Of a DNA stretch of 55,412 nt, positions 1 to 55,412 are shown one piece after another. The first letter of the stretch is position 1, and each line of letters begins with the position of its first letter. The position numbers were made by a program, and so were the translations under genes. The notes under the pieces were generated by a model. That model was not told where the DNA came from and did not search any database. It saw only the letters and a list, made by a program, of their open reading frames with translations. The stretch comes from Ottowia sp. (lineage in GTDB: Bacteria > Pseudomonadota > Gammaproteobacteria > Burkholderiales > Burkholderiaceae). Where the stretch lies: contig JADYYQ010000080.1 in the NCBI GenBank assembly GCA_020853585.1, forward strand, positions 1 to 55,412, in the 5' to 3' direction.

Positions 1-29
1 ATTTTTAAAAATATAGGAAGGCAACTGGA

Positions 30-165
30 GTGTGTATAACGGGTTTATCGTTATACACACGTAAGGCGTCAGGCTTATGAAGTACTGTGGTCAAGTTCGG
101 AACCGGCTTGCCGGTTGTCCAGCAGCCTAGGTTTATCGGGCTGTGGACAACGAACTTGTCCACAG
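30..165. other. structured non-coding module 1 (hairpins plus DnaA-like boxes)
   Basis: Three perfect inverted repeats are visible. GTGTGTATAACG / CGTTATACACAC lies at 30-41 and 49-60. AACCGGC-TT-GCCGGTT lies at 101-116. CTGTGGACAA-CGAAC-TTGTCCACAG lies at 141-165; each of its arms contains TTGTCCACA, one base from the DnaA box TTATCCACA. The module shares motifs in the same order with a second module at 21450-21640: an outer hairpin, GCGTCAG, a CGGC-GCCG hairpin followed by TTGTC, then a DnaA-box-like end. It could be a single-strand initiation site, an accessory origin or a structured RNA; the sequence alone does not decide. Confidence 0.5.
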
Positions 166-432
166 AGTTGTGGATTCGGTAGAATTAGAAAATAATTGAC
201 CAGGATTTTTCTACTTGATTAGTCAACGCCGCATACACCTCCTTGGCAAACAATTTCTTCCTCATTAGCCTCTTCAGCAAATGTGCGGCACAAATCATTT
301 ATATATTAAATACATGCCAAAAACCCTCATTTTCATTCCAATGCGCGCCCTCGCATACCACCCACCTCGTGAAGTTGGCTCGAGCCAAGATCGAGATAAC
401 AAATTTAAGTAAACTTTTATCTAAAAAATATG

Positions 433-457
433 TTATTTATGCAACACATATAAATAA
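433..457. promoter_or_regulatory. inverted repeat, probable parAB operator
   Basis: TTATTTAT (433-440) and ATAAATAA (450-457) are perfect inverted arms around a 9-base centre, about 100 bases upstream of parA in A+T-rich DNA. Partition operons are commonly autoregulated through such sites, so an operator (or a centromere-like site) is the likely role. This is inference from position. Confidence 0.35.
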
Positions 458-553
458 TTTTCTTAAAAAATTCAAAGCTTTATTGACATATTATTTTAAT
501 TTATTCAAAATTAATGTGCATCAAACCCGAGCATTTTTTAAAGGCAATGTGAC

Positions 554-1219
554 ATGATTATCACTTCTGGAGCGGAAAAAGGAGGGGTCGGGAAGACCAG
601 GCTAGCAACACATATCGCGGCTTTGGCCGCTTCCGAAAATGTGGATGTCGTTCTTCTTGACACCGACAAACAAGGTTCTGCAGTAAGTTGGTCAAGAATT
701 AGGAATGAAGAAGGCGTAACTCCATCGATTCCAGTGTTGGCATTGCCAGCCAACCCTGCTCGTGAGCTGGCGAATTTGGCGAGCAAATATACTCTGATCG
801 TCGTCGATATCGGTGCTCAGAACTACCGCACAATGCTTGAGTGTGCGCTGCTCTCCGACATCGTTCTGGTGCCTTGCGGGGCTGATCAGCAGGAAGTCGA
901 ATCGACACTCAGCGTGTTTTCTACCCTCAAAGAAATGGGACCACGACATGAGCTGGGAAAAATACCCGCTCACGTTGTTCTGACACGTGTATCGCCGCTA
1001 GAAGGCTCGAAAGCCACCGCCGAGCTGCGCGACTACTTCGCAAGCGAAGACATCTCGGTTTTCAAATCCCACATCGCCTCGCGTGCTTCATGGCTGGCCA
1101 CTGGAAAAAGCGGCAGAGCAGTCCATGAGCTCAAAGGCCGTGATCGCTCTCAGAAAGCTATCGACGAAATGTATGCGGTTTACAAGGAAATTATCAAACG
1201 AATTAACGGCAAGGAGTAA
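554..1219 (+). CDS. parA: ParA-type partition ATPase
   Basis: Plasmid partition ATPase of the ParA/MinD family, expected to move plasmid copies apart by ATP-dependent binding to the nucleoid with ParB. The deviant Walker A motif KGGVGKT is at residues 9-15, with the first lysine as the signature residue. The A' aspartate follows at D36 (LLDTDKQG), and the Walker B stretch LIVVDIG lies near residue 80. At 221 residues it is the short form without an N-terminal DNA-binding domain, so autoregulation would fall to ParB or another protein. It ends 5 bases before parB, and the parB ribosome-binding site (AAGGAG) sits inside its last codons, so the two are an operon. Its composition is visibly more G+C-rich than the transfer genes. 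Confidence 0.93.
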   Translation: MIITSGAEKGGVGKTRLATHIAALAASENVDVVLLDTDKQGSAVSWSRIRNEEGVTPSIPVLALPANPARELANLASKYTLIVVDIGAQNYRTMLECALLSDIVLVPCGADQQEVESTLSVFSTLKEMGPRHELGKIPAHVVLTRVSPLEGSKATAELRDYFASEDISVFKSHIASRASWLATGKSGRAVHELKGRDRSQKAIDEMYAVYKEIIKRINGKE

Positions 1220-1224
1220 GAATA

Positions 1225-2217
1225 ATGGCCAGCTTCAAAAAAAAAGTCGTAGCTTTTGAGCGCATCGCGGAAGTCGAAAGCGTAGCATCCGTTGCTCCGA
1301 TCATAGGCGATCCGCGCCTTGGGTCTTCACCTTTAGAACTAATTGCAACGCACATGCCGGAGCTAACTGTAGGCTCAACCAAAAAAGTTGGCTCTAGCCA
1401 AGATGTGTCTGGTGGATACCAAGTAGGTGGGGTTTACGAGGTAGAGGTCGGCCAAATCAAGTCGAATCCGTTCAATCCGCGGGCGGTCTATACCTCCTCG
1501 GCAGTCAACGATATGGCACAGTCCATGTCCAACAACGGCCAACGTGTCTCGGCAACCGCCTATGTTAACGATCATGGCGAAGTGGTGCTGATTGAGGGGG
1601 AAACGCGCCTTCGCGGGGCCAGGGCAGCTGGGTTACCTACTTTGCGTGTCGAAATCCGTCCTCGTCCTGCCAGTGATCGCGAGCTCTACGAGGAGGCCCG
1701 AGCAGCTAACGTTGAGCGCCGCGATCAATCGCCTTTGGACGACGCGATAAAATGGAAAGAGCTGATTGAAAAAAAAATATATCCAACTCAAGTTGCCCTC
1801 GCCAAAGCCTTGAACCTAGGCGAAGACCATGTTAGTCGGACGATGTCGCTGGCCAACCTCCCTCACCGTATCATTCATTCCGTGGCTGAGAATACCGAGC
1901 TGCTCAACCACAAAATGCTCAATGCCATTCGCGAGTATTGGGCAGTCAAAGGCGATGAAGATACTTTGGAACTTATCCTCGAAGTGGCTAAAACTGGAAT
2001 GGGCTACCGCGATGTGGTTGCTCGACGTAAATCCGCTGTTAAAGGGCCAGTTAAGCGTCCGCGCTCAAAAATCGAGAAACTGACCTTCCGTGGTGCCAAA
2101 GGCGAGTTTAAGTCTTTCGAGGAAGGTGGTCGCATCCAACTCGTGCTCAATGGCCTAAGTGTGGATGCAGCCGAGGAGATTGGAGAGAAAATCAAGGCTC
2201 TGTTCTCTAAAGACTGA
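1225..2217 (+). CDS. parB: ParB/RepB-type partition protein
   Basis: Centromere-binding partition protein of the ParB/Spo0J family, partner of the upstream ParA. A ParB N-terminal domain spans about residues 70-150, with IKSNPFNPR and an EGETRLRGAR stretch in the place of the family's GERRxRA nucleotide-binding box. A helix-turn-helix follows at about 185-215 (TQVALAKALNLGEDHVSRTM). The C-terminal part would be the dimerisation region. Its length of 330 residues is typical. I could not identify a parS site with confidence; the inverted repeat at 433-457 is one candidate. The replication origin begins straight after its stop codon. Confidence 0.92.
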   Translation: MASFKKKVVAFERIAEVESVASVAPIIGDPRLGSSPLELIATHMPELTVGSTKKVGSSQDVSGGYQVGGVYEVEVGQIKSNPFNPRAVYTSSAVNDMAQSMSNNGQRVSATAYVNDHGEVVLIEGETRLRGARAAGLPTLRVEIRPRPASDRELYEEARAANVERRDQSPLDDAIKWKELIEKKIYPTQVALAKALNLGEDHVSRTMSLANLPHRIIHSVAENTELLNHKMLNAIREYWAVKGDEDTLELILEVAKTGMGYRDVVARRKSAVKGPVKRPRSKIEKLTFRGAKGEFKSFEEGGRIQLVLNGLSVDAAEEIGEKIKALFSKD

Positions 2218-2318
2218 AGTGGGCCGCTTCGCTCACACACTCCTGTACTTTGCTCATGGTGAGCCTTTTCGGGGGTGGAGTCGCCCTAGAAACATACTTC
2301 CACTTGTTTTAACAAAAT

Positions 2319-2499
2319 CAAAGGTGAGCTAATCCAGGGTGGGGGTAACGTTCTCCTACACCTTGAAAGGTCTATGCTTGTTAAAAATACCCTAGACAAG
2401 AGCTTCTGACCAGCTAATCTACGCACAAGTTCCAACTAATCTTAAAAAAACACCCACAGATCGATGTGTAGTGACTAATGGTGAGCTTTAGCAGGGGGG
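2319..2499 (+). repeat. long direct repeat, copy 1
   Basis: A 181-base segment recurs at 2605-2786 at a constant offset of 286 bases with only a handful of substitutions and no indel that I could see. It begins and ends with an iteron (GGTGAGCTAATCCAGGG and GGTGAGCTTTAGCAGGG). A third, clearly decayed copy of its middle part is recognisable at about 2788-2870. Confidence 0.85.
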
Positions 2500-2604
2500 A
2501 GACAAGCTGTGGTTAGTCTATCAAATAGCAAGTCAAACATAGGTGAGAATAAACGGGGAGAGGGGGTGAGCTAGCATGCACAGTAATCAACCACTTTCAT
2601 ACTG

Positions 2605-2786
2605 CAAAGGTGAGCTAATCCAGGGTGGGGATGAAGTTCTCCTATACCTTGGAAGGTCTATGCTTGTTAAAAATACCCTAGACAAGAGCTTCTGACCAGC
2701 TAATCTACGCACAAGTTCCAACTAATCTTAAAAAAACACCCACAGATCGATGTGTGGTGACTAATGGTGAGCTTTAGCAGGGGGGG
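2605..2786 (+). repeat. long direct repeat, copy 2
   Basis: Second copy of the segment at 2319-2499. The visible differences are few, for example in the bases just after the first iteron. The degenerate third copy starts right after it (TTCTCCTACACTTTGGAAAG near 2790), so the origin seems to have grown by successive tandem duplication. Confidence 0.85.
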
Positions 2787-3129
2787 GTAGTGTTCTCCTA
2801 CACTTTGGAAAGTCCATGATTGCAGGAAAACACCCTCTACAAGAGTTTCTGACTGGCCAGATTACGTACACGGGTCATCATGGGAGGTGACAATGTTGCT
2901 GCCATTATTCCTTTTACCTAGCCAGGTGGTACTTTTTTACGCCGTAATTAACACGCCTTCTAAATTTTTTGCAAAGCTTATTGTCTGAAGATGCTTTTGG
3001 TATGGTTTGAAATTTTATTCAAAATGCTCACAGGTTATTGAGAGGTTTTTTAAAAAGCAACCCTTAAAAACCTTAAATACAAATTAAGCATCCGCAAACG
3101 TAATACCCATAATGGTTTTAGGCTATCGA

Positions 3130-3430
3130 GGTGAGCTTCCACAGGGTGATAGGTGAGTGTATTCAGGGTGATAGGTGAGTGTATTCAGGGTGAAACAGAT
3201 TTTTTGGTGAGCTTTTACAGGGTACTTAGGTGAGTGCATTCAGGGAGCGTAGTGAGCTTTTTCAGGGCATAAGTGCGTAAAGTAGCCCGCCTTTATCATT
3301 TGCTTTATTTCTTATTATGTATACAATGTGGAATAAGTGGGCTGCGTGATGACAAAAACGGCTGGTTTTCTGTACCTTTTGTTTATCCATACGGGTTTTC
3401 TGGCATTGAGGTGAGCTTTTACAGGGTGCT
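3130..3430 (+). repeat. downstream iteron array (probable oriV core)
   Basis: Direct repeats of GGTGAG(C/T)..TNCAGGGT start at 3130, 3152, 3174, 3206, 3229, 3250 and 3410. The first three are exactly 22 bases apart, about two helical turns, as usual for Rep-binding iterons. Two degenerate copies follow at about 3432 and 3450. An A+T-rich stretch lies just upstream (2930-3120) and a DnaA-like box inside (3383). This cluster is the best candidate for the functional origin. Confidence 0.8.
3305..3336. promoter_or_regulatory. transfer-operator-like palindrome, weak copy
   Basis: TTATTTCT, a 16-base core TATTATGTATACAATG and TGGAATAA form an imperfect inverted repeat inside the iteron region. Core length and core sequence match the operator family seen at the heads of the transfer operons (for example 5034-5059), but the arms are poorer. 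It could tie replication or rep expression to the same regulator; it could also be chance. Confidence 0.35.
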
Positions 3431-3641
3431 CTAGTAAGTGTGGATTCAGGCACTGAGTTTTGGTAGGGCGCAGGTGTGTAAAGTGTCCACAAACTTTCCA
3501 TGTATTGGTGAGTAAGGTTTAGTGTGATTCGAAAAGTGAAATCAACACACTTTCATCGAAAAGTGAGATAATTTATTGTGAAAATTCACCATAGCGCTTG
3601 CGGAGTTTCAGATAAAGCGCGACGATCTTTAGGGAAGCGGC

Positions 3642-4988
3642 ATGGCTACGAAGAAGACAAAGTCGGCAGTTGACGAACTGGCGTTAGCGACACCGATGGA
3701 TACTAGGGAGTTCCGAAAGACCAACGAGGCAATTGGATTTCGGGTTGTCGAGGGCAGTTTGACTCTTCTGTCTCGCAAGGTCTTCAACGTAATGATTTAC
3801 CACGCCCAAGAGATGAAGCTCCCTGGGCTCAATGCTCCCATCGACACGCCAGCCGCTAAGAAGTATTTCTGGATTCCGCTTATCGAGCTCGCGCGTGATG
3901 CCGCCTACGATAGCAAGGACACGCGCAACCTCAAAGATTTGCTTGAGAAGATGCAAGACATTAAGTTGCTCATGGAGAACGAGCGACAATGGACTAGTGA
4001 GCGCTTGGTTTCGTCGGTGACATTGGTCAATCCTGAGGGTTTAAACGGCAATTCCGGTCAGGTGTGGTTCGGCTATGCCTTTCCCCCTGAGGTTCACGAG
4101 CTGGTTATGGCGCCGAGTACCTTCACGCGCCTTTCCATCGTTTACCAGAGCTCGTTGAAGTCTGGTTCGGCCTTGGCCCTCTACGAGATATGTCGGCGCT
4201 ACGCGACCAATCCCTCCAAGGTCACTTTTATCCAAAGCGTCGAACATTGGTATGGGATTATTACAGGTAACTCCATCTCGACTGATGCCCCTCCAGTCTA
4301 CAAATACTTTAAGCGTGACGTATTAAAGCCCGCGATTGCCGAGGTCAATGCGCTCACCGACATTTCGGTTGAGCTGGTCGAACATAAGAAAGGCAGACGC
4401 ATTGAGAAACTGCAATTCCGTGTGGAATTCAACAAGCAGCCCCAGTTGGAGTTCCCGGCGCCCCCTGTCGTCGATTCTGAGCTCATGGAGCGCATCATGA
4501 AGTTCGGACTTAGCAAAGGAACCGCGTGCGATATTCTGGCTGTGCACAAGGACGACATCATTCGGATGGCTATCACTCGGGTAGAGAGTCGCGCGGCATC
4601 CAAAAATATGAGCCCATTGGGAGCCCCGGCTGGTTATTTTCGCTGGGCTTTGCAGGACTTGGTGCGCAATCCACCCTCGACTGCTATGGCGTTGGCGAAG
4701 CCGTCTCCTACTGCCAAGGCCGCAGGCCCTAGCGTTATGGATAAATTCTTAGCAGCTCGGAGCCAAGAGGCGCTGGCGGTTTATCGCGAGATCGAGGATA
4801 AAGAGCGCAAGGATATTTTTGATCGTTTCAAGGAGCAAAGTCAAAATAAAACCTTGAAGCTTGATAGAGGAATCGAGAGTGTGATGGTCCGCTCGTTGTT
4901 TTCGCATTGGTATGCCAAGGAATTATGGGGCGAGCCGTCGGCTTCCGCGTTGGCAAGATACATCGAACAATTCTTGCCAGAGAATTAA
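3642..4988 (+). CDS. plasmid replication initiator protein (Rep, winged-helix type)
   Basis: Replication initiator expected to bind the iterons just upstream and open the origin. The first roughly 270 residues have the look of the Rep_3/initiator-Rep superfamily: an N-terminal 'LTLLSRKVFNVMIYHAQEM' helix typical of the first winged-helix domain, and a second winged helix ending near 'YKYFKRDVLKPAIAEVNAL..ISVELVEHKKGRRIEKLQFRV'. The C-terminal 170 residues are not part of the usual domain pair, and I do not recognise them. The assignment rests on this fold resemblance plus adjacency to iterons and parAB. At 448 residues it is longer than most Rep_3 proteins. The ATG at 3642 is preceded only by a weak GGAAGCGG. 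Confidence 0.8.
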   Translation: MATKKTKSAVDELALATPMDTREFRKTNEAIGFRVVEGSLTLLSRKVFNVMIYHAQEMKLPGLNAPIDTPAAKKYFWIPLIELARDAAYDSKDTRNLKDLLEKMQDIKLLMENERQWTSERLVSSVTLVNPEGLNGNSGQVWFGYAFPPEVHELVMAPSTFTRLSIVYQSSLKSGSALALYEICRRYATNPSKVTFIQSVEHWYGIITGNSISTDAPPVYKYFKRDVLKPAIAEVNALTDISVELVEHKKGRRIEKLQFRVEFNKQPQLEFPAPPVVDSELMERIMKFGLSKGTACDILAVHKDDIIRMAITRVESRAASKNMSPLGAPAGYFRWALQDLVRNPPSTAMALAKPSPTAKAAGPSVMDKFLAARSQEALAVYREIEDKERKDIFDRFKEQSQNKTLKLDRGIESVMVRSLFSHWYAKELWGEPSASALARYIEQFLPEN

Positions 4989-5030
4989 AAGATGTGACAC
5001 ATATTAACCTAGCGTCCTTTACTGCTTGCT

Positions 5031-5060
5031 ATATTCCGCATAATATATACAATGCAAATA
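5031..5060. promoter_or_regulatory. palindromic operator upstream of dotI (transfer operon 1)
   Basis: TATTCCG (5032-5038), 16-base core CATAATATATACAATG (5039-5054), CAAATA (5055-5060). The pattern TTnnG-16-base core-CAnAA is the same as at 17726, 25445, 27164, 34643 and 50840. It overlaps an ATG at 5052 that could extend dotI, which argues for the later start at 5076. It probably contains or overlaps the promoter of the dotI-dotA operon. Confidence 0.6.
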
Positions 5061-5075
5061 AAAGGGGGCCGCGGG

Positions 5076-5759
5076 ATGATAGAAAAAAAGAGTTCGATTG
5101 AAAATATAGCGAAAGAGCTTCATCACACAGACGATGCGGTCATGTCTGCCGTTCGTATGGAGAAAGATCGTAAGCATATCCAATTTATCGCTGGGTCTTC
5201 AATCAAACTCAACTTTATTTTATCTATAGCGCTTCTGTTATCCGTTGTTGGCAATGGCGCACTTGGTTGGTTCGCAGCGCATCCCATTCGTGAGTATTTC
5301 GGGTCTGATAACGGACGTATTTTTCCTATGATTCCAATGTCCAGACCATATAGAAAGCCAGCGGACATTATCCAGTATGCAAAAGATTCAGTGAATAGGT
5401 CATTCACGATGGATTTTTTAAATTGGCGCCAACAGCTTGAAGATACCCGTTACAGATATACTCGTGATGGCTTTAAGTCTTTTCTTGATTCTTTGCAATC
5501 ATCGGGTGTGCTTGAAACCGTTCGCAATCGTCGCATGAATATGTCTGTTACGGCTAGTACAGGGGTATTGAGTAAAGAGGGCGTTGAAAATGGCATTTAC
5601 GTGTGGATTGTCGAGCTACCTATAGAGGTTAAGTTATCCGGTCAATCATCAGAATTGCCCCCGCAGCGCTTTATTGCAACCGTCCGCGTTGAGCGTGTGG
5701 ACACGCTAGATTCTATCGAGGGTGTGGGCATTGGTCAGCTTGTGACCAAACCACTCTAA
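5076..5759 (+). CDS. dotI: DotI/IcmL (R64 TraM) inner-membrane T4SS protein
   Basis: Inner-membrane component of the type IVB secretion system, related to VirB8 and part of the DotI/DotJ partial complex. One membrane segment is visible at about residues 42-64 (FILSIALLLSVVGNGALGWF), followed by a periplasmic domain. That domain carries family-typical stretches such as 'FTMDFLNWRQQLEDTRYRYT.DG' and 'SGVLETVRNRRMNMSVTAS'. The start at 5076 was chosen because GGGGG lies upstream and the earlier in-frame ATG at 5052 falls inside the operator. It is the first gene of a co-directional block in the exact order of R64 traM-traN-traO. Confidence 0.93.
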   Translation: MIEKKSSIENIAKELHHTDDAVMSAVRMEKDRKHIQFIAGSSIKLNFILSIALLLSVVGNGALGWFAAHPIREYFGSDNGRIFPMIPMSRPYRKPADIIQYAKDSVNRSFTMDFLNWRQQLEDTRYRYTRDGFKSFLDSLQSSGVLETVRNRRMNMSVTASTGVLSKEGVENGIYVWIVELPIEVKLSGQSSELPPQRFIATVRVERVDTLDSIEGVGIGQLVTKPL

Positions 5760-5769
5760 GGCACTCAAT

Positions 5770-6831
5770 ATGAAACGCATGGCGTGCTTACTGGCTAATA
5801 GTTTGATGTCGGCTTTAGTATGCGCGCAAGTTTCACAAAGCATTCAACAGACACCGCCTAAAACAACACAACAACAGTGGGTTAAAGCATCGCTTGGAAA
5901 TAATTCCTTGGTGGCGGAACAAGGAAGAGGACTACCGCATCAGCAAGGACAACAAGCATTTCCTCCAAGTGCTAATGCACAAGCAACAAATTCAACCCCA
6001 TCTGTACAAAATGGCATGGCATTGATGCCACCCTTAGTGCCGCCAAGTAACTATGATCGTGCGACACAAATTGTCTCACCATTCACAAATAATGAGGTAG
6101 TGAAACTACGCAAACAACTCGATGCCTTACGCAAAGCAAAAGCATTTCGTCCTGTGCGTACAACGCCACGTATCAGTAGTGTGTCTGTCGATTTATCGCC
6201 TGGTGCAGCACCGCCCATTGTGCGTGTTCTTCCTGGTGAAATTTCTACGCTGGTATTTATTGATGCCACCGGAGCACCGTGGCCGTTGGCGGCGAGTCCC
6301 CGCGTATCTGACACCCGTTATTTTGATGCAGAGTGGTTGGAGGGTTCTCAAATAGTGGTGGTGTCTGCTCTATCCACCTATGAGGAAGGCAATCTCGCGA
6401 TTTTCTTACAGGGTATGGCAATACCTGTTGCTGTAAAGCTGGTCAGTGCTGAAACAGACACGAAAGCAAAAAACAGAGTGGTTGATTATCGACTAGACCT
6501 GCGTCTGCCGGGTCGAGGCCCTAATGCACAAGCATTCTTTCTTGAGCCCGGAAAAATAGCGCTTTACGACGATGTCATGCAATCTTTTTTAGATGGATTA
6601 CCACCAAAAGAAGCCAAGCTTGTTGTTGCTCACGGTGCAGTACCTGCGCGGACACAGATATGGCAGTTTGATGGGTCGTTGTTCATTCGAACACTACACG
6701 ATATACAAAACGCTTTTGATCAAAGTATGGCATCAGGCGATGGCACCAGAGTGTACAGACTTCCTCCAACGCCCTATATCACTTTGTCTGATATGGGGCG
6801 TTCCCTCACATTACAACTAGACATTAATTGA
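5770..6831 (+). CDS. dotH: DotH/IcmK (R64 TraN) outer-membrane core protein
   Basis: Outer-membrane-associated ring component of the type IVB channel, a functional counterpart of VirB9, working with DotC and DotD. It has an N-terminal signal peptide (about residues 1-20, ending CAQVSQS), a long Gln/Pro/Asn-rich linker to about residue 95 and a conserved C-terminal region. That region contains 'VDLSPGAAPPIVRVLPGEISTLVFIDATGAPWP' (split by the reader into its PGAAPP and DATGAPWP boxes), characteristic of the family. Its 353 residues match TraN and IcmK. It lies 10 bases after dotI and 10 bases before dotG. Confidence 0.93.
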   Translation: MKRMACLLANSLMSALVCAQVSQSIQQTPPKTTQQQWVKASLGNNSLVAEQGRGLPHQQGQQAFPPSANAQATNSTPSVQNGMALMPPLVPPSNYDRATQIVSPFTNNEVVKLRKQLDALRKAKAFRPVRTTPRISSVSVDLSPGAAPPIVRVLPGEISTLVFIDATGAPWPLAASPRVSDTRYFDAEWLEGSQIVVVSALSTYEEGNLAIFLQGMAIPVAVKLVSAETDTKAKNRVVDYRLDLRLPGRGPNAQAFFLEPGKIALYDDVMQSFLDGLPPKEAKLVVAHGAVPARTQIWQFDGSLFIRTLHDIQNAFDQSMASGDGTRVYRLPPTPYITLSDMGRSLTLQLDIN

Positions 6832-6841
6832 GGCTATCGAT

Positions 6842-8107
6842 ATGAGTGTGCAATCTGATGTGGGTCGTCAAAGTAAGGCTGTCATGATTATTTTTATTGT
6901 GGCATGTGCTGCATTGGGCTATGTCGCGATCACATGGCTTACAAGTGGATCGAAAGAACCATCAAGCATCAGCGCCGTGCAAACAAATGGGCATGGCGTA
7001 CCTACTCAGGAAACAGAACATTACAGCCAAGTGCTGAATCGTTATAACGAGCAGAAGGCGAAAGTAGCAGAGAAAAGTGGCGATTCCTATGTTTCTGTTT
7101 TATCCGCTGAAACGACCCATGTGCCAGAGGCAGCACAAAAACAAGCGCCATCATCACCGTCGTCACCTCAGCAAGAAACGGCCTATTACCCTACAGCAAC
7201 TTATCAAAACACACAGGAAGATCAACAGAGAGAAAAAGAAGTTACTGACCAGACACACGGATTAATGAGTAATTGGGCATCGGTGTCACATGGTGTCGCG
7301 CGGGTGTCGGCAGATGGGGCAGGGTATACCAAATCAATTATGCGGGTTGCTGAAATTGTGCCATCAGAACCAGGTACAGCCGTAGTACAAAAAGTGGTGA
7401 ATGATTTTGAGTTAGTGCCAGCCGTCCTGGCTACCGATATTGATACGGATGAAAACTCGGTTGTCGTGGCAAATATCCACACAGGAATCTATGCTGGCGC
7501 AAAAGTATTTGCAATGGGTTATACGCGACTGACAAATACGGTTGATATGACTTTTACGTTTATGAAGTGGCGCGGTAGCGCTTATAAGATTACCGCGAAG
7601 GCTGTTGACCCAACATCAATGAGAACGGCGCTTTCTGGTGAAGTCAATAATCGATGGTTTTCGCGTATTGTGTTGCCAGCTATTGCAATGGGTATTGGAC
7701 GTACAGGGCAACTGTACGAGCAAGCCAGTATGCAGAACATCATCACCCCTCAGGGGGGCGTAATTCAGACTTATCCATCAACGCCAAGTGGTCGAGCCAT
7801 TGCCGGCACCATTATCGGTGGTATCGGACAACAGACAGGACAGGTATTGGCAAACGATATTGCCAATACGCCTGTCAGACAAGTCGTGATTAAAAAAGGC
7901 ACAACGATAGGTGTGCAGTTTATCGGCCCCGTTCTAGCCAGCGCCAAGGTTGCTGAACAAGAGTCAGGTGCTGATCTGAGCGTACTGAGCCAGCCAGCAT
8001 TACAACAGCCACGTAAAAATATAGCGCCGCCTACGGCGACATACCCATCTAATTATCCTGGTGGTCAAAAAAATCAACAGATACCACCTGGTAATTACAC
8101 ACCATGA
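6842..8107 (+). CDS. dotG: DotG/IcmE (R64 TraO) VirB10-like core protein
   Basis: VirB10-like protein spanning inner and outer membrane in the type IVB core complex. One membrane segment is at about residues 14-34 (VMIIFIVACAALGYVAITWL), followed by a Gln/Ser/Pro-rich spacer and a C-terminal TrbI/VirB10-like domain. The domain includes 'NNRWFSRIVLPAIAMGIGRT' and the end segment 'VIKKGTTIGVQFIGPV'. At 421 residues it is the short conjugative form; Legionella DotG is more than twice as long because of a repeat region missing here. It is flanked by dotH and dotF as in R64. Confidence 0.93.
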   Translation: MSVQSDVGRQSKAVMIIFIVACAALGYVAITWLTSGSKEPSSISAVQTNGHGVPTQETEHYSQVLNRYNEQKAKVAEKSGDSYVSVLSAETTHVPEAAQKQAPSSPSSPQQETAYYPTATYQNTQEDQQREKEVTDQTHGLMSNWASVSHGVARVSADGAGYTKSIMRVAEIVPSEPGTAVVQKVVNDFELVPAVLATDIDTDENSVVVANIHTGIYAGAKVFAMGYTRLTNTVDMTFTFMKWRGSAYKITAKAVDPTSMRTALSGEVNNRWFSRIVLPAIAMGIGRTGQLYEQASMQNIITPQGGVIQTYPSTPSGRAIAGTIIGGIGQQTGQVLANDIANTPVRQVVIKKGTTIGVQFIGPVLASAKVAEQESGADLSVLSQPALQQPRKNIAPPTATYPSNYPGGQKNQQIPPGNYTP

Positions 8108-8141
8108 ACTTCACACCAAAAAATAAAACAACGAGACAACG

Positions 8142-8903
8142 ATGCCTGAATCCAAAAACCAAGATGGTGAACTAGATATCTTCGACATACGGCAACCCAT
8201 AGTGTCTGAAGGCTTAGTACCTGTTGCCGAAGAAATGACATTGGATAGCCCATCCATAAAACAAGGAACACGCTCTAATTTTTTATTGCGTCTGAAACCT
8301 GTGCATTTCGTTGTGGCTTTATTAAGCATGGCATTTTTATGGATTTCTGCACCGCATATTTTTTCTTCGCAGGAAAAGGTACTCAATGACACACAAGAGA
8401 TACCGATGAATACATCGATGATGGAACGTAATCATTCCCTGGCTGAAAGTGAACAGGTAATCAATACATCACAGAACGATTTACCTAACGCAAATTTTAC
8501 TGAATCAAATTCATTACCTGATCTTGCCGCGCAGACAGAAAAAAATCAGGTAGTCGACTTACAAGATCAGGTTGACACGCTACAGAAAAAAATAGCTCAG
8601 ATGGAAGCGAAACCTGTGCAATGCACAACGACTGCATCTATTAGAAAAAAGAAGCTGGCAAGCCATCCATTAAAGATAAAAACGCAAGCACCATCTCAAA
8701 TCGCTAGCGATTACGTCACTAAAGAAATCGTGCACGCCGATTTCAAAATCAACACGATTTATCGTGACCAGGTATGGATAAAAAATACAAAGGAAGACCG
8801 CATTCACCTTGTTCAGGCGGGTGATGTGATTGGTGATATGCGTGTTCTACAGATAGAACCTGAAGCACGGCGTGTTGTGACAACGTCTGGCGATATCCGT
8901 TAG
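8142..8903 (+). CDS. dotF: DotF/IcmG-like (R64 TraP) inner-membrane T4SS protein
   Basis: Probable DotF/IcmG homologue, a bitopic inner-membrane protein that contacts the core complex. A single membrane segment is at about residues 50-68 (FVVALLSMAFLWISAP), followed by a coiled-coil stretch near 130-150 (VVDLQDQVDTLQKKIAQME). A small C-terminal periplasmic domain (about 185-253) contains 'VWIKNTKEDRIHLVQAGDVIGD'. The family diverges quickly, so the call leans on position (between dotG and dotE, as traP in R64), topology and the C-terminal domain. Confidence 0.8.
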   Translation: MPESKNQDGELDIFDIRQPIVSEGLVPVAEEMTLDSPSIKQGTRSNFLLRLKPVHFVVALLSMAFLWISAPHIFSSQEKVLNDTQEIPMNTSMMERNHSLAESEQVINTSQNDLPNANFTESNSLPDLAAQTEKNQVVDLQDQVDTLQKKIAQMEAKPVQCTTTASIRKKKLASHPLKIKTQAPSQIASDYVTKEIVHADFKINTIYRDQVWIKNTKEDRIHLVQAGDVIGDMRVLQIEPEARRVVTTSGDIR

Positions 8904-8916
8904 GGGAGGGGGCATC

Positions 8917-9450
8917 ATGGATTTAGCACAAATGATTATTCGCTTCGCTAACGAATTTTCTGTCGCAATGTGGCGGTTGCTTTGGGTGTTAGGTGCGGTC
9001 GTGGGTATTTCGTATGTGGGAAGTTCTTTGATGCGTATGCAACGCGCCTCGCGGTTTCCTGGGCATAGTCCTGTGACGTTTGGGGATATTTTGCCCGTAA
9101 TTTTAGTGGGTGCTTTATTACTCAATCTTTCCAGGTCGATCAACGTCGCGTGGAATACTTTTGGCACAGGAGTGGTGACTTATGGGCCTATTTCGTATGG
9201 TGGCGTGGCGGATTTTGGCCGTCTTGCCGAGGCGGTCAATGCGGCCTTAACCATTGCCAGTGTCGCAGGCGGATTCTTCTTTTTCAAGGGATGCTTGCTT
9301 TTGAAGAAGCCATGGATGGATGGGCAGTCTTCACACGGTGCTGAGGATTATGTCTGGAAAGCCATTACTCATATGTTGGGTGGGTCAGCGTTGGTGCAGA
9401 TAACGCAAATGATTGAGGCATTTCGACACTCATTAAAACTTTTTTGGTAA
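8917..9450 (+). CDS. dotE: DotE/IcmC (R64 TraQ) membrane protein
   Basis: Small polytopic inner-membrane protein of the type IVB system, related to DotE/IcmC and to the neighbouring DotP. Three to four hydrophobic stretches are visible, for example LLWVLGAVVGISYVGSSL near residue 20 and ILPVILVGALLLNL near 60. A Gly/Phe-rich one lies near 115. It has a strong ribosome-binding site (GGGGAGGGGG) and stands 13 bases after dotF. Function in the family is structural and poorly defined. Confidence 0.85.
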   Translation: MDLAQMIIRFANEFSVAMWRLLWVLGAVVGISYVGSSLMRMQRASRFPGHSPVTFGDILPVILVGALLLNLSRSINVAWNTFGTGVVTYGPISYGGVADFGRLAEAVNAALTIASVAGGFFFFKGCLLLKKPWMDGQSSHGAEDYVWKAITHMLGGSALVQITQMIEAFRHSLKLFW

Positions 9451-9471
9451 AACATTTTTTAGGAGAGCGCA

Positions 9472-9933
9472 GTGAAAAAAATAGCATTTAAACCGTTTAC
9501 ATGGGCCGGAGATGTCACAAGAAAAGCACATGTTTCATTGATAAACAAAAGCCTTCAATATGCGCAGTCACCTCGTCAGCAACGTTTGATGATGGCAAGT
9601 GCGGCGGTGACTTTTGCTGGGTTGTTTATAGCGAATGCCGCACATGCCCAGAATGGGATTGCTGGCATGATCAATACAGCCGCTGTGCAAGGTGACTCGA
9701 TTAAAGGCAGTCTTGGAAAATTATTCTCAGCCGTTGGTTTTGGTGGTGCGGGATATGGCGGTTATAACTGGTGGAGAAAGGGTAAAGAGGGTGAACAAAG
9801 TCATATTAAAGGGAGTCAAGTATTTGTGCCAATTCTTGCTGGTGCAGCACTAGGTGCGACAGGTTATGTGATGCTCAAAGCGGGAGAGACGGTCGGTATA
9901 CAGGGTTCTTCGCAAGGTCAATTGCCACGCTAA
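9472..9933 (+). CDS. dotP: DotP/IcmD (R64 TraR) membrane protein
   Basis: Small membrane protein of the DotP/IcmD family. The start is GTG at 9472 with AGGAGAGC six bases upstream. Hydrophobic segments are near residues 40-58 (MASAAVTFAGLFIANAAHA, signal-like), 85-100 (glycine-rich) and 118-135 (VFVPILAGAALGATGYVML). The sequence 'GLFIANAAHAQNGIAGM' looks like a cleavable signal preceded by a 40-residue basic extension, which is longer than usual. It sits between dotE and dotN as in R64 traQ-traR-traT; an equivalent of R64 traS is absent. Confidence 0.85.
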   Translation: MKKIAFKPFTWAGDVTRKAHVSLINKSLQYAQSPRQQRLMMASAAVTFAGLFIANAAHAQNGIAGMINTAAVQGDSIKGSLGKLFSAVGFGGAGYGGYNWWRKGKEGEQSHIKGSQVFVPILAGAALGATGYVMLKAGETVGIQGSSQGQLPR

Positions 9934-9979
9934 TACTTTGAATAACACAGCGATAGTCATCTGATACTTATAGACGAAT

Positions 9980-10723
9980 ATGACGATAAACGAAAACAGT
10001 ACGTACGATCCTGCGAAGATGGATATTGAAAAGATCCAGCCGAAGCCAGGCTTGGCTACAAATTTCGAGCAGGCTGCATATCCAACGCTGACATTTTCTA
10101 CAAAGAGTCGTATCTGGGGCGATCAATCAGGCAATGCTCTTGAGTCAAGTGATCTGGATAACGAATTACGCCAGAAAACCCTAACAAAAAATGGCTATCG
10201 CTGCATGTTCTGTGGTTTTTATTCTCAACGTAACCATGTCCATAACCTGACAGATAACCACCGTGATATCCAGCCGGATAATTTACAGGTTGCTGATCCA
10301 CTATGTCATGGGTGGCAACATTTAGGCGAACTAGGGGAGGGTAATGCTGTGCTTGCATATCTCCCTGGAATATCTGGTCAGGATGTGAACCATCTTCAAC
10401 GCACGATCATGATTGCATTGCAATCTGATGATGCTTCGATACGGGACGATGGTAAAAAATTACTTAACTGGTTGGCTTCGCATCGTGATTACATTAAAGA
10501 GGCATGGGGGTCGTATGAGCCTGGCGTATTCGTAGAGGCATTGACGCGTTTCCACGAAGAACATAGAGAAAAACGTGAGGTTGTTTTTCACAGTATGAGC
10601 GTTGTTTTTAATCCAGGCTTGTATAGTCAGTATGTAACAACCTGGAGCCGTGAATCGTATGCTGCTTTCCCCATTGCCAAGTGGGGAGAGGTTTATCACA
10701 ACGTGATGAATGCACCGGCCTAA
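9980..10723 (+). CDS. dotN: DotN/IcmJ (R64 TraT), zinc-binding coupling-complex protein
   Basis: Cytoplasmic member of the type IV coupling complex, which in Legionella binds the DotL C-terminus. An HNH-like zinc site is visible as C75-x2-C78 (YRCMFCGFY) followed by 'HVHNLTDNHRDIQPDNLQVADPLCH' elements, ending at C109-H110. The length of 247 residues is slightly above IcmJ. The nuclease-like fold is not known to cut DNA in the family. It is placed directly before dotO, the conserved neighbour. Confidence 0.92.
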   Translation: MTINENSTYDPAKMDIEKIQPKPGLATNFEQAAYPTLTFSTKSRIWGDQSGNALESSDLDNELRQKTLTKNGYRCMFCGFYSQRNHVHNLTDNHRDIQPDNLQVADPLCHGWQHLGELGEGNAVLAYLPGISGQDVNHLQRTIMIALQSDDASIRDDGKKLLNWLASHRDYIKEAWGSYEPGVFVEALTRFHEEHREKREVVFHSMSVVFNPGLYSQYVTTWSRESYAAFPIAKWGEVYHNVMNAPA

Positions 10724-10733
10724 GGGACTAAGG

Positions 10734-13700
10734 ATGAATAATTTTTTAGAAAAAGGCGTAGAGGCCGTTGATAGCCTAATTGCTTATATGGCGCGCTATA
10801 TGATGGGCAAGGATTTTGCTGGATATTGCGAACTGGCAACAGCGATAGGTTTGACTGATCAGGATATCAAACGAAAGCCACATCGTACATCCCCTTATAT
10901 CCTGGTGTCTGACAGTAATTCATTGTTGACGGTGTTTGATGTGCAGGGGACTTATCAGATTATTTCGGAAGATTTTTTTTCGCAGATGATTGACAGTTTG
11001 CGCGTAAAAATGAGTGGCTATATGCAGCGCTTTGGCCATTCAATGACCTTTTCTTTTGAACGTGATCCTGATCGTTCTCTCGATGAATTAATGCGTTTGG
11101 CCGAGCCGCAACTTAAAAGTGCAAGGCGCATTGGCCTCAAATCAGAAGACATCATTATTGATCGTGTACGACGTAACGCACCCTTGGTAGCCTGGGAACA
11201 AAATTTATTGATTGTTTATACACATATCAATGTGATGAGCCCAGAGGAAATCAAGCGGGAGATAAAAGATCGCGCACAGGATGCCATTAAACATAAATTG
11301 CCGCGCATCGCTTATGGGCAAAATCCAGCGACTGTTTTGATGGCGATGAAGTATCGTCATGACACGATGGTGGAGCGTATCAAATTTGATTTTGAGAAAT
11401 GCGGGGTGAATGGCCAACCAGGCATCATGCTACGTCCAATCACTGCACACGAAGCCGTGAAACGTGTGCGTATTATGGTAAATCGTGAGCGTACATCGCA
11501 AAAATTTCGCCCAGTTCTTCCTGGAGATCGCTTTATTCCGCGTGGACGTGAGGATAGCGTCGATTTTTCTGACTTAGTGCCTCCACCCGTGAGTTATCAG
11601 ATATGTACCAATGATATTCAAACTAAAGGCGAGTTGATAAAAACCGATGATTTATGGCATGGCAATTTATCGATGGAGTTGGGGCCGCAAGAGCCTCAAC
11701 CATTTTCTTCTTTGTTTGCTACCGTTGATCGAGAAATACCTTGGCGTCTTCGCATCGATTTAAGTCCGGGTGGATTAAATGAAATGCGTGCGCGTCAAAT
11801 GCTCGTTTCATTTGTTGGTTTGCTGCCAGACAATAAACAGATACGTGAATCATTTGATGATTTGAATGAGCGCAGCAAAGAAGATGTGATTTGCTCAATG
11901 AAAGTGACCGCTTCTACATGGTCAAGTAGTGAGCGCGAGACAAAGCGGCGTATGGCTGCTTTAGAAAAATCTATTCAAGCGTGGGGCATATGCCAGGTGA
12001 CATCCGTACACGGTGATCCTTTAGCCGCCTGGGCCTCGACGATTCCTGCCTTTACAACAAAAAATGTCGCTAACCGTTTGGTGCCACCATTAACCGATGC
12101 TCTGAAATTAATGCCGCTGGAGCGCCCAGCCACGCCTTGGAGTGAAAATGGCTCACTTGTTGTACGCACACCAGATGGAAAGATATATCCAATTCAACTA
12201 GGTAGTCGTTTGCAAGATACATGGATTGAGTTGATTACGGCGATACCCGGTTCAGGTAAATCGGTTTGGCTCAACACCATGAATCACGCTGCTATTTATA
12301 AGGCAGGCAATGTTCGTTTGCCATTAATGATGTTTGCAGATGTGGGGCCATCTTCCTCTGGGCTGATTTATTTAATTCAGGATTCTCTCTCTGATGATCG
12401 CAAACACGAGGCGGTTTATCTACGACTACAAAATTCCACGAAATACGCTGTTAATCCTTGGGATACACAGCTTGGCGCACGTTTTCCTACAGAACGAGAA
12501 AAAGACTTTCTAAAAGATTTTATGACGCTGTTATGCACCAATGCGGCAGAAAAAGTGGCACCAGGTGCCTGTGCGCAAGTCAATGAAAAATTATTAAACA
12601 TTGCGTATGAAGCGTGTGCCACAAAATCACCAAACGTATATGAGCCACAAGTTTCTCCAGAGATCGATAACCTATTAGAAACATCAGGTCTAAAAGAAAA
12701 ACACGATGTGCAATGGTGGCGTGATGCAACGTGGTATGAGGTAACGGATATGTTGTTTGGGGCCGGTTATGTGCGTGAGGCAGCGATAGCACAGCGTCAA
12801 GCTGTACCAATTCTGCAAGATTTTTCTGGGCATTTGAAGCATGAAACCATAAAACATATGTATGGCGAAGTGACCGTTCAAGAAACGGGTGAGCCATTGC
12901 TTTCTTATATGCATCGTTGTTTTTCTGATGCGGCATCAACTTATGCACTGTTTGCTGGGCGTACGCAGTTTGAGCTGAATAATGAGACGCGTATTATCTC
13001 AATTGATTTGCAGGAGATGGTGGGTAGCAAAACGCCCGAGGGATGTTTAAGGTCAGCGATTGTTTATATGTTTGCGCGCCAAATGGCAGCTAAAAATTAT
13101 TTCATTAACGACGATATGTTGTCGAATATTCCACCTCTCTATCACCCTTATCACATGAAAAGGATTGCCGATGTACAAGATGAGCAAAAGACTATTTTCT
13201 ATGATGAGTTCCACAATACAAACGGCCTGAGTGCCTTTGTAGAAACAGTGAAAAAGGATGGACGTGAGGGTCGTAAATGGGGGATTCGGGTTGGTTGCGC
13301 TTCCCAATTTTTATCTGATTATCCAGAGGCGCTTTTGGATTCGGCAACCTCTGTGTATGTCATGCGAGGGGGGAGCCAGGGTGATGAGAAAGTTTTACGC
13401 GAGAAACTCAATGTTTCTGATGAGGCGATTCGTCGCTTACAGCGCGAGGCGGTTGGCCCTGGGCCGGATGGAGGAAATTTTCTTGCGTTTTTCAAAACAA
13501 AATTGGGAACAATTACGCAAATGCTCACCAATACCGTTGGGCCAATTGAAATGTGGGCATTTTCTACGACCGCAGAAGATATGGCTTTGCGTAAACGTCT
13601 TTATAAACGCATTGGCCAATCACAGGCGAGAAAGCTATTGGCCGAACATTTTCCGCTTGGTACTGCAACGGAAACCATTGAATATATGAAAGAGCAGGCA

Positions 13701-13799
13701 ACAGATAAAGAGGACACCTCTGTCGTTGCACAGCTTGCTGAAAAATTGGCGACATCCTACGAAAAAAATATTAATAAACAAAAGGAGCTTTGTTTATGA
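10734..13799 (+). CDS. dotO: DotO/IcmB (R64 TraU) VirB4-like ATPase
   Basis: Large cytoplasmic ATPase, the VirB4 counterpart of type IVB systems, forming the base of the secretion complex with DotB. The Walker A motif PGSGKS is at about residues 505-510. An upstream domain of about 500 residues and a C-terminal half with 'TIFYDEFHNTNGL' (Walker B-like) and 'WGIRVGCASQFLSDYPEAL' are family-typical. Its 1021 residues match TraU/IcmB. I chose the ATG at 10734 because it follows an AAGGGACTAAGG ribosome-binding site and lies after the dotN stop. It overlaps the next gene by four bases (ATGA), implying coupled translation. Confidence 0.95.
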   Translation: MNNFLEKGVEAVDSLIAYMARYMMGKDFAGYCELATAIGLTDQDIKRKPHRTSPYILVSDSNSLLTVFDVQGTYQIISEDFFSQMIDSLRVKMSGYMQRFGHSMTFSFERDPDRSLDELMRLAEPQLKSARRIGLKSEDIIIDRVRRNAPLVAWEQNLLIVYTHINVMSPEEIKREIKDRAQDAIKHKLPRIAYGQNPATVLMAMKYRHDTMVERIKFDFEKCGVNGQPGIMLRPITAHEAVKRVRIMVNRERTSQKFRPVLPGDRFIPRGREDSVDFSDLVPPPVSYQICTNDIQTKGELIKTDDLWHGNLSMELGPQEPQPFSSLFATVDREIPWRLRIDLSPGGLNEMRARQMLVSFVGLLPDNKQIRESFDDLNERSKEDVICSMKVTASTWSSSERETKRRMAALEKSIQAWGICQVTSVHGDPLAAWASTIPAFTTKNVANRLVPPLTDALKLMPLERPATPWSENGSLVVRTPDGKIYPIQLGSRLQDTWIELITAIPGSGKSVWLNTMNHAAIYKAGNVRLPLMMFADVGPSSSGLIYLIQDSLSDDRKHEAVYLRLQNSTKYAVNPWDTQLGARFPTEREKDFLKDFMTLLCTNAAEKVAPGACAQVNEKLLNIAYEACATKSPNVYEPQVSPEIDNLLETSGLKEKHDVQWWRDATWYEVTDMLFGAGYVREAAIAQRQAVPILQDFSGHLKHETIKHMYGEVTVQETGEPLLSYMHRCFSDAASTYALFAGRTQFELNNETRIISIDLQEMVGSKTPEGCLRSAIVYMFARQMAAKNYFINDDMLSNIPPLYHPYHMKRIADVQDEQKTIFYDEFHNTNGLSAFVETVKKDGREGRKWGIRVGCASQFLSDYPEALLDSATSVYVMRGGSQGDEKVLREKLNVSDEAIRRLQREAVGPGPDGGNFLAFFKTKLGTITQMLTNTVGPIEMWAFSTTAEDMALRKRLYKRIGQSQARKLLAEHFPLGTATETIEYMKEQATDKEDTSVVAQLAEKLATSYEKNINKQKELCL

Positions 13800-15004
13800 A
13801 GCTCTTGCAAATAAAAATAGCTCTCTCCGTGATGATTGGTATGGCTATATCTGTCCCCGTTCGGGCAAGTGGCTATCCTGTTTTTGATGCACTGGTGCTT
13901 GCAGCAGTGACAGCGATGAACACTAGCATGTCAACGCTCTTGTACAACATTGGCCTTGCTACAAACCAAAATGGTCAAAAAATTGCGAGTACTATCGAAG
14001 CCGCAGCAAAGACCCAGCGTGAATTTGAAGTTGCGCAAGATAAAAGCCGTCGACTCGAAGATGCAAGACAGCGTTATACGGTGCCCAATCATATCTGTAG
14101 TGAGTCGGGGTCTGGTGGAGCAGGGCAGGTTGGCGCGGTGGCAAGTGCTGAAAAAGGGAATATGCGTCCCGGTGGCTCAGGCGGTATTAATAATGCCGCT
14201 ATTTCTAAAGCAATTAATTCTCCGCCGCCAGCTCCAGAAATTGACGCATCACGCGCAGCAAAAATACATGCGCAATTTTGTGATGCGGATGATTATGCTG
14301 CTTACGGTGGTGCACGTGCATGTCCAGCACTCTCGACAACGATGCCTGGTGCTGATAAACGTATTGACTCCATATTAAATGGCGCTGGCGCAAATGGGAA
14401 AAGCCATGATTTAACTTTTTCTCAAGCGCAAATGGATGCTGGGCGTATGTATGTGCAAAACTCAACGCGGCGTTCCATTGCGCCACAACTACGCAAAGGC
14501 GAGGCAGACACCGTGGCGGGTGCGCAATACGTTGGTTTAATGAACCAGTACAACGCCATGATTTCAGCCGCGGCCGAACCTCAAGAACAAAGACTGGCTG
14601 ATAGCCAGCCTAACCCAGAGACAAAGAATTTACTCAAAGAAACGTTTACTTCACCTTCTGCGGGTGCTTATTACAACCTCTTTGCATCCAGGCAAGCGCG
14701 TAGCAGCGGAATGATGTCTGCCCGTGAATTTGAGGTATTCGAGGTAGGTCGTCGCTATGCAAATACAGAATATCAAACCGATTTACAGTCTATGAGCGGA
14801 GATAATTTGCTACGCGAACAAATCCGTGTGGCATCGCTGAATAACTGGCTGCTACTTAGTTTGAAAAATGACATTCAGAAAAACAATATCATCAACGGCC
14901 AGATTTTAGCGAGCATGGCCCGTCAAGAATACGCCCCCATTCTTACAGAAAAATACCGTGCCGTAGCGGGAAGTATGGGGGGGGCAAATGGACAAGCAAG
15001 ATAA
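13796..15004 (+). CDS. icmX: IcmX-like (R64 TraW) periplasmic T4SS protein
   Basis: Secreted/periplasmic type IVB component, related to TraW and IcmX. A signal peptide occupies about residues 1-24 (ending VPVRASG). The mature part starts with 'AAVTAMNTSMSTLLYNIGLA' and contains a glycine-rich linker with several cysteines. The ATG at 13796 is preceded by AAAGGAG at a good distance. It sits between dotO and icmV, the R64 traU-(traV)-traW-traX order, and overlaps icmV by 17 bases. The role in the family is unclear beyond being needed for a working channel. Confidence 0.82.
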   Translation: MKLLQIKIALSVMIGMAISVPVRASGYPVFDALVLAAVTAMNTSMSTLLYNIGLATNQNGQKIASTIEAAAKTQREFEVAQDKSRRLEDARQRYTVPNHICSESGSGGAGQVGAVASAEKGNMRPGGSGGINNAAISKAINSPPPAPEIDASRAAKIHAQFCDADDYAAYGGARACPALSTTMPGADKRIDSILNGAGANGKSHDLTFSQAQMDAGRMYVQNSTRRSIAPQLRKGEADTVAGAQYVGLMNQYNAMISAAAEPQEQRLADSQPNPETKNLLKETFTSPSAGAYYNLFASRQARSSGMMSAREFEVFEVGRRYANTEYQTDLQSMSGDNLLREQIRVASLNNWLLLSLKNDIQKNNIINGQILASMARQEYAPILTEKYRAVAGSMGGANGQAR

Positions 15005-15584
15005 TCAAAAGATCAAAGCGGTAGGTAAAGCTTTATGGCGTGTTGTTCTGCCTTTCAGCGCGATGCGCAATACCGTAACGCTGGTAAAAAAAGAGTTCCA
15101 AACGAGTAGACAAAACCTAGACACAATAAAAGAACTAGGCCTTGACGTAAAAGAAAAATTTAGCGACACATTAAAAGACCAAAAACTAACACGTAATGAC
15201 TCTTTTGACGATGTGATGCGCCGTTGTTCAAAAAATGGGCTATCAGAAAAAGCGTTATACAGATTGTTCCTACGCGATAAAAGGGTTGCACTGGGTATAG
15301 GGCTACTTTTTGCAATTTTTGGTATGTATGGTTTCTTAGGCGGTATTGCGTTTGGTCATGGTCGAAGTATTTTATTAAGCATCATGTCTCTCATCGCGAG
15401 TCAGCCACTTTTCTTCTTGGTGGCGTTACGTGCGCAACTACGGCTTTGGCAATTGCAGACAAGAAGGCTTTCCATAGAAGAAAAAGGTGGCCTGGAAGAT
15501 TTTATGCGTGAAGTACCTGGCTGGGTGTGGATAACGCTAGACCCTGAGTTTGGAAAAAAGCAAGGTGAGCGAAATGATGGCTAA
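14988..15584 (+). CDS. icmV: IcmV-like (R64 TraX) inner-membrane protein
   Basis: Small inner-membrane protein of the TraX/IcmV group. The first 100 residues are basic and helical, followed by two hydrophobic segments at about 102-120 (VALGIGLLFAIFGMYGFLGG) and 127-145 (ILLSIMSLIASQPLFFLVAL). It then has a C-terminal 'EVPGWVWITLDPEFGKKQG'. It overlaps icmX upstream and dotA downstream by a few bases, consistent with tight coupling; IcmV and DotA are neighbours in Legionella as well. Confidence 0.82.
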   Translation: MDKQDNQKIKAVGKALWRVVLPFSAMRNTVTLVKKEFQTSRQNLDTIKELGLDVKEKFSDTLKDQKLTRNDSFDDVMRRCSKNGLSEKALYRLFLRDKRVALGIGLLFAIFGMYGFLGGIAFGHGRSILLSIMSLIASQPLFFLVALRAQLRLWQLQTRRLSIEEKGGLEDFMREVPGWVWITLDPEFGKKQGERNDG

Positions 15585-17709
15585 TAAATTTATAAAGTTC
15601 GTCCTGGCCATTATTTCAGGTTTATTTACGCTAACATCTTGGGCTGAAGGTGCATCTCTCGGTGACATTACCAGTGCAGCTAAACGTGCAGGAGACAAAT
15701 CACGCGAAGCACTGGTTTCTATTTATGGCAACGTCGTGAATAACCCTTTAGCTGGCGGTGGTTCAGGAGGCGACGACACGGTTTTGGCGAGTGTATTTCA
15801 GGTCTTTAACGGCGCGTTATTAGTGGCTGGCGCGATGTTTGCCATCTACATTTTTTTTAAAAAAACGACGCAAATTGCACATGACGGGACAGTTTATGAT
15901 CGCAACACAAATACCTTGTGGGGGCCATTACGTCTAGTCTGGGGTTTTGCAGCGCTTGTACCAACAGCGAATGGCTGGGCGCTGTCACAACTTCTCATGC
16001 TATGGGCTGCGTCATTGATGGGCGTTGGCATTGCCAATATCGGTGTAGATGCGGCCGTATCCGCATTTAATGATGGTAAGTCGATGGTTGTTCAGCCTGT
16101 GATGCCTAGCACAGTCAATCTTGCGCGTAATTTATTTGAAGCCAATCTATGTATGCAAGGGATTAATCTCGGTTTGGCTCATGCGGAAGCCAGTGGCGCA
16201 TTGGTGGTGAATGGGGGAAAGATCGGTGAGTTTTGGTCGAATTCTGGTTTGCTATTAAGAAATGACAGCTTTGTTTGTGGTGGCGCAGATGTTAATAATA
16301 ATTTCGATAAACAGGAGAAATCGACCAATTTATTTGGTAGTACGATTGACACCTCCGATATTCGTAAGGCACATGCTGATGCATTAAGGGTGATGCAAAA
16401 CACACTTAAACAAAAGGCGGGGGATTTTGTAAATGCTGTTGTGAATAAGCAAAATGGCACGCGTGCATCGTTGCCTGATGCGGAAATGGAAATTCAATCC
16501 GCCGCGCACAAGTATGAGAATACGGTGAATGTCATGGTGGCTAAAAAGCATGGGGACATGGCTAAGTTGGCATCGCAATTGAGCACATCCATTAAGAATG
16601 GTGGATGGTGGATGTTAGGTTCTTGGTATCAAACATTCGCTCAGGCCAACACAAAATTATCCGATGCCGTAGCCGCGAAAGCATCCACACATGGGATGTC
16701 GCCACATGGTGATCCGGCGATGTTGTCCATTTATCAAAATGCGATGGCTGCATATAAAGCGCAACAAAGTGCATCTACCTATACACCTACACTTGGCACG
16801 ACAAGTGGCGGGGACTACTCTAAAAGCTCCACCGGAAGCGATGCTAATCAAATTATCGGTAGTTTTTTTAATTCGCCTGGGCAGAGGCTGATAAATTATC
16901 TTATTAATTTTGATACGGGTAGTGATGGTAGAGGCCAGGTTAATCCGCTCATTAAGATGAAAGATTTGGGTGATTACACGGTTGGGATGGTTGAAGCTGT
17001 TATAGCTACCTACGCAGCTGCCAAAATGGTTGCAAAAATTCCTATTCCAAATTTTTTACAAGGTGCGATAGATGCGCTATCTCCATTTTTGGTAATGGCT
17101 ATTGTTGCGTTGTTGCTATTAGGGGGGACTTTATCTACATACTTGCCGATGGTGCCATTTATTATTTGGTTTGGGGCTGCCGTTAACTGGTTGGTTGTGG
17201 TGGGTGAAGCGATTGTGGCCGCGCCATTATGGGCATTGACGCACTTAGGTGGTGAGGGTGATGGGATGGGGGCACGTACTGCACATGGTTATATTTTTAT
17301 ATTAAATGTCATGATGCGGCCGATATTAATGGTCATTGGATTTTTATTGGGTGGTGCTGCGGTGATTGCGGGTGGCACACTGTTGAATCAATTGTTTGGC
17401 ATAGCCTTGGCGAATGCGCAGTTTAATTCTGTAACGGGATTATTAAGTATCATCTTCTATTTGGCGATTTATGTTTCCATGTGTCTAAACTTAGTACATA
17501 GCTGTTTTAACCTTATTTTCATTGTGCCGGATCAGGTGATTAATTGGGTAGGTGGACAAGCGTCTGCGACAGTGGGGAGAGATGATAATGATCGTATGCG
17601 TAATGCGATGGGTATCTTTACAAATAAACTAGAGCAACTAAAGCATGGTGGTATGGGTGGCGGGAAAAAATCGGGCGCGGTAAAAGATGGCAATGGGGTG
17701 AAGTCTTAA
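15577..17709 (+). CDS. dotA: DotA (R64 TraY) polytopic membrane protein
   Basis: Large polytopic inner-membrane protein of type IVB systems. A signal-like N-terminus (about 1-24) leads to a membrane segment near residue 85 (LLVAGAMFAIYIFF). A long periplasmic domain with paired cysteines (CMQG, VCGG) follows. A cluster of hydrophobic segments lies between about 470 and 660 (for example FLVMAIVALLLLGGTLSTYL). Its 710 residues are close to TraY and shorter than Legionella DotA. The start at 15577 was chosen for its spacing from AAGGTGAG; 15574 is equally possible. It is the last gene of the first transfer operon. Confidence 0.92.
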   Translation: MANKFIKFVLAIISGLFTLTSWAEGASLGDITSAAKRAGDKSREALVSIYGNVVNNPLAGGGSGGDDTVLASVFQVFNGALLVAGAMFAIYIFFKKTTQIAHDGTVYDRNTNTLWGPLRLVWGFAALVPTANGWALSQLLMLWAASLMGVGIANIGVDAAVSAFNDGKSMVVQPVMPSTVNLARNLFEANLCMQGINLGLAHAEASGALVVNGGKIGEFWSNSGLLLRNDSFVCGGADVNNNFDKQEKSTNLFGSTIDTSDIRKAHADALRVMQNTLKQKAGDFVNAVVNKQNGTRASLPDAEMEIQSAAHKYENTVNVMVAKKHGDMAKLASQLSTSIKNGGWWMLGSWYQTFAQANTKLSDAVAAKASTHGMSPHGDPAMLSIYQNAMAAYKAQQSASTYTPTLGTTSGGDYSKSSTGSDANQIIGSFFNSPGQRLINYLINFDTGSDGRGQVNPLIKMKDLGDYTVGMVEAVIATYAAAKMVAKIPIPNFLQGAIDALSPFLVMAIVALLLLGGTLSTYLPMVPFIIWFGAAVNWLVVVGEAIVAAPLWALTHLGGEGDGMGARTAHGYIFILNVMMRPILMVIGFLLGGAAVIAGGTLLNQLFGIALANAQFNSVTGLLSIIFYLAIYVSMCLNLVHSCFNLIFIVPDQVINWVGGQASATVGRDDNDRMRNAMGIFTNKLEQLKHGGMGGGKKSGAVKDGNGVKS

Positions 17710-17725
17710 AAGTATCCTTGCCCGC

Positions 17726-17760
17726 TATTTTTCCGTATAATGCATATCATGCAGAAATAA
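17726..17760. promoter_or_regulatory. palindromic operator upstream of the dotB operon
   Basis: Left arm TATTTTTCCG (17726-17735), 16-base core TATAATGCATATCATG (17736-17751), right arm CAGAAATAA (17752-17760). Read on the other strand it is TTCTG-CATGATATGCATTATA-CGGAA, matching the other transfer operators. It lies 13 bases before the start of the gene at 17773. Confidence 0.65.
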
Positions 17761-17772
17761 TGGGGGTGCGTA

Positions 17773-18297
17773 ATGCGTAGAACATTGAACTGCTTTCAAT
17801 TACTTTTTATCTTTTGTTTTTTTCTTTCTTTGCCAATTAGTTCGACTCTAGTGCTTGATCTTATTCATGCAGCTACGACTAGTGATATGTCTTTGAATAA
17901 GCGGCATTATGTCGGAATATTCATGTTGCTACTAGGTTTATTGTTTGGGTATGTCGTTTTTAAATGGATACCAAACTTCTTAAAAAAACGCATGTTAAAG
18001 CGTACACAACCTTATAAAGGGGAAGGTTTTGCACCACAATGCGAAGTTGTATCAGAGAACTATACCGCTTACCTAGGCTTTGATCTGCGCACGAAAAAAG
18101 CTCTTTACATGGAAAAAGGCAAGTCATCATTTATCGACTTTAACAAACTCAATTCATGGAAACTTGAGCCTGAGAGCAAGGCGATAACGGCACTTAAGTT
18201 GTTAACATTGATGCCATCCATGCCTGTAATACGTGTGCCTATTGCGAGTAGCAAATCAGACGAATGGGCAGCTAATTTAGGGATGGTTTTTTCTTAA
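17773..18297 (+). CDS. membrane protein of unknown function, first gene of dotB operon
   Basis: Not recognised. The protein has 174 residues with two hydrophobic segments, about 8-28 (FQLLFIFCFFLSLPISSTLVL) and 47-66 (YVGIFMLLLGLLFGYVVFKW). A basic stop-transfer stretch (KKRMLKRTQ) and a soluble C-terminal half of about 100 residues follow. Being first in an operon that ends with dotB and icmT, directly behind a transfer operator, suggests a role in the secretion machine. No R64 tra product of this type comes to mind. Confidence 0.75.
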   Translation: MRRTLNCFQLLFIFCFFLSLPISSTLVLDLIHAATTSDMSLNKRHYVGIFMLLLGLLFGYVVFKWIPNFLKKRMLKRTQPYKGEGFAPQCEVVSENYTAYLGFDLRTKKALYMEKGKSSFIDFNKLNSWKLEPESKAITALKLLTLMPSMPVIRVPIASSKSDEWAANLGMVFS

Positions 18298-18317
18298 AAT
18301 AAAAAGGGCTGGAGACA

Positions 18318-19121
18318 ATGCGGTTGAAGATAAAAATCAGCGTGATTGCGCTATGTATGTTCTTGGTGGCATGTAGCAAAAAAGACGAAGATATGACAAA
18401 AGCACGCACATCGTTAATGCTCGGCACCCCTAAGATATCAACGCCTATGCCGGTATTTGTAGGGCAAGAACCTGTCCAGGCAGGACAAGACATCTTAAAG
18501 CCTGATCTAAAAGTACCGTTGTCACAATACGTGGATTTGAATAGCAAGCCAGACGGATTTGTGTTGACACAAGCTGTCTTGGCAAGGACTTCCGCGCTGA
18601 GGGATGAAGAAAAACTTAATGTCTTATCCTCAGCGTACTATAACGAGCGCGATACTTTTAAGAAAAAAGAAATTGCTGAATCTCAACTACCGCTGATCAA
18701 TGCGAGCCTGGATGATTCTCGCAGTAAAAACTATTATCACTTGCCGATAGATATTCATGCCGAAGAAGACTTAAGTTTTAAAATTCTGCATATAGAACCA
18801 TATGACTTTGCTACAAAAGGTTTTAGACTAAAAAATATATTTAATAGCGATTATTGTTGGTCTGCTAGGGCTAGAAGTCAGCAAAGTGCTGTTTTAGAAA
18901 TTGGTAGTTCTAGTTTTCCTTGTCATCTGTCTGTTGAAGACGAAAGCACCGCAAGGCTTATTGAAACTGCACGCGCGCAAGGAGCACTTAAGACAACCGG
19001 AAAGCTCTATGTATTTATCACGCATATGGATGATGGAAAAGCGATGGCAGTCGTGACACATGCGCATTTAGATCTGGTCAATGAAAAAACGAAAACGTTG
19101 TTAGCGAGTTTTGATTTATAA
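18318..19121 (+). CDS. predicted lipoprotein of unknown function
   Basis: A 267-residue protein with a clear lipoprotein signal: basic start, hydrophobic VIALCMFLVAC with lipobox LVAC (cysteine about residue 20), then charged KKDEDMTK. The rest shows no motif I can name. It is not DotC, which is encoded at 49072-50346, nor DotD (50362-50826), although a periplasmic lipoprotein next to dotB would fit an accessory core-complex subunit. It is preceded by a GGCTGGAGAC ribosome-binding site and followed after 12 bases by dotB. Confidence 0.8.
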   Translation: MRLKIKISVIALCMFLVACSKKDEDMTKARTSLMLGTPKISTPMPVFVGQEPVQAGQDILKPDLKVPLSQYVDLNSKPDGFVLTQAVLARTSALRDEEKLNVLSSAYYNERDTFKKKEIAESQLPLINASLDDSRSKNYYHLPIDIHAEEDLSFKILHIEPYDFATKGFRLKNIFNSDYCWSARARSQQSAVLEIGSSSFPCHLSVEDESTARLIETARAQGALKTTGKLYVFITHMDDGKAMAVVTHAHLDLVNEKTKTLLASFDL

Positions 19122-19133
19122 AAACATGGAATC

Positions 19134-20300
19134 ATGTCTATAACTGCAAATAAATTTCAGCCATATGATTTCGGCGGTAATTTAAACCCACATACATTTA
19201 AGCTATTTTTAAAATACTGTGCGGATAATTATGCCTCAGACATTCTTATCCAAGGCGGTGATTATGTTTGGGTAGAAGTTCATGGTCGGCAATGTCAAGC
19301 CAGTATCCATACCATTAAGCAGGGCCAGCTATCTGCGTTGATTGCCTCTGTTTGGCAAGCAGAAGTGGAAAGTCACATTAGAGGGGGTTCTGGTGCTGAT
19401 CGATCACTAGAGCTTGCTGGTGAAGAACTGGGCATTGAACGCGGGAAAGTGATTCGTTTTCGCTGCAATTTTATTCAAGCACGGGTAGCGCGTCTTGATG
19501 AGGCTTACTCCATCACGATGCGTGTTATCCCTTCTGAATTACCTGACATTACAAAGATGGATATTGAGCCTGAATTGTTTCAAGCGCTTTATCCAGGTAT
19601 GGGGGCAGTATTGGTATGTGGGCCAACAGGTTCTGGTAAAACAACCTTTCAAGCGGGTGTATACGCTTATGCTGGGATATGTATGCCTGATCGCAAGGTT
19701 ATTACCTATGAAGACCCGATTGAATATGTTTTGGGGGGTATCCACTGGAAAGGGCCGCAACCATCGCAATCTCAAATTGGTCGAGATATTCAAAATTTTG
19801 CGCTTGGTTTAAGAAATGGGATGCGTAGAAAACCCAGCATTATCGGTATAGGTGAGATACGTGATTTGGAGTCCGTTGATGCTTTTATTGAGGCCGCGTT
19901 GACAGGCCATCTAACTTACGCGACGGTACATACTGAATCAGTTGCTGAAACGATTAACCGTATTATCCAGGTTTACCCACCCGCACAGCAATCCGCAGTA
20001 GCGTCTCGTTTACTGGGTGCGCTCAGAGTCATTGTTGTACAGCGTTTACTCAAAACAGTCGATGGAAAACGTCAGGCTATCAGAGAGTTTGTCGTCTTTG
20101 ACCGCGATTTGCGTAATGAATTGCAAGATATGCCATATGAAAAATGCGCGCTCTCGCTGCGTAATAAATTGGAAAAAGCTCATGCAACGCTTGATGACAA
20201 GGCGTGGGATTTATATGTATCTGGCCGTATTGAAAAAGAAGAATTCATTGAGCTGGCAGGCCATAAAGCATTTCAGATACGTTCAAAAAAGGCTGCATGA
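19134..20300 (+). CDS. dotB: DotB (R64 TraJ) secretion ATPase
   Basis: Hexameric cytoplasmic ATPase of the VirB11/PilT superfamily that drives type IVB secretion. The Walker A motif GPTGSGKTT is at about residues 163-171. It is followed by the Asp box 'KVITYEDPIEYVLGG', Walker B 'SIIGIGEIRDLESVDAFIEAA' and the His box 'GHLTYATVHTESVAETINRI'. The length of 388 residues is typical. It overlaps icmT by four bases (ATGA). The start ATG at 19134 has only a weak ribosome-binding site. Confidence 0.95.
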   Translation: MSITANKFQPYDFGGNLNPHTFKLFLKYCADNYASDILIQGGDYVWVEVHGRQCQASIHTIKQGQLSALIASVWQAEVESHIRGGSGADRSLELAGEELGIERGKVIRFRCNFIQARVARLDEAYSITMRVIPSELPDITKMDIEPELFQALYPGMGAVLVCGPTGSGKTTFQAGVYAYAGICMPDRKVITYEDPIEYVLGGIHWKGPQPSQSQIGRDIQNFALGLRNGMRRKPSIIGIGEIRDLESVDAFIEAALTGHLTYATVHTESVAETINRIIQVYPPAQQSAVASRLLGALRVIVVQRLLKTVDGKRQAIREFVVFDRDLRNELQDMPYEKCALSLRNKLEKAHATLDDKAWDLYVSGRIEKEEFIELAGHKAFQIRSKKAA

Positions 20301-20569
20301 TGAGCATTTCTATTTGGCGATACGCCTCCAAAACACCGACGTTTTTCGGTATTCCATGCGTCGCCTATATGCCGTTGTTTTTATTGTTGTTCCACGCGCG
20401 CTGGTGGACGTTATACCTATCCGTTGGCGTGATTGTTTTCTTTGCGGTACTCGCAAAATTTGGCTTAACATTTAAGGTGTTACGGGCGAAATCGCTACAT
20501 TTGATACGTGGCTCTCGTGTCTATGCGCGTCCTTGGTGGTACAGAAATCGGTTTCGTGATTTTGAGTAG
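20297..20569 (+). CDS. icmT: IcmT-like (R64 TraK) membrane protein
   Basis: Small membrane protein of the IcmT/TraK family: 'WRYASKTPTFFGIPCVAYMPLFLL' gives the start of the family signature. Two hydrophobic segments at about residues 17-36 and 38-55 follow, then a short basic tail 'RGSRVYARPWWYRNRF'. DotB-IcmT (TraJ-TraK) adjacency is conserved. It starts inside the dotB stop codon; ATGs at 20297 and 20300 are both possible. Confidence 0.9.
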   Translation: MMSISIWRYASKTPTFFGIPCVAYMPLFLLLFHARWWTLYLSVGVIVFFAVLAKFGLTFKVLRAKSLHLIRGSRVYARPWWYRNRFRDFE

Positions 20570-20598
20570 CGGTGGTAGCAGAGATTCCTCCCCTTCTT

Positions 20599-20630
20599 TG
20601 ACTTATATTATCAATATGTGATAACATAAT
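20599..20630 (+). promoter_or_regulatory. promoter and operator of the toxin-antitoxin pair
   Basis: A TTGACT (20599-20604) and a TAACAT/CATAAT (about 20622-20630) form a plausible promoter. Between them is a dyad TTATCA-ATATG-TGATAA (20608-20624). This arrangement suits an antitoxin-autorepressed promoter. The first gene starts at 20633, so the message may be nearly leaderless. The dyad differs from the transfer operators. Confidence 0.45.
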
Positions 20631-20632
20631 CT

Positions 20633-20998
20633 ATGACTCGCCATGACCCTAGCCTGGATACGCTCCTATCACTTGATGGGGAGCGTTTTGTAGCCGATGT
20701 GCAGGATGCCTGCTGGGTAAAGTTTGAGGTAAAAAGATGCGCTATTACGCCTGAGCGTCCGCATGGCATTAAATATTCCCTGACGTTGCACAACGAAAAG
20801 GGTTCGCGTCTTCTTGGTTTCGATAATGCACATGCTATCCATGAAGGTTCTGGCCCAGGCATCAGAACGCGGATTGAATATGACCACAAACACAAAGGTG
20901 AACAGGTCAAATTTTACGTCTATGAAAATGCAGCGAGCTTGTTAGAAGACTTTTGGACTGAAGTTGAGATGATCTTGCAAAGGGAGAAATTGCTATGA
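20633..20998 (+). CDS. TumE-type (DUF6516) putative toxin
   Basis: A 121-residue protein resembling the DUF6516 family, annotated in databases as 'toxin-antitoxin system TumE family'. Supporting features are the pattern 'ARFVKxEV-like' strand near residue 28 (WVKFEVKRC), 'GIKYSLTLHNEKGSRLLGFDNAHAI' and 'YDHKHKG', and above all the next gene. That gene encodes the HVO_A0114-like winged helix that usually accompanies it. The catalytic mechanism is not established to my knowledge. It overlaps its partner by four bases, so the pair is translated together. The family assignment is from memory of sequence patterns. Confidence 0.72.
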   Translation: MTRHDPSLDTLLSLDGERFVADVQDACWVKFEVKRCAITPERPHGIKYSLTLHNEKGSRLLGFDNAHAIHEGSGPGIRTRIEYDHKHKGEQVKFYVYENAASLLEDFWTEVEMILQREKLL

Positions 20999-21363
20999 CT
21001 AAAACCGCTAATATCTTAAAGGTTGGCATTGCCTCGCAAGAACAATACAAGGCGAGAACACTAGCCATTGCACGCGGTGAATATGTCCCCGCGAAAAACG
21101 AACCAAAAGTCTGGTTTCAATCGTTAGAAACTTTAGCCAAAGTACTCTCTAACAACAATCGCGCTTTACTGACGATTATTGCGCAAACCAATCCTGCTTC
21201 TCTCGATGAGCTTGCAGCAAAAACAGGCCGTGCGGTATCTAATTTGTCCAGGACACTAAGAACAATGGAAGGTTACGGCCTGGTGCATTTTGAAAAAGGC
21301 CCTCATCGCCGGCTTGCCCCGCGTGTTGATTACTCTGGGGTCGAACTGGCTGTAGTGTTTTAG
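20995..21363 (+). CDS. HTH antitoxin partner (HVO_A0114/MarR-like)
   Basis: A 122-residue DNA-binding protein with a winged-helix pattern 'ALLTIIAQTNPASLDELAAKTGRAVSNLSRTLRTMEGYGLVHFEKG' (residues about 55-100; recognition helix around AVSNLSRTLRTM). It resembles the HVO_A0114 family of putative antitoxins/regulators. It probably neutralises the upstream TumE-type protein and represses the shared promoter at the 20608-20624 dyad. Toxin-first order is normal for this family. Confidence 0.78.
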   Translation: MTKTANILKVGIASQEQYKARTLAIARGEYVPAKNEPKVWFQSLETLAKVLSNNNRALLTIIAQTNPASLDELAAKTGRAVSNLSRTLRTMEGYGLVHFEKGPHRRLAPRVDYSGVELAVVF

Positions 21364-21676
21364 TAGTGGATATTGAGACACAACGGAATGACTGGCAAGG
21401 CAGATCGCAACTGCGCTGACGTATTCTTACCCCAGAAGAGTTAACAAGCTTATCCAAGGTTTTTGTGGATAAGTGCGTTTTTTGTTGGATTGATCTAAAA
21501 AATAGTATGGGCAATTGTCGTGTGGGCAACGTTTTTTGTTGTCCATACAAAAGCGTCAGTGATGTAAGCGGTGGGTAACGTGGGTATCGGCTGGCCGATT
21601 GTCAATACCCTTGCGGTGTTGGCAACCAAGTTATCCACGGTGGGTTAAAGCTTGTGTGCAAGTAATGTGCTTTTAG
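21364..21676. other. non-coding region between TA pair and minus-strand genes
   Basis: 313 bases without a credible gene, lying between two genes that point towards each other. They contain DnaA boxes and hairpins described as module 2. Nothing here looks like a classical rho-independent terminator for either neighbour. Confidence 0.6.
21450..21640. other. structured non-coding module 2 (hairpins plus DnaA boxes)
   Basis: A perfect DnaA box is present as TGTGGATAA at 21464-21472. Near-boxes are TTATCCAAG at 21450-21458 and TTATCCACG at 21631-21639. An outer dyad pairs GTATGGGCAA (21504-21513) with TTGTCCATAC (21539-21548). GCGTCAG follows at about 21553. A second dyad GGGTAT (21582-21587) / ATACCC (21605-21610) encloses ATCGGC-TG-GCCGAT (21586-21599) followed by TGTC. 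The order of elements repeats that of the module at 30-165. Confidence 0.5.
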
Positions 21677-22606
21677 CTATGCGTGTTTTGACAGGCTATG
21701 TAATTTGCGGCGATGGTCGTTTTGTAGAGTAATGAGATGAGTCAAATGTTCGCCAAGGTCGAATACACCATATTTTTTTAGCGCATGTGATATGCGTGCT
21801 GTGCGTGGTGCGTTTTTAGGTAGCAAAATAGCACTTGCATGAGTGTATGGACGAGGGAGTGGGTATTCTAAAAAAGTTCCGCGGACATTACGCATAGCTT
21901 CAAAGAAATCCATATACATTTCACTGCCTGATATTGAGTATATGTCAAATTTTTGTTGTAGAGCATGTACTGCTAAGGCATCAATAGAGTAGGTGTAGAG
22001 TTTGCCACGGAGCGGAACTTTGCGCCCTATTCGAGAAGCGATATATCGCGCGGCTGCAAAGTGGTGTGAGCCACCGTGATTGATTAAAAATGTACGGCCA
22101 TCCCACATGTAGATAGAAAAATAATCTACGGAGTTTTCCTTAAAAATACGTATTTGATCGTGAGCAAGGTTTTTACGTAAATTTTCTTCCGTGATAGTTT
22201 CAATCATTTCCTTAGAGTTATTTTCTACCATGCGGTCTAGGCTGGTAAATTTATCAAGGTCAGATTTTGATGCGGACAAACCGACTACATCTTGAATATC
22301 GCAGCTCCAATTTTTTATAATTTCACAACGGCAGAAATTTTCAATTTCCGGGAGATGCTGCTGAAAACTTTCATAATGCCCAGCGCAATAGCGCCATCCA
22401 GTGAGCGTGCCTGCTTTGCTGGTTTGTATAAGAGGATGACCACAGAAATTCTGCCACTGCATAACACTATGGGCATTAATTACTTGCTCTGGTGCCGTAA
22501 TAGGTATGTTTATATTAGGGTTCTTATTGATTAGGCGTAATAACGTTACAGGGTAGCCAAAGTCTTCTCTAATTGCATCATAGAAAAATTTAAATGGTTG
22601 CCACAT
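21677..22606 (-). CDS. conserved-looking protein of unknown function (309 aa)
   Basis: I do not recognise this soluble protein with confidence; it may belong to one of the domain-of-unknown-function families found on large plasmids (DUF6685 is a guess). It has several cysteines and histidines, including 'GWRYCAGHYESF', 'FCRCEI' and 'FLINHGGSHHFAAARYIA', which could form a metal or catalytic site. No signal peptide or membrane segment is seen. It is the last gene of a minus-strand group; no transfer operator lies directly upstream of it. Confidence 0.7.
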   Translation of the reverse strand: MWQPFKFFYDAIREDFGYPVTLLRLINKNPNINIPITAPEQVINAHSVMQWQNFCGHPLIQTSKAGTLTGWRYCAGHYESFQQHLPEIENFCRCEIIKNWSCDIQDVVGLSASKSDLDKFTSLDRMVENNSKEMIETITEENLRKNLAHDQIRIFKENSVDYFSIYMWDGRTFLINHGGSHHFAAARYIASRIGRKVPLRGKLYTYSIDALAVHALQQKFDIYSISGSEMYMDFFEAMRNVRGTFLEYPLPRPYTHASAILLPKNAPRTARISHALKKYGVFDLGEHLTHLITLQNDHRRKLHSLSKHA

Positions 22607-22660
22607 AGGATATTAGCGTAGTACTTGGAATGGGGAGTTAGCGACTAATGATAGCGTACG

Positions 22661-23137
22661 CTACTTCCAAATATCGCTCCAAAACTGTGATGCGCTGTTT
22701 CCGCCATTGCGTTGTACGGCAGGGTTCGTGATTTGTGGCGATGGAACAACTTCACCAGCCGTTGATTGATTGATTTTATTGACCTGATTATGGATGCCAT
22801 TCATGGTGTTGTTGATGCGGCCATTGGCATCATTGATGACACCATCAATTTGATTTCTGGCGATTTGGCATACCTTGTTTTGCACCTGATTAAAAATATC
22901 CGATAGTGAAGGAAACTGCGGGGCGGTCAGCACACCCGTGATACCACCCACACACTTGCCAAGAATATCTGACGACGATTGCTCAGTCTTGGCGACTTGC
23001 TCGGCTGCCTGTTTATCCCGCTCGTAACCTTGCTGACTGCCTCGTGCTGCGGCATTACCACTGCGACATGTGGCAGCTTGCGCGATGGTGGTGCAAAGCA
23101 AAAAGGTTGCGATAATGATGTGAATACATGTTTTCAT
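22661..23137 (-). CDS. small secreted protein of unknown function
   Basis: The open frame runs from 23218, but the real start is probably the ATG at 23137. It follows GGAATCT and begins a clean signal peptide (MKTCIHIIIATFLLCTTIAQA, about 21 residues). The mature 137 residues contain three cysteines (one at the signal junction), 'CVGGITGVLTAPQFPSLSDIF' and Asn/Gln-rich repeats, with no recognised domain. A periplasmic or surface role in mating is a reasonable guess from its location among transfer genes. It lies directly downstream of the LPD7 gene. Confidence 0.72.
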   Translation of the reverse strand: MKTCIHIIIATFLLCTTIAQAATCRSGNAAARGSQQGYERDKQAAEQVAKTEQSSSDILGKCVGGITGVLTAPQFPSLSDIFNQVQNKVCQIARNQIDGVINDANGRINNTMNGIHNQVNKINQSTAGEVVPSPQITNPAVQRNGGNSASQFWSDIWK

Positions 23138-23171
23138 AAGATTCCACATTGGATAGACAGACAGCCGAAGC

Positions 23172-25421
23172 TCAGGCAGCCATCGGTGCGTTACGACGAG
23201 GTTGTTTTTGGGGTGCATCGGCCGCCTTTACCGCCTGAGCGTTTGCCACCGATGCTGTCGGCTTTGGGCTGACATCTCCTGCGTTACCGGCTTCAAACTT
23301 GGGACGTTTTTGCCTGGGTTCTTGAAAGCCGAGCTTGCGCTGCATCTCGTCATCTGCATGTTTTGTAAGGCGCGCACCAAAAACTTCTTTGTCTACACTC
23401 AATAACACTTCATCGAAATACACAGGTTTGCCGTCCTTACGTTTATTCACGGCATTGCCGAAACCAATTTCCTTCCAGGTCGTATCGTCGCCGCTGCCAT
23501 GTGGTTCTGACAATGTAAGAAAATTAGGCTTGGTTTCACCCGTTGCCTCATTGGGTTTACGTTGGTTGAGATGCGCAATCACCTGGCGCTTTTCTCCGCC
23601 AATTTTGATATAGCCCTGGAGATAATCACCCTTACCTTTGTACAAAAGCACGGTGGTATCAAATTCCCCGCTTTCCAGTTTTCTCACCCCACGAAGGATT
23701 GCGTTCTGTTCTTGCTCTGCATGTGTAGCCGTCATATCTAAGTCCTTTAAGTTAATGCTGAATACTTCTCCGCGCAATGGATGACTGCTTGTTGCGGTTG
23801 CGCCCTGCCGCAATTCATGATTGGTTTCGGATGCCAGGTTGTGTGCTTGAGACGGTGTGTTGAGGGTGTTTTCGGTATGTGTTGGTGCGACGCATTGCTG
23901 GACTGATTTATCAAACCAGAAAATATGCTCCATCGATGGTTCTGGGCCAAGTACGGTTAAATCAGCCTGCAACTCGGCATCTGTTTTTGCCCAACTGTGA
24001 ATAGCCTCACGTTGTACCGTCCACCAGTCATGTGCGCGAACTGGAATAAGCGCGGGATCTAAATTTGGCGAGGTATTTATTGTGTCGCTAGCAGGCGATA
24101 TTTTTGCCAATACCTTGGCATCCCACTCATTGCGGTGTGTGGAAATTATTTCTGTACCAATGACTTCGCCTGCTTGGTTTTTAACCTCTTGTTCGACTTC
24201 GACAATTTTCTTGCCTTTACTTTCCAGGCAGATATCATCGCCAACGGCAATGCCTTTTTCATCAATGACGCGTTCCAGATCAACGCCCCAGAGGGTTGAT
24301 TGACGGCCATTGGCGTTTTCCAATGTGATGAAATAACTTTCTTTGTTGTTTTTGTCGTGTGCGTAATAGTCTTCGCCATGTCTAATAACCTTACCTGCAA
24401 GATGATTGATTTTTTGCGGCTCACGATGAGACAAAGTAGGCGTTACCTCTGTAGGCGGCGCATCTTTTTCTGTAATCGAGGTCGAACCTACAATGCTGTT
24501 ATGTTCAGCAGCATGGACAGGCAGTGGGGTGTCTTGGGTGTTTGGGGTGATGGTTTTAGCTAGCTCACGACGCAGGGCATCTTGTTGTGGATTTTTAAGT
24601 CTCACATCCACATTGTGTTTGAGCATGACCTCAATGGCACGGCGTTTAAATGTTTCTGTGCCGGTTAACTCAAATGCACCACGATATTTCTCTTTTGCCA
24701 ATAACACAGCAGCGAGGATGGCCTCCTCATCCTTATCTGCCTGTGATTCCATTAAAATTTGTTCGCCGTGGTCAATAAAAGCGCGTCGGTTATTCACCAG
24801 ATACAAAACGCTGCCATCATTGAGTGCTTGGTGGGTCACGCTCTCCAAAACTTTGCTGACGATTTGCTCGGGAAGAATAGGTGGAATATTTCCTTCTTCG
24901 GATGGGGTGGCGTTAGGCGTTAAATTTGAGAAAATAAAACCATTCAGAACGATTTTTTTATCGCTTGTTACTTCAGCGTTGATTTTTTGTGTGGCCGTTA
25001 ATGCCAGATTTTCTGTGTCGGATTGATCTAAGTGGGGAGATTTTTGCTGTTCGGTATCTTCTGGGGCCAGTTTTGTGACAAGAAAAGCTATTTCACTATT
25101 AACTTTTTGTAGCATTTCCGTGTATGCTGGATATACGGAAAAATTTCCCCTTATATGTGATGCAGCGGTAGTTTGCTCTGCCGCAACGCTATCCTTGAAG
25201 GCAGTGACATCAGCAGCAATCCAATGAAGTAATAGTTCATCAGAAATAGTGGGCGGGGTATGGTTTTGAGTGGTGGTTGATTGCCAGTTTAAAAAGTACG
25301 TTGTGCGTTGCTTAATCGACGCTACGGCAGATTGTTTTTTATCTTTCTCAGAAGGCAGAGGAGCAAAACGTTCATAAACAGCCTGTCGAAACCGTTGTAG
25401 TGCTGCGTCAGTATGTGTCAT
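23172..25421 (-). CDS. large LPD7-domain conjugation-associated protein
   Basis: A 749-residue cytoplasmic protein. Near residues 200-290 it carries an LPD7-like (large polyvalent protein) domain: 'VLYLVNNRRAFIDHGEQIL', 'YRGAFELTGTETFKRRAIEV', 'VDVRLKNPQQDALRREL'. Near 345-420 it has a second conjugation-associated domain of the type 'GEDYYAHDKNNKESYFITLENANGRQSTLWGVDLERVI' (boxes YFITLEN and LWGVDLER), which is often attached to relaxases. The C-terminal 150 residues include a strand-rich part near 600-690 that I cannot name. No relaxase or primase catalytic motif is present. The same LPD7 domain ends the relaxase at 50899-53121, hinting at a shared partner. It is transcribed from the bidirectional operator at 25445. 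Confidence 0.78.
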   Translation of the reverse strand: MTHTDAALQRFRQAVYERFAPLPSEKDKKQSAVASIKQRTTYFLNWQSTTTQNHTPPTISDELLLHWIAADVTAFKDSVAAEQTTAASHIRGNFSVYPAYTEMLQKVNSEIAFLVTKLAPEDTEQQKSPHLDQSDTENLALTATQKINAEVTSDKKIVLNGFIFSNLTPNATPSEEGNIPPILPEQIVSKVLESVTHQALNDGSVLYLVNNRRAFIDHGEQILMESQADKDEEAILAAVLLAKEKYRGAFELTGTETFKRRAIEVMLKHNVDVRLKNPQQDALRRELAKTITPNTQDTPLPVHAAEHNSIVGSTSITEKDAPPTEVTPTLSHREPQKINHLAGKVIRHGEDYYAHDKNNKESYFITLENANGRQSTLWGVDLERVIDEKGIAVGDDICLESKGKKIVEVEQEVKNQAGEVIGTEIISTHRNEWDAKVLAKISPASDTINTSPNLDPALIPVRAHDWWTVQREAIHSWAKTDAELQADLTVLGPEPSMEHIFWFDKSVQQCVAPTHTENTLNTPSQAHNLASETNHELRQGATATSSHPLRGEVFSINLKDLDMTATHAEQEQNAILRGVRKLESGEFDTTVLLYKGKGDYLQGYIKIGGEKRQVIAHLNQRKPNEATGETKPNFLTLSEPHGSGDDTTWKEIGFGNAVNKRKDGKPVYFDEVLLSVDKEVFGARLTKHADDEMQRKLGFQEPRQKRPKFEAGNAGDVSPKPTASVANAQAVKAADAPQKQPRRNAPMAA

Positions 25422-25444
25422 TGGGGATTCCCCTAGCTATATTT

Positions 25445-25492
25445 ATCTAGTTAAGTTTTGCATAATATATTTTATACAAAACTTAACTAGAT
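25445..25492. promoter_or_regulatory. palindromic operator between LPD7 gene and HTH regulator
   Basis: Perfect 16-base arms ATCTAGTTAAGTTTTG (25445-25460) and CAAAACTTAACTAGAT (25477-25492) flank the 16-base core CATAATATATTTTATA. It sits between divergent genes and can control both. It is the most perfect copy of the transfer-operator family, next to the gene of the likely regulator. Confidence 0.75.
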
Positions 25493-25584
25493 GGGAAGTG
25501 TGAAGTTTTGTGCCAAATGGCATCAATAAAATATAAAGGGCAATCTATGCGCTGTTTAGTTAAAGATTTTTTCTATCTAGTGGT

Positions 25585-26076
25585 ATGAGCATGAACGATT
25601 TGCAGGAAATAATTTGTGGAGCAGATTTAGAGCGCTGGCGGATTGAAAATGGCTTCACACAGGGGGCGGCAGCCCATGCTTTTGGTTTGCAAAATGCCAA
25701 ATGGTGGCAACTGACCCGCGCAAAGCCAGGCGAGCCAATTGCTGACCCCGTGTTAGCGATGCTGCTTTATATTTATCGAAAACATCCCGCTTCTGTCCCT
25801 ATACAGTCGCCGGAAAACATCAAGGAATTTTATGAATACCTTGGGTTGAAAGATACCGTCCAGGATCGAGATAAATTTGCTACGTTGATTGGACGATCAA
25901 CCCCGTCCGTTTACCGTCTTTTGTTGCATGATGGTCAGCCTGGAAAACCTGTTTTGCGTTGGACAGAGGCCGTTCTAAGATTAAAGTTAACGCCCCAAGA
26001 AAGTCTGAAGTTAATGACCAAGGTGGTCAGTCATGTCAACGTTCATCAAACTTTGGAAGAGGATGATGAAGGCTGA
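25585..26076 (+). CDS. double helix-turn-helix regulator (candidate transfer regulator)
   Basis: A 163-residue protein with two Cro/XRE-like helix-turn-helix units. The first is at about residues 15-60 (WRIENGFTQGAAAHAFGLQNAKWWQLTRA, recognition helix around LQNAKWWQL). The second is at about 95-140 (FATLIGRSTPSVYRLLLHDGQPGK). Both are followed by a similar 'P(V)L...LL/VLRLK' helix, so the protein looks like an internal duplication. It lies just downstream of the strongest palindromic operator, which suggests self-regulation and control of the other operons with the same site. The ATG at 25585 has a weak ribosome-binding site; ATG 25591 is possible. Confidence 0.75.
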   Translation: MSMNDLQEIICGADLERWRIENGFTQGAAAHAFGLQNAKWWQLTRAKPGEPIADPVLAMLLYIYRKHPASVPIQSPENIKEFYEYLGLKDTVQDRDKFATLIGRSTPSVYRLLLHDGQPGKPVLRWTEAVLRLKLTPQESLKLMTKVVSHVNVHQTLEEDDEG

Positions 26077-26755
26077 AAAAAACAACTCCATCGTCGAATT
26101 GTCCAGCGTCTATTTCTATGAAGATGCTGCGCCAAAGGTATTGTCATTGAAAGATTGTAAATTACCGACGAATAATCCTATTGCGGGAACTTTTTCTGCC
26201 TTATACGGCTCACAAAGTAAACAGGATGGGTTTATGGCGGCGCGTGCTTATGCAGACAAACATCGTCTTGAATTTACGGTAGTAGATTTTTCAATGGATC
26301 TGCGGCAAAAACAGAATGCTTTAATAACGGATGCAGAGGATATCCAACACTACGATTTTATGTCTGTCCAGCGCTTGTCGCGTGGCATGACCAACGAACT
26401 GCGCGCCATTTTTCAAGAAAAGCTGGCACAACAAGGTGCGCTGACGGCAACAATGGACACATCCAATTTAGCGAAATTGATTGTGCAACGACCGGATATG
26501 ATGGTTTCTATTATGGATGAACCCGGCTGGAAACATTTAAAAGTGATTGCCTACCCAGCTAAATTGACGATTAGCGATAAGCCGTTGAGCATTGCTACGC
26601 TACATTTTCATGATTGGGGACTGATAAAAGAAGCAAGTTGCAGACTGAATCCTGGTATGCGTATTACGCTTGAGCCACCTGGCCAACAAGATCAAAATCG
26701 TGACCACCAAAAACAAGGTCAACGTGATAGCCCTGGCCGTTTAAAAATGCGATAA
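26066..26755 (+). CDS. protein of unknown function downstream of HTH regulator
   Basis: Not recognised. The start at 26066 is favoured because GGAAG lies six bases upstream and it overlaps the regulator's stop, giving a 229-residue product; the open frame begins at 26033. There is no signal peptide or membrane segment. The last 30 residues are Gln/Asp/Arg-rich and look disordered. Tight coupling to the regulator suggests a linked role, such as an effector or co-regulator. Confidence 0.72.
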   Translation: MKAEKNNSIVELSSVYFYEDAAPKVLSLKDCKLPTNNPIAGTFSALYGSQSKQDGFMAARAYADKHRLEFTVVDFSMDLRQKQNALITDAEDIQHYDFMSVQRLSRGMTNELRAIFQEKLAQQGALTATMDTSNLAKLIVQRPDMMVSIMDEPGWKHLKVIAYPAKLTISDKPLSIATLHFHDWGLIKEASCRLNPGMRITLEPPGQQDQNRDHQKQGQRDSPGRLKMR

Positions 26756-26758
26756 AAA

Positions 26759-27124
26759 TCAAGGTGCAACTTCTCTCACTAGGCTTAACTGATAGTTTGT
26801 GTTGAGGAATTGCATCAATCGTTCGGCAGTTTCAGGACTCTGGCAGCTCAACAGGACAATTGCGCCTGGAATAGTCATGGCACGTTCTAAATAGCGTTTT
26901 GCTGTCAGTGTGAAAGCATCTTTATCGGTGATCGTTGCTGTGGCCAAACCTTCACGTTGGGTGACTTCAATTGTTTTGTTGATCGCACGTTCTACCGCTG
27001 GTGGGAAGCATATTTTTCCTGCTTTGTTGTAGAACAACAAAGCAATAATAAATGGCACGCAACGCCCATCGTCTGTTTTTGCGTAATAAGCAGGGATAGC
27101 TTCAATGTAGGGTCGGTTTCGCAT
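26759..27124 (-). CDS. small protein of unknown function
   Basis: A 121-residue protein without recognised motifs. A mildly hydrophobic stretch near residues 25-40 (CVPFIIALLFYNKAG) and 'AIVLLSCQSPETAERLMQF' are seen. It is transcribed from the bidirectional operator at 27164-27207, back-to-back with the transglycosylase-dotM operon, and ends three bases from the gene at 26066-26755. A transfer role is inferred only from that shared control. Confidence 0.65.
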   Translation of the reverse strand: MRNRPYIEAIPAYYAKTDDGRCVPFIIALLFYNKAGKICFPPAVERAINKTIEVTQREGLATATITDKDAFTLTAKRYLERAMTIPGAIVLLSCQSPETAERLMQFLNTNYQLSLVREVAP

Positions 27125-27163
27125 CTCTCTTGGCTCGATTCATGGTTATCTTTTATACGCCTC

Positions 27164-27207
27164 TTGCAATTATTTTGCGTAATGTATATTATACAAAATA
27201 ATTGCAA
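27164..27207. promoter_or_regulatory. palindromic operator of the transglycosylase-dotM-dotL operon
   Basis: Perfect 14-base arms TTGCAATTATTTTG (27164-27177) and CAAAATAATTGCAA (27194-27207) flank the 16-base core CGTAATGTATATTATA. It stands between divergent genes (27124 minus, 27235 plus). The core and inner arms match 25445 and 50840 closely, while the outer arms differ. Confidence 0.75.
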
Positions 27208-27234
27208 TGTGCAACAACAGGAGAGAAGGTAGTT

Positions 27235-27636
27235 ATGCCGGTTTTGCCTATGGATACGTTTCCCCAAATTCCAGTATGTGTTGTGCAAGCGGCAAGTGAT
27301 TACTCTTTGCCGCTACGCGGTTTGTTGGCCGTCTGGTTAACAGAAGGTGGGCGCGTTGGGACACAGAGTGTAAATAAAAATGGCACAACAGACTATGGCC
27401 CTATGCAGATTAATACATTGTGGGCCAAACGCCTTTATGCGGACTTCGGTGTTACCGAACAGATGATTACGCATGATTTTTGTTGGTCTATGCGAGCGGC
27501 GGCCTATATTCTCAGATATGAAATTAACCAGGCTCAGGGTAGCTTTTGGGATGGTGTTGGACATTACCATTCACGCACACCCAAGTTCAAGTATGCCTAT
27601 ATCGAGCGTGTTTATAAAAATTCTTTGAAGTTTTGA
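27235..27636 (+). CDS. VirB1-like lytic transglycosylase
   Basis: Peptidoglycan-cleaving transglycosylase (SLT/lysozyme-like), expected to open the cell wall for the mating channel. The catalytic glutamate is in 'LLAVWLTEGGRVG', and the substrate-site box follows as 'TTDYGPMQINTLW'. 'AAAYILRYEI' and 'GVGHYHSR' complete the fold. At 133 residues it is a minimal domain. The start at 27235 follows GGAGAGAAGG; an upstream ATG at 27202 overlaps the operator. No classical signal peptide is visible, so export may be non-standard or channel-linked. It resembles the N-terminal half of PilT (44824-45531). Confidence 0.88.
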   Translation: MPVLPMDTFPQIPVCVVQAASDYSLPLRGLLAVWLTEGGRVGTQSVNKNGTTDYGPMQINTLWAKRLYADFGVTEQMITHDFCWSMRAAAYILRYEINQAQGSFWDGVGHYHSRTPKFKYAYIERVYKNSLKF

Positions 27637-27640
27637 CGCC

Positions 27641-28771
27641 ATGCGTACGCAAAGATACAACGATATGGGGATGATCAATTTTGGCATGGCCATATTGGGT
27701 ATTTGTTTTTTATTTTACCTCTGGTATACGGCACATGCCGATATTGTTTACGTTGGTATGCAGTGGGTCTGGCATCAATTAGCAATTTTTGATTGGCCAT
27801 TGACGAGAAATATCATTTCACGTTGGCAACAAGAGGTGATTTATTTTGCCTCTAACTCAGATGTAGTTAGCTTTGAGAAGTTTTTATATGTCTTGAACAG
27901 AACAGGTTATCTGTTTATTTGGATTCCATTGTTTCTGACGGTTCGCGGGATTACGCTGGCGATCAAGCATAAAGCGAACAAAACACGCCGCAAAATTACA
28001 GCAGAAACATTGCCGTGGGTAATATCTAAACATTCTCCAGCGATTATTCCGTCTTTGTATTACGGTGATCGCGATAACTTATTACTCAACACGAACCCTG
28101 AAGAACACCGTAGCGCGATTTCTCCGCAAGAGTGGGTTGAGCATCATGGGTTAGTCGTCAATGGTGTTTTAGATCGCGCACATTGTCATCAGTTATTGGT
28201 GGCCGACCTGGGTCAACCGATCAGCTCCATTGATGAGTTAAAGCCATATGAAAAAACCATGTTCGCTATTTTTGGCGGGCGTATTTTTTCAGAGACGAGA
28301 GATTTAGAACGTACGCAAAACTTGCTGGATGACTTGAATCGTTCGTGTCATCACCATAGGTGGAACGGGGAAAAAGGATACCCCGATCTATCTCTTGCAA
28401 ACAAAGACTTTGTTATTTATTTAAAGGACAAAAGAGCGGAGCAGTGGTTAAAAAAGCATCCCTATCCACGCACGTTGCTGCATTCCATGCACAAGACGGC
28501 ACTGTTATCTGGGAAATTACCTTCATCTCACTTTCGCTGGCTCAAAGGAATGGATCGGTTGCTTTGGTATGCGTTAAACACAACAGGCCGTAAGGCTCCG
28601 TTTATTGAGTCTGCCGCTGTTTTTTCTCAGGCCCTTTGGGAAGACTTTGCTTTTAATAATGGCTACAAACTGGTGGAGCCGTGTATTAACGATGCGATAG
28701 ATGGTATTGATGCCTATCTTATAAAAATAGGTCTTATAGCCGCACCGCAGAAGAGGGATGATAAGCCATGA
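27641..28771 (+). CDS. dotM: DotM/IcmP (R64 TrbA) coupling-complex protein
   Basis: Inner-membrane partner of the coupling ATPase DotL. Membrane segments are seen at about residues 14-32 (FGMAILGICFLFYLWYTAH) and 87-105 (GYLFIWIPLFLTVRGITLAI). A cytoplasmic C-terminal domain follows with family boxes 'ISPQEWVEHHGL', 'GGRIFSETRDLERTQNLLDDLNRS' and 'FRWLKGMDRLLWYALNTTGR'. The length of 376 residues is typical. It is followed with a four-base overlap by trbB, as trbA-trbB-trbC in R64. Confidence 0.95.
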   Translation: MRTQRYNDMGMINFGMAILGICFLFYLWYTAHADIVYVGMQWVWHQLAIFDWPLTRNIISRWQQEVIYFASNSDVVSFEKFLYVLNRTGYLFIWIPLFLTVRGITLAIKHKANKTRRKITAETLPWVISKHSPAIIPSLYYGDRDNLLLNTNPEEHRSAISPQEWVEHHGLVVNGVLDRAHCHQLLVADLGQPISSIDELKPYEKTMFAIFGGRIFSETRDLERTQNLLDDLNRSCHHHRWNGEKGYPDLSLANKDFVIYLKDKRAEQWLKKHPYPRTLLHSMHKTALLSGKLPSSHFRWLKGMDRLLWYALNTTGRKAPFIESAAVFSQALWEDFAFNNGYKLVEPCINDAIDGIDAYLIKIGLIAAPQKRDDKP

Positions 28772-29724
28772 ATAAAAAAGACCTTATTAAATGCGTCGAA
28801 CAATCTATCTGGGTGCAATTTTCAGGCACAGGGTTGTTGCAAAACTCAAGCAAAATTAGCCTTAATCAAGACATCACGTTTAAGAAAAATGGTTCTGCCA
28901 TTCAAGTGCAGTATCACCACAATGCACAAGCTGTAACGCTTGATGAATTTTCGAATGAAGTATTAGCGAGTGCAGCGTTTACAAGGTTACAAGTCGTTAT
29001 ACGGCGTTACACACGCTATCGGTGTTTTGCAAAATGTGTAAAAAATATCGTCAAGTGGGGCGTAGCCCCTGCTGCTGTATTTGTTTTTGCGTTGGCAATC
29101 AATATGGCAATGACTAAGCGAATGGGAACGAGTGTGTCCATCGCTTCGCCCGCTTTAGCATTGCCATCCGCCGACATGAGTATCCTGCAATCAGCCGATG
29201 CACAGGTGGCACCTGTTAAAAGGCACAGTGATCTGGCTACAGCCATAGCAGATGGCGTTAAAGCCGGAAAGTATTCGGTTCAATTGTCCCGTGGCAAGAA
29301 AGGTACTTTGTATGTGTTTTCTGACCCGACATGTCAACACTGTAAATTACTTGAACCGGAGCTTGAGAAGCTTTCTCATGACTACACTATTCAGGTATTT
29401 CCTGTTTCCGTTTTTGGTGGGCAGTCTTCTATCGATCGTGTGGCACAAGTGCTTTGTCAGAAACCTGGAATACGTAAGGCAGTATGGAAGAAAGCGGTTG
29501 CTGGTGAAGATGTTGTGGTGGCGACATTTGAAAATGGTGTGGCAGTTATACCATCTGTATGTCAAGAGGGATACACAGCTATTGAAGCAAACGACAAAAT
29601 TTTTAAAGCGATGAATTTTGTTGGTACGCCAACGATCATTAATGCGCTTGGCGAACAGTTGCCAGATGCGCTACCTAATACTGAACTAGCCATTCGTCAC
29701 TGGATGGAAAGTGCAGGCCAGTAA
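28768..29724 (+). CDS. trbB: TrbB, DsbC-like thiol-disulfide protein
   Basis: Thioredoxin-fold protein resembling R64 TrbB and DsbC, probably helping disulfide formation in periplasmic transfer proteins. A membrane anchor lies at about residues 92-112 (WGVAPAAVFVFALAINMAM). The active site CQHC is at about 188-191 in 'YVFSDPTCQHCKLLEPELE'. The cis-proline loop appears as 'VGTPTIINALG' near 290. The N-terminal roughly 90 cytoplasmic residues are unusual for DsbC. It overlaps dotM by 4 bases and the primase gene by 1 base (TAATG). Confidence 0.9.
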   Translation: MNKKDLIKCVEQSIWVQFSGTGLLQNSSKISLNQDITFKKNGSAIQVQYHHNAQAVTLDEFSNEVLASAAFTRLQVVIRRYTRYRCFAKCVKNIVKWGVAPAAVFVFALAINMAMTKRMGTSVSIASPALALPSADMSILQSADAQVAPVKRHSDLATAIADGVKAGKYSVQLSRGKKGTLYVFSDPTCQHCKLLEPELEKLSHDYTIQVFPVSVFGGQSSIDRVAQVLCQKPGIRKAVWKKAVAGEDVVVATFENGVAVIPSVCQEGYTAIEANDKIFKAMNFVGTPTIINALGEQLPDALPNTELAIRHWMESAGQ

Positions 29725-31001
29725 TGGGTAAATATATTCGCTTCAGTGAAACGCTTTTAGAGCAAATGCGCAGCAACATCAATTTGCCTGAATTGATTGC
29801 CCGAGATATGACCCTTAAAAAAATGGGCAATAATTTCGTTGCTAAATGCCCGTTTCATGAAGAAAAGACCGCATCATTTAACGTCTCATCGAATAAAAAT
29901 ACTTACCGTTGCTATAGTTGTGGAGCCTATGGTGATGCGATTGCATGGCTGCGCCATAAGCATCATTTGTCTTTTTACGAGTCAGTTATTCGTCTGGCCG
30001 GAATTTTCGGTGTGCCACTGCCCGCAGAAGAAGAGAGTAGTCCTGAAAATAAAATTGAGCGTCAACATCTGGCCAATTTGTATCAAACTTTAAAAGCGGC
30101 GCACAAAATATACCGTCACGGACTTTTAAAAAGCCAATTGGCGCGTGATTATTTGGAAAAGACGCGCGGATTAACTCAGGCAACCATCGCACAATTTGAG
30201 TTAGGTGTAGTGGCCAGCGGTGTTCTACCTTTTTTAGATAAGGTAGACCGTGCGGACTTGATTGCAAGTGGGTTGGCTATCGAAAGCGACAATGGAACGC
30301 TTTATGATCGTTTTCGTCACCGCATCATGTTTCCTATTCACAATGAACGTGGCAATGTAATAGGGATGGCGGGCCGAATACTCACCACACAGCAAGACAA
30401 ATTTCCGAAATACATTAATAGCCCAGAGACAGCTATTTTCCACAAAGGCCAGGAACTCTATGCTTTGCATTTGGCAAAGCAAGCGATTCGAGAAAGTGGC
30501 ATAGCCGTCATTGTCGAAGGCTATTTAGATGTGATGAGCTTGCATCAAGCAGGTGATCAGCGTGCTGTTGCCCCAATGGGAACATCCATTACTCAGCGAC
30601 AAGTCAATCGTATTTTTGCTTATGCGGATACCCTTGTTTTTGCATTGGATGGTGACAAGGCGGGCAGAAAAGCAATATTGACGATGCTCCCTGTATTGCT
30701 TGGTGAAATGAACGATAAAAAAACCGCCAAGGTCTTATTGTTGCCGGAAGATGAAGACCCCGATTCATTTGTGAGAAAGCAAGGAATTAATGCCTGGCTA
30801 TCTGTTGTAGAAAATGCCACGCCTTTAAGTATAGTACTGGTGGATTATGTGAGGGATGGTACAGACCTGGGTTTACCAGAGGGGCAAGTTGCAGCGGCTG
30901 AAAAAGCAAAAGAGGTGTTGACCTGGATAAAAAAAGCGGGCCTTTTCAAATTAGCCCTGCAACGCAAGTTTGAAGAAGTCATCGGGTTTCCGCTGGATTA
31001 A
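29724..31001 (+). CDS. DnaG-like DNA primase
   Basis: Bacterial-type primase that would make RNA primers on single-stranded DNA. The N-terminal CHC2 zinc finger is complete (C42, H45, C63, C66 in KCPFHEEKTASF...YRCYSCGAYGD). The RNA-polymerase core contains 'RIMFPIHNERGNVIGMAGRIL' and 'KFPKYINSPET'. The TOPRIM part has 'AVIVEGYLDVMSLHQAG' and 'LVFALDGDKAGRKA'. At 425 residues it lacks most of the C-terminal helicase-binding domain of chromosomal DnaG (about 580). It lies between trbB and dotL, where R64 has no primase (R64 uses Sog). A role in primer supply for the transferred strand is likely. Confidence 0.93.
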   Translation: MGKYIRFSETLLEQMRSNINLPELIARDMTLKKMGNNFVAKCPFHEEKTASFNVSSNKNTYRCYSCGAYGDAIAWLRHKHHLSFYESVIRLAGIFGVPLPAEEESSPENKIERQHLANLYQTLKAAHKIYRHGLLKSQLARDYLEKTRGLTQATIAQFELGVVASGVLPFLDKVDRADLIASGLAIESDNGTLYDRFRHRIMFPIHNERGNVIGMAGRILTTQQDKFPKYINSPETAIFHKGQELYALHLAKQAIRESGIAVIVEGYLDVMSLHQAGDQRAVAPMGTSITQRQVNRIFAYADTLVFALDGDKAGRKAILTMLPVLLGEMNDKKTAKVLLLPEDEDPDSFVRKQGINAWLSVVENATPLSIVLVDYVRDGTDLGLPEGQVAAAEKAKEVLTWIKKAGLFKLALQRKFEEVIGFPLD

Positions 31002-31004
31002 ATC

Positions 31005-33224
31005 ATGACGATTAATCCTAACCATGAGATAGACCAATCGCGCTTGATGCGCGATACACGATCAAACGAAGAGCGCTTTTTTAGTACGCTATTTCGCCCA
31101 TCTAATTTTCGTAATTTCCTGATTTGCTTTATTGCCATGCAGCTCTACCTGCCAGCGCTTTGGCCTGTATGGTTGATATTGATCTGGGTGCTTGTGATGG
31201 CGTTTCAGGATCAGCATTTCAAGATGCCGTTAAGAATGCCAAAAGACGTAGGCGGATTTGACCGTACTGACTATTACGAAGAGTTGATAGAAGAAAGTTG
31301 GTTTTGGGGATTAGCACGTAAATCGCGCACAGTGCGTAAGTTACTGGTAGCGGGAGGGATTTTATATATCGGATATTTAAGATCGCCAAATTTTCACGAT
31401 CAAGGGCGCGAGTGCTGGCTGACAAATGACGATGCACGTACCCATTTGTTTTTGGCGGGTACAACAGGCAGTGGCAAAACAGAGACGCTAGTCGGGCTGA
31501 TGTTTAACGCCTTATGCTGGGGTTCGGGCGCAAGCATGGGCGATGGTAAGGCAGATTCAAACCTGGCATTTTGCTTATGGTCACTTTCGCGTCGCTTTGG
31601 TAGAGAGGATGACTTCCTTGTCTTGAATTACCTCACGGGTGGTTTAGACCCGTTTCAACGTATTGTTGAGCGAGAAGAAAAACGTTTTGCGGAGAATCCT
31701 GTATTAGCGCAATCTAATTCAATGAATCCTTTTTCTGAGGGCGCAGCAGATTTCCTGTTGCAGCTTATGGCTTCTCTTTTGCCTACCGCAAGCGGTGACG
31801 GTGCTCAGTGGCAGCAAAAAGCATTGAATATGATTGATGCGCTGCTACGTACACTTTGTTATAAAAGAGCCAAGGGTGAATTAGATATTTCTATTAGTGT
31901 TATTCGTCACTATCTCTCACTACAAAATCTTGTGCAGCTTTACATTGAAGGGCTGGAAGGAAAATTACCTGAACTCGCTTTTTTGCCCATTAAAGCTTAT
32001 TTTGAGACAGGTTTACCTGGATTTAACCCGGGTTTAGCACATGACCCAACACAGTGGGATGCCGAAGTATTTAACCAGCATGGATACCTGACAGGCCAAT
32101 TTGCACGCACGCTCTCCATGATGATGGATACCTACGGATTTATCTTTGAGGATAAATATCCTGAGATAGATATGCTTGATGTATTGCTGAATAATCGGAT
32201 ATTGGTGGTCATGATTCCATCGCTGGAAAAATCTTCTACCGAAGCAGCCTCTCTTGGCAAGCTATATATCGCATCAATTCGCCTGATGATGGCTAAAAAC
32301 CTTGGTTATCGTTTAGAAGGCACAAAAGCCGAAGTACTGGATTCGAAGGCGACCAATGCCCCTAACCCGTACATGATTATTAGCGATGAGCTGGGCTATT
32401 ATTTTGCTGAGGGCATTGCCGTCATGTTTGCACAAGCGAGATCGTTAGGTTTTATGATGGTAGCTGCTGTCCAGGATGTTCAAGGGTTGAAACGTGGTGA
32501 TGCAAATAATGAAGCGGCATCCATGATCGCAAATACGAAGGCGAAATGGACGCTAGCATTAGAAGACCCCGAGGATACTTTTAAATTAATCGAAAAAGCG
32601 GGTGGAACAGCGTATTACAGTGTACTTTCTGGTCATGATGCAACGAACGGTGCATTTGCTACGTCTTATGAAGCACAGAAAGGCGCTGGTGTGCAGAGTA
32701 AAGAACGCATCACGTTAGCCGATGTAAAAGGGCTGAACTCAGGAGAGGGTCTTGTTATTTTTAAGAATGCCGTGGTTCCGTGTGCTTCTTTTTATATTCC
32801 TGATGCGCAAAAGAAAACATCAACATTGTCGGCGCGTATTAATAGATTTATTCAAATTGAACGGCCACGTTTCAAACGATTGCCAGGTAATGCGAAAAAA
32901 ATAAGTGGGTTTAATACCAATCTGGTTGACTATGTTGCGGCGCAACTGAGTCGTAGCGAGAAACCTTATTACCCGTCGCTTGACGATCCAATTCTAGCGG
33001 CTGTTATGTCAACAGCCAATCATATGAATGATGTTCAGCGTTTTGTTATTTCACCTGTTGAACGCGGCATCGTTTTATTTGAAGCGGCAAGAAGGGCATT
33101 AAGACAGGCTGAGTCTTCTGGTCGGACTGGATATATGCACCAAGCAAAACATACTGACCCGATTGAATTAATGCCAGGCGATATGGATGAATGTTGGCTC
33201 GATCAAGACGGTTATGACGACTGA
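31005..33224 (+). CDS. dotL: DotL/IcmO (R64 TrbC) type IV coupling ATPase
   Basis: Coupling protein of the VirD4/DotL family that recruits relaxase-DNA to the channel. Two N-terminal membrane segments are at about residues 35-65. Walker A is at about 153-160 (TTGSGKTE) and Walker B follows as 'PYMIISDELGYYFAEGIA'. Then come 'ARSLGFMMVAAVQDVQGLKRG' and 'NTKAKWTLALEDPEDT'. The length of 739 residues is typical. Its last bases overlap or abut the next ATPase gene. Confidence 0.95.
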   Translation: MTINPNHEIDQSRLMRDTRSNEERFFSTLFRPSNFRNFLICFIAMQLYLPALWPVWLILIWVLVMAFQDQHFKMPLRMPKDVGGFDRTDYYEELIEESWFWGLARKSRTVRKLLVAGGILYIGYLRSPNFHDQGRECWLTNDDARTHLFLAGTTGSGKTETLVGLMFNALCWGSGASMGDGKADSNLAFCLWSLSRRFGREDDFLVLNYLTGGLDPFQRIVEREEKRFAENPVLAQSNSMNPFSEGAADFLLQLMASLLPTASGDGAQWQQKALNMIDALLRTLCYKRAKGELDISISVIRHYLSLQNLVQLYIEGLEGKLPELAFLPIKAYFETGLPGFNPGLAHDPTQWDAEVFNQHGYLTGQFARTLSMMMDTYGFIFEDKYPEIDMLDVLLNNRILVVMIPSLEKSSTEAASLGKLYIASIRLMMAKNLGYRLEGTKAEVLDSKATNAPNPYMIISDELGYYFAEGIAVMFAQARSLGFMMVAAVQDVQGLKRGDANNEAASMIANTKAKWTLALEDPEDTFKLIEKAGGTAYYSVLSGHDATNGAFATSYEAQKGAGVQSKERITLADVKGLNSGEGLVIFKNAVVPCASFYIPDAQKKTSTLSARINRFIQIERPRFKRLPGNAKKISGFNTNLVDYVAAQLSRSEKPYYPSLDDPILAAVMSTANHMNDVQRFVISPVERGIVLFEAARRALRQAESSGRTGYMHQAKHTDPIELMPGDMDECWLDQDGYDD

Positions 33225-33234
33225 AAAGAAAAAT

Positions 33235-34605
33235 ATGAGCCAAATTTTGATCGGGAATGATTTCTGGAAGATGCGCAATGAAAACATCAGCCTTCCTATC
33301 TATTGGCGCGAATCTGAAGTGTCAAACCACCATGTCGGCGTAGCAGGTACCTCAGGCGCAGGTAAGACACATTGGATACGGCAATTTGTTACAGGCATGT
33401 CAGATACTATAGAAATAGACATTTTTGATTACCACGGTGATATCGAAATACCTGGCGCAACTACGGTTTTATTTAGCGAGGCAACCCGCTACGGATATAA
33501 CCCCCTGATATTAAATACCGATGAACACTACGGTGGTGTAAGGCGGGCTGTTAATGATGTGATTCAGGCAATCAACAGTACATCGAGAAAACTTGGAGCC
33601 AACCAAGAAGGTGTTTTAAGGAATTTGCTACTGGATACTTACATGCTCAAAGGTATTTATGCAGATAACCCGCTGTCATGGAAAAAGCGTGAAGCCAGTG
33701 AAGCTGAAATTAAAGAGATGAAGGCACAACGTAATTGGTCTGGTCTGCGTGAAATATATCCATCGCTCAGTGATGTTATCAATCTCGCTAAAAGGAAATT
33801 AAAAGCATTATGGATGGGAATAGAAGATAAAGATCATGGCAGACAAGCACTGAGTGCTTTCGATGATTACGCACGCGCGATGGCGGCAATCAATCAACTA
33901 CGTATCAAACTGAATAAAGCAAATATAAAAGACGACGAGGAATCACAGCGATTAGAAAAGCGTATGGAGGTTGCTAAAGGAAAAGCGCTTGAGACACATG
34001 CCACCTTTCTTAATAATATGGAAAGTGGCAGAGAATTTGAAGAAGCGATGAAGTACAACAGTAAAGATGTACTTTTAAGCGTTATTACGCGCTTGGAAAA
34101 TCTCCATGCAACAGGCATCTTTAACGCTAATCCACCGCCATTTGGTAATGCGCGTATTCGTCGGTATGTTCTCAAACCACTTGCGCAGTCAGAAGACGAA
34201 CTCAAAATGTTTGTACGTTTTCGATTACGCGCAATTATCAGGGAAAGGATGCAGCGCGGTGAGTCGGGGGGGAAACTGGAACACTTCATCGTGCTGGACG
34301 AGTCAAAAAAATTTAATGACGAAGATGCCAGTAACCCGATCAATATCATTGTGAATGAGCTACGTAAATTTGGCTTAGGGATTTTATTGTCTGGGCAGTC
34401 TCCAGCACATTTTAGTTCTGACTTTATAAAAAATGCGGGGACGTTGCTTCTTTTAAATCTGGCCACATCAGATTGGGATGAAGCTGCACGTAAATTGAAG
34501 ATAGAGGTTAAAAATTTAAAGTACCTCAAACCTCAAGAGAGTGCTGCTGTCAGGATGTTGGAAAAACGCCAATCTGCTGTGTTTCGCCAAATTAAATTTG
34601 GATAA
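33235..34605 (+). CDS. second HerA/DUF87-type ATPase beside DotL
   Basis: P-loop ATPase of the HerA/VirB4/VirD4 superclass. Walker A GTSGAGKTH is at about residues 37-45, a Walker B-like 'HFIVLDESKKFND' near 360 and a sensor-like 'GLGILLSGQSPAHFSSDFI' near 390. No membrane segment is found and a charged helical insertion lies between about 180 and 280. At 456 residues it is much shorter than DotL. R64 has no such gene next to trbC. The start could also be ATG 33214; 33235 was chosen because it lies after the dotL stop. It may be a motor for pilus/channel or DNA handling; the substrate is unknown. Confidence 0.82.
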   Translation: MSQILIGNDFWKMRNENISLPIYWRESEVSNHHVGVAGTSGAGKTHWIRQFVTGMSDTIEIDIFDYHGDIEIPGATTVLFSEATRYGYNPLILNTDEHYGGVRRAVNDVIQAINSTSRKLGANQEGVLRNLLLDTYMLKGIYADNPLSWKKREASEAEIKEMKAQRNWSGLREIYPSLSDVINLAKRKLKALWMGIEDKDHGRQALSAFDDYARAMAAINQLRIKLNKANIKDDEESQRLEKRMEVAKGKALETHATFLNNMESGREFEEAMKYNSKDVLLSVITRLENLHATGIFNANPPPFGNARIRRYVLKPLAQSEDELKMFVRFRLRAIIRERMQRGESGGKLEHFIVLDESKKFNDEDASNPINIIVNELRKFGLGILLSGQSPAHFSSDFIKNAGTLLLLNLATSDWDEAARKLKIEVKNLKYLKPQESAAVRMLEKRQSAVFRQIKFG

Positions 34606-34642
34606 CGAGATTTTATCGTGAGAATCCCCGGAAAAAACTGTA

Positions 34643-34678
34643 GTTTATTCTGTATAAGTGATATTATGCAGAATAAAC
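34643..34678. promoter_or_regulatory. palindromic operator of the thin-pilus operon
   Basis: Perfect 10-base arms GTTTATTCTG (34643-34652) and CAGAATAAAC (34669-34678) flank the 16-base core TATAAGTGATATTATG, which on the other strand reads CATAATATCACTTATA. It fits the transfer-operator family and precedes pilL by about 65 bases. Confidence 0.72.
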
Positions 34679-34743
34679 GCGCTAGATAAACAAGGTAAAG
34701 ATGAGCCAAGTGAACAGACTAATTTTTGCTTTGTAGAAATCAT

Positions 34744-35250
34744 ATGAACAAAACTATATTTAAAACGGTGAGTCTCTTGGTGGCCTTGCTACATATCAAT
34801 CAGAATGTATTGGCTGAATTATATGTGGTGAGTGAAGTCGTAAAAGAAGATGCCACTTATCCAAATTTGGTTACAAAAAAGCATCCTCCCACAACCCATA
34901 CGCAAACAAAAACGGAACCAGGCACGACAAAATCATCATCGCCAATAGCCTCGATAGTTACAGCACAGCCCGCCATCATTAAACCGTTACCACGCTGGAC
35001 GCTCACAGCCGGTCATGCCATCGGGCAAGAACTTAAATCCTGGGGCGTTCAATCAGGCTGGAATGTCATATGGAATCTACCGCGCGACCTTATAGTGCCA
35101 TCTACAACAGAATTTATCGGTGAGTTTCAAACCGTTGCCGCAGAAGTCATTAAAACCCTTGCTGCCAATGGCGCATTGATTAACGCCAAGTTCTACGAAG
35201 GCAACAAAACAATGGTCGTCAACGGCCCTGGCGTTGTTCCGCAAAACTAA
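34744..35250 (+). CDS. pilL: PilL-like protein with TcpQ C-terminal domain
   Basis: First gene of the thin-pilus operon. The ATG at 34744 opens a signal peptide (about residues 1-24, ending NVLAE). The C-terminal domain (about 90-165) matches the TcpQ pattern: 'WTLTAGHAIGQELKSWGVQSGW', 'VIWNLPRDLIVPSTTEFIGEF' and 'NAKFYEGNKTMVVNGPG'. TcpQ/PilL proteins help place the secretin. At 168 residues it is about half of R64 PilL, lacking the long N-terminal part. The upstream frame from 34726 uses a TTG and is not favoured. Confidence 0.82.
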   Translation: MNKTIFKTVSLLVALLHINQNVLAELYVVSEVVKEDATYPNLVTKKHPPTTHTQTKTEPGTTKSSSPIASIVTAQPAIIKPLPRWTLTAGHAIGQELKSWGVQSGWNVIWNLPRDLIVPSTTEFIGEFQTVAAEVIKTLAANGALINAKFYEGNKTMVVNGPGVVPQN

Positions 35251-35262
35251 AAAGGTATTTTT

Positions 35263-36927
35263 ATGCGACATACATTTAAACGTCTATTCTTATGTTTGAT
35301 GATGGTCAGTCTTATTAGCACATCGCTAACAGGTTGCGGCACAGTACAAAAACAGGCGAGTGCCTTGACCGATAGCACCACGCAAAACATTACGAAAGCG
35401 CACGATAAAGCGGCTGAGACTGTGCCTGTCGTATCCACGACCGCTGCATCGTGGTTAATGGGAGAATCTATCCGTGTTGTGCCGCCGATCTCTCCCGTGT
35501 TAGCGCAAAACGTCACTTATGCCCCGGCACGCAAAGTCTCGCTGCCAGATATCGCACAGTGGATAACCCAAACCATCGGTCTATCGGTCGATACATCAGA
35601 AGTACAAAACAACGCATCATCCGAAGAGCCGGGCCAAGAAAATAGCGCAGGTGGCAATCAAAATAAAATGGCTGGCCATCCATCGCCCATGATGCTGCCA
35701 CCACCCTCACCATTTTTAAACGCCTCCTTGGCCAATACAATGCCTACGATGTCCTTGGCTTATGAGGGTCCGCTCTCAGGTTTGCTCGACATTGCTGCTA
35801 ACAAAATGGGCGTATGGTGGAAATTCGATGACGGCAAAGTCCATTTTTATCGTTCTGTTACACGCACGATTTACATTCCGTCTATCGGTCGCAAATACAA
35901 AAGCAGCAACTCCATCACCTCAGCATCGAGCAGTAGTAGTGGTAGTTCAACAGCAGGCGGTGGAAGCGCTGGCGATAGTGGCTCAGGTGGCTTTACCAGT
36001 ACCAGTGACTACGCGGTCGATATTTGGGCTGATTTAGAAAAAACAGGTAAAGCAGTCGCTGGCATGAGCGCAGGCAGAAGCGCTCAAGTGATTGCCAATG
36101 CCTCAACCGGCAGTATTACCGTGACAGGTTCGCCAGTACAAGTCCGTAATGTTGAGGAATGGGTACGTGGCCTCTCTGACAACCTAAGCCAGCAAGTAGC
36201 GATTACTGTGACCGTGTATTCGATCACACGTCACAACGAAGATAACTACCAGTGGGATCCAACGGTTATTTTTAAAAAGCTGTCATCTACCTATGGCTTT
36301 GCCATGTCTGGCCCACAAGCACCTGCCATGATCTCGGGCAAAGAGCCATTTAACTTATCTGCGAATGTACTCAATAGCACCACGGCCACCTCACAGTGGA
36401 GCGGTTCGCAACTGGCATTCAAAGCCTTGTCTACTTTGGGCGATGTATCAGAAAGCATTAACCAATCCGTCGTAACGTTGAATGGCCAGCCTGTACCAAT
36501 GCAAGTGGCCTCACAAATTACCTATTTGGCGCAACGTGCCACCACCATTGCCCCCAATGTGGGTGCAACCACGGCATTGACCCCCGGCACGATTACGACA
36601 GGCTTCACAGCGATGTTTCTGCCACGCATTGTCAACGGCAAGGTTCTGCTGAATATGAATCTGGTTAAAAGCAAGCTCGATGGTTTGGAATTTGCGGGCG
36701 ACAACACCGCCAGTATTCAAACACCCAAAGTCAGCAGCAGTCGCTTTGAACATAGTGTATCACTGTCTCCTGGCGATGCTTTGATGCTCTCTGGCTTAGA
36801 AAAAGACAACGGGGAAACCAATCGTAGTGGGGTGGGTTCAGCGAATAATCAGCTACTCGGCGGTGGTGTGGGTTCAACAACTGGCAAAAAACTCATTGCC
36901 ATTGTGATTACTGCAAAGGTAATGTAA
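35263..36927 (+). CDS. pilN: PilN, type IVB pilus secretin (lipoprotein)
   Basis: Outer-membrane secretin for the conjugative thin pilus. The lipoprotein signal has lipobox LTGC (C25). An N-terminal region has TcpC/PilN features, and a Ser/Gly-rich loop lies near 220-245. The N3-like region is 'AQVIANASTGSITVTGSPVQVRNVEEWV' (boxes ASTGSITV and VRNVEEWV). The C-terminal secretin domain carries 'FLPRIVNGKVLLNMNLVKS' and 'SLSPGDALMLSGLEKDN'. It is 554 residues long and overlaps pilP by one base (TAATG). Confidence 0.94.
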   Translation: MRHTFKRLFLCLMMVSLISTSLTGCGTVQKQASALTDSTTQNITKAHDKAAETVPVVSTTAASWLMGESIRVVPPISPVLAQNVTYAPARKVSLPDIAQWITQTIGLSVDTSEVQNNASSEEPGQENSAGGNQNKMAGHPSPMMLPPPSPFLNASLANTMPTMSLAYEGPLSGLLDIAANKMGVWWKFDDGKVHFYRSVTRTIYIPSIGRKYKSSNSITSASSSSSGSSTAGGGSAGDSGSGGFTSTSDYAVDIWADLEKTGKAVAGMSAGRSAQVIANASTGSITVTGSPVQVRNVEEWVRGLSDNLSQQVAITVTVYSITRHNEDNYQWDPTVIFKKLSSTYGFAMSGPQAPAMISGKEPFNLSANVLNSTTATSQWSGSQLAFKALSTLGDVSESINQSVVTLNGQPVPMQVASQITYLAQRATTIAPNVGATTALTPGTITTGFTAMFLPRIVNGKVLLNMNLVKSKLDGLEFAGDNTASIQTPKVSSSRFEHSVSLSPGDALMLSGLEKDNGETNRSGVGSANNQLLGGGVGSTTGKKLIAIVITAKVM

Positions 36928-37406
36928 TGAAACGCATACAAAAAACTTTAATCCTCATTAGCACATCATTGCTTTGCCAAGCAGTTTTTGCGGATATCAG
37001 TCAATATCAAGAACTCGATGCACTGCGTTCACAAAACGCTGTACTGACAGAAGCAGTCAAAAACGCCGAACTTAAATGTCGTCTTAATAATGGTGGGAAA
37101 GACTGTGCCAGTGCGCAGATTGCTCCCACTCAAAACCTATCTGTGCCACCTTGGGGTGCGACGCCATTGCGTTCATCTTCCCCACAAGTTGAGCTGGTAT
37201 CTGGTTTTGACAACAAAAAAACAGCCATTATTTCTGTCCCTGGCAGTGGCAATATCAGGGCCCACGTTGGTAAAAAAATCGCTGGACTGGGGACAGTTAA
37301 ATCCATCTCTGTTCATGAGGTTACGGTAGAGCAGGGCGGTAAGATCATTAGCCTGCCATTTGCTGAGGAATCTTTTCCTGGCGTGAACAATTCTAGGATG
37401 CGTTGA
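36927..37406 (+). CDS. pilP: PilP, thin-pilus assembly protein
   Basis: Periplasmic/inner-membrane pilus biogenesis protein. It has a signal peptide of about 22 residues (ending AVFADI), followed by a short coiled coil 'ELDALRSQNAVLTEAVKNAELK' (boxes LRSQNAVL and KNAELK) typical of the PilP family. A strand-rich C-terminal domain follows. The length of 159 residues agrees with R64 PilP. It precedes the PilO-like gene here, whereas in R64 pilO comes before pilP. Confidence 0.85.
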   Translation: MKRIQKTLILISTSLLCQAVFADISQYQELDALRSQNAVLTEAVKNAELKCRLNNGGKDCASAQIAPTQNLSVPPWGATPLRSSSPQVELVSGFDNKKTAIISVPGSGNIRAHVGKKIAGLGTVKSISVHEVTVEQGGKIISLPFAEESFPGVNNSRMR

Positions 37407-38578
37407 TGGCTGCCATCCTTCCGATTGCCGGTAAACAATGGCTAGCAGGGATGACATGGCGCAGCTATGACAATATCCCTGATAAGCAAGACCTACTGAG
37501 CGATGCAGAACAACTCGACCATTCATGGGCCGCTGTGCGCATTGATGAAGAAGCGATACAAGCCGGATTTTGTGCACCGATAGACGGCATGAAGCGTCCT
37601 ACGAAAGTATTTAGCTTGGCTGCGATGCTAGCCGATTCACGTGAACAACCGTGGCTTGGCATCTTCAAAATAAGAGAGGGACTGTGGTGGTACATCGCTG
37701 TGCGTGATGGCCATGCTGTTTTACCGGATGGTGATGTCATTGGTGGCGAAGAAGAAATACGTAAAGCAAGAGACAACCATGCTGGTTACGGTGATTGGAA
37801 GTATTTTGAAGGCGATATTGACGCACTCACGAACCTTATCAAGAGCATCGCAGAAAAGCCAACACCCGTTAAATCTCTCGTTGCAAGTAATTTGCCACTG
37901 TTGCCTATTACAGTGGCCGCTATGGTCGTTGTTGGTTTAGCGGGTGGCTATATGTGGTGGGATACCCACCAACAAGAAGCAATAGCGCAGGCAGCACGCG
38001 CTAAAGCGCTCGCAATGGTTCAGTTGCAAGGGCAACAATTACAAAATCAACCACCAACGAATACGCCATTAATCTCCAAACCGACACCGGATATTTGGCT
38101 CAGTGCTTGTGAACAGGTAATAGGTCAATTGCCACTTGCGCATCACGGCTGGGAAATTACTCAAGTCGGCTGCGATCTCACCGCAGTTAATGTCCATTGG
38201 GTACGTAAAAATGGCGCGACGGTTGCTAATCGACCAGAAGGGGATGTTTCTGCTGATGGGGAAGCGATACATCAAAGTATTTCGCTGACACTTTCCAGCA
38301 ATAAAAGTGATGATGATGCCATTGATCTGGCAACAGCAACCTTAGCGCTACGTGCTTGGACACAAGCTATTTCAGCGCCATTGCAGATTAATCAAGCCGC
38401 AGCAATCAACGCGCAACAAGACCCAAACTTACCACCATCTATGCCACACGCTACTGTGAGTATGGATATCTCTATCTCACCATTTGAATTGGCTATTGCT
38501 ATCCCAGGATTGCGTTTAACCAATTTGAACTCAACCGCTGCTGGTTGGAATTTAAAAGGAGTGATCTATGGTCGGTGA
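37406..38578 (+). CDS. pilO: PilO, thin-pilus assembly protein
   Basis: Inner-membrane assembly protein of type IVB pili. A cytoplasmic N-terminal domain of about 160 residues has the family boxes 'GKQWLAGMTWRSY', 'RPTKVFSLAAMLAD' and 'WWYIAVRDGHAVLPDGDVIG'. One membrane segment is at about 168-186 (LLPITVAAMVVVGLAGGYMWW), followed by a periplasmic domain. The ATG at 37406 shares its first base with the pilP stop. It overlaps pilQ by 11 bases. Confidence 0.88.
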   Translation: MAAILPIAGKQWLAGMTWRSYDNIPDKQDLLSDAEQLDHSWAAVRIDEEAIQAGFCAPIDGMKRPTKVFSLAAMLADSREQPWLGIFKIREGLWWYIAVRDGHAVLPDGDVIGGEEEIRKARDNHAGYGDWKYFEGDIDALTNLIKSIAEKPTPVKSLVASNLPLLPITVAAMVVVGLAGGYMWWDTHQQEAIAQAARAKALAMVQLQGQQLQNQPPTNTPLISKPTPDIWLSACEQVIGQLPLAHHGWEITQVGCDLTAVNVHWVRKNGATVANRPEGDVSADGEAIHQSISLTLSSNKSDDDAIDLATATLALRAWTQAISAPLQINQAAAINAQQDPNLPPSMPHATVSMDISISPFELAIAIPGLRLTNLNSTAAGWNLKGVIYGR

Positions 38579-40133
38579 TTTATTACCCGTGCCAAACGGG
38601 ATGGCTGAAAAATTAGCGATCAACCATGCGGAAAAAAGTGTTTATGTAGATTCCAACACGTATAGCGCACCTTTATTTAGAACCTGGCTTGACCGCAATA
38701 AATCAAATGGTATCTCTCTCAATGTGGTTAAAAAAGAGATGGATGAAATTGCGACGATGCGTAATAACGGTATGCGTGTTACCAGCGATATTGACAGCGA
38801 TATGGTGGTGCGCGGGCAAGCCATTGACATGATTAGTCAGGCGGCACGATATAACGCATCGGATATCCACATGATGATGCGTGGCACATATACTGAAATT
38901 CAGACTGTCGTTAAAGGTAAGTTACGCGTTTTAGCGAGGAAGTCGCAAGCAGAGGGGGAGGCACTGGCACGCGCTATTTATCAAGGGTTAGCCAAAACGC
39001 GCGATGCGAGCTGGAATCCACTTGATTTTCAGAATGCGCAGATATCCGGCGATGCTTTACCCGTAGAGCTTGGCCTAACTTCACTGCGTATTATTCGCGG
39101 CCCTTGCTATCCACAGGCCAGTGATGGCTCATTTATGACCTTGCGCTTGCAATACAGCTCGACGCTGGCGATCAAGCCGGGTGTGAATTTACGCGCATTG
39201 GAGTTACCACGTAAACCTGCTGGTGAGTTGCAATTACAGCGCATGGGGTTTAGCGAAAAACAAATTGCCAAACTCAAAGTACTCATGGATGCCCCCAATG
39301 GCATTGTCATCATCACTGGGCCAACAGGGTGTGGAAAAACCACGACACTCTTTGAGGTGTTACAAGACCTCGCTCGCAGTAAACCACATCGTCGTCAAGT
39401 GACAGCGGAAGACCCTGTGGAGTATCCAATGGAATGGGCTGTGCAAATGGCTGTCACGGATACAAAAAACGATACGGAAACAGGCGATGCTTTTGGTGAG
39501 CGTATTCGCACGGCATTGCGTATGGCTCCCCATATCATTTTATTAGGCGAGTTACGTGGGCCAACGGTTGCGGTCGCGGCATTAGAGGCTGCGGTTACAG
39601 GGCATCAGGTATGGACAACCCTGCATGTGACTGACCCATTCCTATTTGTTGAACGGTTGGAATTAATGGATACCGTCAAACTTAATCGCCGTGTTTTTTG
39701 CGATCACAAAATTGTACGTGGCGTCATCGCCCAACGTTTATTGCCGACCCTTTGTCCACATTGCAGTATCGCACTGCGAGATCGACCCGAGGCATTGCCA
39801 CAACGTATGGTGTCTGCTCTAAAAACATGGGAGGATATTAGCGCAGTGCGTGTCAAGGGAAATGGCTGCGAACACTGTGATGAGGATGGCACGGTGGGGC
39901 GTTCTGCCGTTGTCGAGGTTGTCGTCAGTGATGCCACGCTGATGCGTGATTTTATTGAGCATGGTTCAGAAACAGCACGTCGCAATTACCGCACCAGAGA
40001 AGACGCTGACCCGTCTATGTTGGCATCAGCGATTGAACAAGCTTTGGCAGGCCTGGTAGACCCGATAGAGATTGAAGAGTGTGTGGATTTGATAGAGGCC
40101 AAAGATGTGAAGGGTAGCCATGTCTTTGACTAA
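38568..40133 (+). CDS. pilQ: PilQ, thin-pilus assembly ATPase (GspE/PilB-like)
   Basis: Hexameric ATPase powering pilus polymerisation. Walker A GPTGCGKTT is at about residues 249-257. The Asp box is 'QVTAEDPVEYPMEWAVQ', Walker B is 'HIILLGELRGPTVAVAALEAA' and the His box is 'GHQVWTTLHVTDPFLFVERL'. A four-cysteine zinc motif is seen as 'CPHC...CEHC' at about 398-435. The length of 521 residues equals R64 PilQ. It overlaps pilO and pilR. Confidence 0.95.
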   Translation: MVGDLLPVPNGMAEKLAINHAEKSVYVDSNTYSAPLFRTWLDRNKSNGISLNVVKKEMDEIATMRNNGMRVTSDIDSDMVVRGQAIDMISQAARYNASDIHMMMRGTYTEIQTVVKGKLRVLARKSQAEGEALARAIYQGLAKTRDASWNPLDFQNAQISGDALPVELGLTSLRIIRGPCYPQASDGSFMTLRLQYSSTLAIKPGVNLRALELPRKPAGELQLQRMGFSEKQIAKLKVLMDAPNGIVIITGPTGCGKTTTLFEVLQDLARSKPHRRQVTAEDPVEYPMEWAVQMAVTDTKNDTETGDAFGERIRTALRMAPHIILLGELRGPTVAVAALEAAVTGHQVWTTLHVTDPFLFVERLELMDTVKLNRRVFCDHKIVRGVIAQRLLPTLCPHCSIALRDRPEALPQRMVSALKTWEDISAVRVKGNGCEHCDEDGTVGRSAVVEVVVSDATLMRDFIEHGSETARRNYRTREDADPSMLASAIEQALAGLVDPIEIEECVDLIEAKDVKGSHVFD

Positions 40134-41295
40134 ATTAAGGTCTTTCTGGCTGTCTATGCAGACCAACAAAAAACCAACGCTTAAGAAAAAAGCCGCCACT
40201 CGTCGTCAAGGATGGTTGGCGAAAGTGGTCACGATGGGCGACAGACTGACTTTTAATTGGGCGATGCGGGAAATGCTCTATCGCCACTTATCCGCACAGG
40301 TCAGTAATGGCGTGGCGGTAGAAGTTGCCTTAGATGCTTTCTCTGCACGTTTAAAACGACGCAAAAAACCTAGCTCTGAAAAATTGGTTATTGATGTGGC
40401 ACGACGGATGCGTGATGGGGTGTCGTTGTCCGTAGCCTTGGCAAAATGGATTCCTGATGATGAAGCAGGGATGATTGCCAGTGGGGAGTTATCAGGCAAT
40501 CTACCGCGCTCGCTCGATTTAGTCATCGAATCGAAGCGTCGTATTGCCCGTGTGCAGCGTGCTTATCGTATGTCCTTGGTTAGACCAGCCATCTATAGCG
40601 TGGCGGTTTATGGCGTGTTGTGGGCCATTGGTGCGTTTGTTACGCCTAGTTTGATGTTGGTATTACCTTCGTCACAAGCGACAGGATTAGTCGTATGGTT
40701 GTATGCCGCAAGTGCGTTCGCTGGTAGTTGGCTGGTCATGATTCCACCATTGGTTTTATTACTTTTAGCCACGGTTATTGCACGCTCATTACCGCTTTGG
40801 TTAGGTCGCCAACGGGTCGCAGCAGAATCTATTTTCCCCTACTCGTTTTACCGCGATATGCAAGGGTATATCTGGTTAATGAGCTTTTCTGCTTTGCTGC
40901 GCGCAGGTTTACCAGATGTCGATATTTTGAAGCGCCAGATGCTCAATGCGAATCCGTGGCTAAAGGAACGACTGCGTGAAATTCGTGCGCGTATGGTCAA
41001 TGGCGCGACTTTGCCTGCGGCGTTGCTAGCAAAAGGTCGTCACGGTATGCCCGCTTTTGGCTTTCCTAATCCTGACATTGTTGACGATATTCAGTCGATG
41101 GCTGGATTTACAGATTTTCCTGAGCGTATTTCAAAGTTAGCAACGCAATGGGCGGATGAGATAGAAGCCTCAACCTTGTCTCGTGCTGCTGTTTTTGGTT
41201 TTGCGATGGAAATGTTTATGTACATGGTCATGGGCCTACTGATGATGGCGATTAACTCGATGTCAACGCAGTTGGGTTCTGTGACTGGTATGTAG
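40120..41295 (+). CDS. pilR: PilR, thin-pilus inner-membrane platform protein (GspF-like)
   Basis: Polytopic platform protein of the GspF/PilC family. Two GspF-type domains are separated by membrane segments. One pair lies near residues 155-235 (SVAVYGVLWAIGAFVTPSLMLVL and WLVMIPPLVLLLLATVIARSL) and one segment near the end (about 365-385, EMFMYMVMGLLMMAINSM). 'GMIASGELSGNLPRSLDLVIE' is the typical conserved helix. It has 391 residues and overlaps pilQ by 14 bases. Confidence 0.93.
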   Translation: MSLTKLRSFWLSMQTNKKPTLKKKAATRRQGWLAKVVTMGDRLTFNWAMREMLYRHLSAQVSNGVAVEVALDAFSARLKRRKKPSSEKLVIDVARRMRDGVSLSVALAKWIPDDEAGMIASGELSGNLPRSLDLVIESKRRIARVQRAYRMSLVRPAIYSVAVYGVLWAIGAFVTPSLMLVLPSSQATGLVVWLYAASAFAGSWLVMIPPLVLLLLATVIARSLPLWLGRQRVAAESIFPYSFYRDMQGYIWLMSFSALLRAGLPDVDILKRQMLNANPWLKERLREIRARMVNGATLPAALLAKGRHGMPAFGFPNPDIVDDIQSMAGFTDFPERISKLATQWADEIEASTLSRAAVFGFAMEMFMYMVMGLLMMAINSMSTQLGSVTGM

Positions 41296-41321
41296 TTTTA
41301 AGTTAATTTTTAGGAGACAAA

Positions 41322-41819
41322 ATGAGTGAAATTTTAGGTACTTTATTTAAATACTTGGTGGCTATCCTTGGGGTAGCGGCGGTTGTATTGATTTTGAATA
41401 AAACATTTGGTGCGAACAAAGTACAAAACACCATTGCACAAGTAACGCAAACCACCGCCAATATTCAAACGCTGTATAACGCACAAAATAACTTCACCAG
41501 TTTAACCAATACCGTTGTTATTGCAGGAAAGTTAGCTCCGGCGGATATGGTTTCTGGCACCAATCTGGTTAATCCTTGGAATGGCGCAGTGGCTTTCGCG
41601 GTGGATGCCAATGCAGCGCAATACACCATGACGCAAAACGGTGTACCGAATGATGCGTGCGCAAAACTGGCAACAAGTATACCTGGCGCTATTTCTGTGC
41701 AAATAAACGGCGGTACAGTGCAAAACAGCGCTACCAATCCATTAGATGCGGGTGCAGCGACCACGGCTTGTAATTCTAATGCTGATACCAATACGTTAGT
41801 TTTTGTCTTTGGACGGTGA
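41322..41819 (+). CDS. pilS: PilS, thin-pilus major pilin with atypical N-terminus
   Basis: Candidate pilin of the thin pilus. A hydrophobic N-terminal helix (about 7-27, TLFKYLVAILGVAAVVLILN) is followed by a polar globular domain with a conserved-looking cysteine pair (C113 region 'NDACAKL' and 'TTACNSN'). It has 165 residues and a strong ribosome-binding site (TAGGAGA). Unlike ordinary type IV prepilins it has no basic leader; a glycine is at position 6 (MSEILG) but no glutamate follows at +5. PilV starts with the nearly identical MSELLG. No PilU-type prepilin peptidase gene is in the window. Confidence 0.85.
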   Translation: MSEILGTLFKYLVAILGVAAVVLILNKTFGANKVQNTIAQVTQTTANIQTLYNAQNNFTSLTNTVVIAGKLAPADMVSGTNLVNPWNGAVAFAVDANAAQYTMTQNGVPNDACAKLATSIPGAISVQINGGTVQNSATNPLDAGAATTACNSNADTNTLVFVFGR

Positions 41820-41871
41820 TTGCGATGTCTAACGGAATTCCCATAAAAATCCAAAAAGAGGAGATTCAATA

Positions 41872-42114
41872 ATGGGTATCTATATTCCACCTCCCGCACC
41901 CGTCAGTGATCCAGCTAAGGCTGTCGATGCTTTATGGGCCTTTGTAGAAGGCATTGGGTTCGACCCAAACAAAGTTTTGTCTGCTTTTGAAACACGCTCA
42001 GATTTCCAAGTTGGATTTGCGATAGGTGGAGTCCATTCGGCGTTGTCTAAATCAATTTCAGAGGATATTTCCAAGTTTTGGGAATTTGACAAATCTAAAC
42101 ATGAAGCGGATTAA
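41872..42114 (+). CDS. small protein of unknown function in pil operon
   Basis: An 80-residue soluble protein, not recognised. The ribosome-binding site is excellent (AGAGGAGATT, 8 bases upstream), so it is very probably made. The sequence begins with a proline-rich 'YIPPPAPVSDPAKAVDALW' and is otherwise acidic and helical. R64 has no counterpart between pilS and the later genes that I know of. Its place, just before a retraction-type ATPase, suggests pairing with it. Confidence 0.75.
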   Translation: MGIYIPPPAPVSDPAKAVDALWAFVEGIGFDPNKVLSAFETRSDFQVGFAIGGVHSALSKSISEDISKFWEFDKSKHEAD

Positions 42115-42125
42115 ACAATACGCTT

Positions 42126-43121
42126 ATGTCTAAATTAAGCCCGCTAGGCGATTTGATTTTCTCTGACTTATTCGTAGGGGACTCCCCAGAAATGAGTTGG
42201 TTTAAATCAACACCGGATTCTTTGCTGACAATGGCTGTGCCTATGGACTGTGCCGATGAGATTACAAGCTTACGTAAACAGCTTGCCAAACATGAGGGCG
42301 GTTCAGATTTTCGTGTGACATGGCCTGATGAATCAGGGATGCGTCTGCGCGTTAAGCGCATTACGGTTGCTGACGACAAGGTTATTTTTGTTTGCCGGCG
42401 CTATCGTGTGATTGTGGGTTCGCTAGCAGATCTCGGTGTCCCCAGGGCCGTAGCTAACCGGCTACTTTCCGCTGATTTAAAAAATGGCTTGATTATTTTT
42501 TTAGGTAAACCTGGCGCAGGCAAAACTACCACGGCCACGTCTTTTGTACGAGAGCGTTTAAGCCTATTTGGTGGCGTCTGTTGGACGGTGGAAAATCCCA
42601 TTGAGCTACCCATTCAAGGCCGCCATGGTAAAGGCGTGTGCTATCAGACCGAAGTGAATGATGACATTGAAATTGGCGCTGTTATCCGCAGTCTATATCG
42701 CGCTACGCCAAATATCTTGTTGGTAGGCGAGATACGTGGAGAAGAAGCTGCACGTGAGGTCATTCAAGCCGCAGCAAGTGGTTGTCTGGTCGTCACAACA
42801 TTTCATGGCAATGATTTGTTAGGCAGTCTAGCCAAATTTGCTCGTTTAAGTGGGGGCAATACCGCCGCCATCGCCTTAGCCGATGTCTTGCGTGTTGCTG
42901 TCCATCTCGAATTACATAACGCTGACCCAGATAGCAATTTACCCGGTGTAGACACGGCAACAGAAAATCGTATGCCAAAAAGAGTCCTCGCTGTGGAACC
43001 GCTATTTCTTCTTGGAGAAGATGAAGGTACACGTTCCATTATGCGTGGCGGGGATTTTCACATGCTGACGAGTGAAGTAGAACGCCAAAGAAGAAGCCTA
43101 TTAATGGGCAAACTGCCTTAA
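42126..43121 (+). CDS. PilT-like (retraction-type) pilus ATPase
   Basis: A second GspE/PilT-superfamily ATPase in the operon. Walker A GKPGAGKTTT is at about residues 128-137. The Asp box is 'CWTVENPIELPIQG', Walker B is 'NILLVGEIRGEEAAREVI' and the His box is 'CLVVTTFHGNDLLGSLAKFA'. At 331 residues, with a shortened N-terminal domain and no cysteine zinc motif, it is nearer to PilT/PilU retraction ATPases than to PilQ. In R64 the gene called pilT encodes a transglycosylase, and no retraction ATPase is described. It may allow pilus retraction in this plasmid. Confidence 0.85.
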   Translation: MSKLSPLGDLIFSDLFVGDSPEMSWFKSTPDSLLTMAVPMDCADEITSLRKQLAKHEGGSDFRVTWPDESGMRLRVKRITVADDKVIFVCRRYRVIVGSLADLGVPRAVANRLLSADLKNGLIIFLGKPGAGKTTTATSFVRERLSLFGGVCWTVENPIELPIQGRHGKGVCYQTEVNDDIEIGAVIRSLYRATPNILLVGEIRGEEAAREVIQAAASGCLVVTTFHGNDLLGSLAKFARLSGGNTAAIALADVLRVAVHLELHNADPDSNLPGVDTATENRMPKRVLAVEPLFLLGEDEGTRSIMRGGDFHMLTSEVERQRRSLLMGKLP

Positions 43122-43132
43122 TTGGAAACTCC

Positions 43133-43606
43133 ATGGGATATTTAATGCCGCTGATTGTGCTGTCTGCTTTTATTGGTTTACTTACGATGCAAGCGCATCA
43201 CACGCAAGCGATTACCCCATCTGTGCAGGCGGAGCGATCGGAACTGGATGGACATGCTTTTTTAGCTTATAGGGATGCCGTACACAGCTTTGTACAGGGC
43301 AATCCTGGCTTTACTGGCTCAATTCCATCAAGTAATTTCAGTGGCAAATTTCCAGCCCATTTTTTACAAAATGCAGCTCACCATGTGAGCGCCACATCAT
43401 CAGGGAGTGGTCGCATCATTACCTGTTATGCCACGCTCTCAGCAGGTGCGCTGCACGCCGCACGCTTGGCTTCTGACAATGATGCGTCATTAGGGGTGTC
43501 ATCTGGCACACATTGGGTCAGTGTTGTGGACGCTACGCATGCAGAACCGCTTGTTATTGCTATTCCCAATGGCAATGCGGTCTCTGTTATCCAAATTGGA
43601 GGGTGA
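43133..43606 (+). CDS. pilM: PilM-like thin-pilus protein
   Basis: A 157-residue protein with one N-terminal membrane segment (about 5-22, MPLIVLSAFIGLLTMQAH). A periplasmic domain resembling PilM of IncI pili follows ('FLAYRDAVHSFVQGNPGFTG'; C-terminal 'GTHWVSVVDATHAEPLVIAIPNG'). In R64 pilM lies early in the operon, between pilL and pilN; here it lies just before pilV. Function in the family is unknown but essential for the pilus. Confidence 0.78.
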   Translation: MGYLMPLIVLSAFIGLLTMQAHHTQAITPSVQAERSELDGHAFLAYRDAVHSFVQGNPGFTGSIPSSNFSGKFPAHFLQNAAHHVSATSSGSGRIITCYATLSAGALHAARLASDNDASLGVSSGTHWVSVVDATHAEPLVIAIPNGNAVSVIQIGG

Positions 43607-43609
43607 CGC

Positions 43610-44821
43610 ATGAGCGAGCTTTTAGGTGTTTTTTTTGCGGTGATTATTGGCACACTGTTGATGTCAAAACTTTCTCAACATCAAGCGCAAACTCATGAAA
43701 CAAGTAAAGAGATTGCGGCTGCGCAGCAGCATAAAAAAATCAATGAAGCAGCGACCGCATACATTCAACAACATGCGAATCAATTGCAATCTATCACTAA
43801 CGCCACAACACCCGCCATTATTACGGTGTCAATGTTGCAGGCGGCTAATGTGCATTTACCGGCATCGTTTAATGCCGTTAATCCATTTGGTCAAACATGG
43901 CAGGTACAGGTATTACAGCCTACCGCGGGCAATCTGCAAGCGTTATCCATTGCAACAGGAGGCGCACCACTCAGCGATCTACAAGCCTCCCGTCTGGCAA
44001 AATTAGTTGGTTACGCTGGCGGCTTCGTACCACGCAATGACAGCGGTATCTATGCACAAGGCAGGGCCTATGGTGCATTTGCAAGCTGGAACATACCTAC
44101 TACTGGATATAACGGTATCACGGGAGGTCGTCCTGCAACGCTACTTACATTCAACAATGGACAGCTAGCCAGTAACTACCTGTATCGCAATGCCGTTCCT
44201 GGACAACCGCAACTCAATCGTATGAATACCGCGCTAGATATGGGCGCAAATAACATCAATAACGCTAACGTAATCAATGCCAATACGTTATCTGCGACAG
44301 CTAATGTCAATGCTGCCAATGCGCATATCAGTGGAGGTGTCGCAACAGGGACATTGACTGCGAGTGGCAGAGTATCAACAGGTGAATTCGTGCAAATTGA
44401 TGGTGTGGCCACGGAAAATACTGTGTGTTCCCCTAACGGTTTAGTTGGCAGAGACGGGATTGGTGCCATCCTTTCTTGCCAAAGTGGGCTATGGAAAAAA
44501 AGCAGCCAAGATGCCGTCGTTGCCACAGCCAATTGTGAATCGCTCACTTGCGATATTTATCTACCGTCTGCGGGTAAATGGCAAATCATGGGATTTGCCT
44601 ATGCCCATATGGCTTCCTGGGATGGTGGGCAATTTTATATAAACAACACGTTGATTGATGCACATAGAGCTTATGGTGATAGAGAAGGAACCGGCTATGG
44701 GCCAATGACTGGCACTTATTCATTTTCTGGTGGCCCGGGGAAGATTACTGCTGTAGCAAGATTTGGCAATAACTGGGGTGATGAAAAGATCAGCCTGATT
44801 GCGATCAGGTCATCGCATTAA
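43610..44821 (+). CDS. pilV: PilV, thin-pilus tip adhesin (minor pilin)
   Basis: Minor pilin/adhesin at the pilus tip, used in IncI plasmids to recognise recipients in liquid. An N-terminal hydrophobic helix (about 6-20, GVFFAVIIGTLLMSKL) is followed by a long shaft. 'NRMNTALDMGANNINNANVINANTL' (boxes MNTALDMGA and NNINNANVINA) is the shufflon-type signature. The globular C-terminal domain (about 280-403) contains cysteines and 'WQIMGFAYAHMASWDGG'. There is no alternative C-terminal segment, no 19-base shufflon repeat and no Rci recombinase in the window, so the tip appears fixed. It shares the MSE(I/L)LG start with PilS. Confidence 0.9.
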   Translation: MSELLGVFFAVIIGTLLMSKLSQHQAQTHETSKEIAAAQQHKKINEAATAYIQQHANQLQSITNATTPAIITVSMLQAANVHLPASFNAVNPFGQTWQVQVLQPTAGNLQALSIATGGAPLSDLQASRLAKLVGYAGGFVPRNDSGIYAQGRAYGAFASWNIPTTGYNGITGGRPATLLTFNNGQLASNYLYRNAVPGQPQLNRMNTALDMGANNINNANVINANTLSATANVNAANAHISGGVATGTLTASGRVSTGEFVQIDGVATENTVCSPNGLVGRDGIGAILSCQSGLWKKSSQDAVVATANCESLTCDIYLPSAGKWQIMGFAYAHMASWDGGQFYINNTLIDAHRAYGDREGTGYGPMTGTYSFSGGPGKITAVARFGNNWGDEKISLIAIRSSH

Positions 44822-44823
44822 TC

Positions 44824-45531
44824 ATGGATATTCCAGCTTGTATTGCCGAAGCCGCTGCTTCTTATCAAGTAGCGCAAACGGATATTGCTGCGATTATTGC
44901 GAATGGGCTGCCTGCTGGTACGGTAAAAGATAATCGCATTGGCCCAATGGCAATACCAACGCAGTGGTTACCCATATTTGAACGGATGGGTATCTCGCAG
45001 CAAGCGATCGTGCAGGATGCTTGTCAAAATATCATTGCGGGTACATGGGTCTTGGCTTACACCGCGAAATATAAAGACTTGCAAAAGCAATTCTATGCAT
45101 TTCCGCAAAAGATACGTGTGTCAAAAGCATTACAACAGCGCCGCCAGCAATGGGCTGCTACGATTGAAGATGTTGCCTTAAAAACAGGTACACCTGCTGC
45201 GCTTATCCATGCGGTTATCAGCGTGGAGAGTGGCTATAAGGCCGCTGCTGTATCAAGTGCCGGCGCGATTGGTATGATGCAATTAATGCCAAAAACAGCC
45301 GCTATGCTGGGTGTCAATCCTTGGATTGAAGCAGAAAACATTCTCGGTGGAGCTAAATACTTGGCGCAGTTAAATAAGCAGTTTTCAGGTAATTGGCATC
45401 TGACTTTAGCCGCGTATAACGCTGGCCCAGCGGCCGTGGCAAAGAATGGTTATCGCATTCCACCATTCTCTGAAACACAGGCTTATGTTCCGAAGGTTTT
45501 AGCGATGTATGCGGCTTTATTGGGAAAATAA
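44824..45531 (+). CDS. pilT: PilT-type lytic transglycosylase, tandem domains
   Basis: Peptidoglycan transglycosylase of the thin pilus (R64 PilT type). The C-terminal half (about 115-235) is a complete SLT domain, with catalytic glutamate in 'IHAVISVESGYKAAAVSSAGAIG', the box 'GMMQLMPKTA' and 'TLAAYNAGPAAV'. The N-terminal half (about 1-85) looks like a second, decayed SLT domain: 'CIAEAAASYQVAQTDIAAII' and 'NRIGPMAIPTQWLPIF' line up with the enzyme at 27235-27636. The catalytic Glu there is replaced (ANGL instead of TEGG). No signal peptide is seen. It is the last gene of the pil operon. Confidence 0.88.
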   Translation: MDIPACIAEAAASYQVAQTDIAAIIANGLPAGTVKDNRIGPMAIPTQWLPIFERMGISQQAIVQDACQNIIAGTWVLAYTAKYKDLQKQFYAFPQKIRVSKALQQRRQQWAATIEDVALKTGTPAALIHAVISVESGYKAAAVSSAGAIGMMQLMPKTAAMLGVNPWIEAENILGGAKYLAQLNKQFSGNWHLTLAAYNAGPAAVAKNGYRIPPFSETQAYVPKVLAMYAALLGK

Positions 45532-45605
45532 TGCGCCTTATCCGCGTGAAAAGTCCCCCCAACAAATACGCTGATAAGGTTTATAATGCTGGAAAGGGGA
45601 ACGCT

Positions 45606-45800
45606 ATGGGAAGCTTCATTGCACATGCTGCAGGACGCAAGGCCTTTATGGATATGGCTACTAAAGCCGTAGGCGATGCCGTCGCCCAAGCTGAGTCAGA
45701 AGGTTTGCCGCAAGCCTACGATGCCCCACGAAAAAACGCGCCAACGGCTCACAAGCCGACTCATAAACATACTAAAAAAAGCACCCCTCGCGCCGCATGA
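45606..45800 (+). CDS. small basic-tailed protein, candidate partner of zeta-like toxin
   Basis: A 64-residue protein. The ATG at 45606 follows GGAAAGGGG; the open frame runs back to 45531. Its first half is helical ('SFIAHAAGRKAFMDMATKAVG') and the second half a His/Lys/Pro-rich tail. It overlaps the zeta-like gene by four bases (ATGA), the arrangement of antitoxin-toxin pairs, so an antitoxin or chaperone role is inferred. A TATAAT at 45582-45587 could be a -10 box. I cannot match it to a named antitoxin family. Confidence 0.65.
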   Translation: MGSFIAHAAGRKAFMDMATKAVGDAVAQAESEGLPQAYDAPRKNAPTAHKPTHKHTKKSTPRAA

Positions 45801-46750
45801 CAGACCGCATTACAGAAGATGAGATAAAAGCACCTCACGTCATTATTGCAGCAGGACCCAACGGTTCCGGAAAATCCACCATCGTCAACAAGCATTTCCT
45901 TGAAAATCCCGCATCCGAATTTCAAGGCGAGTACATCAATGCTGACGAAATCGCCAAAACGCTAGAAAAACAAATTCCTGACTACATTGAACGCAATATC
46001 CATGCTGCGGGTATCGCCGAACAGCGTCGTATCGAGGCCATTCAAGCAGGAAAATCCTTTGCTTTTGAAACCGTCATGTCCACCCCTGAAAAAGTGGCTT
46101 TGATTACGCAAGCTCAAGCAAACGGCTATGAAGTTTCATTGATTTTTATCAGCACAGACGGCCCAGAAAAAAACATCCAGCGCGTGGCTAATCGTGTTGC
46201 GCTAGGTGGTCACGCTGTTCAAGCGGATGCAATTCGTAATCGCTATCACAGCGCCATGAATTTATTAGCCTGCGCGGTCGATCATGCAGACTATGCGTTA
46301 ATTATCGACAACTCATCTGACAAACCACGGGATGTTGCCAGTAAACAAGACCGGCAGCTGGTATTACACAACGAAGAATATGCACCACGGTGGGTCACTG
46401 AAAAACTCGTTCACCCTTATCAGGAACGACAATTTTCACGACAAATCTTGAATGCAGTTTTCTCTAACGCCGCGGATAACGACAGCGAACCCCTGCCATC
46501 CCTATGCGAAGCAGATGCTAGCAATGGCAAAATATACACCGGGGAAATCGCTGGCGTGACGAATTACCATGCATTGCAAAAAGTCGATGCGCGTGTGTAT
46601 ATGCTGCATGACCGCATGCTAATGGCGACAAAAAATATTCAGCCAGAAAAAAGCATCACGATAGAATATGCCTACGACAAAGGGAAAATACGTGAGACGG
46701 TAACGCCATTGCCGCACCTGACGAAAAAAAGCAGGTTATGCCGGATGTGA
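45797..46750 (+). CDS. zeta-toxin-like kinase with KfrB-like C-terminal domain
   Basis: Residues about 12-215 form a zeta-toxin/AAA-type kinase: Walker A GPNGSGKST at 20-28, 'GEYINADEIAKTLE', 'GKSFAFETVMSTPEK' and 'VSLIFISTDGPEKNIQRVANRV'. Zeta toxins phosphorylate UDP-N-acetylglucosamine; some relatives are not toxic. Residues about 240-305 (KIYTGEIAGVTNYHALQKVD...YMLHDRMLM...ITIEYAYDKGKIRE) resemble the KfrB domain found on plasmid proteins. The fusion suggests a plasmid-maintenance or transfer-linked role. It is followed by a convergent gene after 36 bases. Confidence 0.82.
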   Translation: MTDRITEDEIKAPHVIIAAGPNGSGKSTIVNKHFLENPASEFQGEYINADEIAKTLEKQIPDYIERNIHAAGIAEQRRIEAIQAGKSFAFETVMSTPEKVALITQAQANGYEVSLIFISTDGPEKNIQRVANRVALGGHAVQADAIRNRYHSAMNLLACAVDHADYALIIDNSSDKPRDVASKQDRQLVLHNEEYAPRWVTEKLVHPYQERQFSRQILNAVFSNAADNDSEPLPSLCEADASNGKIYTGEIAGVTNYHALQKVDARVYMLHDRMLMATKNIQPEKSITIEYAYDKGKIRETVTPLPHLTKKSRLCRM

Positions 46751-46786
46751 TGGGTGTTTGGTTGGTGTGAAAAATATATTGGGTTT

Positions 46787-47116
46787 TTAGGCAACAGCCT
46801 GTTTCATAACAGGCTTGCTTGAGCGGTTTGTAGAAACTTTACTTGGTAAACAACGCATTTCTATATGGAAGCCAGCGGTACTAGCCATATTAACGAGTGC
46901 ATCAAGAGCGAACAAACTGATCTTTCCGCGGATTAAGTCAGAGATACGAGGCTGTGTAACCCCAAATAGCTTCGCTGCCTGAGCTTGGCTAAATTTAGTG
47001 GCAGAAATGTGCTCTTTTATGGACATCATTAAGGTTGACCGGAGTCTCATATTTTCAGCATTCCCACGTGTATCTTCAATGGCATCCCATACAGTAGTAA
47101 ATTGTTTAGCGCTCAT
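46787..47116 (-). CDS. XRE/HigA-like DNA-binding protein (HTH_37 type)
   Basis: A 109-residue transcription regulator with a helix-turn-helix 'FSQAQAAKLFGVTQPRISDLIRGKISLFALDALVNMASTAG' (about residues 48-88). This is the pattern of the HTH_37 antitoxin-like family. The start at 47116 (MSAKQFTTVWDAIED) is the family-typical one, although the frame is open to 47332. A 28-base palindrome lies 26 bases upstream and is the likely self-operator. The RelE/HigB-type toxin that usually sits beside such genes is absent. Confidence 0.85.
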   Translation of the reverse strand: MSAKQFTTVWDAIEDTRGNAENMRLRSTLMMSIKEHISATKFSQAQAAKLFGVTQPRISDLIRGKISLFALDALVNMASTAGFHIEMRCLPSKVSTNRSSKPVMKQAVA

Positions 47117-47141
47117 ATTAGACTTTAAGTTACCTATAGCC

Positions 47142-47169
47142 CAAAATATACAAAATTTTGTATATTTTG
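47142..47169. promoter_or_regulatory. 28-base perfect palindrome, operator of the HTH gene
   Basis: CAAAATATACAAAA followed by its exact reverse complement TTTTGTATATTTTG, upstream of the minus-strand HTH gene and downstream of the PcfJ-like gene. Perfect symmetry with no loop is typical of an operator for a dimeric XRE repressor. It could also reduce read-through from the gene upstream. Confidence 0.7.
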
Positions 47170-47201
47170 TCAAACGGGATACGTTCATATAAAAAAGGGG
47201 G

Positions 47202-49025
47202 TTATGCAGTATGTAATAAGCGTTTGTTGTTTTTACTTTTAAGTACTTGCTGGTATAGCTCGATGAGCTTAAATCCAGCAGCCTTTGCAGCATCTGATAT
47301 AGCGCCGTTGTATTTGGACATATGTTGATCACGTAAGGTTTTCTTGCCTTTAATCATGAAACCTAGCGTTGATCGACTACCGTCAGGCTCCACAACCGAA
47401 AAGGCTCTATATTTTCCCAGATGGCACTCGTTGCTATATTCACCAATACAGTGGTGCATCTCATAGCCTTCGATGGCCATGTCACGAGAGGTGCGCAATG
47501 GAGTAAAAATGATCTCATCAATAATCGCCTGGGTAAGAAGAGAGTCCCACTCAAGTAGCTTTTGTCCAGCAAGCGCACGCTCCATATTTGCAATGGAGAC
47601 ACGTGCGTGCCAATCATCAGAACGTCTAACGAGTGATTGCCAGGTGGCTTGTTTATCGGGATAACCTTCATCAAAGCCTTCAGCATTAAGATAATCCATC
47701 ATCGTTGAAATATTGGACTGCATATCTGCTTTTAGCCACTGCTTCACTGCAACAAAACCTTTTGTTTCCCACAATTTCGAGCAGTTCATCAAAAATAATT
47801 TGTACAGCGATTGAATACGAGGCGAAATACCATAAATCGGAAAATTGTTGCGCTCAGATGAGCGTAACAAGTATTGATAGGCAATCACAGGGACACGCAT
47901 ATTAACGTTAGCCAATGCAATATTTGTGATAATGCTTGTGCTCTTACCGCAATTTGCCCACTCCTTCACCACAACAGGCGAAGCTTTTGATAACCAGCGA
48001 TAGCCCGTGCCATTGTCGAAACTAGCATAGCGTGAAGTTGAGTCTTTACTCCAAAATGGACTGCGATCAACAAGCGTTGTTTTTCTTGTTCCTTTTATCC
48101 AAAGTTTTTTTGCAAACAAATCCGGCCTATCCCACTGCTCAGGATTAATCCCTGGTAACAGAGGCAACAGATTACGACGTTCCTGAGCGACCTTGAGTAA
48201 ACCTAAACGATATTTAGCATAAGCGAGATACCTTAGAAATGGCACATTTCTATAGTCCATGACAAGCATGGCGGAAAACACTTCTTTTTCGATAATATGC
48301 TGGAAAATGGCCGCCCTCAGTGCGCGTGCGCCAGCTTCCATTGATGCTGATGTGAGAAGACCATCCTTCCAACGATACCGTACGGTTTCACGGTCTAACT
48401 CACCTTCCTTACCGAGATATCGCACCATCATACGATCAGCCATCTGCTGCGGTGTCATTTCTGGTTTGCATGGCAAGAGTGTCTTAGAGCCAGCGGTTTT
48501 ATCGATGGACATCAGGATTCGTTTATGGCGTGCAGATTTTTTAACGATATGTTGATAAAGCGGCAATACATGATAGCCCGCAGCAGCCAATGCTTTCCAA
48601 ATAGCTTGCTTCACAACAGAGCGCCACCAGTCAAGAGATTGCGTTCTTTTGATCGGCCAAATAGGTACTTCTGGCCAATGCTTTAATTCAGAAACTTCGC
48701 TCCATATTTCACGATCCATGAAAAATTCATAAGTCTTGATCCTGCCATCAGGAAAGCGCTCAACTCTCCATAGATTACATATGGTCAATTGTTTGACATC
48801 CTGATTTTCAACTACCTGGCAAATACGAAATATTTTGTGTTTGATAATAAAGTTTTTTGCGAGGCGATAAACATTGAGTAAATCGTCACGACCGCCAAAA
48901 GATTTGCGTCGCGCTTTTTTACCCGTTTTAGCAGCAACCACCATGCCATCCGCCACCACCCCAAAATCACAAGATGAGAAATGGTTGTGTACATTCGTCA
49001 CTGAACTACTCTCTTTTAGAGTCAT
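47202..49025 (-). CDS. PcfJ-like protein
   Basis: A 607-residue protein whose C-terminal part (about 505-590) has the PcfJ-type box 'EGYEMHHCIGEYSNECHLGKYRAFSV', then 'RSTLGFMIKG' and 'RDQHMSKYNGAISDA', with the conserved histidines and cysteine. PcfJ was named on the enterococcal plasmid pCF10 and related proteins are common on mobile elements; the biochemical function is not known to me. The first 500 residues are basic and helical without recognised domains. The start has AGGAAA upstream. It follows dotC by 46 bases, so it belongs to the dotD-dotC operon. Confidence 0.78.
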   Translation of the reverse strand: MTLKESSSVTNVHNHFSSCDFGVVADGMVVAAKTGKKARRKSFGGRDDLLNVYRLAKNFIIKHKIFRICQVVENQDVKQLTICNLWRVERFPDGRIKTYEFFMDREIWSEVSELKHWPEVPIWPIKRTQSLDWWRSVVKQAIWKALAAAGYHVLPLYQHIVKKSARHKRILMSIDKTAGSKTLLPCKPEMTPQQMADRMMVRYLGKEGELDRETVRYRWKDGLLTSASMEAGARALRAAIFQHIIEKEVFSAMLVMDYRNVPFLRYLAYAKYRLGLLKVAQERRNLLPLLPGINPEQWDRPDLFAKKLWIKGTRKTTLVDRSPFWSKDSTSRYASFDNGTGYRWLSKASPVVVKEWANCGKSTSIITNIALANVNMRVPVIAYQYLLRSSERNNFPIYGISPRIQSLYKLFLMNCSKLWETKGFVAVKQWLKADMQSNISTMMDYLNAEGFDEGYPDKQATWQSLVRRSDDWHARVSIANMERALAGQKLLEWDSLLTQAIIDEIIFTPLRTSRDMAIEGYEMHHCIGEYSNECHLGKYRAFSVVEPDGSRSTLGFMIKGKKTLRDQHMSKYNGAISDAAKAAGFKLIELYQQVLKSKNNKRLLHTA

Positions 49026-49071
49026 ATGGCTTTCCTATGGAAAATATAAATTCATGTGCAAGACAACAGAA

Positions 49072-50346
49072 TTATTTTTTCCGGTCGGAAACACGTATGT
49101 TGCGCGGCCCCTTCCAAACGTGAATATCAAGATCAGGTACAGATTGGAAAACTCTTTCAAGCACCTCAACAAACGTTCCATTCAGCGAGCTTGTCGAAGC
49201 TATTTGATAGGGATTGTCAGCATCCCAAATAGGTGGATTCCAACCTGCCGTATTCGCCCAATCTGTTAAATTTTCTTTTAGTGTTTTGTCTTTTGAAAGA
49301 ACCCATAAGCGGGGTAACTCAAAAAGCGCCTGTGTGCTGTTTTTATTTAAGCACCACCCATGTGTATCGAATAATGCGTGATTAGCCAATCCTGTGGCTA
49401 CGCCATCACAATGCACACTAGAAACAGAAAACGCACCTAAACCTAACACACGCCATCTTGCAGCGAAATTATCTAAAGGCGGATATGCCGGGTCTGGCAT
49501 CAATGCCTTAGAAATAGTCGGCCGCCATTTTTTAGCATCCGGCTCAAATACCGCTTTACTAATAAGACGACGGAATGTGTCGCCAAGAGTAAGTTGTTTC
49601 CCATCTCCAGTAACAGTTTGCTGCGTCTCAGCGGTCTTCGTTGCAGAAATCATGCCTTGTTGTAATAGCGTGGAGTAACGCATCATCCCCGTGTAATCAC
49701 GGGTTAGACGATTGAAATTAGCGGCAAGAATGGCATCCGCTTGATTGCGCCCTTCATTCCACCCTGATTTCACGGCATCTTGCCAAATAGTTTGCTCACT
49801 ACTGTTTTGTGGGCGAGCTTCAAGCGGGGGCAAATCAACAGCACCATTAACAGGCAATCCTACAAACAAATAATCCCGCCATGTCGGAGGAACGCTGACA
49901 AAGCGCTCTTCTTTTTCTATTTTGTAAACACGACTGGCCATCCGTATCTGATCAGCGGAGAAAGAGGAAATATCTTGTGCCTCAACAATGACTGGAGGAA
50001 TCGTTCCATTCTTATTAAGTAACGTAGAAAATTGGAAAATTTTATCCAGGCTATCTGAACGTATCTTTAAGGCGGCTATCAAACCGCGTGCGCGATCAAT
50101 CAAGCCACCACGAAACCCAATTGTTTTACCCGCATCGATCAACATTTGTATACGTAAATCAGCGACACCTGTGCTAGCTGTTGAGACAGGACGCATGAGC
50201 GCATCCAATGTAGTAGCGGATGTATCCGTGCTAGCTTGTAGAGACGTTAGAGTTTTTGAATCACCACCTTGATAAATTTCCGCATATGCACCAACACAAC
50301 TTAAAGCAGAACAAACGAGGGCAATGAATCTGGGGAAATATTTCAT
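49072..50346 (-). CDS. dotC: DotC (R64 TraI) outer-membrane core-complex protein
   Basis: Core-complex protein that helps DotH reach the outer membrane. A signal peptide spans about residues 1-22 (ending CVGAYAE); a cysteine is present, but the lipobox is not classical. Family boxes are 'GGLIDRARGLI', 'VPPTWRDYLFVGL', 'EQTIWQDAVKSGWNEGRNQAD' and 'ANFNRLTRDYTGMMRYSTLL'. At 424 residues it is longer than Legionella DotC because of a C-terminal extension of over 100 residues with 'FDTHGWCLNKNSTQALFELPRLW'. The third of three ATGs (50346) is best spaced from AGGGGA. Confidence 0.93.
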   Translation of the reverse strand: MKYFPRFIALVCSALSCVGAYAEIYQGGDSKTLTSLQASTDTSATTLDALMRPVSTASTGVADLRIQMLIDAGKTIGFRGGLIDRARGLIAALKIRSDSLDKIFQFSTLLNKNGTIPPVIVEAQDISSFSADQIRMASRVYKIEKEERFVSVPPTWRDYLFVGLPVNGAVDLPPLEARPQNSSEQTIWQDAVKSGWNEGRNQADAILAANFNRLTRDYTGMMRYSTLLQQGMISATKTAETQQTVTGDGKQLTLGDTFRRLISKAVFEPDAKKWRPTISKALMPDPAYPPLDNFAARWRVLGLGAFSVSSVHCDGVATGLANHALFDTHGWCLNKNSTQALFELPRLWVLSKDKTLKENLTDWANTAGWNPPIWDADNPYQIASTSSLNGTFVEVLERVFQSVPDLDIHVWKGPRNIRVSDRKK

Positions 50347-50361
50347 CATCATTCCCCTAAC

Positions 50362-50826
50362 TTACGATTGTGGTCGGTTATACTGAAGTACAAGCTTGTC
50401 GGTATCTTGCACAATCACCGCACGATAGCCAACTTGGGTACGCAGCATATTCAGTACACCTTCATAAGACCCATCTTTTACGTCGATATTGATAGGCAGG
50501 GGAACGCGTATTCCTGATGAGGAAAAAATAAGCCCACGATCATTGGCCAATTTTTCCAAAAGCTGCACAACGTCTCCGTGCCACTTGATCGCTATACGTT
50601 TCTGATTCCCTAAGATGGGGGAAGGTAATTTATCAATGACCTGGTTTAATGCGCCGGCTTGATACAAATCTGCCTGCGCAAGCTGTACTTTCTGAGATAC
50701 CTGGAGAATCTGTCGGTCTATTTCTGATTGAACCTCATCTGCTTGTTGTACAGGTTTTGTTGCACAGGCTGTAAGTAGTAAAGAACCAATCAGTAGAACA
50801 ATAGGTATAGAACGTATCTTAGTCAC
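50362..50826 (-). CDS. dotD: DotD (R64 TraH) outer-membrane lipoprotein
   Basis: Outer-membrane lipoprotein of the type IVB core. The signal has lipobox LTAC (cysteine about residue 21). A helical linker and a C-terminal secretin-N-domain-like fold follow: 'QKRIAIKWHGDVVQLLEKLAND' and 'VPLPINIDVKDGSYEGVLNML' fit. It has 154 residues and precedes dotC by 15 bases. Its own start is just downstream of the operator at 50840. Confidence 0.93.
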   Translation of the reverse strand: MTKIRSIPIVLLIGSLLLTACATKPVQQADEVQSEIDRQILQVSQKVQLAQADLYQAGALNQVIDKLPSPILGNQKRIAIKWHGDVVQLLEKLANDRGLIFSSSGIRVPLPINIDVKDGSYEGVLNMLRTQVGYRAVIVQDTDKLVLQYNRPQS

Positions 50827-50839
50827 GAAAATCCCCCAT

Positions 50840-50880
50840 CTAGTTATTTTGCGTAATATGCATTATACAGAAATAACTAG
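50840..50880. promoter_or_regulatory. palindromic operator of the dotD-dotC operon
   Basis: Left arm CTAGTTATTTTG (50840-50851), 16-base core CGTAATATGCATTATA (50852-50867), right arm CAGAAATAACTAG (50868-50880), inverted with a single extra base on the right. It lies 14 bases before dotD and 19 bases after the relaxase stop, so the operator starts a new transcript. It is a member of the transfer-operator family. Confidence 0.75.
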
Positions 50881-50898
50881 CTAAGGAACTACATCACC

Positions 50899-53121
50899 CT
50901 ATCTTGTCCACCCCCTGTCTGGCCTTGATGGACCGCGCTCTTTTGAGACTTCAATGAATCTTGCCAATCTAAGCGCCTCTTGACCTGCATCTTCTAAACG
51001 CACGTCCATCTTGCACTCGACCATAATGTCAATCACGCGACGCTGAAATTCCTCACTACCCGTCAGCGCAAAATGATTGTCATATTTTTTACAAGCGAGT
51101 TTCAAAGCTGCTTCAATAACATTGCGGTCAATATCGGTATTGGCAGGTATATCGATGTGCAGGCCATGATCTACAAATCCATCACGGTTTTCTTCCGTTT
51201 TATACGCAATCGCACCATCACGACGAACACGATAATAAATACCTTCCCGCAAATCGTTCCCAACAACATCGTTGCTTCGAGTATGACAAATTCCGTTCCC
51301 AAAAGATTGGGAGACATTTTTAGATTGACGTTTTTCACTGTAGGCCCAAGCACGCAGTTGATTAATCGCCGCAACATCGCCATCGGCAGCTTGACACTCA
51401 ACCCACTCTTTGTAAGTTTGACGATGATTAGTCGGGTCTAATTTAAGCGCTTGCCGCTCTCGTAATATTTCTCGTCGCAATCGGTCGCGCGCGCGCAAAG
51501 TTTCAAAAGCAATCACACTGTAAAGTGCTTTCCTGGCAGCCAGATTAGTAATCGTATTACGCACCTCTATACGACGACGGCGCGTATCATCAGTCAATGA
51601 TGCGTAACGAAGACGGACATCATCGGGACTCAATCGACGATAAAAAAATAGTTTTTTGTAACGGTTATAGCGCTCACGTAATTCGCGTCGCGCTTGCGCC
51701 CGCTCTTGACGACGCTCTTCACGTTGCTGTAAATCACGCTTCGGCTCATTATATTTATCGTAGCTTGTTGTGAATGTTTTTGTTTCTGCGGCGACAGGCC
51801 GTTCAAATGCACCAAGCCGTTTAGTCAAACGCCCTTTAGACAAAGCCTCGTGCATATCGCTAGCTTTAATCGGTGTCGTTTCCTCAGAGGCTAAATCGAA
51901 AATAGCAAAACCTTGGCCCTTCTCTCGCAACGCCAAACCATATTTAGACAACAAGTTGTGTAATTGCCTCCACGTTAATTGCTCATTCTTGAGCGCGGAT
52001 AATAATGCCTTGCGTGGTCCCCCACGAGCGTAACTAAACAAGCTCTCCTTGTTATCATGTCTCTCCATGTCGGAAGCGCGTGTTGGCCGTTTACCTTTTG
52101 TATTGGGATCATGACTGCTCCAGTCAATAACTTGTACACCATCCCTTTCAAATACGGCATAGGGGCCATTATCGTGCTGCCAACCATATCGCACTTCAAG
52201 TTCACGCATCGCGCGATCAAGCTTAAAGTAATCACGTTCTGGGTACACAACATTAAAAGTATCGGGATGGACACGATTAACCGCGATGTGTAAATGTACA
52301 TTATCAGTATCCCGATGTACGGCAAACACATACTGATGATCCGCCATACCGACAGCTGCCAACGCGTGTACTCCACACTCGAACGCTTTGTCATCTGTTG
52401 GTGACTCATTAGTTGGCCAGGATAAAACAACGTGATACACCGGGTCTTTAACACGTACATTTTGTGCAGCAACCGCCTTCATCTCAGCACTAGCTGTAGC
52501 AAGTGACAAACAATTGTGTTCGCAAGCAACACCTGTCGGCGTGATAATCCGCTCCCGTTCTCCTAAAAGTCGGCCGGTTTCGAGATCGGCAAGAGCGTCT
52601 CTTTCATTTCGCTCATACCCTCGTTGAGCGGCTTGAGCATTAAACGTAAGGTAGGCTCTATGGGTTCTGGCTCGCGCTTGAAAGTCACTATCAATTTTTG
52701 AAGTCTGTCGGAGATAGCCTTCTGCTGAAACAAGATTGTGTCGAGTACGGGCAAGACTTCGTCGATGTTGATTCGGCTCTTTATGTTCATTTACTCGTCC
52801 GTCAACTTTATAGTCAACTCTTTCGTCAACTTTTCCATATTTTGACCCATTGGAATTAGCAATCCTTCTAGCACTCTCAAAACGGACTCTGATGGCATCT
52901 GCATCAATAAAATAAGCTCGTCTAGTAGCATGCAAATATTCTTCTGCTCCTCGGAGATTGCTTCGAGTACGCTCAAGAATTTTGAGGTATTTTCTTCTGT
53001 CGCTTGAATCGAGCTCATCGCTCATCACCTCCTTTTTTTCTTCGCGGTTAATCATGTACTCCAAAAGGTCTTTGAAATCAGATTTGCCATCGCGCCGACG
53101 TTTAGGGACTTTTGACAACAT
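50899..53121 (-). CDS. MOBP-type relaxase with C-terminal LPD7 domain
   Basis: Conjugative relaxase that nicks oriT and pilots the strand. The likely catalytic tyrosine is Y22 in 'GKSDFKDLLEYMINRE', the same place as in RP4 TraI. Motif III is H269-x6-H276-x-H278 (HRDTDNVHLHIAVN). Between them, residues about 28-190 are a helical insertion not expected in this family. It contains a 74-residue internal repeat (RTRSNLRGAEEYL at 51, RTRHNLVSAEGYL at 125), and two nested genes occupy the same DNA. After the nuclease domain come basic coiled coils (about 430-560) and an LPD7-like domain (about 640-725). It starts 2 bases after the stop of the RHH gene. The nuclease and layout resemble IncP TraI more than R64 NikB. 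Confidence 0.93.
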   Translation of the reverse strand: MLSKVPKRRRDGKSDFKDLLEYMINREEKKEVMSDELDSSDRRKYLKILERTRSNLRGAEEYLHATRRAYFIDADAIRVRFESARRIANSNGSKYGKVDERVDYKVDGRVNEHKEPNQHRRSLARTRHNLVSAEGYLRQTSKIDSDFQARARTHRAYLTFNAQAAQRGYERNERDALADLETGRLLGERERIITPTGVACEHNCLSLATASAEMKAVAAQNVRVKDPVYHVVLSWPTNESPTDDKAFECGVHALAAVGMADHQYVFAVHRDTDNVHLHIAVNRVHPDTFNVVYPERDYFKLDRAMRELEVRYGWQHDNGPYAVFERDGVQVIDWSSHDPNTKGKRPTRASDMERHDNKESLFSYARGGPRKALLSALKNEQLTWRQLHNLLSKYGLALREKGQGFAIFDLASEETTPIKASDMHEALSKGRLTKRLGAFERPVAAETKTFTTSYDKYNEPKRDLQQREERRQERAQARRELRERYNRYKKLFFYRRLSPDDVRLRYASLTDDTRRRRIEVRNTITNLAARKALYSVIAFETLRARDRLRREILRERQALKLDPTNHRQTYKEWVECQAADGDVAAINQLRAWAYSEKRQSKNVSQSFGNGICHTRSNDVVGNDLREGIYYRVRRDGAIAYKTEENRDGFVDHGLHIDIPANTDIDRNVIEAALKLACKKYDNHFALTGSEEFQRRVIDIMVECKMDVRLEDAGQEALRLARFIEVSKERGPSRPDRGWTR
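52563..52790 (-). CDS. nested gene B inside relaxase gene (alternative frame)
   Basis: A 75-codon open frame fully inside the relaxase gene in another frame. Its ATG follows directly on the stop codon of nested gene A (TAAATG), so translation would be coupled. The product is helical ('EVLPVLDTILFQQKAISDRLQKLI', boxes VLPVLDTI and RLQKLI) and is clearly similar to that of gene A. ColE1 (mbeB/mbeD in mbeA) and RSF1010 (mobB in mobA) also have mobilisation genes nested in the relaxase gene, so a relaxosome accessory role is likely. Expression is inferred. Confidence 0.6.
   Translation of the reverse strand: MNIKSRINIDEVLPVLDTILFQQKAISDRLQKLIVTFKREPEPIEPTLRLMLKPLNEGMSEMKETLLPISKPADF
52791..53018 (-). 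CDS. nested gene A inside relaxase gene (alternative frame)
   Basis: A 75-codon open frame in another frame of the relaxase gene. On the coding strand the ATG is preceded by AAAAGGAGGTGATGAGCG: an almost complete complement of the 16S rRNA end (AAGGAGGTGA) nine bases from the start. The relaxase frame itself has no need for such a site here. The product is a helical protein ('KFLSVLEAISEEQKNICMLLDELI', boxes FLSVLEAI and LLDELI) matching gene B at an offset of 74 codons, the same as the internal repeat of the relaxase. It is probably a relaxosome accessory protein; family not recognised. Confidence 0.68.
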   Translation of the reverse strand: MSSIQATEENTSKFLSVLEAISEEQKNICMLLDELILLMQMPSESVLRVLEGLLIPMGQNMEKLTKELTIKLTDE

Positions 53122-53123
53122 AT

Positions 53124-53426
53124 CTATTCACCAATTCTTGCAATAGCTGCACGAATTTCGACTAAAATTGACGCATATTCTTTAGAGAGAATGCCTTTAC
53201 CTTCATTGAATAAATGTTTTTGTAAACCACCGAGTCGCCGCAGTTCATTCAAAATATGTGCATCTACCTTACTACGAGTACGACGGCCTAGTGCCGCTGT
53301 CAATAGAAATTGACCTATACTCAACCCACAATCCATTGCCTTTTCTCTAACAAGCAACTCTTCTTGTTCGTAACAGCGTATCGGTGGCAACCGCCCAGTT
53401 CGTCTACGCTGTTCACTATTACTCAT
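53124..53426 (-). CDS. ribbon-helix-helix relaxosome protein (NikA/TraJ/MobC-like)
   Basis: A 100-residue basic DNA-binding protein, expected to bind the oriT inverted repeat and recruit the relaxase. The ribbon-helix-helix pattern is 'RLPPIRCYEQEELLVREKAMDCGLSIGQFLLTAAL' (boxes RLPPIRCYEQEE and CGLSIGQFLL). It is followed by the MobC-like tail 'ILNELRRLGGLQKHLFNEG'. It lies between the oriT candidate and the relaxase gene, the conserved position of TraJ (RP4) and NikA (R64). Confidence 0.88.
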   Translation of the reverse strand: MSNSEQRRRTGRLPPIRCYEQEELLVREKAMDCGLSIGQFLLTAALGRRTRSKVDAHILNELRRLGGLQKHLFNEGKGILSKEYASILVEIRAAIARIGE

Positions 53427-53660
53427 ATCTGCTTTTCTAACTGGGGTATCGGGGCAACGCCCTGATCAGGGATGTAGGTAAGCCATAGGGAGTGCAACGA
53501 CTGGTGGCTACCGATTGTATGAGCGCCAATTTTGGCGGGAGTACAAACACTACCCTGTCCTTATTCGAGGTTGTCTATTAGTTGAACTATAGCTGTTATT
53601 CATTGACTTAGCAATTTACAAAGATAAAATGCTATAAGGACAAACTATTTAGGGAATGTT
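53427..53660. other. oriT: origin of transfer (oriT) candidate
   Basis: This gap separates divergent relaxosome genes, as the RP4 oriT does. It shows ATCGGGG / CCCTGAT (about 53448-53466), GGTAAGCCA / TGGCTACC (53477-53485 and 53505-53512) and the tight inverted repeat CGCCAA-TT-TTGGCG (53524-53537). Fourteen bases later comes TACCCTGTCCTTATTCGA (53551-53568). ACCCTG-T resembles the IncP/IncI-type nick site YATCCTG-Y, placing nic near 53557/53558, and CTGTCC.TTATTCG is similar to a stretch I recall from the RP4 oriT. The inverted repeat would bind the RHH protein. Confidence 0.65.
53603..53630 (+). promoter_or_regulatory. candidate promoter of the TraK/L/M-like operon
   Basis: TTGACT (53603-53608), a 16-base spacer, then TAAAAT (53625-53630), 30 bases before the first gene. 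It has no palindromic transfer operator, so this operon may be controlled by relaxosome proteins bound at oriT instead. Confidence 0.4.
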
Positions 53661-54053
53661 ATGGGGTATAAAGTTGCTCAAATAGAGGAGCTTCGCAAAA
53701 AGATATCCGAACTGCCTGAATTAGATATCTCTGAACGCGAAGTTACAAAGCAGGAAGCAGTTAAATTGTTAGCGAAAGAAGTATCTCAACTACAAAAGCG
53801 CGGGTACTCTCTCACAATGATTGCAGAATTTATGACAAGAAATGGCATGGAAATTTCCGTACAAACTTTGAAAACATATTTGACAAGGTCTGATAGTTTA
53901 CACAGAAAAAAAGACAAGACAAAAACAACATCCCATAAAAAAACAAGGGAAGAAAAAATAAAAACATCTATAGTAAAAGATGGTGAAAATTTAAAAACAA
54001 ATGTAGACAAAAGCAGTCCATTTGTCCCGAGAAAAGACTCTGAGGAAATTTAA
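53661..54053 (+). CDS. TraK-like oriT-proximal DNA-binding protein
   Basis: A 130-residue basic protein. The centre (about 35-75) holds a helix-turn-helix-like 'GYSLTMIAEFMTRNGMEISVQTLKTYLTR', and the C-terminal 55 residues are a Lys/Thr-rich, disordered-looking tail. Position (first gene on the far side of oriT, followed by a ParA-like ATPase), size and charge match RP4 TraK, which wraps oriT DNA. The match is by architecture rather than by strong sequence recall; the ATG has AGGGAA upstream. Confidence 0.72.
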   Translation: MGYKVAQIEELRKKISELPELDISEREVTKQEAVKLLAKEVSQLQKRGYSLTMIAEFMTRNGMEISVQTLKTYLTRSDSLHRKKDKTKTTSHKKTREEKIKTSIVKDGENLKTNVDKSSPFVPRKDSEEI

Positions 54054-54064
54054 AGGATAAGAAA

Positions 54065-54748
54065 ATGGCAAAACCAATTTACATAGTAGGGGGCAGTAAA
54101 GGTGGTGTAGGTAAATCTGTCACATCAATAGGGCTTATTGATACATTAAAAGAAAATTCGGAGGACATTCTATTGATAGAGTCAGATACATCGAACCCCG
54201 ATGTTTGGAAAATGTACAAAGATGAAGTCAAGACAGAGTTAATTAATCTCGATGACGCAAATGGCTGGATAGATTTAGTAAATATTTGCGACAAACATCC
54301 TGATTATGTAGTCGTGGTCAACACAGCGGCACGCAACAACAAAGGTGTAACCGCTTATGGCGAAACGCTCAACAAAACTGTGGCAGAGATGAAGCGAAAA
54401 CTCGTGACGTTATGGATAATCAATCGCCAGAGAGATAGCCTTGAATTGCTCAAGGAATACATGGAGGCTTTACCAGAATCAATAATTCATGTCATAAGAA
54501 ATGGCTATTTTGGTGATGAGCAAAAATTCGAGCTATATAACGGGTCAAAGACAAAAAAAACTGTCGAAGATGCAGGCGGTAAATCACTCACCTTCCCTGA
54601 TTTGGCAGACCGTGTTAGCGATGATCTGTATAGCAAACGTTTATCAATAGACGCAGCAATGAAAGAGTTGCCTATTGGTAATCGCGCTGAGTTAACCCGC
54701 TGGCGTAACGAAGTACGAAAGGTACTCGGAGCTGCGATTAATGCTTGA
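54065..54748 (+). CDS. traL: TraL-like ParA-family ATPase
   Basis: A MinD/ParA-superfamily ATPase of 227 residues with the deviant Walker A KGGVGKS at residues 12-18, 'ILLIESDTSNPDVW' (A' region) and 'YVVVVNTAARNNKG' (Walker B). It is unlike the partition ParA at 554. Its place in a TraK-TraL-TraM-like operon next to oriT matches RP4 TraL, whose exact role in transfer is unclear. It overlaps the next gene by eight bases. Confidence 0.82.
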   Translation: MAKPIYIVGGSKGGVGKSVTSIGLIDTLKENSEDILLIESDTSNPDVWKMYKDEVKTELINLDDANGWIDLVNICDKHPDYVVVVNTAARNNKGVTAYGETLNKTVAEMKRKLVTLWIINRQRDSLELLKEYMEALPESIIHVIRNGYFGDEQKFELYNGSKTKKTVEDAGGKSLTFPDLADRVSDDLYSKRLSIDAAMKELPIGNRAELTRWRNEVRKVLGAAINA

Positions 54749-55397
54749 CATTGAAAATACATTTGCAAAACTGCTAGGGCGGCAGCCGTCAGAAAAAGAG
54801 GTTCAAAATCTGTATAGGGTTAAGAATACCCTGGGTATAGGTGACAACGATGCGTTATGGCAAATTCTTATGGCGTTGGAATCCTATGACACCCTGTATC
54901 GTAAATATCCTGCAATCATTGCCAGCCAAGTGGAACAAATTACTGAAAGCCAACGTACTTTAATGGCTACCATTGCTGATACAGAAACAAAAAAAGCGCT
55001 TGGGACACTGGCTCATGCAGTCAGCCGAACAAGTGAGACTATTGCCGTGAAACTCGCTGAAGCATCACGACTGCAATCATGGGGATGGGTATTAATTGGC
55101 TTTGTTCTCTTCGGCTCATTATGTACATCGCTTGGATTTGTACTTGGTAGCGGCCACATACCCTATTGGGCAGAGAACACAATCGGACAAAGCCCGCTTA
55201 GAGTAATTTTTGGGACATTAGCCCAAACACCAGCAGGATGGATTGCCGCAATTGGCGGAACTTCAGCGGCATTATCTGCGCTATGGCAGGCAAGGGCAGA
55301 AATAAAAGCGAGACATAGATTGGGATTTTTGGCAGGCAGTATATTACTCACGGTCATTTCCTGTTCTTTTTTATGGCCTGTTTTTGGGGGGAAATAG
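54741..55397 (+). CDS. TraM-like membrane protein of the relaxosome operon
   Basis: A 218-residue protein. The N-terminal half (about 1-110) is helical and soluble ('LGIGDNDALWQILMALESYD' and repeated Thr/Glu helices). Three hydrophobic segments follow at about 113-135 (WGWVLIGFVLFGSLCTSLGFVLG), 162-180 and 198-215. Helical start plus membrane end fits the TraM-like proteins behind TraL; RP4 TraM itself is shorter. A role in anchoring the relaxosome to the membrane is possible. It is the last complete gene in the window. Confidence 0.72.
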   Translation: MLDIENTFAKLLGRQPSEKEVQNLYRVKNTLGIGDNDALWQILMALESYDTLYRKYPAIIASQVEQITESQRTLMATIADTETKKALGTLAHAVSRTSETIAVKLAEASRLQSWGWVLIGFVLFGSLCTSLGFVLGSGHIPYWAENTIGQSPLRVIFGTLAQTPAGWIAAIGGTSAALSALWQARAEIKARHRLGFLAGSILLTVISCSFLWPVFGGK

Positions 55398-55398
55398 C

Positions 55399-55412
55399 AT
55401 GTTTTTCTGTTG
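55399..55412 (+). CDS. start of a further gene, cut by window end
   Basis: An ATG at 55399 follows the stop of the TraM-like gene by one base and is preceded by GGGGGGAAAT, a good ribosome-binding site. Only four codons (M F F C) are visible, so nothing can be said about the product beyond probable operon membership. Confidence 0.4.

Follow-up and report, generated by a model that had tools for sequence, protein, structure and literature searches.

Comparison with relatives shows that two small genes lie one after the other inside a relaxase gene, wholly in its +1 frame, and that both frames of the shared DNA are coding and subject to purifying selection, which is stronger on the nested one. 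The genes, hereafter ORF1 and ORF2, were found in a stretch of 55,412 nucleotides, which we call the window. Our preferred reading, which we hold to be somewhat probable given their conservation and the analogy with RP4, is that both genes are genuine and translated, and that their products are paralogous accessory proteins of the relaxosome with a role like that of TraH, members of an unnamed +1-nested family.

Layout of the nested pair and its start signals

The host gene encodes a MOBP TraI-type relaxase with an N-terminal catalytic Tyr, HUH histidines and a TraI_middle domain. The features of the locus and its surroundings are as follows.

50362..50826, minus strand: DotD/TraH-family lipoprotein (PF16816), a downstream MPF_I gene that has only its name in common with RP4 TraH
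50899..53121, minus strand: relaxase, the host gene (MOBP TraI-type, 740 aa; NF041893, 3e-119), with Tyr22 in the N-terminal motif, PF03432 at residues 200-314, TraI_middle at 347-440 and LPD7 at 628-718
52288..52296, minus strand: relaxase His276-x-His278 codons, downstream of the nested genes
52563..52790, minus strand: nested ORF2, 75 aa, +1 frame, paralogue of ORF1
52788..52793, minus strand: TAA/ATG junction, the ORF1 stop and ORF2 start
52791..53018, minus strand: nested ORF1, 75 aa, +1 frame, acidic (pI 4.4)
53026..53034, minus strand: Shine-Dalgarno (SD) sequence AAGGAGGTG of ORF1 (anti-SD duplex -12.9 kcal/mol)
53056..53058, minus strand: relaxase Tyr22 codon, upstream of the nested genes
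53124..53426, minus strand: NikA-like/TraJ-like oriT-recognition protein (PF21983, 5.8e-15), in the same operon as the relaxase
53661..54053, plus strand: divergent small gene in the TraK position of RP4 Tra1 (gene order only; no significant family match)
54065..54748, plus strand: ParA-like MobD/TraL (CbiA, 9.7e-10; "protein mobD" in homologous records)
54741..55397, plus strand: gene in the TraM position (gene order only)

The order of the NikA-like gene, the relaxase and the divergent genes in the TraK, TraL and TraM positions is that of RP4 Tra1. The first-pass annotation had described two 75-codon minus-strand frames with a TAAATG junction inside the relaxase, and we found them at 53018-52791 and 52790-52563, at offsets of 103 and 331 in the relaxase gene. 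They lie between Tyr22 and the histidine motifs, and Tyr22, His269, His276 and His278 are all invariant in 20 relaxase relatives. The match to the relaxase core begins at residue 200, with Tyr22 far N-terminal to it. The enlargement of the relaxase after Tyr22, which the first-pass annotation had proposed by comparison with the RP4 layout, is borne out by the HxH motif, located near residue 276 here vs about 117 in pRA2 TraI, which is free of the insertion. The pI of ORF2 in the window is 6.2, i.e., not acidic. Elsewhere in the window, a 749-aa ORF (23172-25421, minus strand) carries an LPD7-like segment matching relaxase residues 620-719 with no relaxase domain, its product being a large polyvalent-type protein, and a 181-aa ORF (46787-47332, minus strand) looks, by eye, antitoxin-like, with an XRE-type helix-turn-helix-like C-terminal part.

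The anti-SD duplex before ORF1 compares with -2.8 kcal/mol at the relaxase start and an average of -1.3 +/- 2.4 over positions sampled from the window; the SD of ORF2 itself is weak in the window (-3.2). The strong signal claimed for ORF1 is therefore present, but its rank as the strongest of the window is unclear, since a second exact copy, the only other one, is found at 236-244. Over 17 loci, mean SD energies were -7.0 for ORF1, -7.4 for ORF2 and -5.5 for the relaxase, against -1.3 at random positions, so that SD signals are enriched at the starts of both nested ORFs. One homologue (L013) has GCG at the ORF1 start where others have GTG.

Selection, duplication and rival readings of the insertion

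Selection was assessed on codon-aligned relaxases from 18 non-redundant relatives, scoring relaxase codons with identical first two bases and a fourfold-degenerate third base. Between relaxases of 60-70% identity, such sites differed at 5% in ORF1 and 12% in ORF2, vs 70% in the rest of the gene; at 40-60% identity, the values were 11% and 12%, vs 75% elsewhere. This suppression of synonymous change, about 6- to 14-fold, is confined to the borders of the nested ORFs, from the start of ORF1 to the end of ORF2, and Fisher tests on four disjoint pairs gave p values of 1.3e-12 to 4.1e-15. In a 15-codon sliding window, the difference stayed at 0.00-0.28 within the nested genes, reaching up to 0.45 at the extreme end of ORF2, and stood at 0.7-0.8 just before codon 35 and after approximately codon 180. 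Further downstream in the relaxase the sliding-window minimum was 0.59, and therefore no second nested gene is indicated there. Synonymous constraint, which the first-pass annotation had proposed to test, is thus seen over the nested ORFs, with fourfold change of 5-12% inside vs about 70-75% elsewhere.

The amino acid comparison tells which frame is the more constrained. In the two most divergent identity bins, +1-frame identity within the insertion was 0.57-0.72 for ORF1 and 0.53-0.69 for ORF2, vs 0.38-0.52 and 0.46-0.58 for the relaxase frame over the same two parts, and +1-frame identity outside the insertion was 0.21-0.29. The nested frame was better conserved than the relaxase frame within the insertion in all identity bins. 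At the same time, sites free with respect to the nested frame differed at 0.60 (ORF1) and 0.46 (ORF2), vs 0.75 at free sites elsewhere. Because +1 identity is higher, yet relaxase-frame sites are constrained too, we conclude that both frames are coding and that, judged by these comparisons, it is mainly the nested frame, not the relaxase frame, that constrains the insertion.

That the two products are homologous, that a 222-base unit is repeated and that the relaxase frame shows the same repeat had all been proposed earlier, and each proposal holds. ORF1 and ORF2 align with a local score of 63 vs 28 +/- 5 in shuffles (none of 500 as high) and match in a profile-profile comparison with E=1.3e-7 and probability 94; at an offset of 222, nucleotide identity is 47% vs 25 +/- 4% at other offsets, and the relaxase-frame units match each other with a score of 56 vs 27 +/- 5. 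With both frames open and constrained and the nested products being paralogues, the earlier idea of overprinting with duplication agrees with our data. The pair had also been presented as peculiar to this position: tandem paralogues are indeed found here, but they are not position-specific. Since the family is nested in other relaxases at other sites, paired or single (see below), the duplication, as far as sequence comparison tells, predates the window-type relaxase group.

The number of relaxase-frame units varies, from zero in pRA2 and one in the Burkholderia loci L036-L038 to two in the window type and possibly three in Bordetella L005. The Burkholderia loci possess one fused unit, in which the relaxase frame is kept and the nested product is eroded, with no copy of the nested family elsewhere in the genome. 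Since the L037 relaxase is apparently intact without the nested product, the nested function seems dispensable at least in that lineage. In Bordetella pseudohinzii L005, an apparent third relaxase-frame unit occupies approximately codons 195-260 and has no corresponding nested ORF, while the two nested ORFs remain. In L048 and L039 (plasmid or symbiont loci), the relaxase frame is broken and the nested ORFs are largely intact; these are probably decaying transfer genes.

Several other readings of the insertion have to be weighed against two genes nested in a relaxase. If the openness of the +1 frame were a by-product of composition or of constraint on the relaxase, there would be no nested gene at all. 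When synonymous codons of the window relaxase were shuffled, 9% of trials had no more +1 stops than the real gene, a share that rose to 48-67% for some relatives of higher GC content; this is not significant and weak as single-genome evidence. Against this stand synonymous suppression exactly inside the ORF borders, +1 identity exceeding relaxase-frame identity and replication in a second relaxase type, nor would an RNA structure or oriT signal produce codon-phase-specific +1 conservation; for protein coding, we regard this reading as effectively refuted. It is also very improbable, and largely refuted, that the relaxase truly begins downstream and that the nested ORFs are two ordinary, non-overlapping genes, as PGAP has it for several plasmids, where traI is begun after two hypothetical proteins (in L002, at 3565). 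Such a late start would drop the invariant Tyr22 block; moreover, codons 1-33 diverge as normal coding sequence in the relaxase frame (fourfold difference 0.7-0.8), and that frame is open except in the decayed loci L048 and L039 and is constrained over the ORFs too. An insertion that is primarily a relaxase-frame repeat domain, with the nested frame secondary, would account for the unit persisting in Burkholderia L036-L038 despite the eroded nested frame, as well as for the possible third unit of Bordetella L005 lacking a matching ORF. We find this unlikely, given the better conservation of the nested frame in all identity bins and the AlphaFold pLDDT of only 24-45 over the insertion (from five sequences).

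Distribution of the nested family

A tblastn search of PLSDB yielded 37 plasmid records matching the relaxase over at least 80% of its length, and all of them also matched the nested ORFs. Their hosts belong to Pseudomonas, Stutzerimonas, Xanthomonas, Stenotrophomonas, Burkholderia, Paraburkholderia and Bordetella. PLSDB searches with ORF1 only and ORF2 only recovered these same plasmids, and further copies were obtained from genome contigs. All good tblastn places lay under relaxase features or in the matching interval of an unannotated relaxase. The records of RP4, pRA2, Y. ruckeri and IncI plasmids showed neither a comparable insertion nor the nested family, and no nested ORFs of this family were found in the IncI NikB insertion. 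The question raised earlier, whether the insertion occurs only with an open alternative frame, is thus mostly answered in the affirmative, with Burkholderia L036-L038 as the one exception. In the PLSDB records L002-L005, L015, L044 and L048, the traI start set by PGAP falls within or beyond the nested genes, and the catalytic tyrosine block is lost from the annotated product.

The family also occurs in other relaxases. In TraI of Methylovorus pMsip01 (L046, MPF_T), an ORF1-like and an ORF2-like gene are paired in the +1 frame at codons ~310-459, that is, after TraI_middle, vs before the histidine motifs in the window relaxase. A single +1 copy is found between the catalytic part and the LPD7 domain of LPD7-type relaxases from Vibrio japonicus, V. 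parahaemolyticus pFORC14, Xanthomonas arboricola and the Burkholderiales genome L057 (the loci in which the frame was read being L047, L055, L056 and L057), and about 20 PLSDB records have family matches under LPD7-type relaxases. Herein, fourfold sites differed at 8/67 inside the nested ORF vs 197/309 and 218/334 outside, i.e., 12% vs ~65%, and +1 identity was 0.49 vs 0.31 for the relaxase frame. Thus, the family occupies three different sites within TraI-type and LPD7-type relaxases, +1 and nested in every case read. The Methylovorus and LPD7-type members are not described as genes in the records read. Most family members have a pI of 4.1-4.6 (4.4 for RP4 TraH).

In a tree of the nested proteins, which is indicative, being built on short sequences, Methylovorus ORF1 falls among the ORF1s, its ORF2 among the ORF2s and the single copies between them (local supports 0.96-0.97). 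As Methylovorus ORF1 and ORF2 group with their respective counterparts, the duplication seems to have preceded the divergence of the two TraI sites. Since both frames are read from the same DNA, resemblance of the relaxase frames at different sites adds no independent evidence.

No standalone copies were found in the PLSDB plasmid searches or in ~1,270 genomes. A wider scan over 369 class, 399 order and 399 phylum genomes added just two nested cases, L057 and the doubtful L059; plasmids are the real habitat of the nested family. L059 (on the reverse strand of the G514 relaxase contig, at ~1400-2000 counted from its reverse end) is a different relaxase with a 55-aa family-like +1 ORF (E 4.5e-4); the next ORF in the same +1 frame is Cys-rich, with a CxxC...YC pattern recalling RP4 TraH (shuffle p 0.03, weak), so this relaxase possibly holds both kinds of nested gene together. 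Two other matches were discarded: L054 from IMG/VR is a collagen-like phage protein matched by chance, and L058 is a TPR-type protein whose match looks like chance.

A broader idea, in which we place about as much belief as doubt, is that the family would be obligately overprinted and confined to relaxases, spreading as a dual-coding cassette, always in +1, tandem-duplicated with both frames open and forcing the insertion on its host. The reality of overlapping genes in bacteria is often questioned; the present case is clear, has sharply defined borders and recurs in two relaxase types. It offers natural variation in copy number (0, 1 or 2 nested copies, plus a lineage with loss) and illustrates that a sequence coding in two frames can undergo duplication and, it seems, move to new sites. 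An annotation error comes to light as well, in that pipelines start several relaxases past the nested genes and lose the catalytic tyrosine.

Possible function and comparison with known systems

An AlphaFold model of the nested pair has two helices per ORF, with moderate to low confidence (pLDDT 65, pTM 0.48), and it matched only generic helical bundles in the PDB, none with an E-value <=0.001. The relaxase model was poor (pLDDT 52). The structure models rest on 5-sequence alignments.

In the mechanism that we propose, the strong SD would start ORF1, and the adjacent TAA/ATG presumably couples translation of ORF2 to that of ORF1. Relaxase mRNA would then give rise to small helical-hairpin proteins, probably in excess of the relaxase, judging by SD strength only. 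ORF1 may pair with ORF2, possibly as a four-helix bundle, and their complex would bind at oriT to the relaxase, alone or together with the NikA-like protein, and would stabilise the relaxosome ahead of transfer, in the way reported for RP4 TraH. The relaxase-frame insertion would mainly be a tolerated linker imposed by the overprinted genes. A partner at the relaxase or oriT, rather than a particular channel, is suggested because the carrier plasmids are typed MPF_I or MPF_T or lack their own MPF (mobilizable).

It is less probable, though still worth serious thought, that the nested ORFs are genuine but act elsewhere: in entry exclusion, in relaxase docking at the coupling protein, or as a regulator or counter-defence factor early in transfer. 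Small coiled-coil-like proteins nested in relaxase genes (MbeB, MbeD and MobB) have various roles, entry exclusion having been reported for ColE1 MbeD, and the strong SD of ORF1 suits high output. However, constant nesting within various relaxases, on MPF_I, MPF_T and mobilizable carriers alike, better suits a relaxase partner than a channel-specific exclusion protein. With a relaxosome role as the preferred reading, ORF1 and ORF2 would represent a conserved, unstudied protein pair of the conjugation start complex on Pseudomonas, Burkholderia and Xanthomonas plasmids.

No fitting family was found in Pfam, NCBIfam, PHROGs or the PDB, the only matches being sub-threshold or single-member, and no description of these nested genes was found in the literature covered, which lay outside subscription journals. 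Homology with RP4 TraH was rejected, as the nested ORFs scored 24 and 21 and shuffled sequences scored as well.

In RP4, a second frame of traI encodes TraH, which stabilises the complex of TraI and TraJ at oriT (PMC7314908). Like the nested pair, TraH of RP4/RK2 is small, acidic (as are most members) and wholly +1 within a MOBP traI; unlike the pair, it lies at codons ~513-632, is a single copy of 119 aa with a Cys-rich C-terminus, and has no sequence similarity to it. ColE1 MbeB and MbeD are likewise two small out-of-frame genes, nested in the MOBP relaxase gene mbeA; they are not known as mutual paralogues, and they differ from the nested pair in that their Pfam models were unmatched by any of 17 family members with E up to 10. 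RSF1010 MobB is an accessory protein that overlaps the mobA relaxase gene in another frame; it differs in being a single larger protein of a MOBQ relaxase, and no Pfam similarity to it was found. Overall, genes for accessory proteins nested within relaxase genes have precedents in TraH, MbeB/MbeD and MobB. As far as the literature was searched, what is new is this family, the tandem arrangement of two of its paralogues and its presence at several sites in more than one relaxase type.
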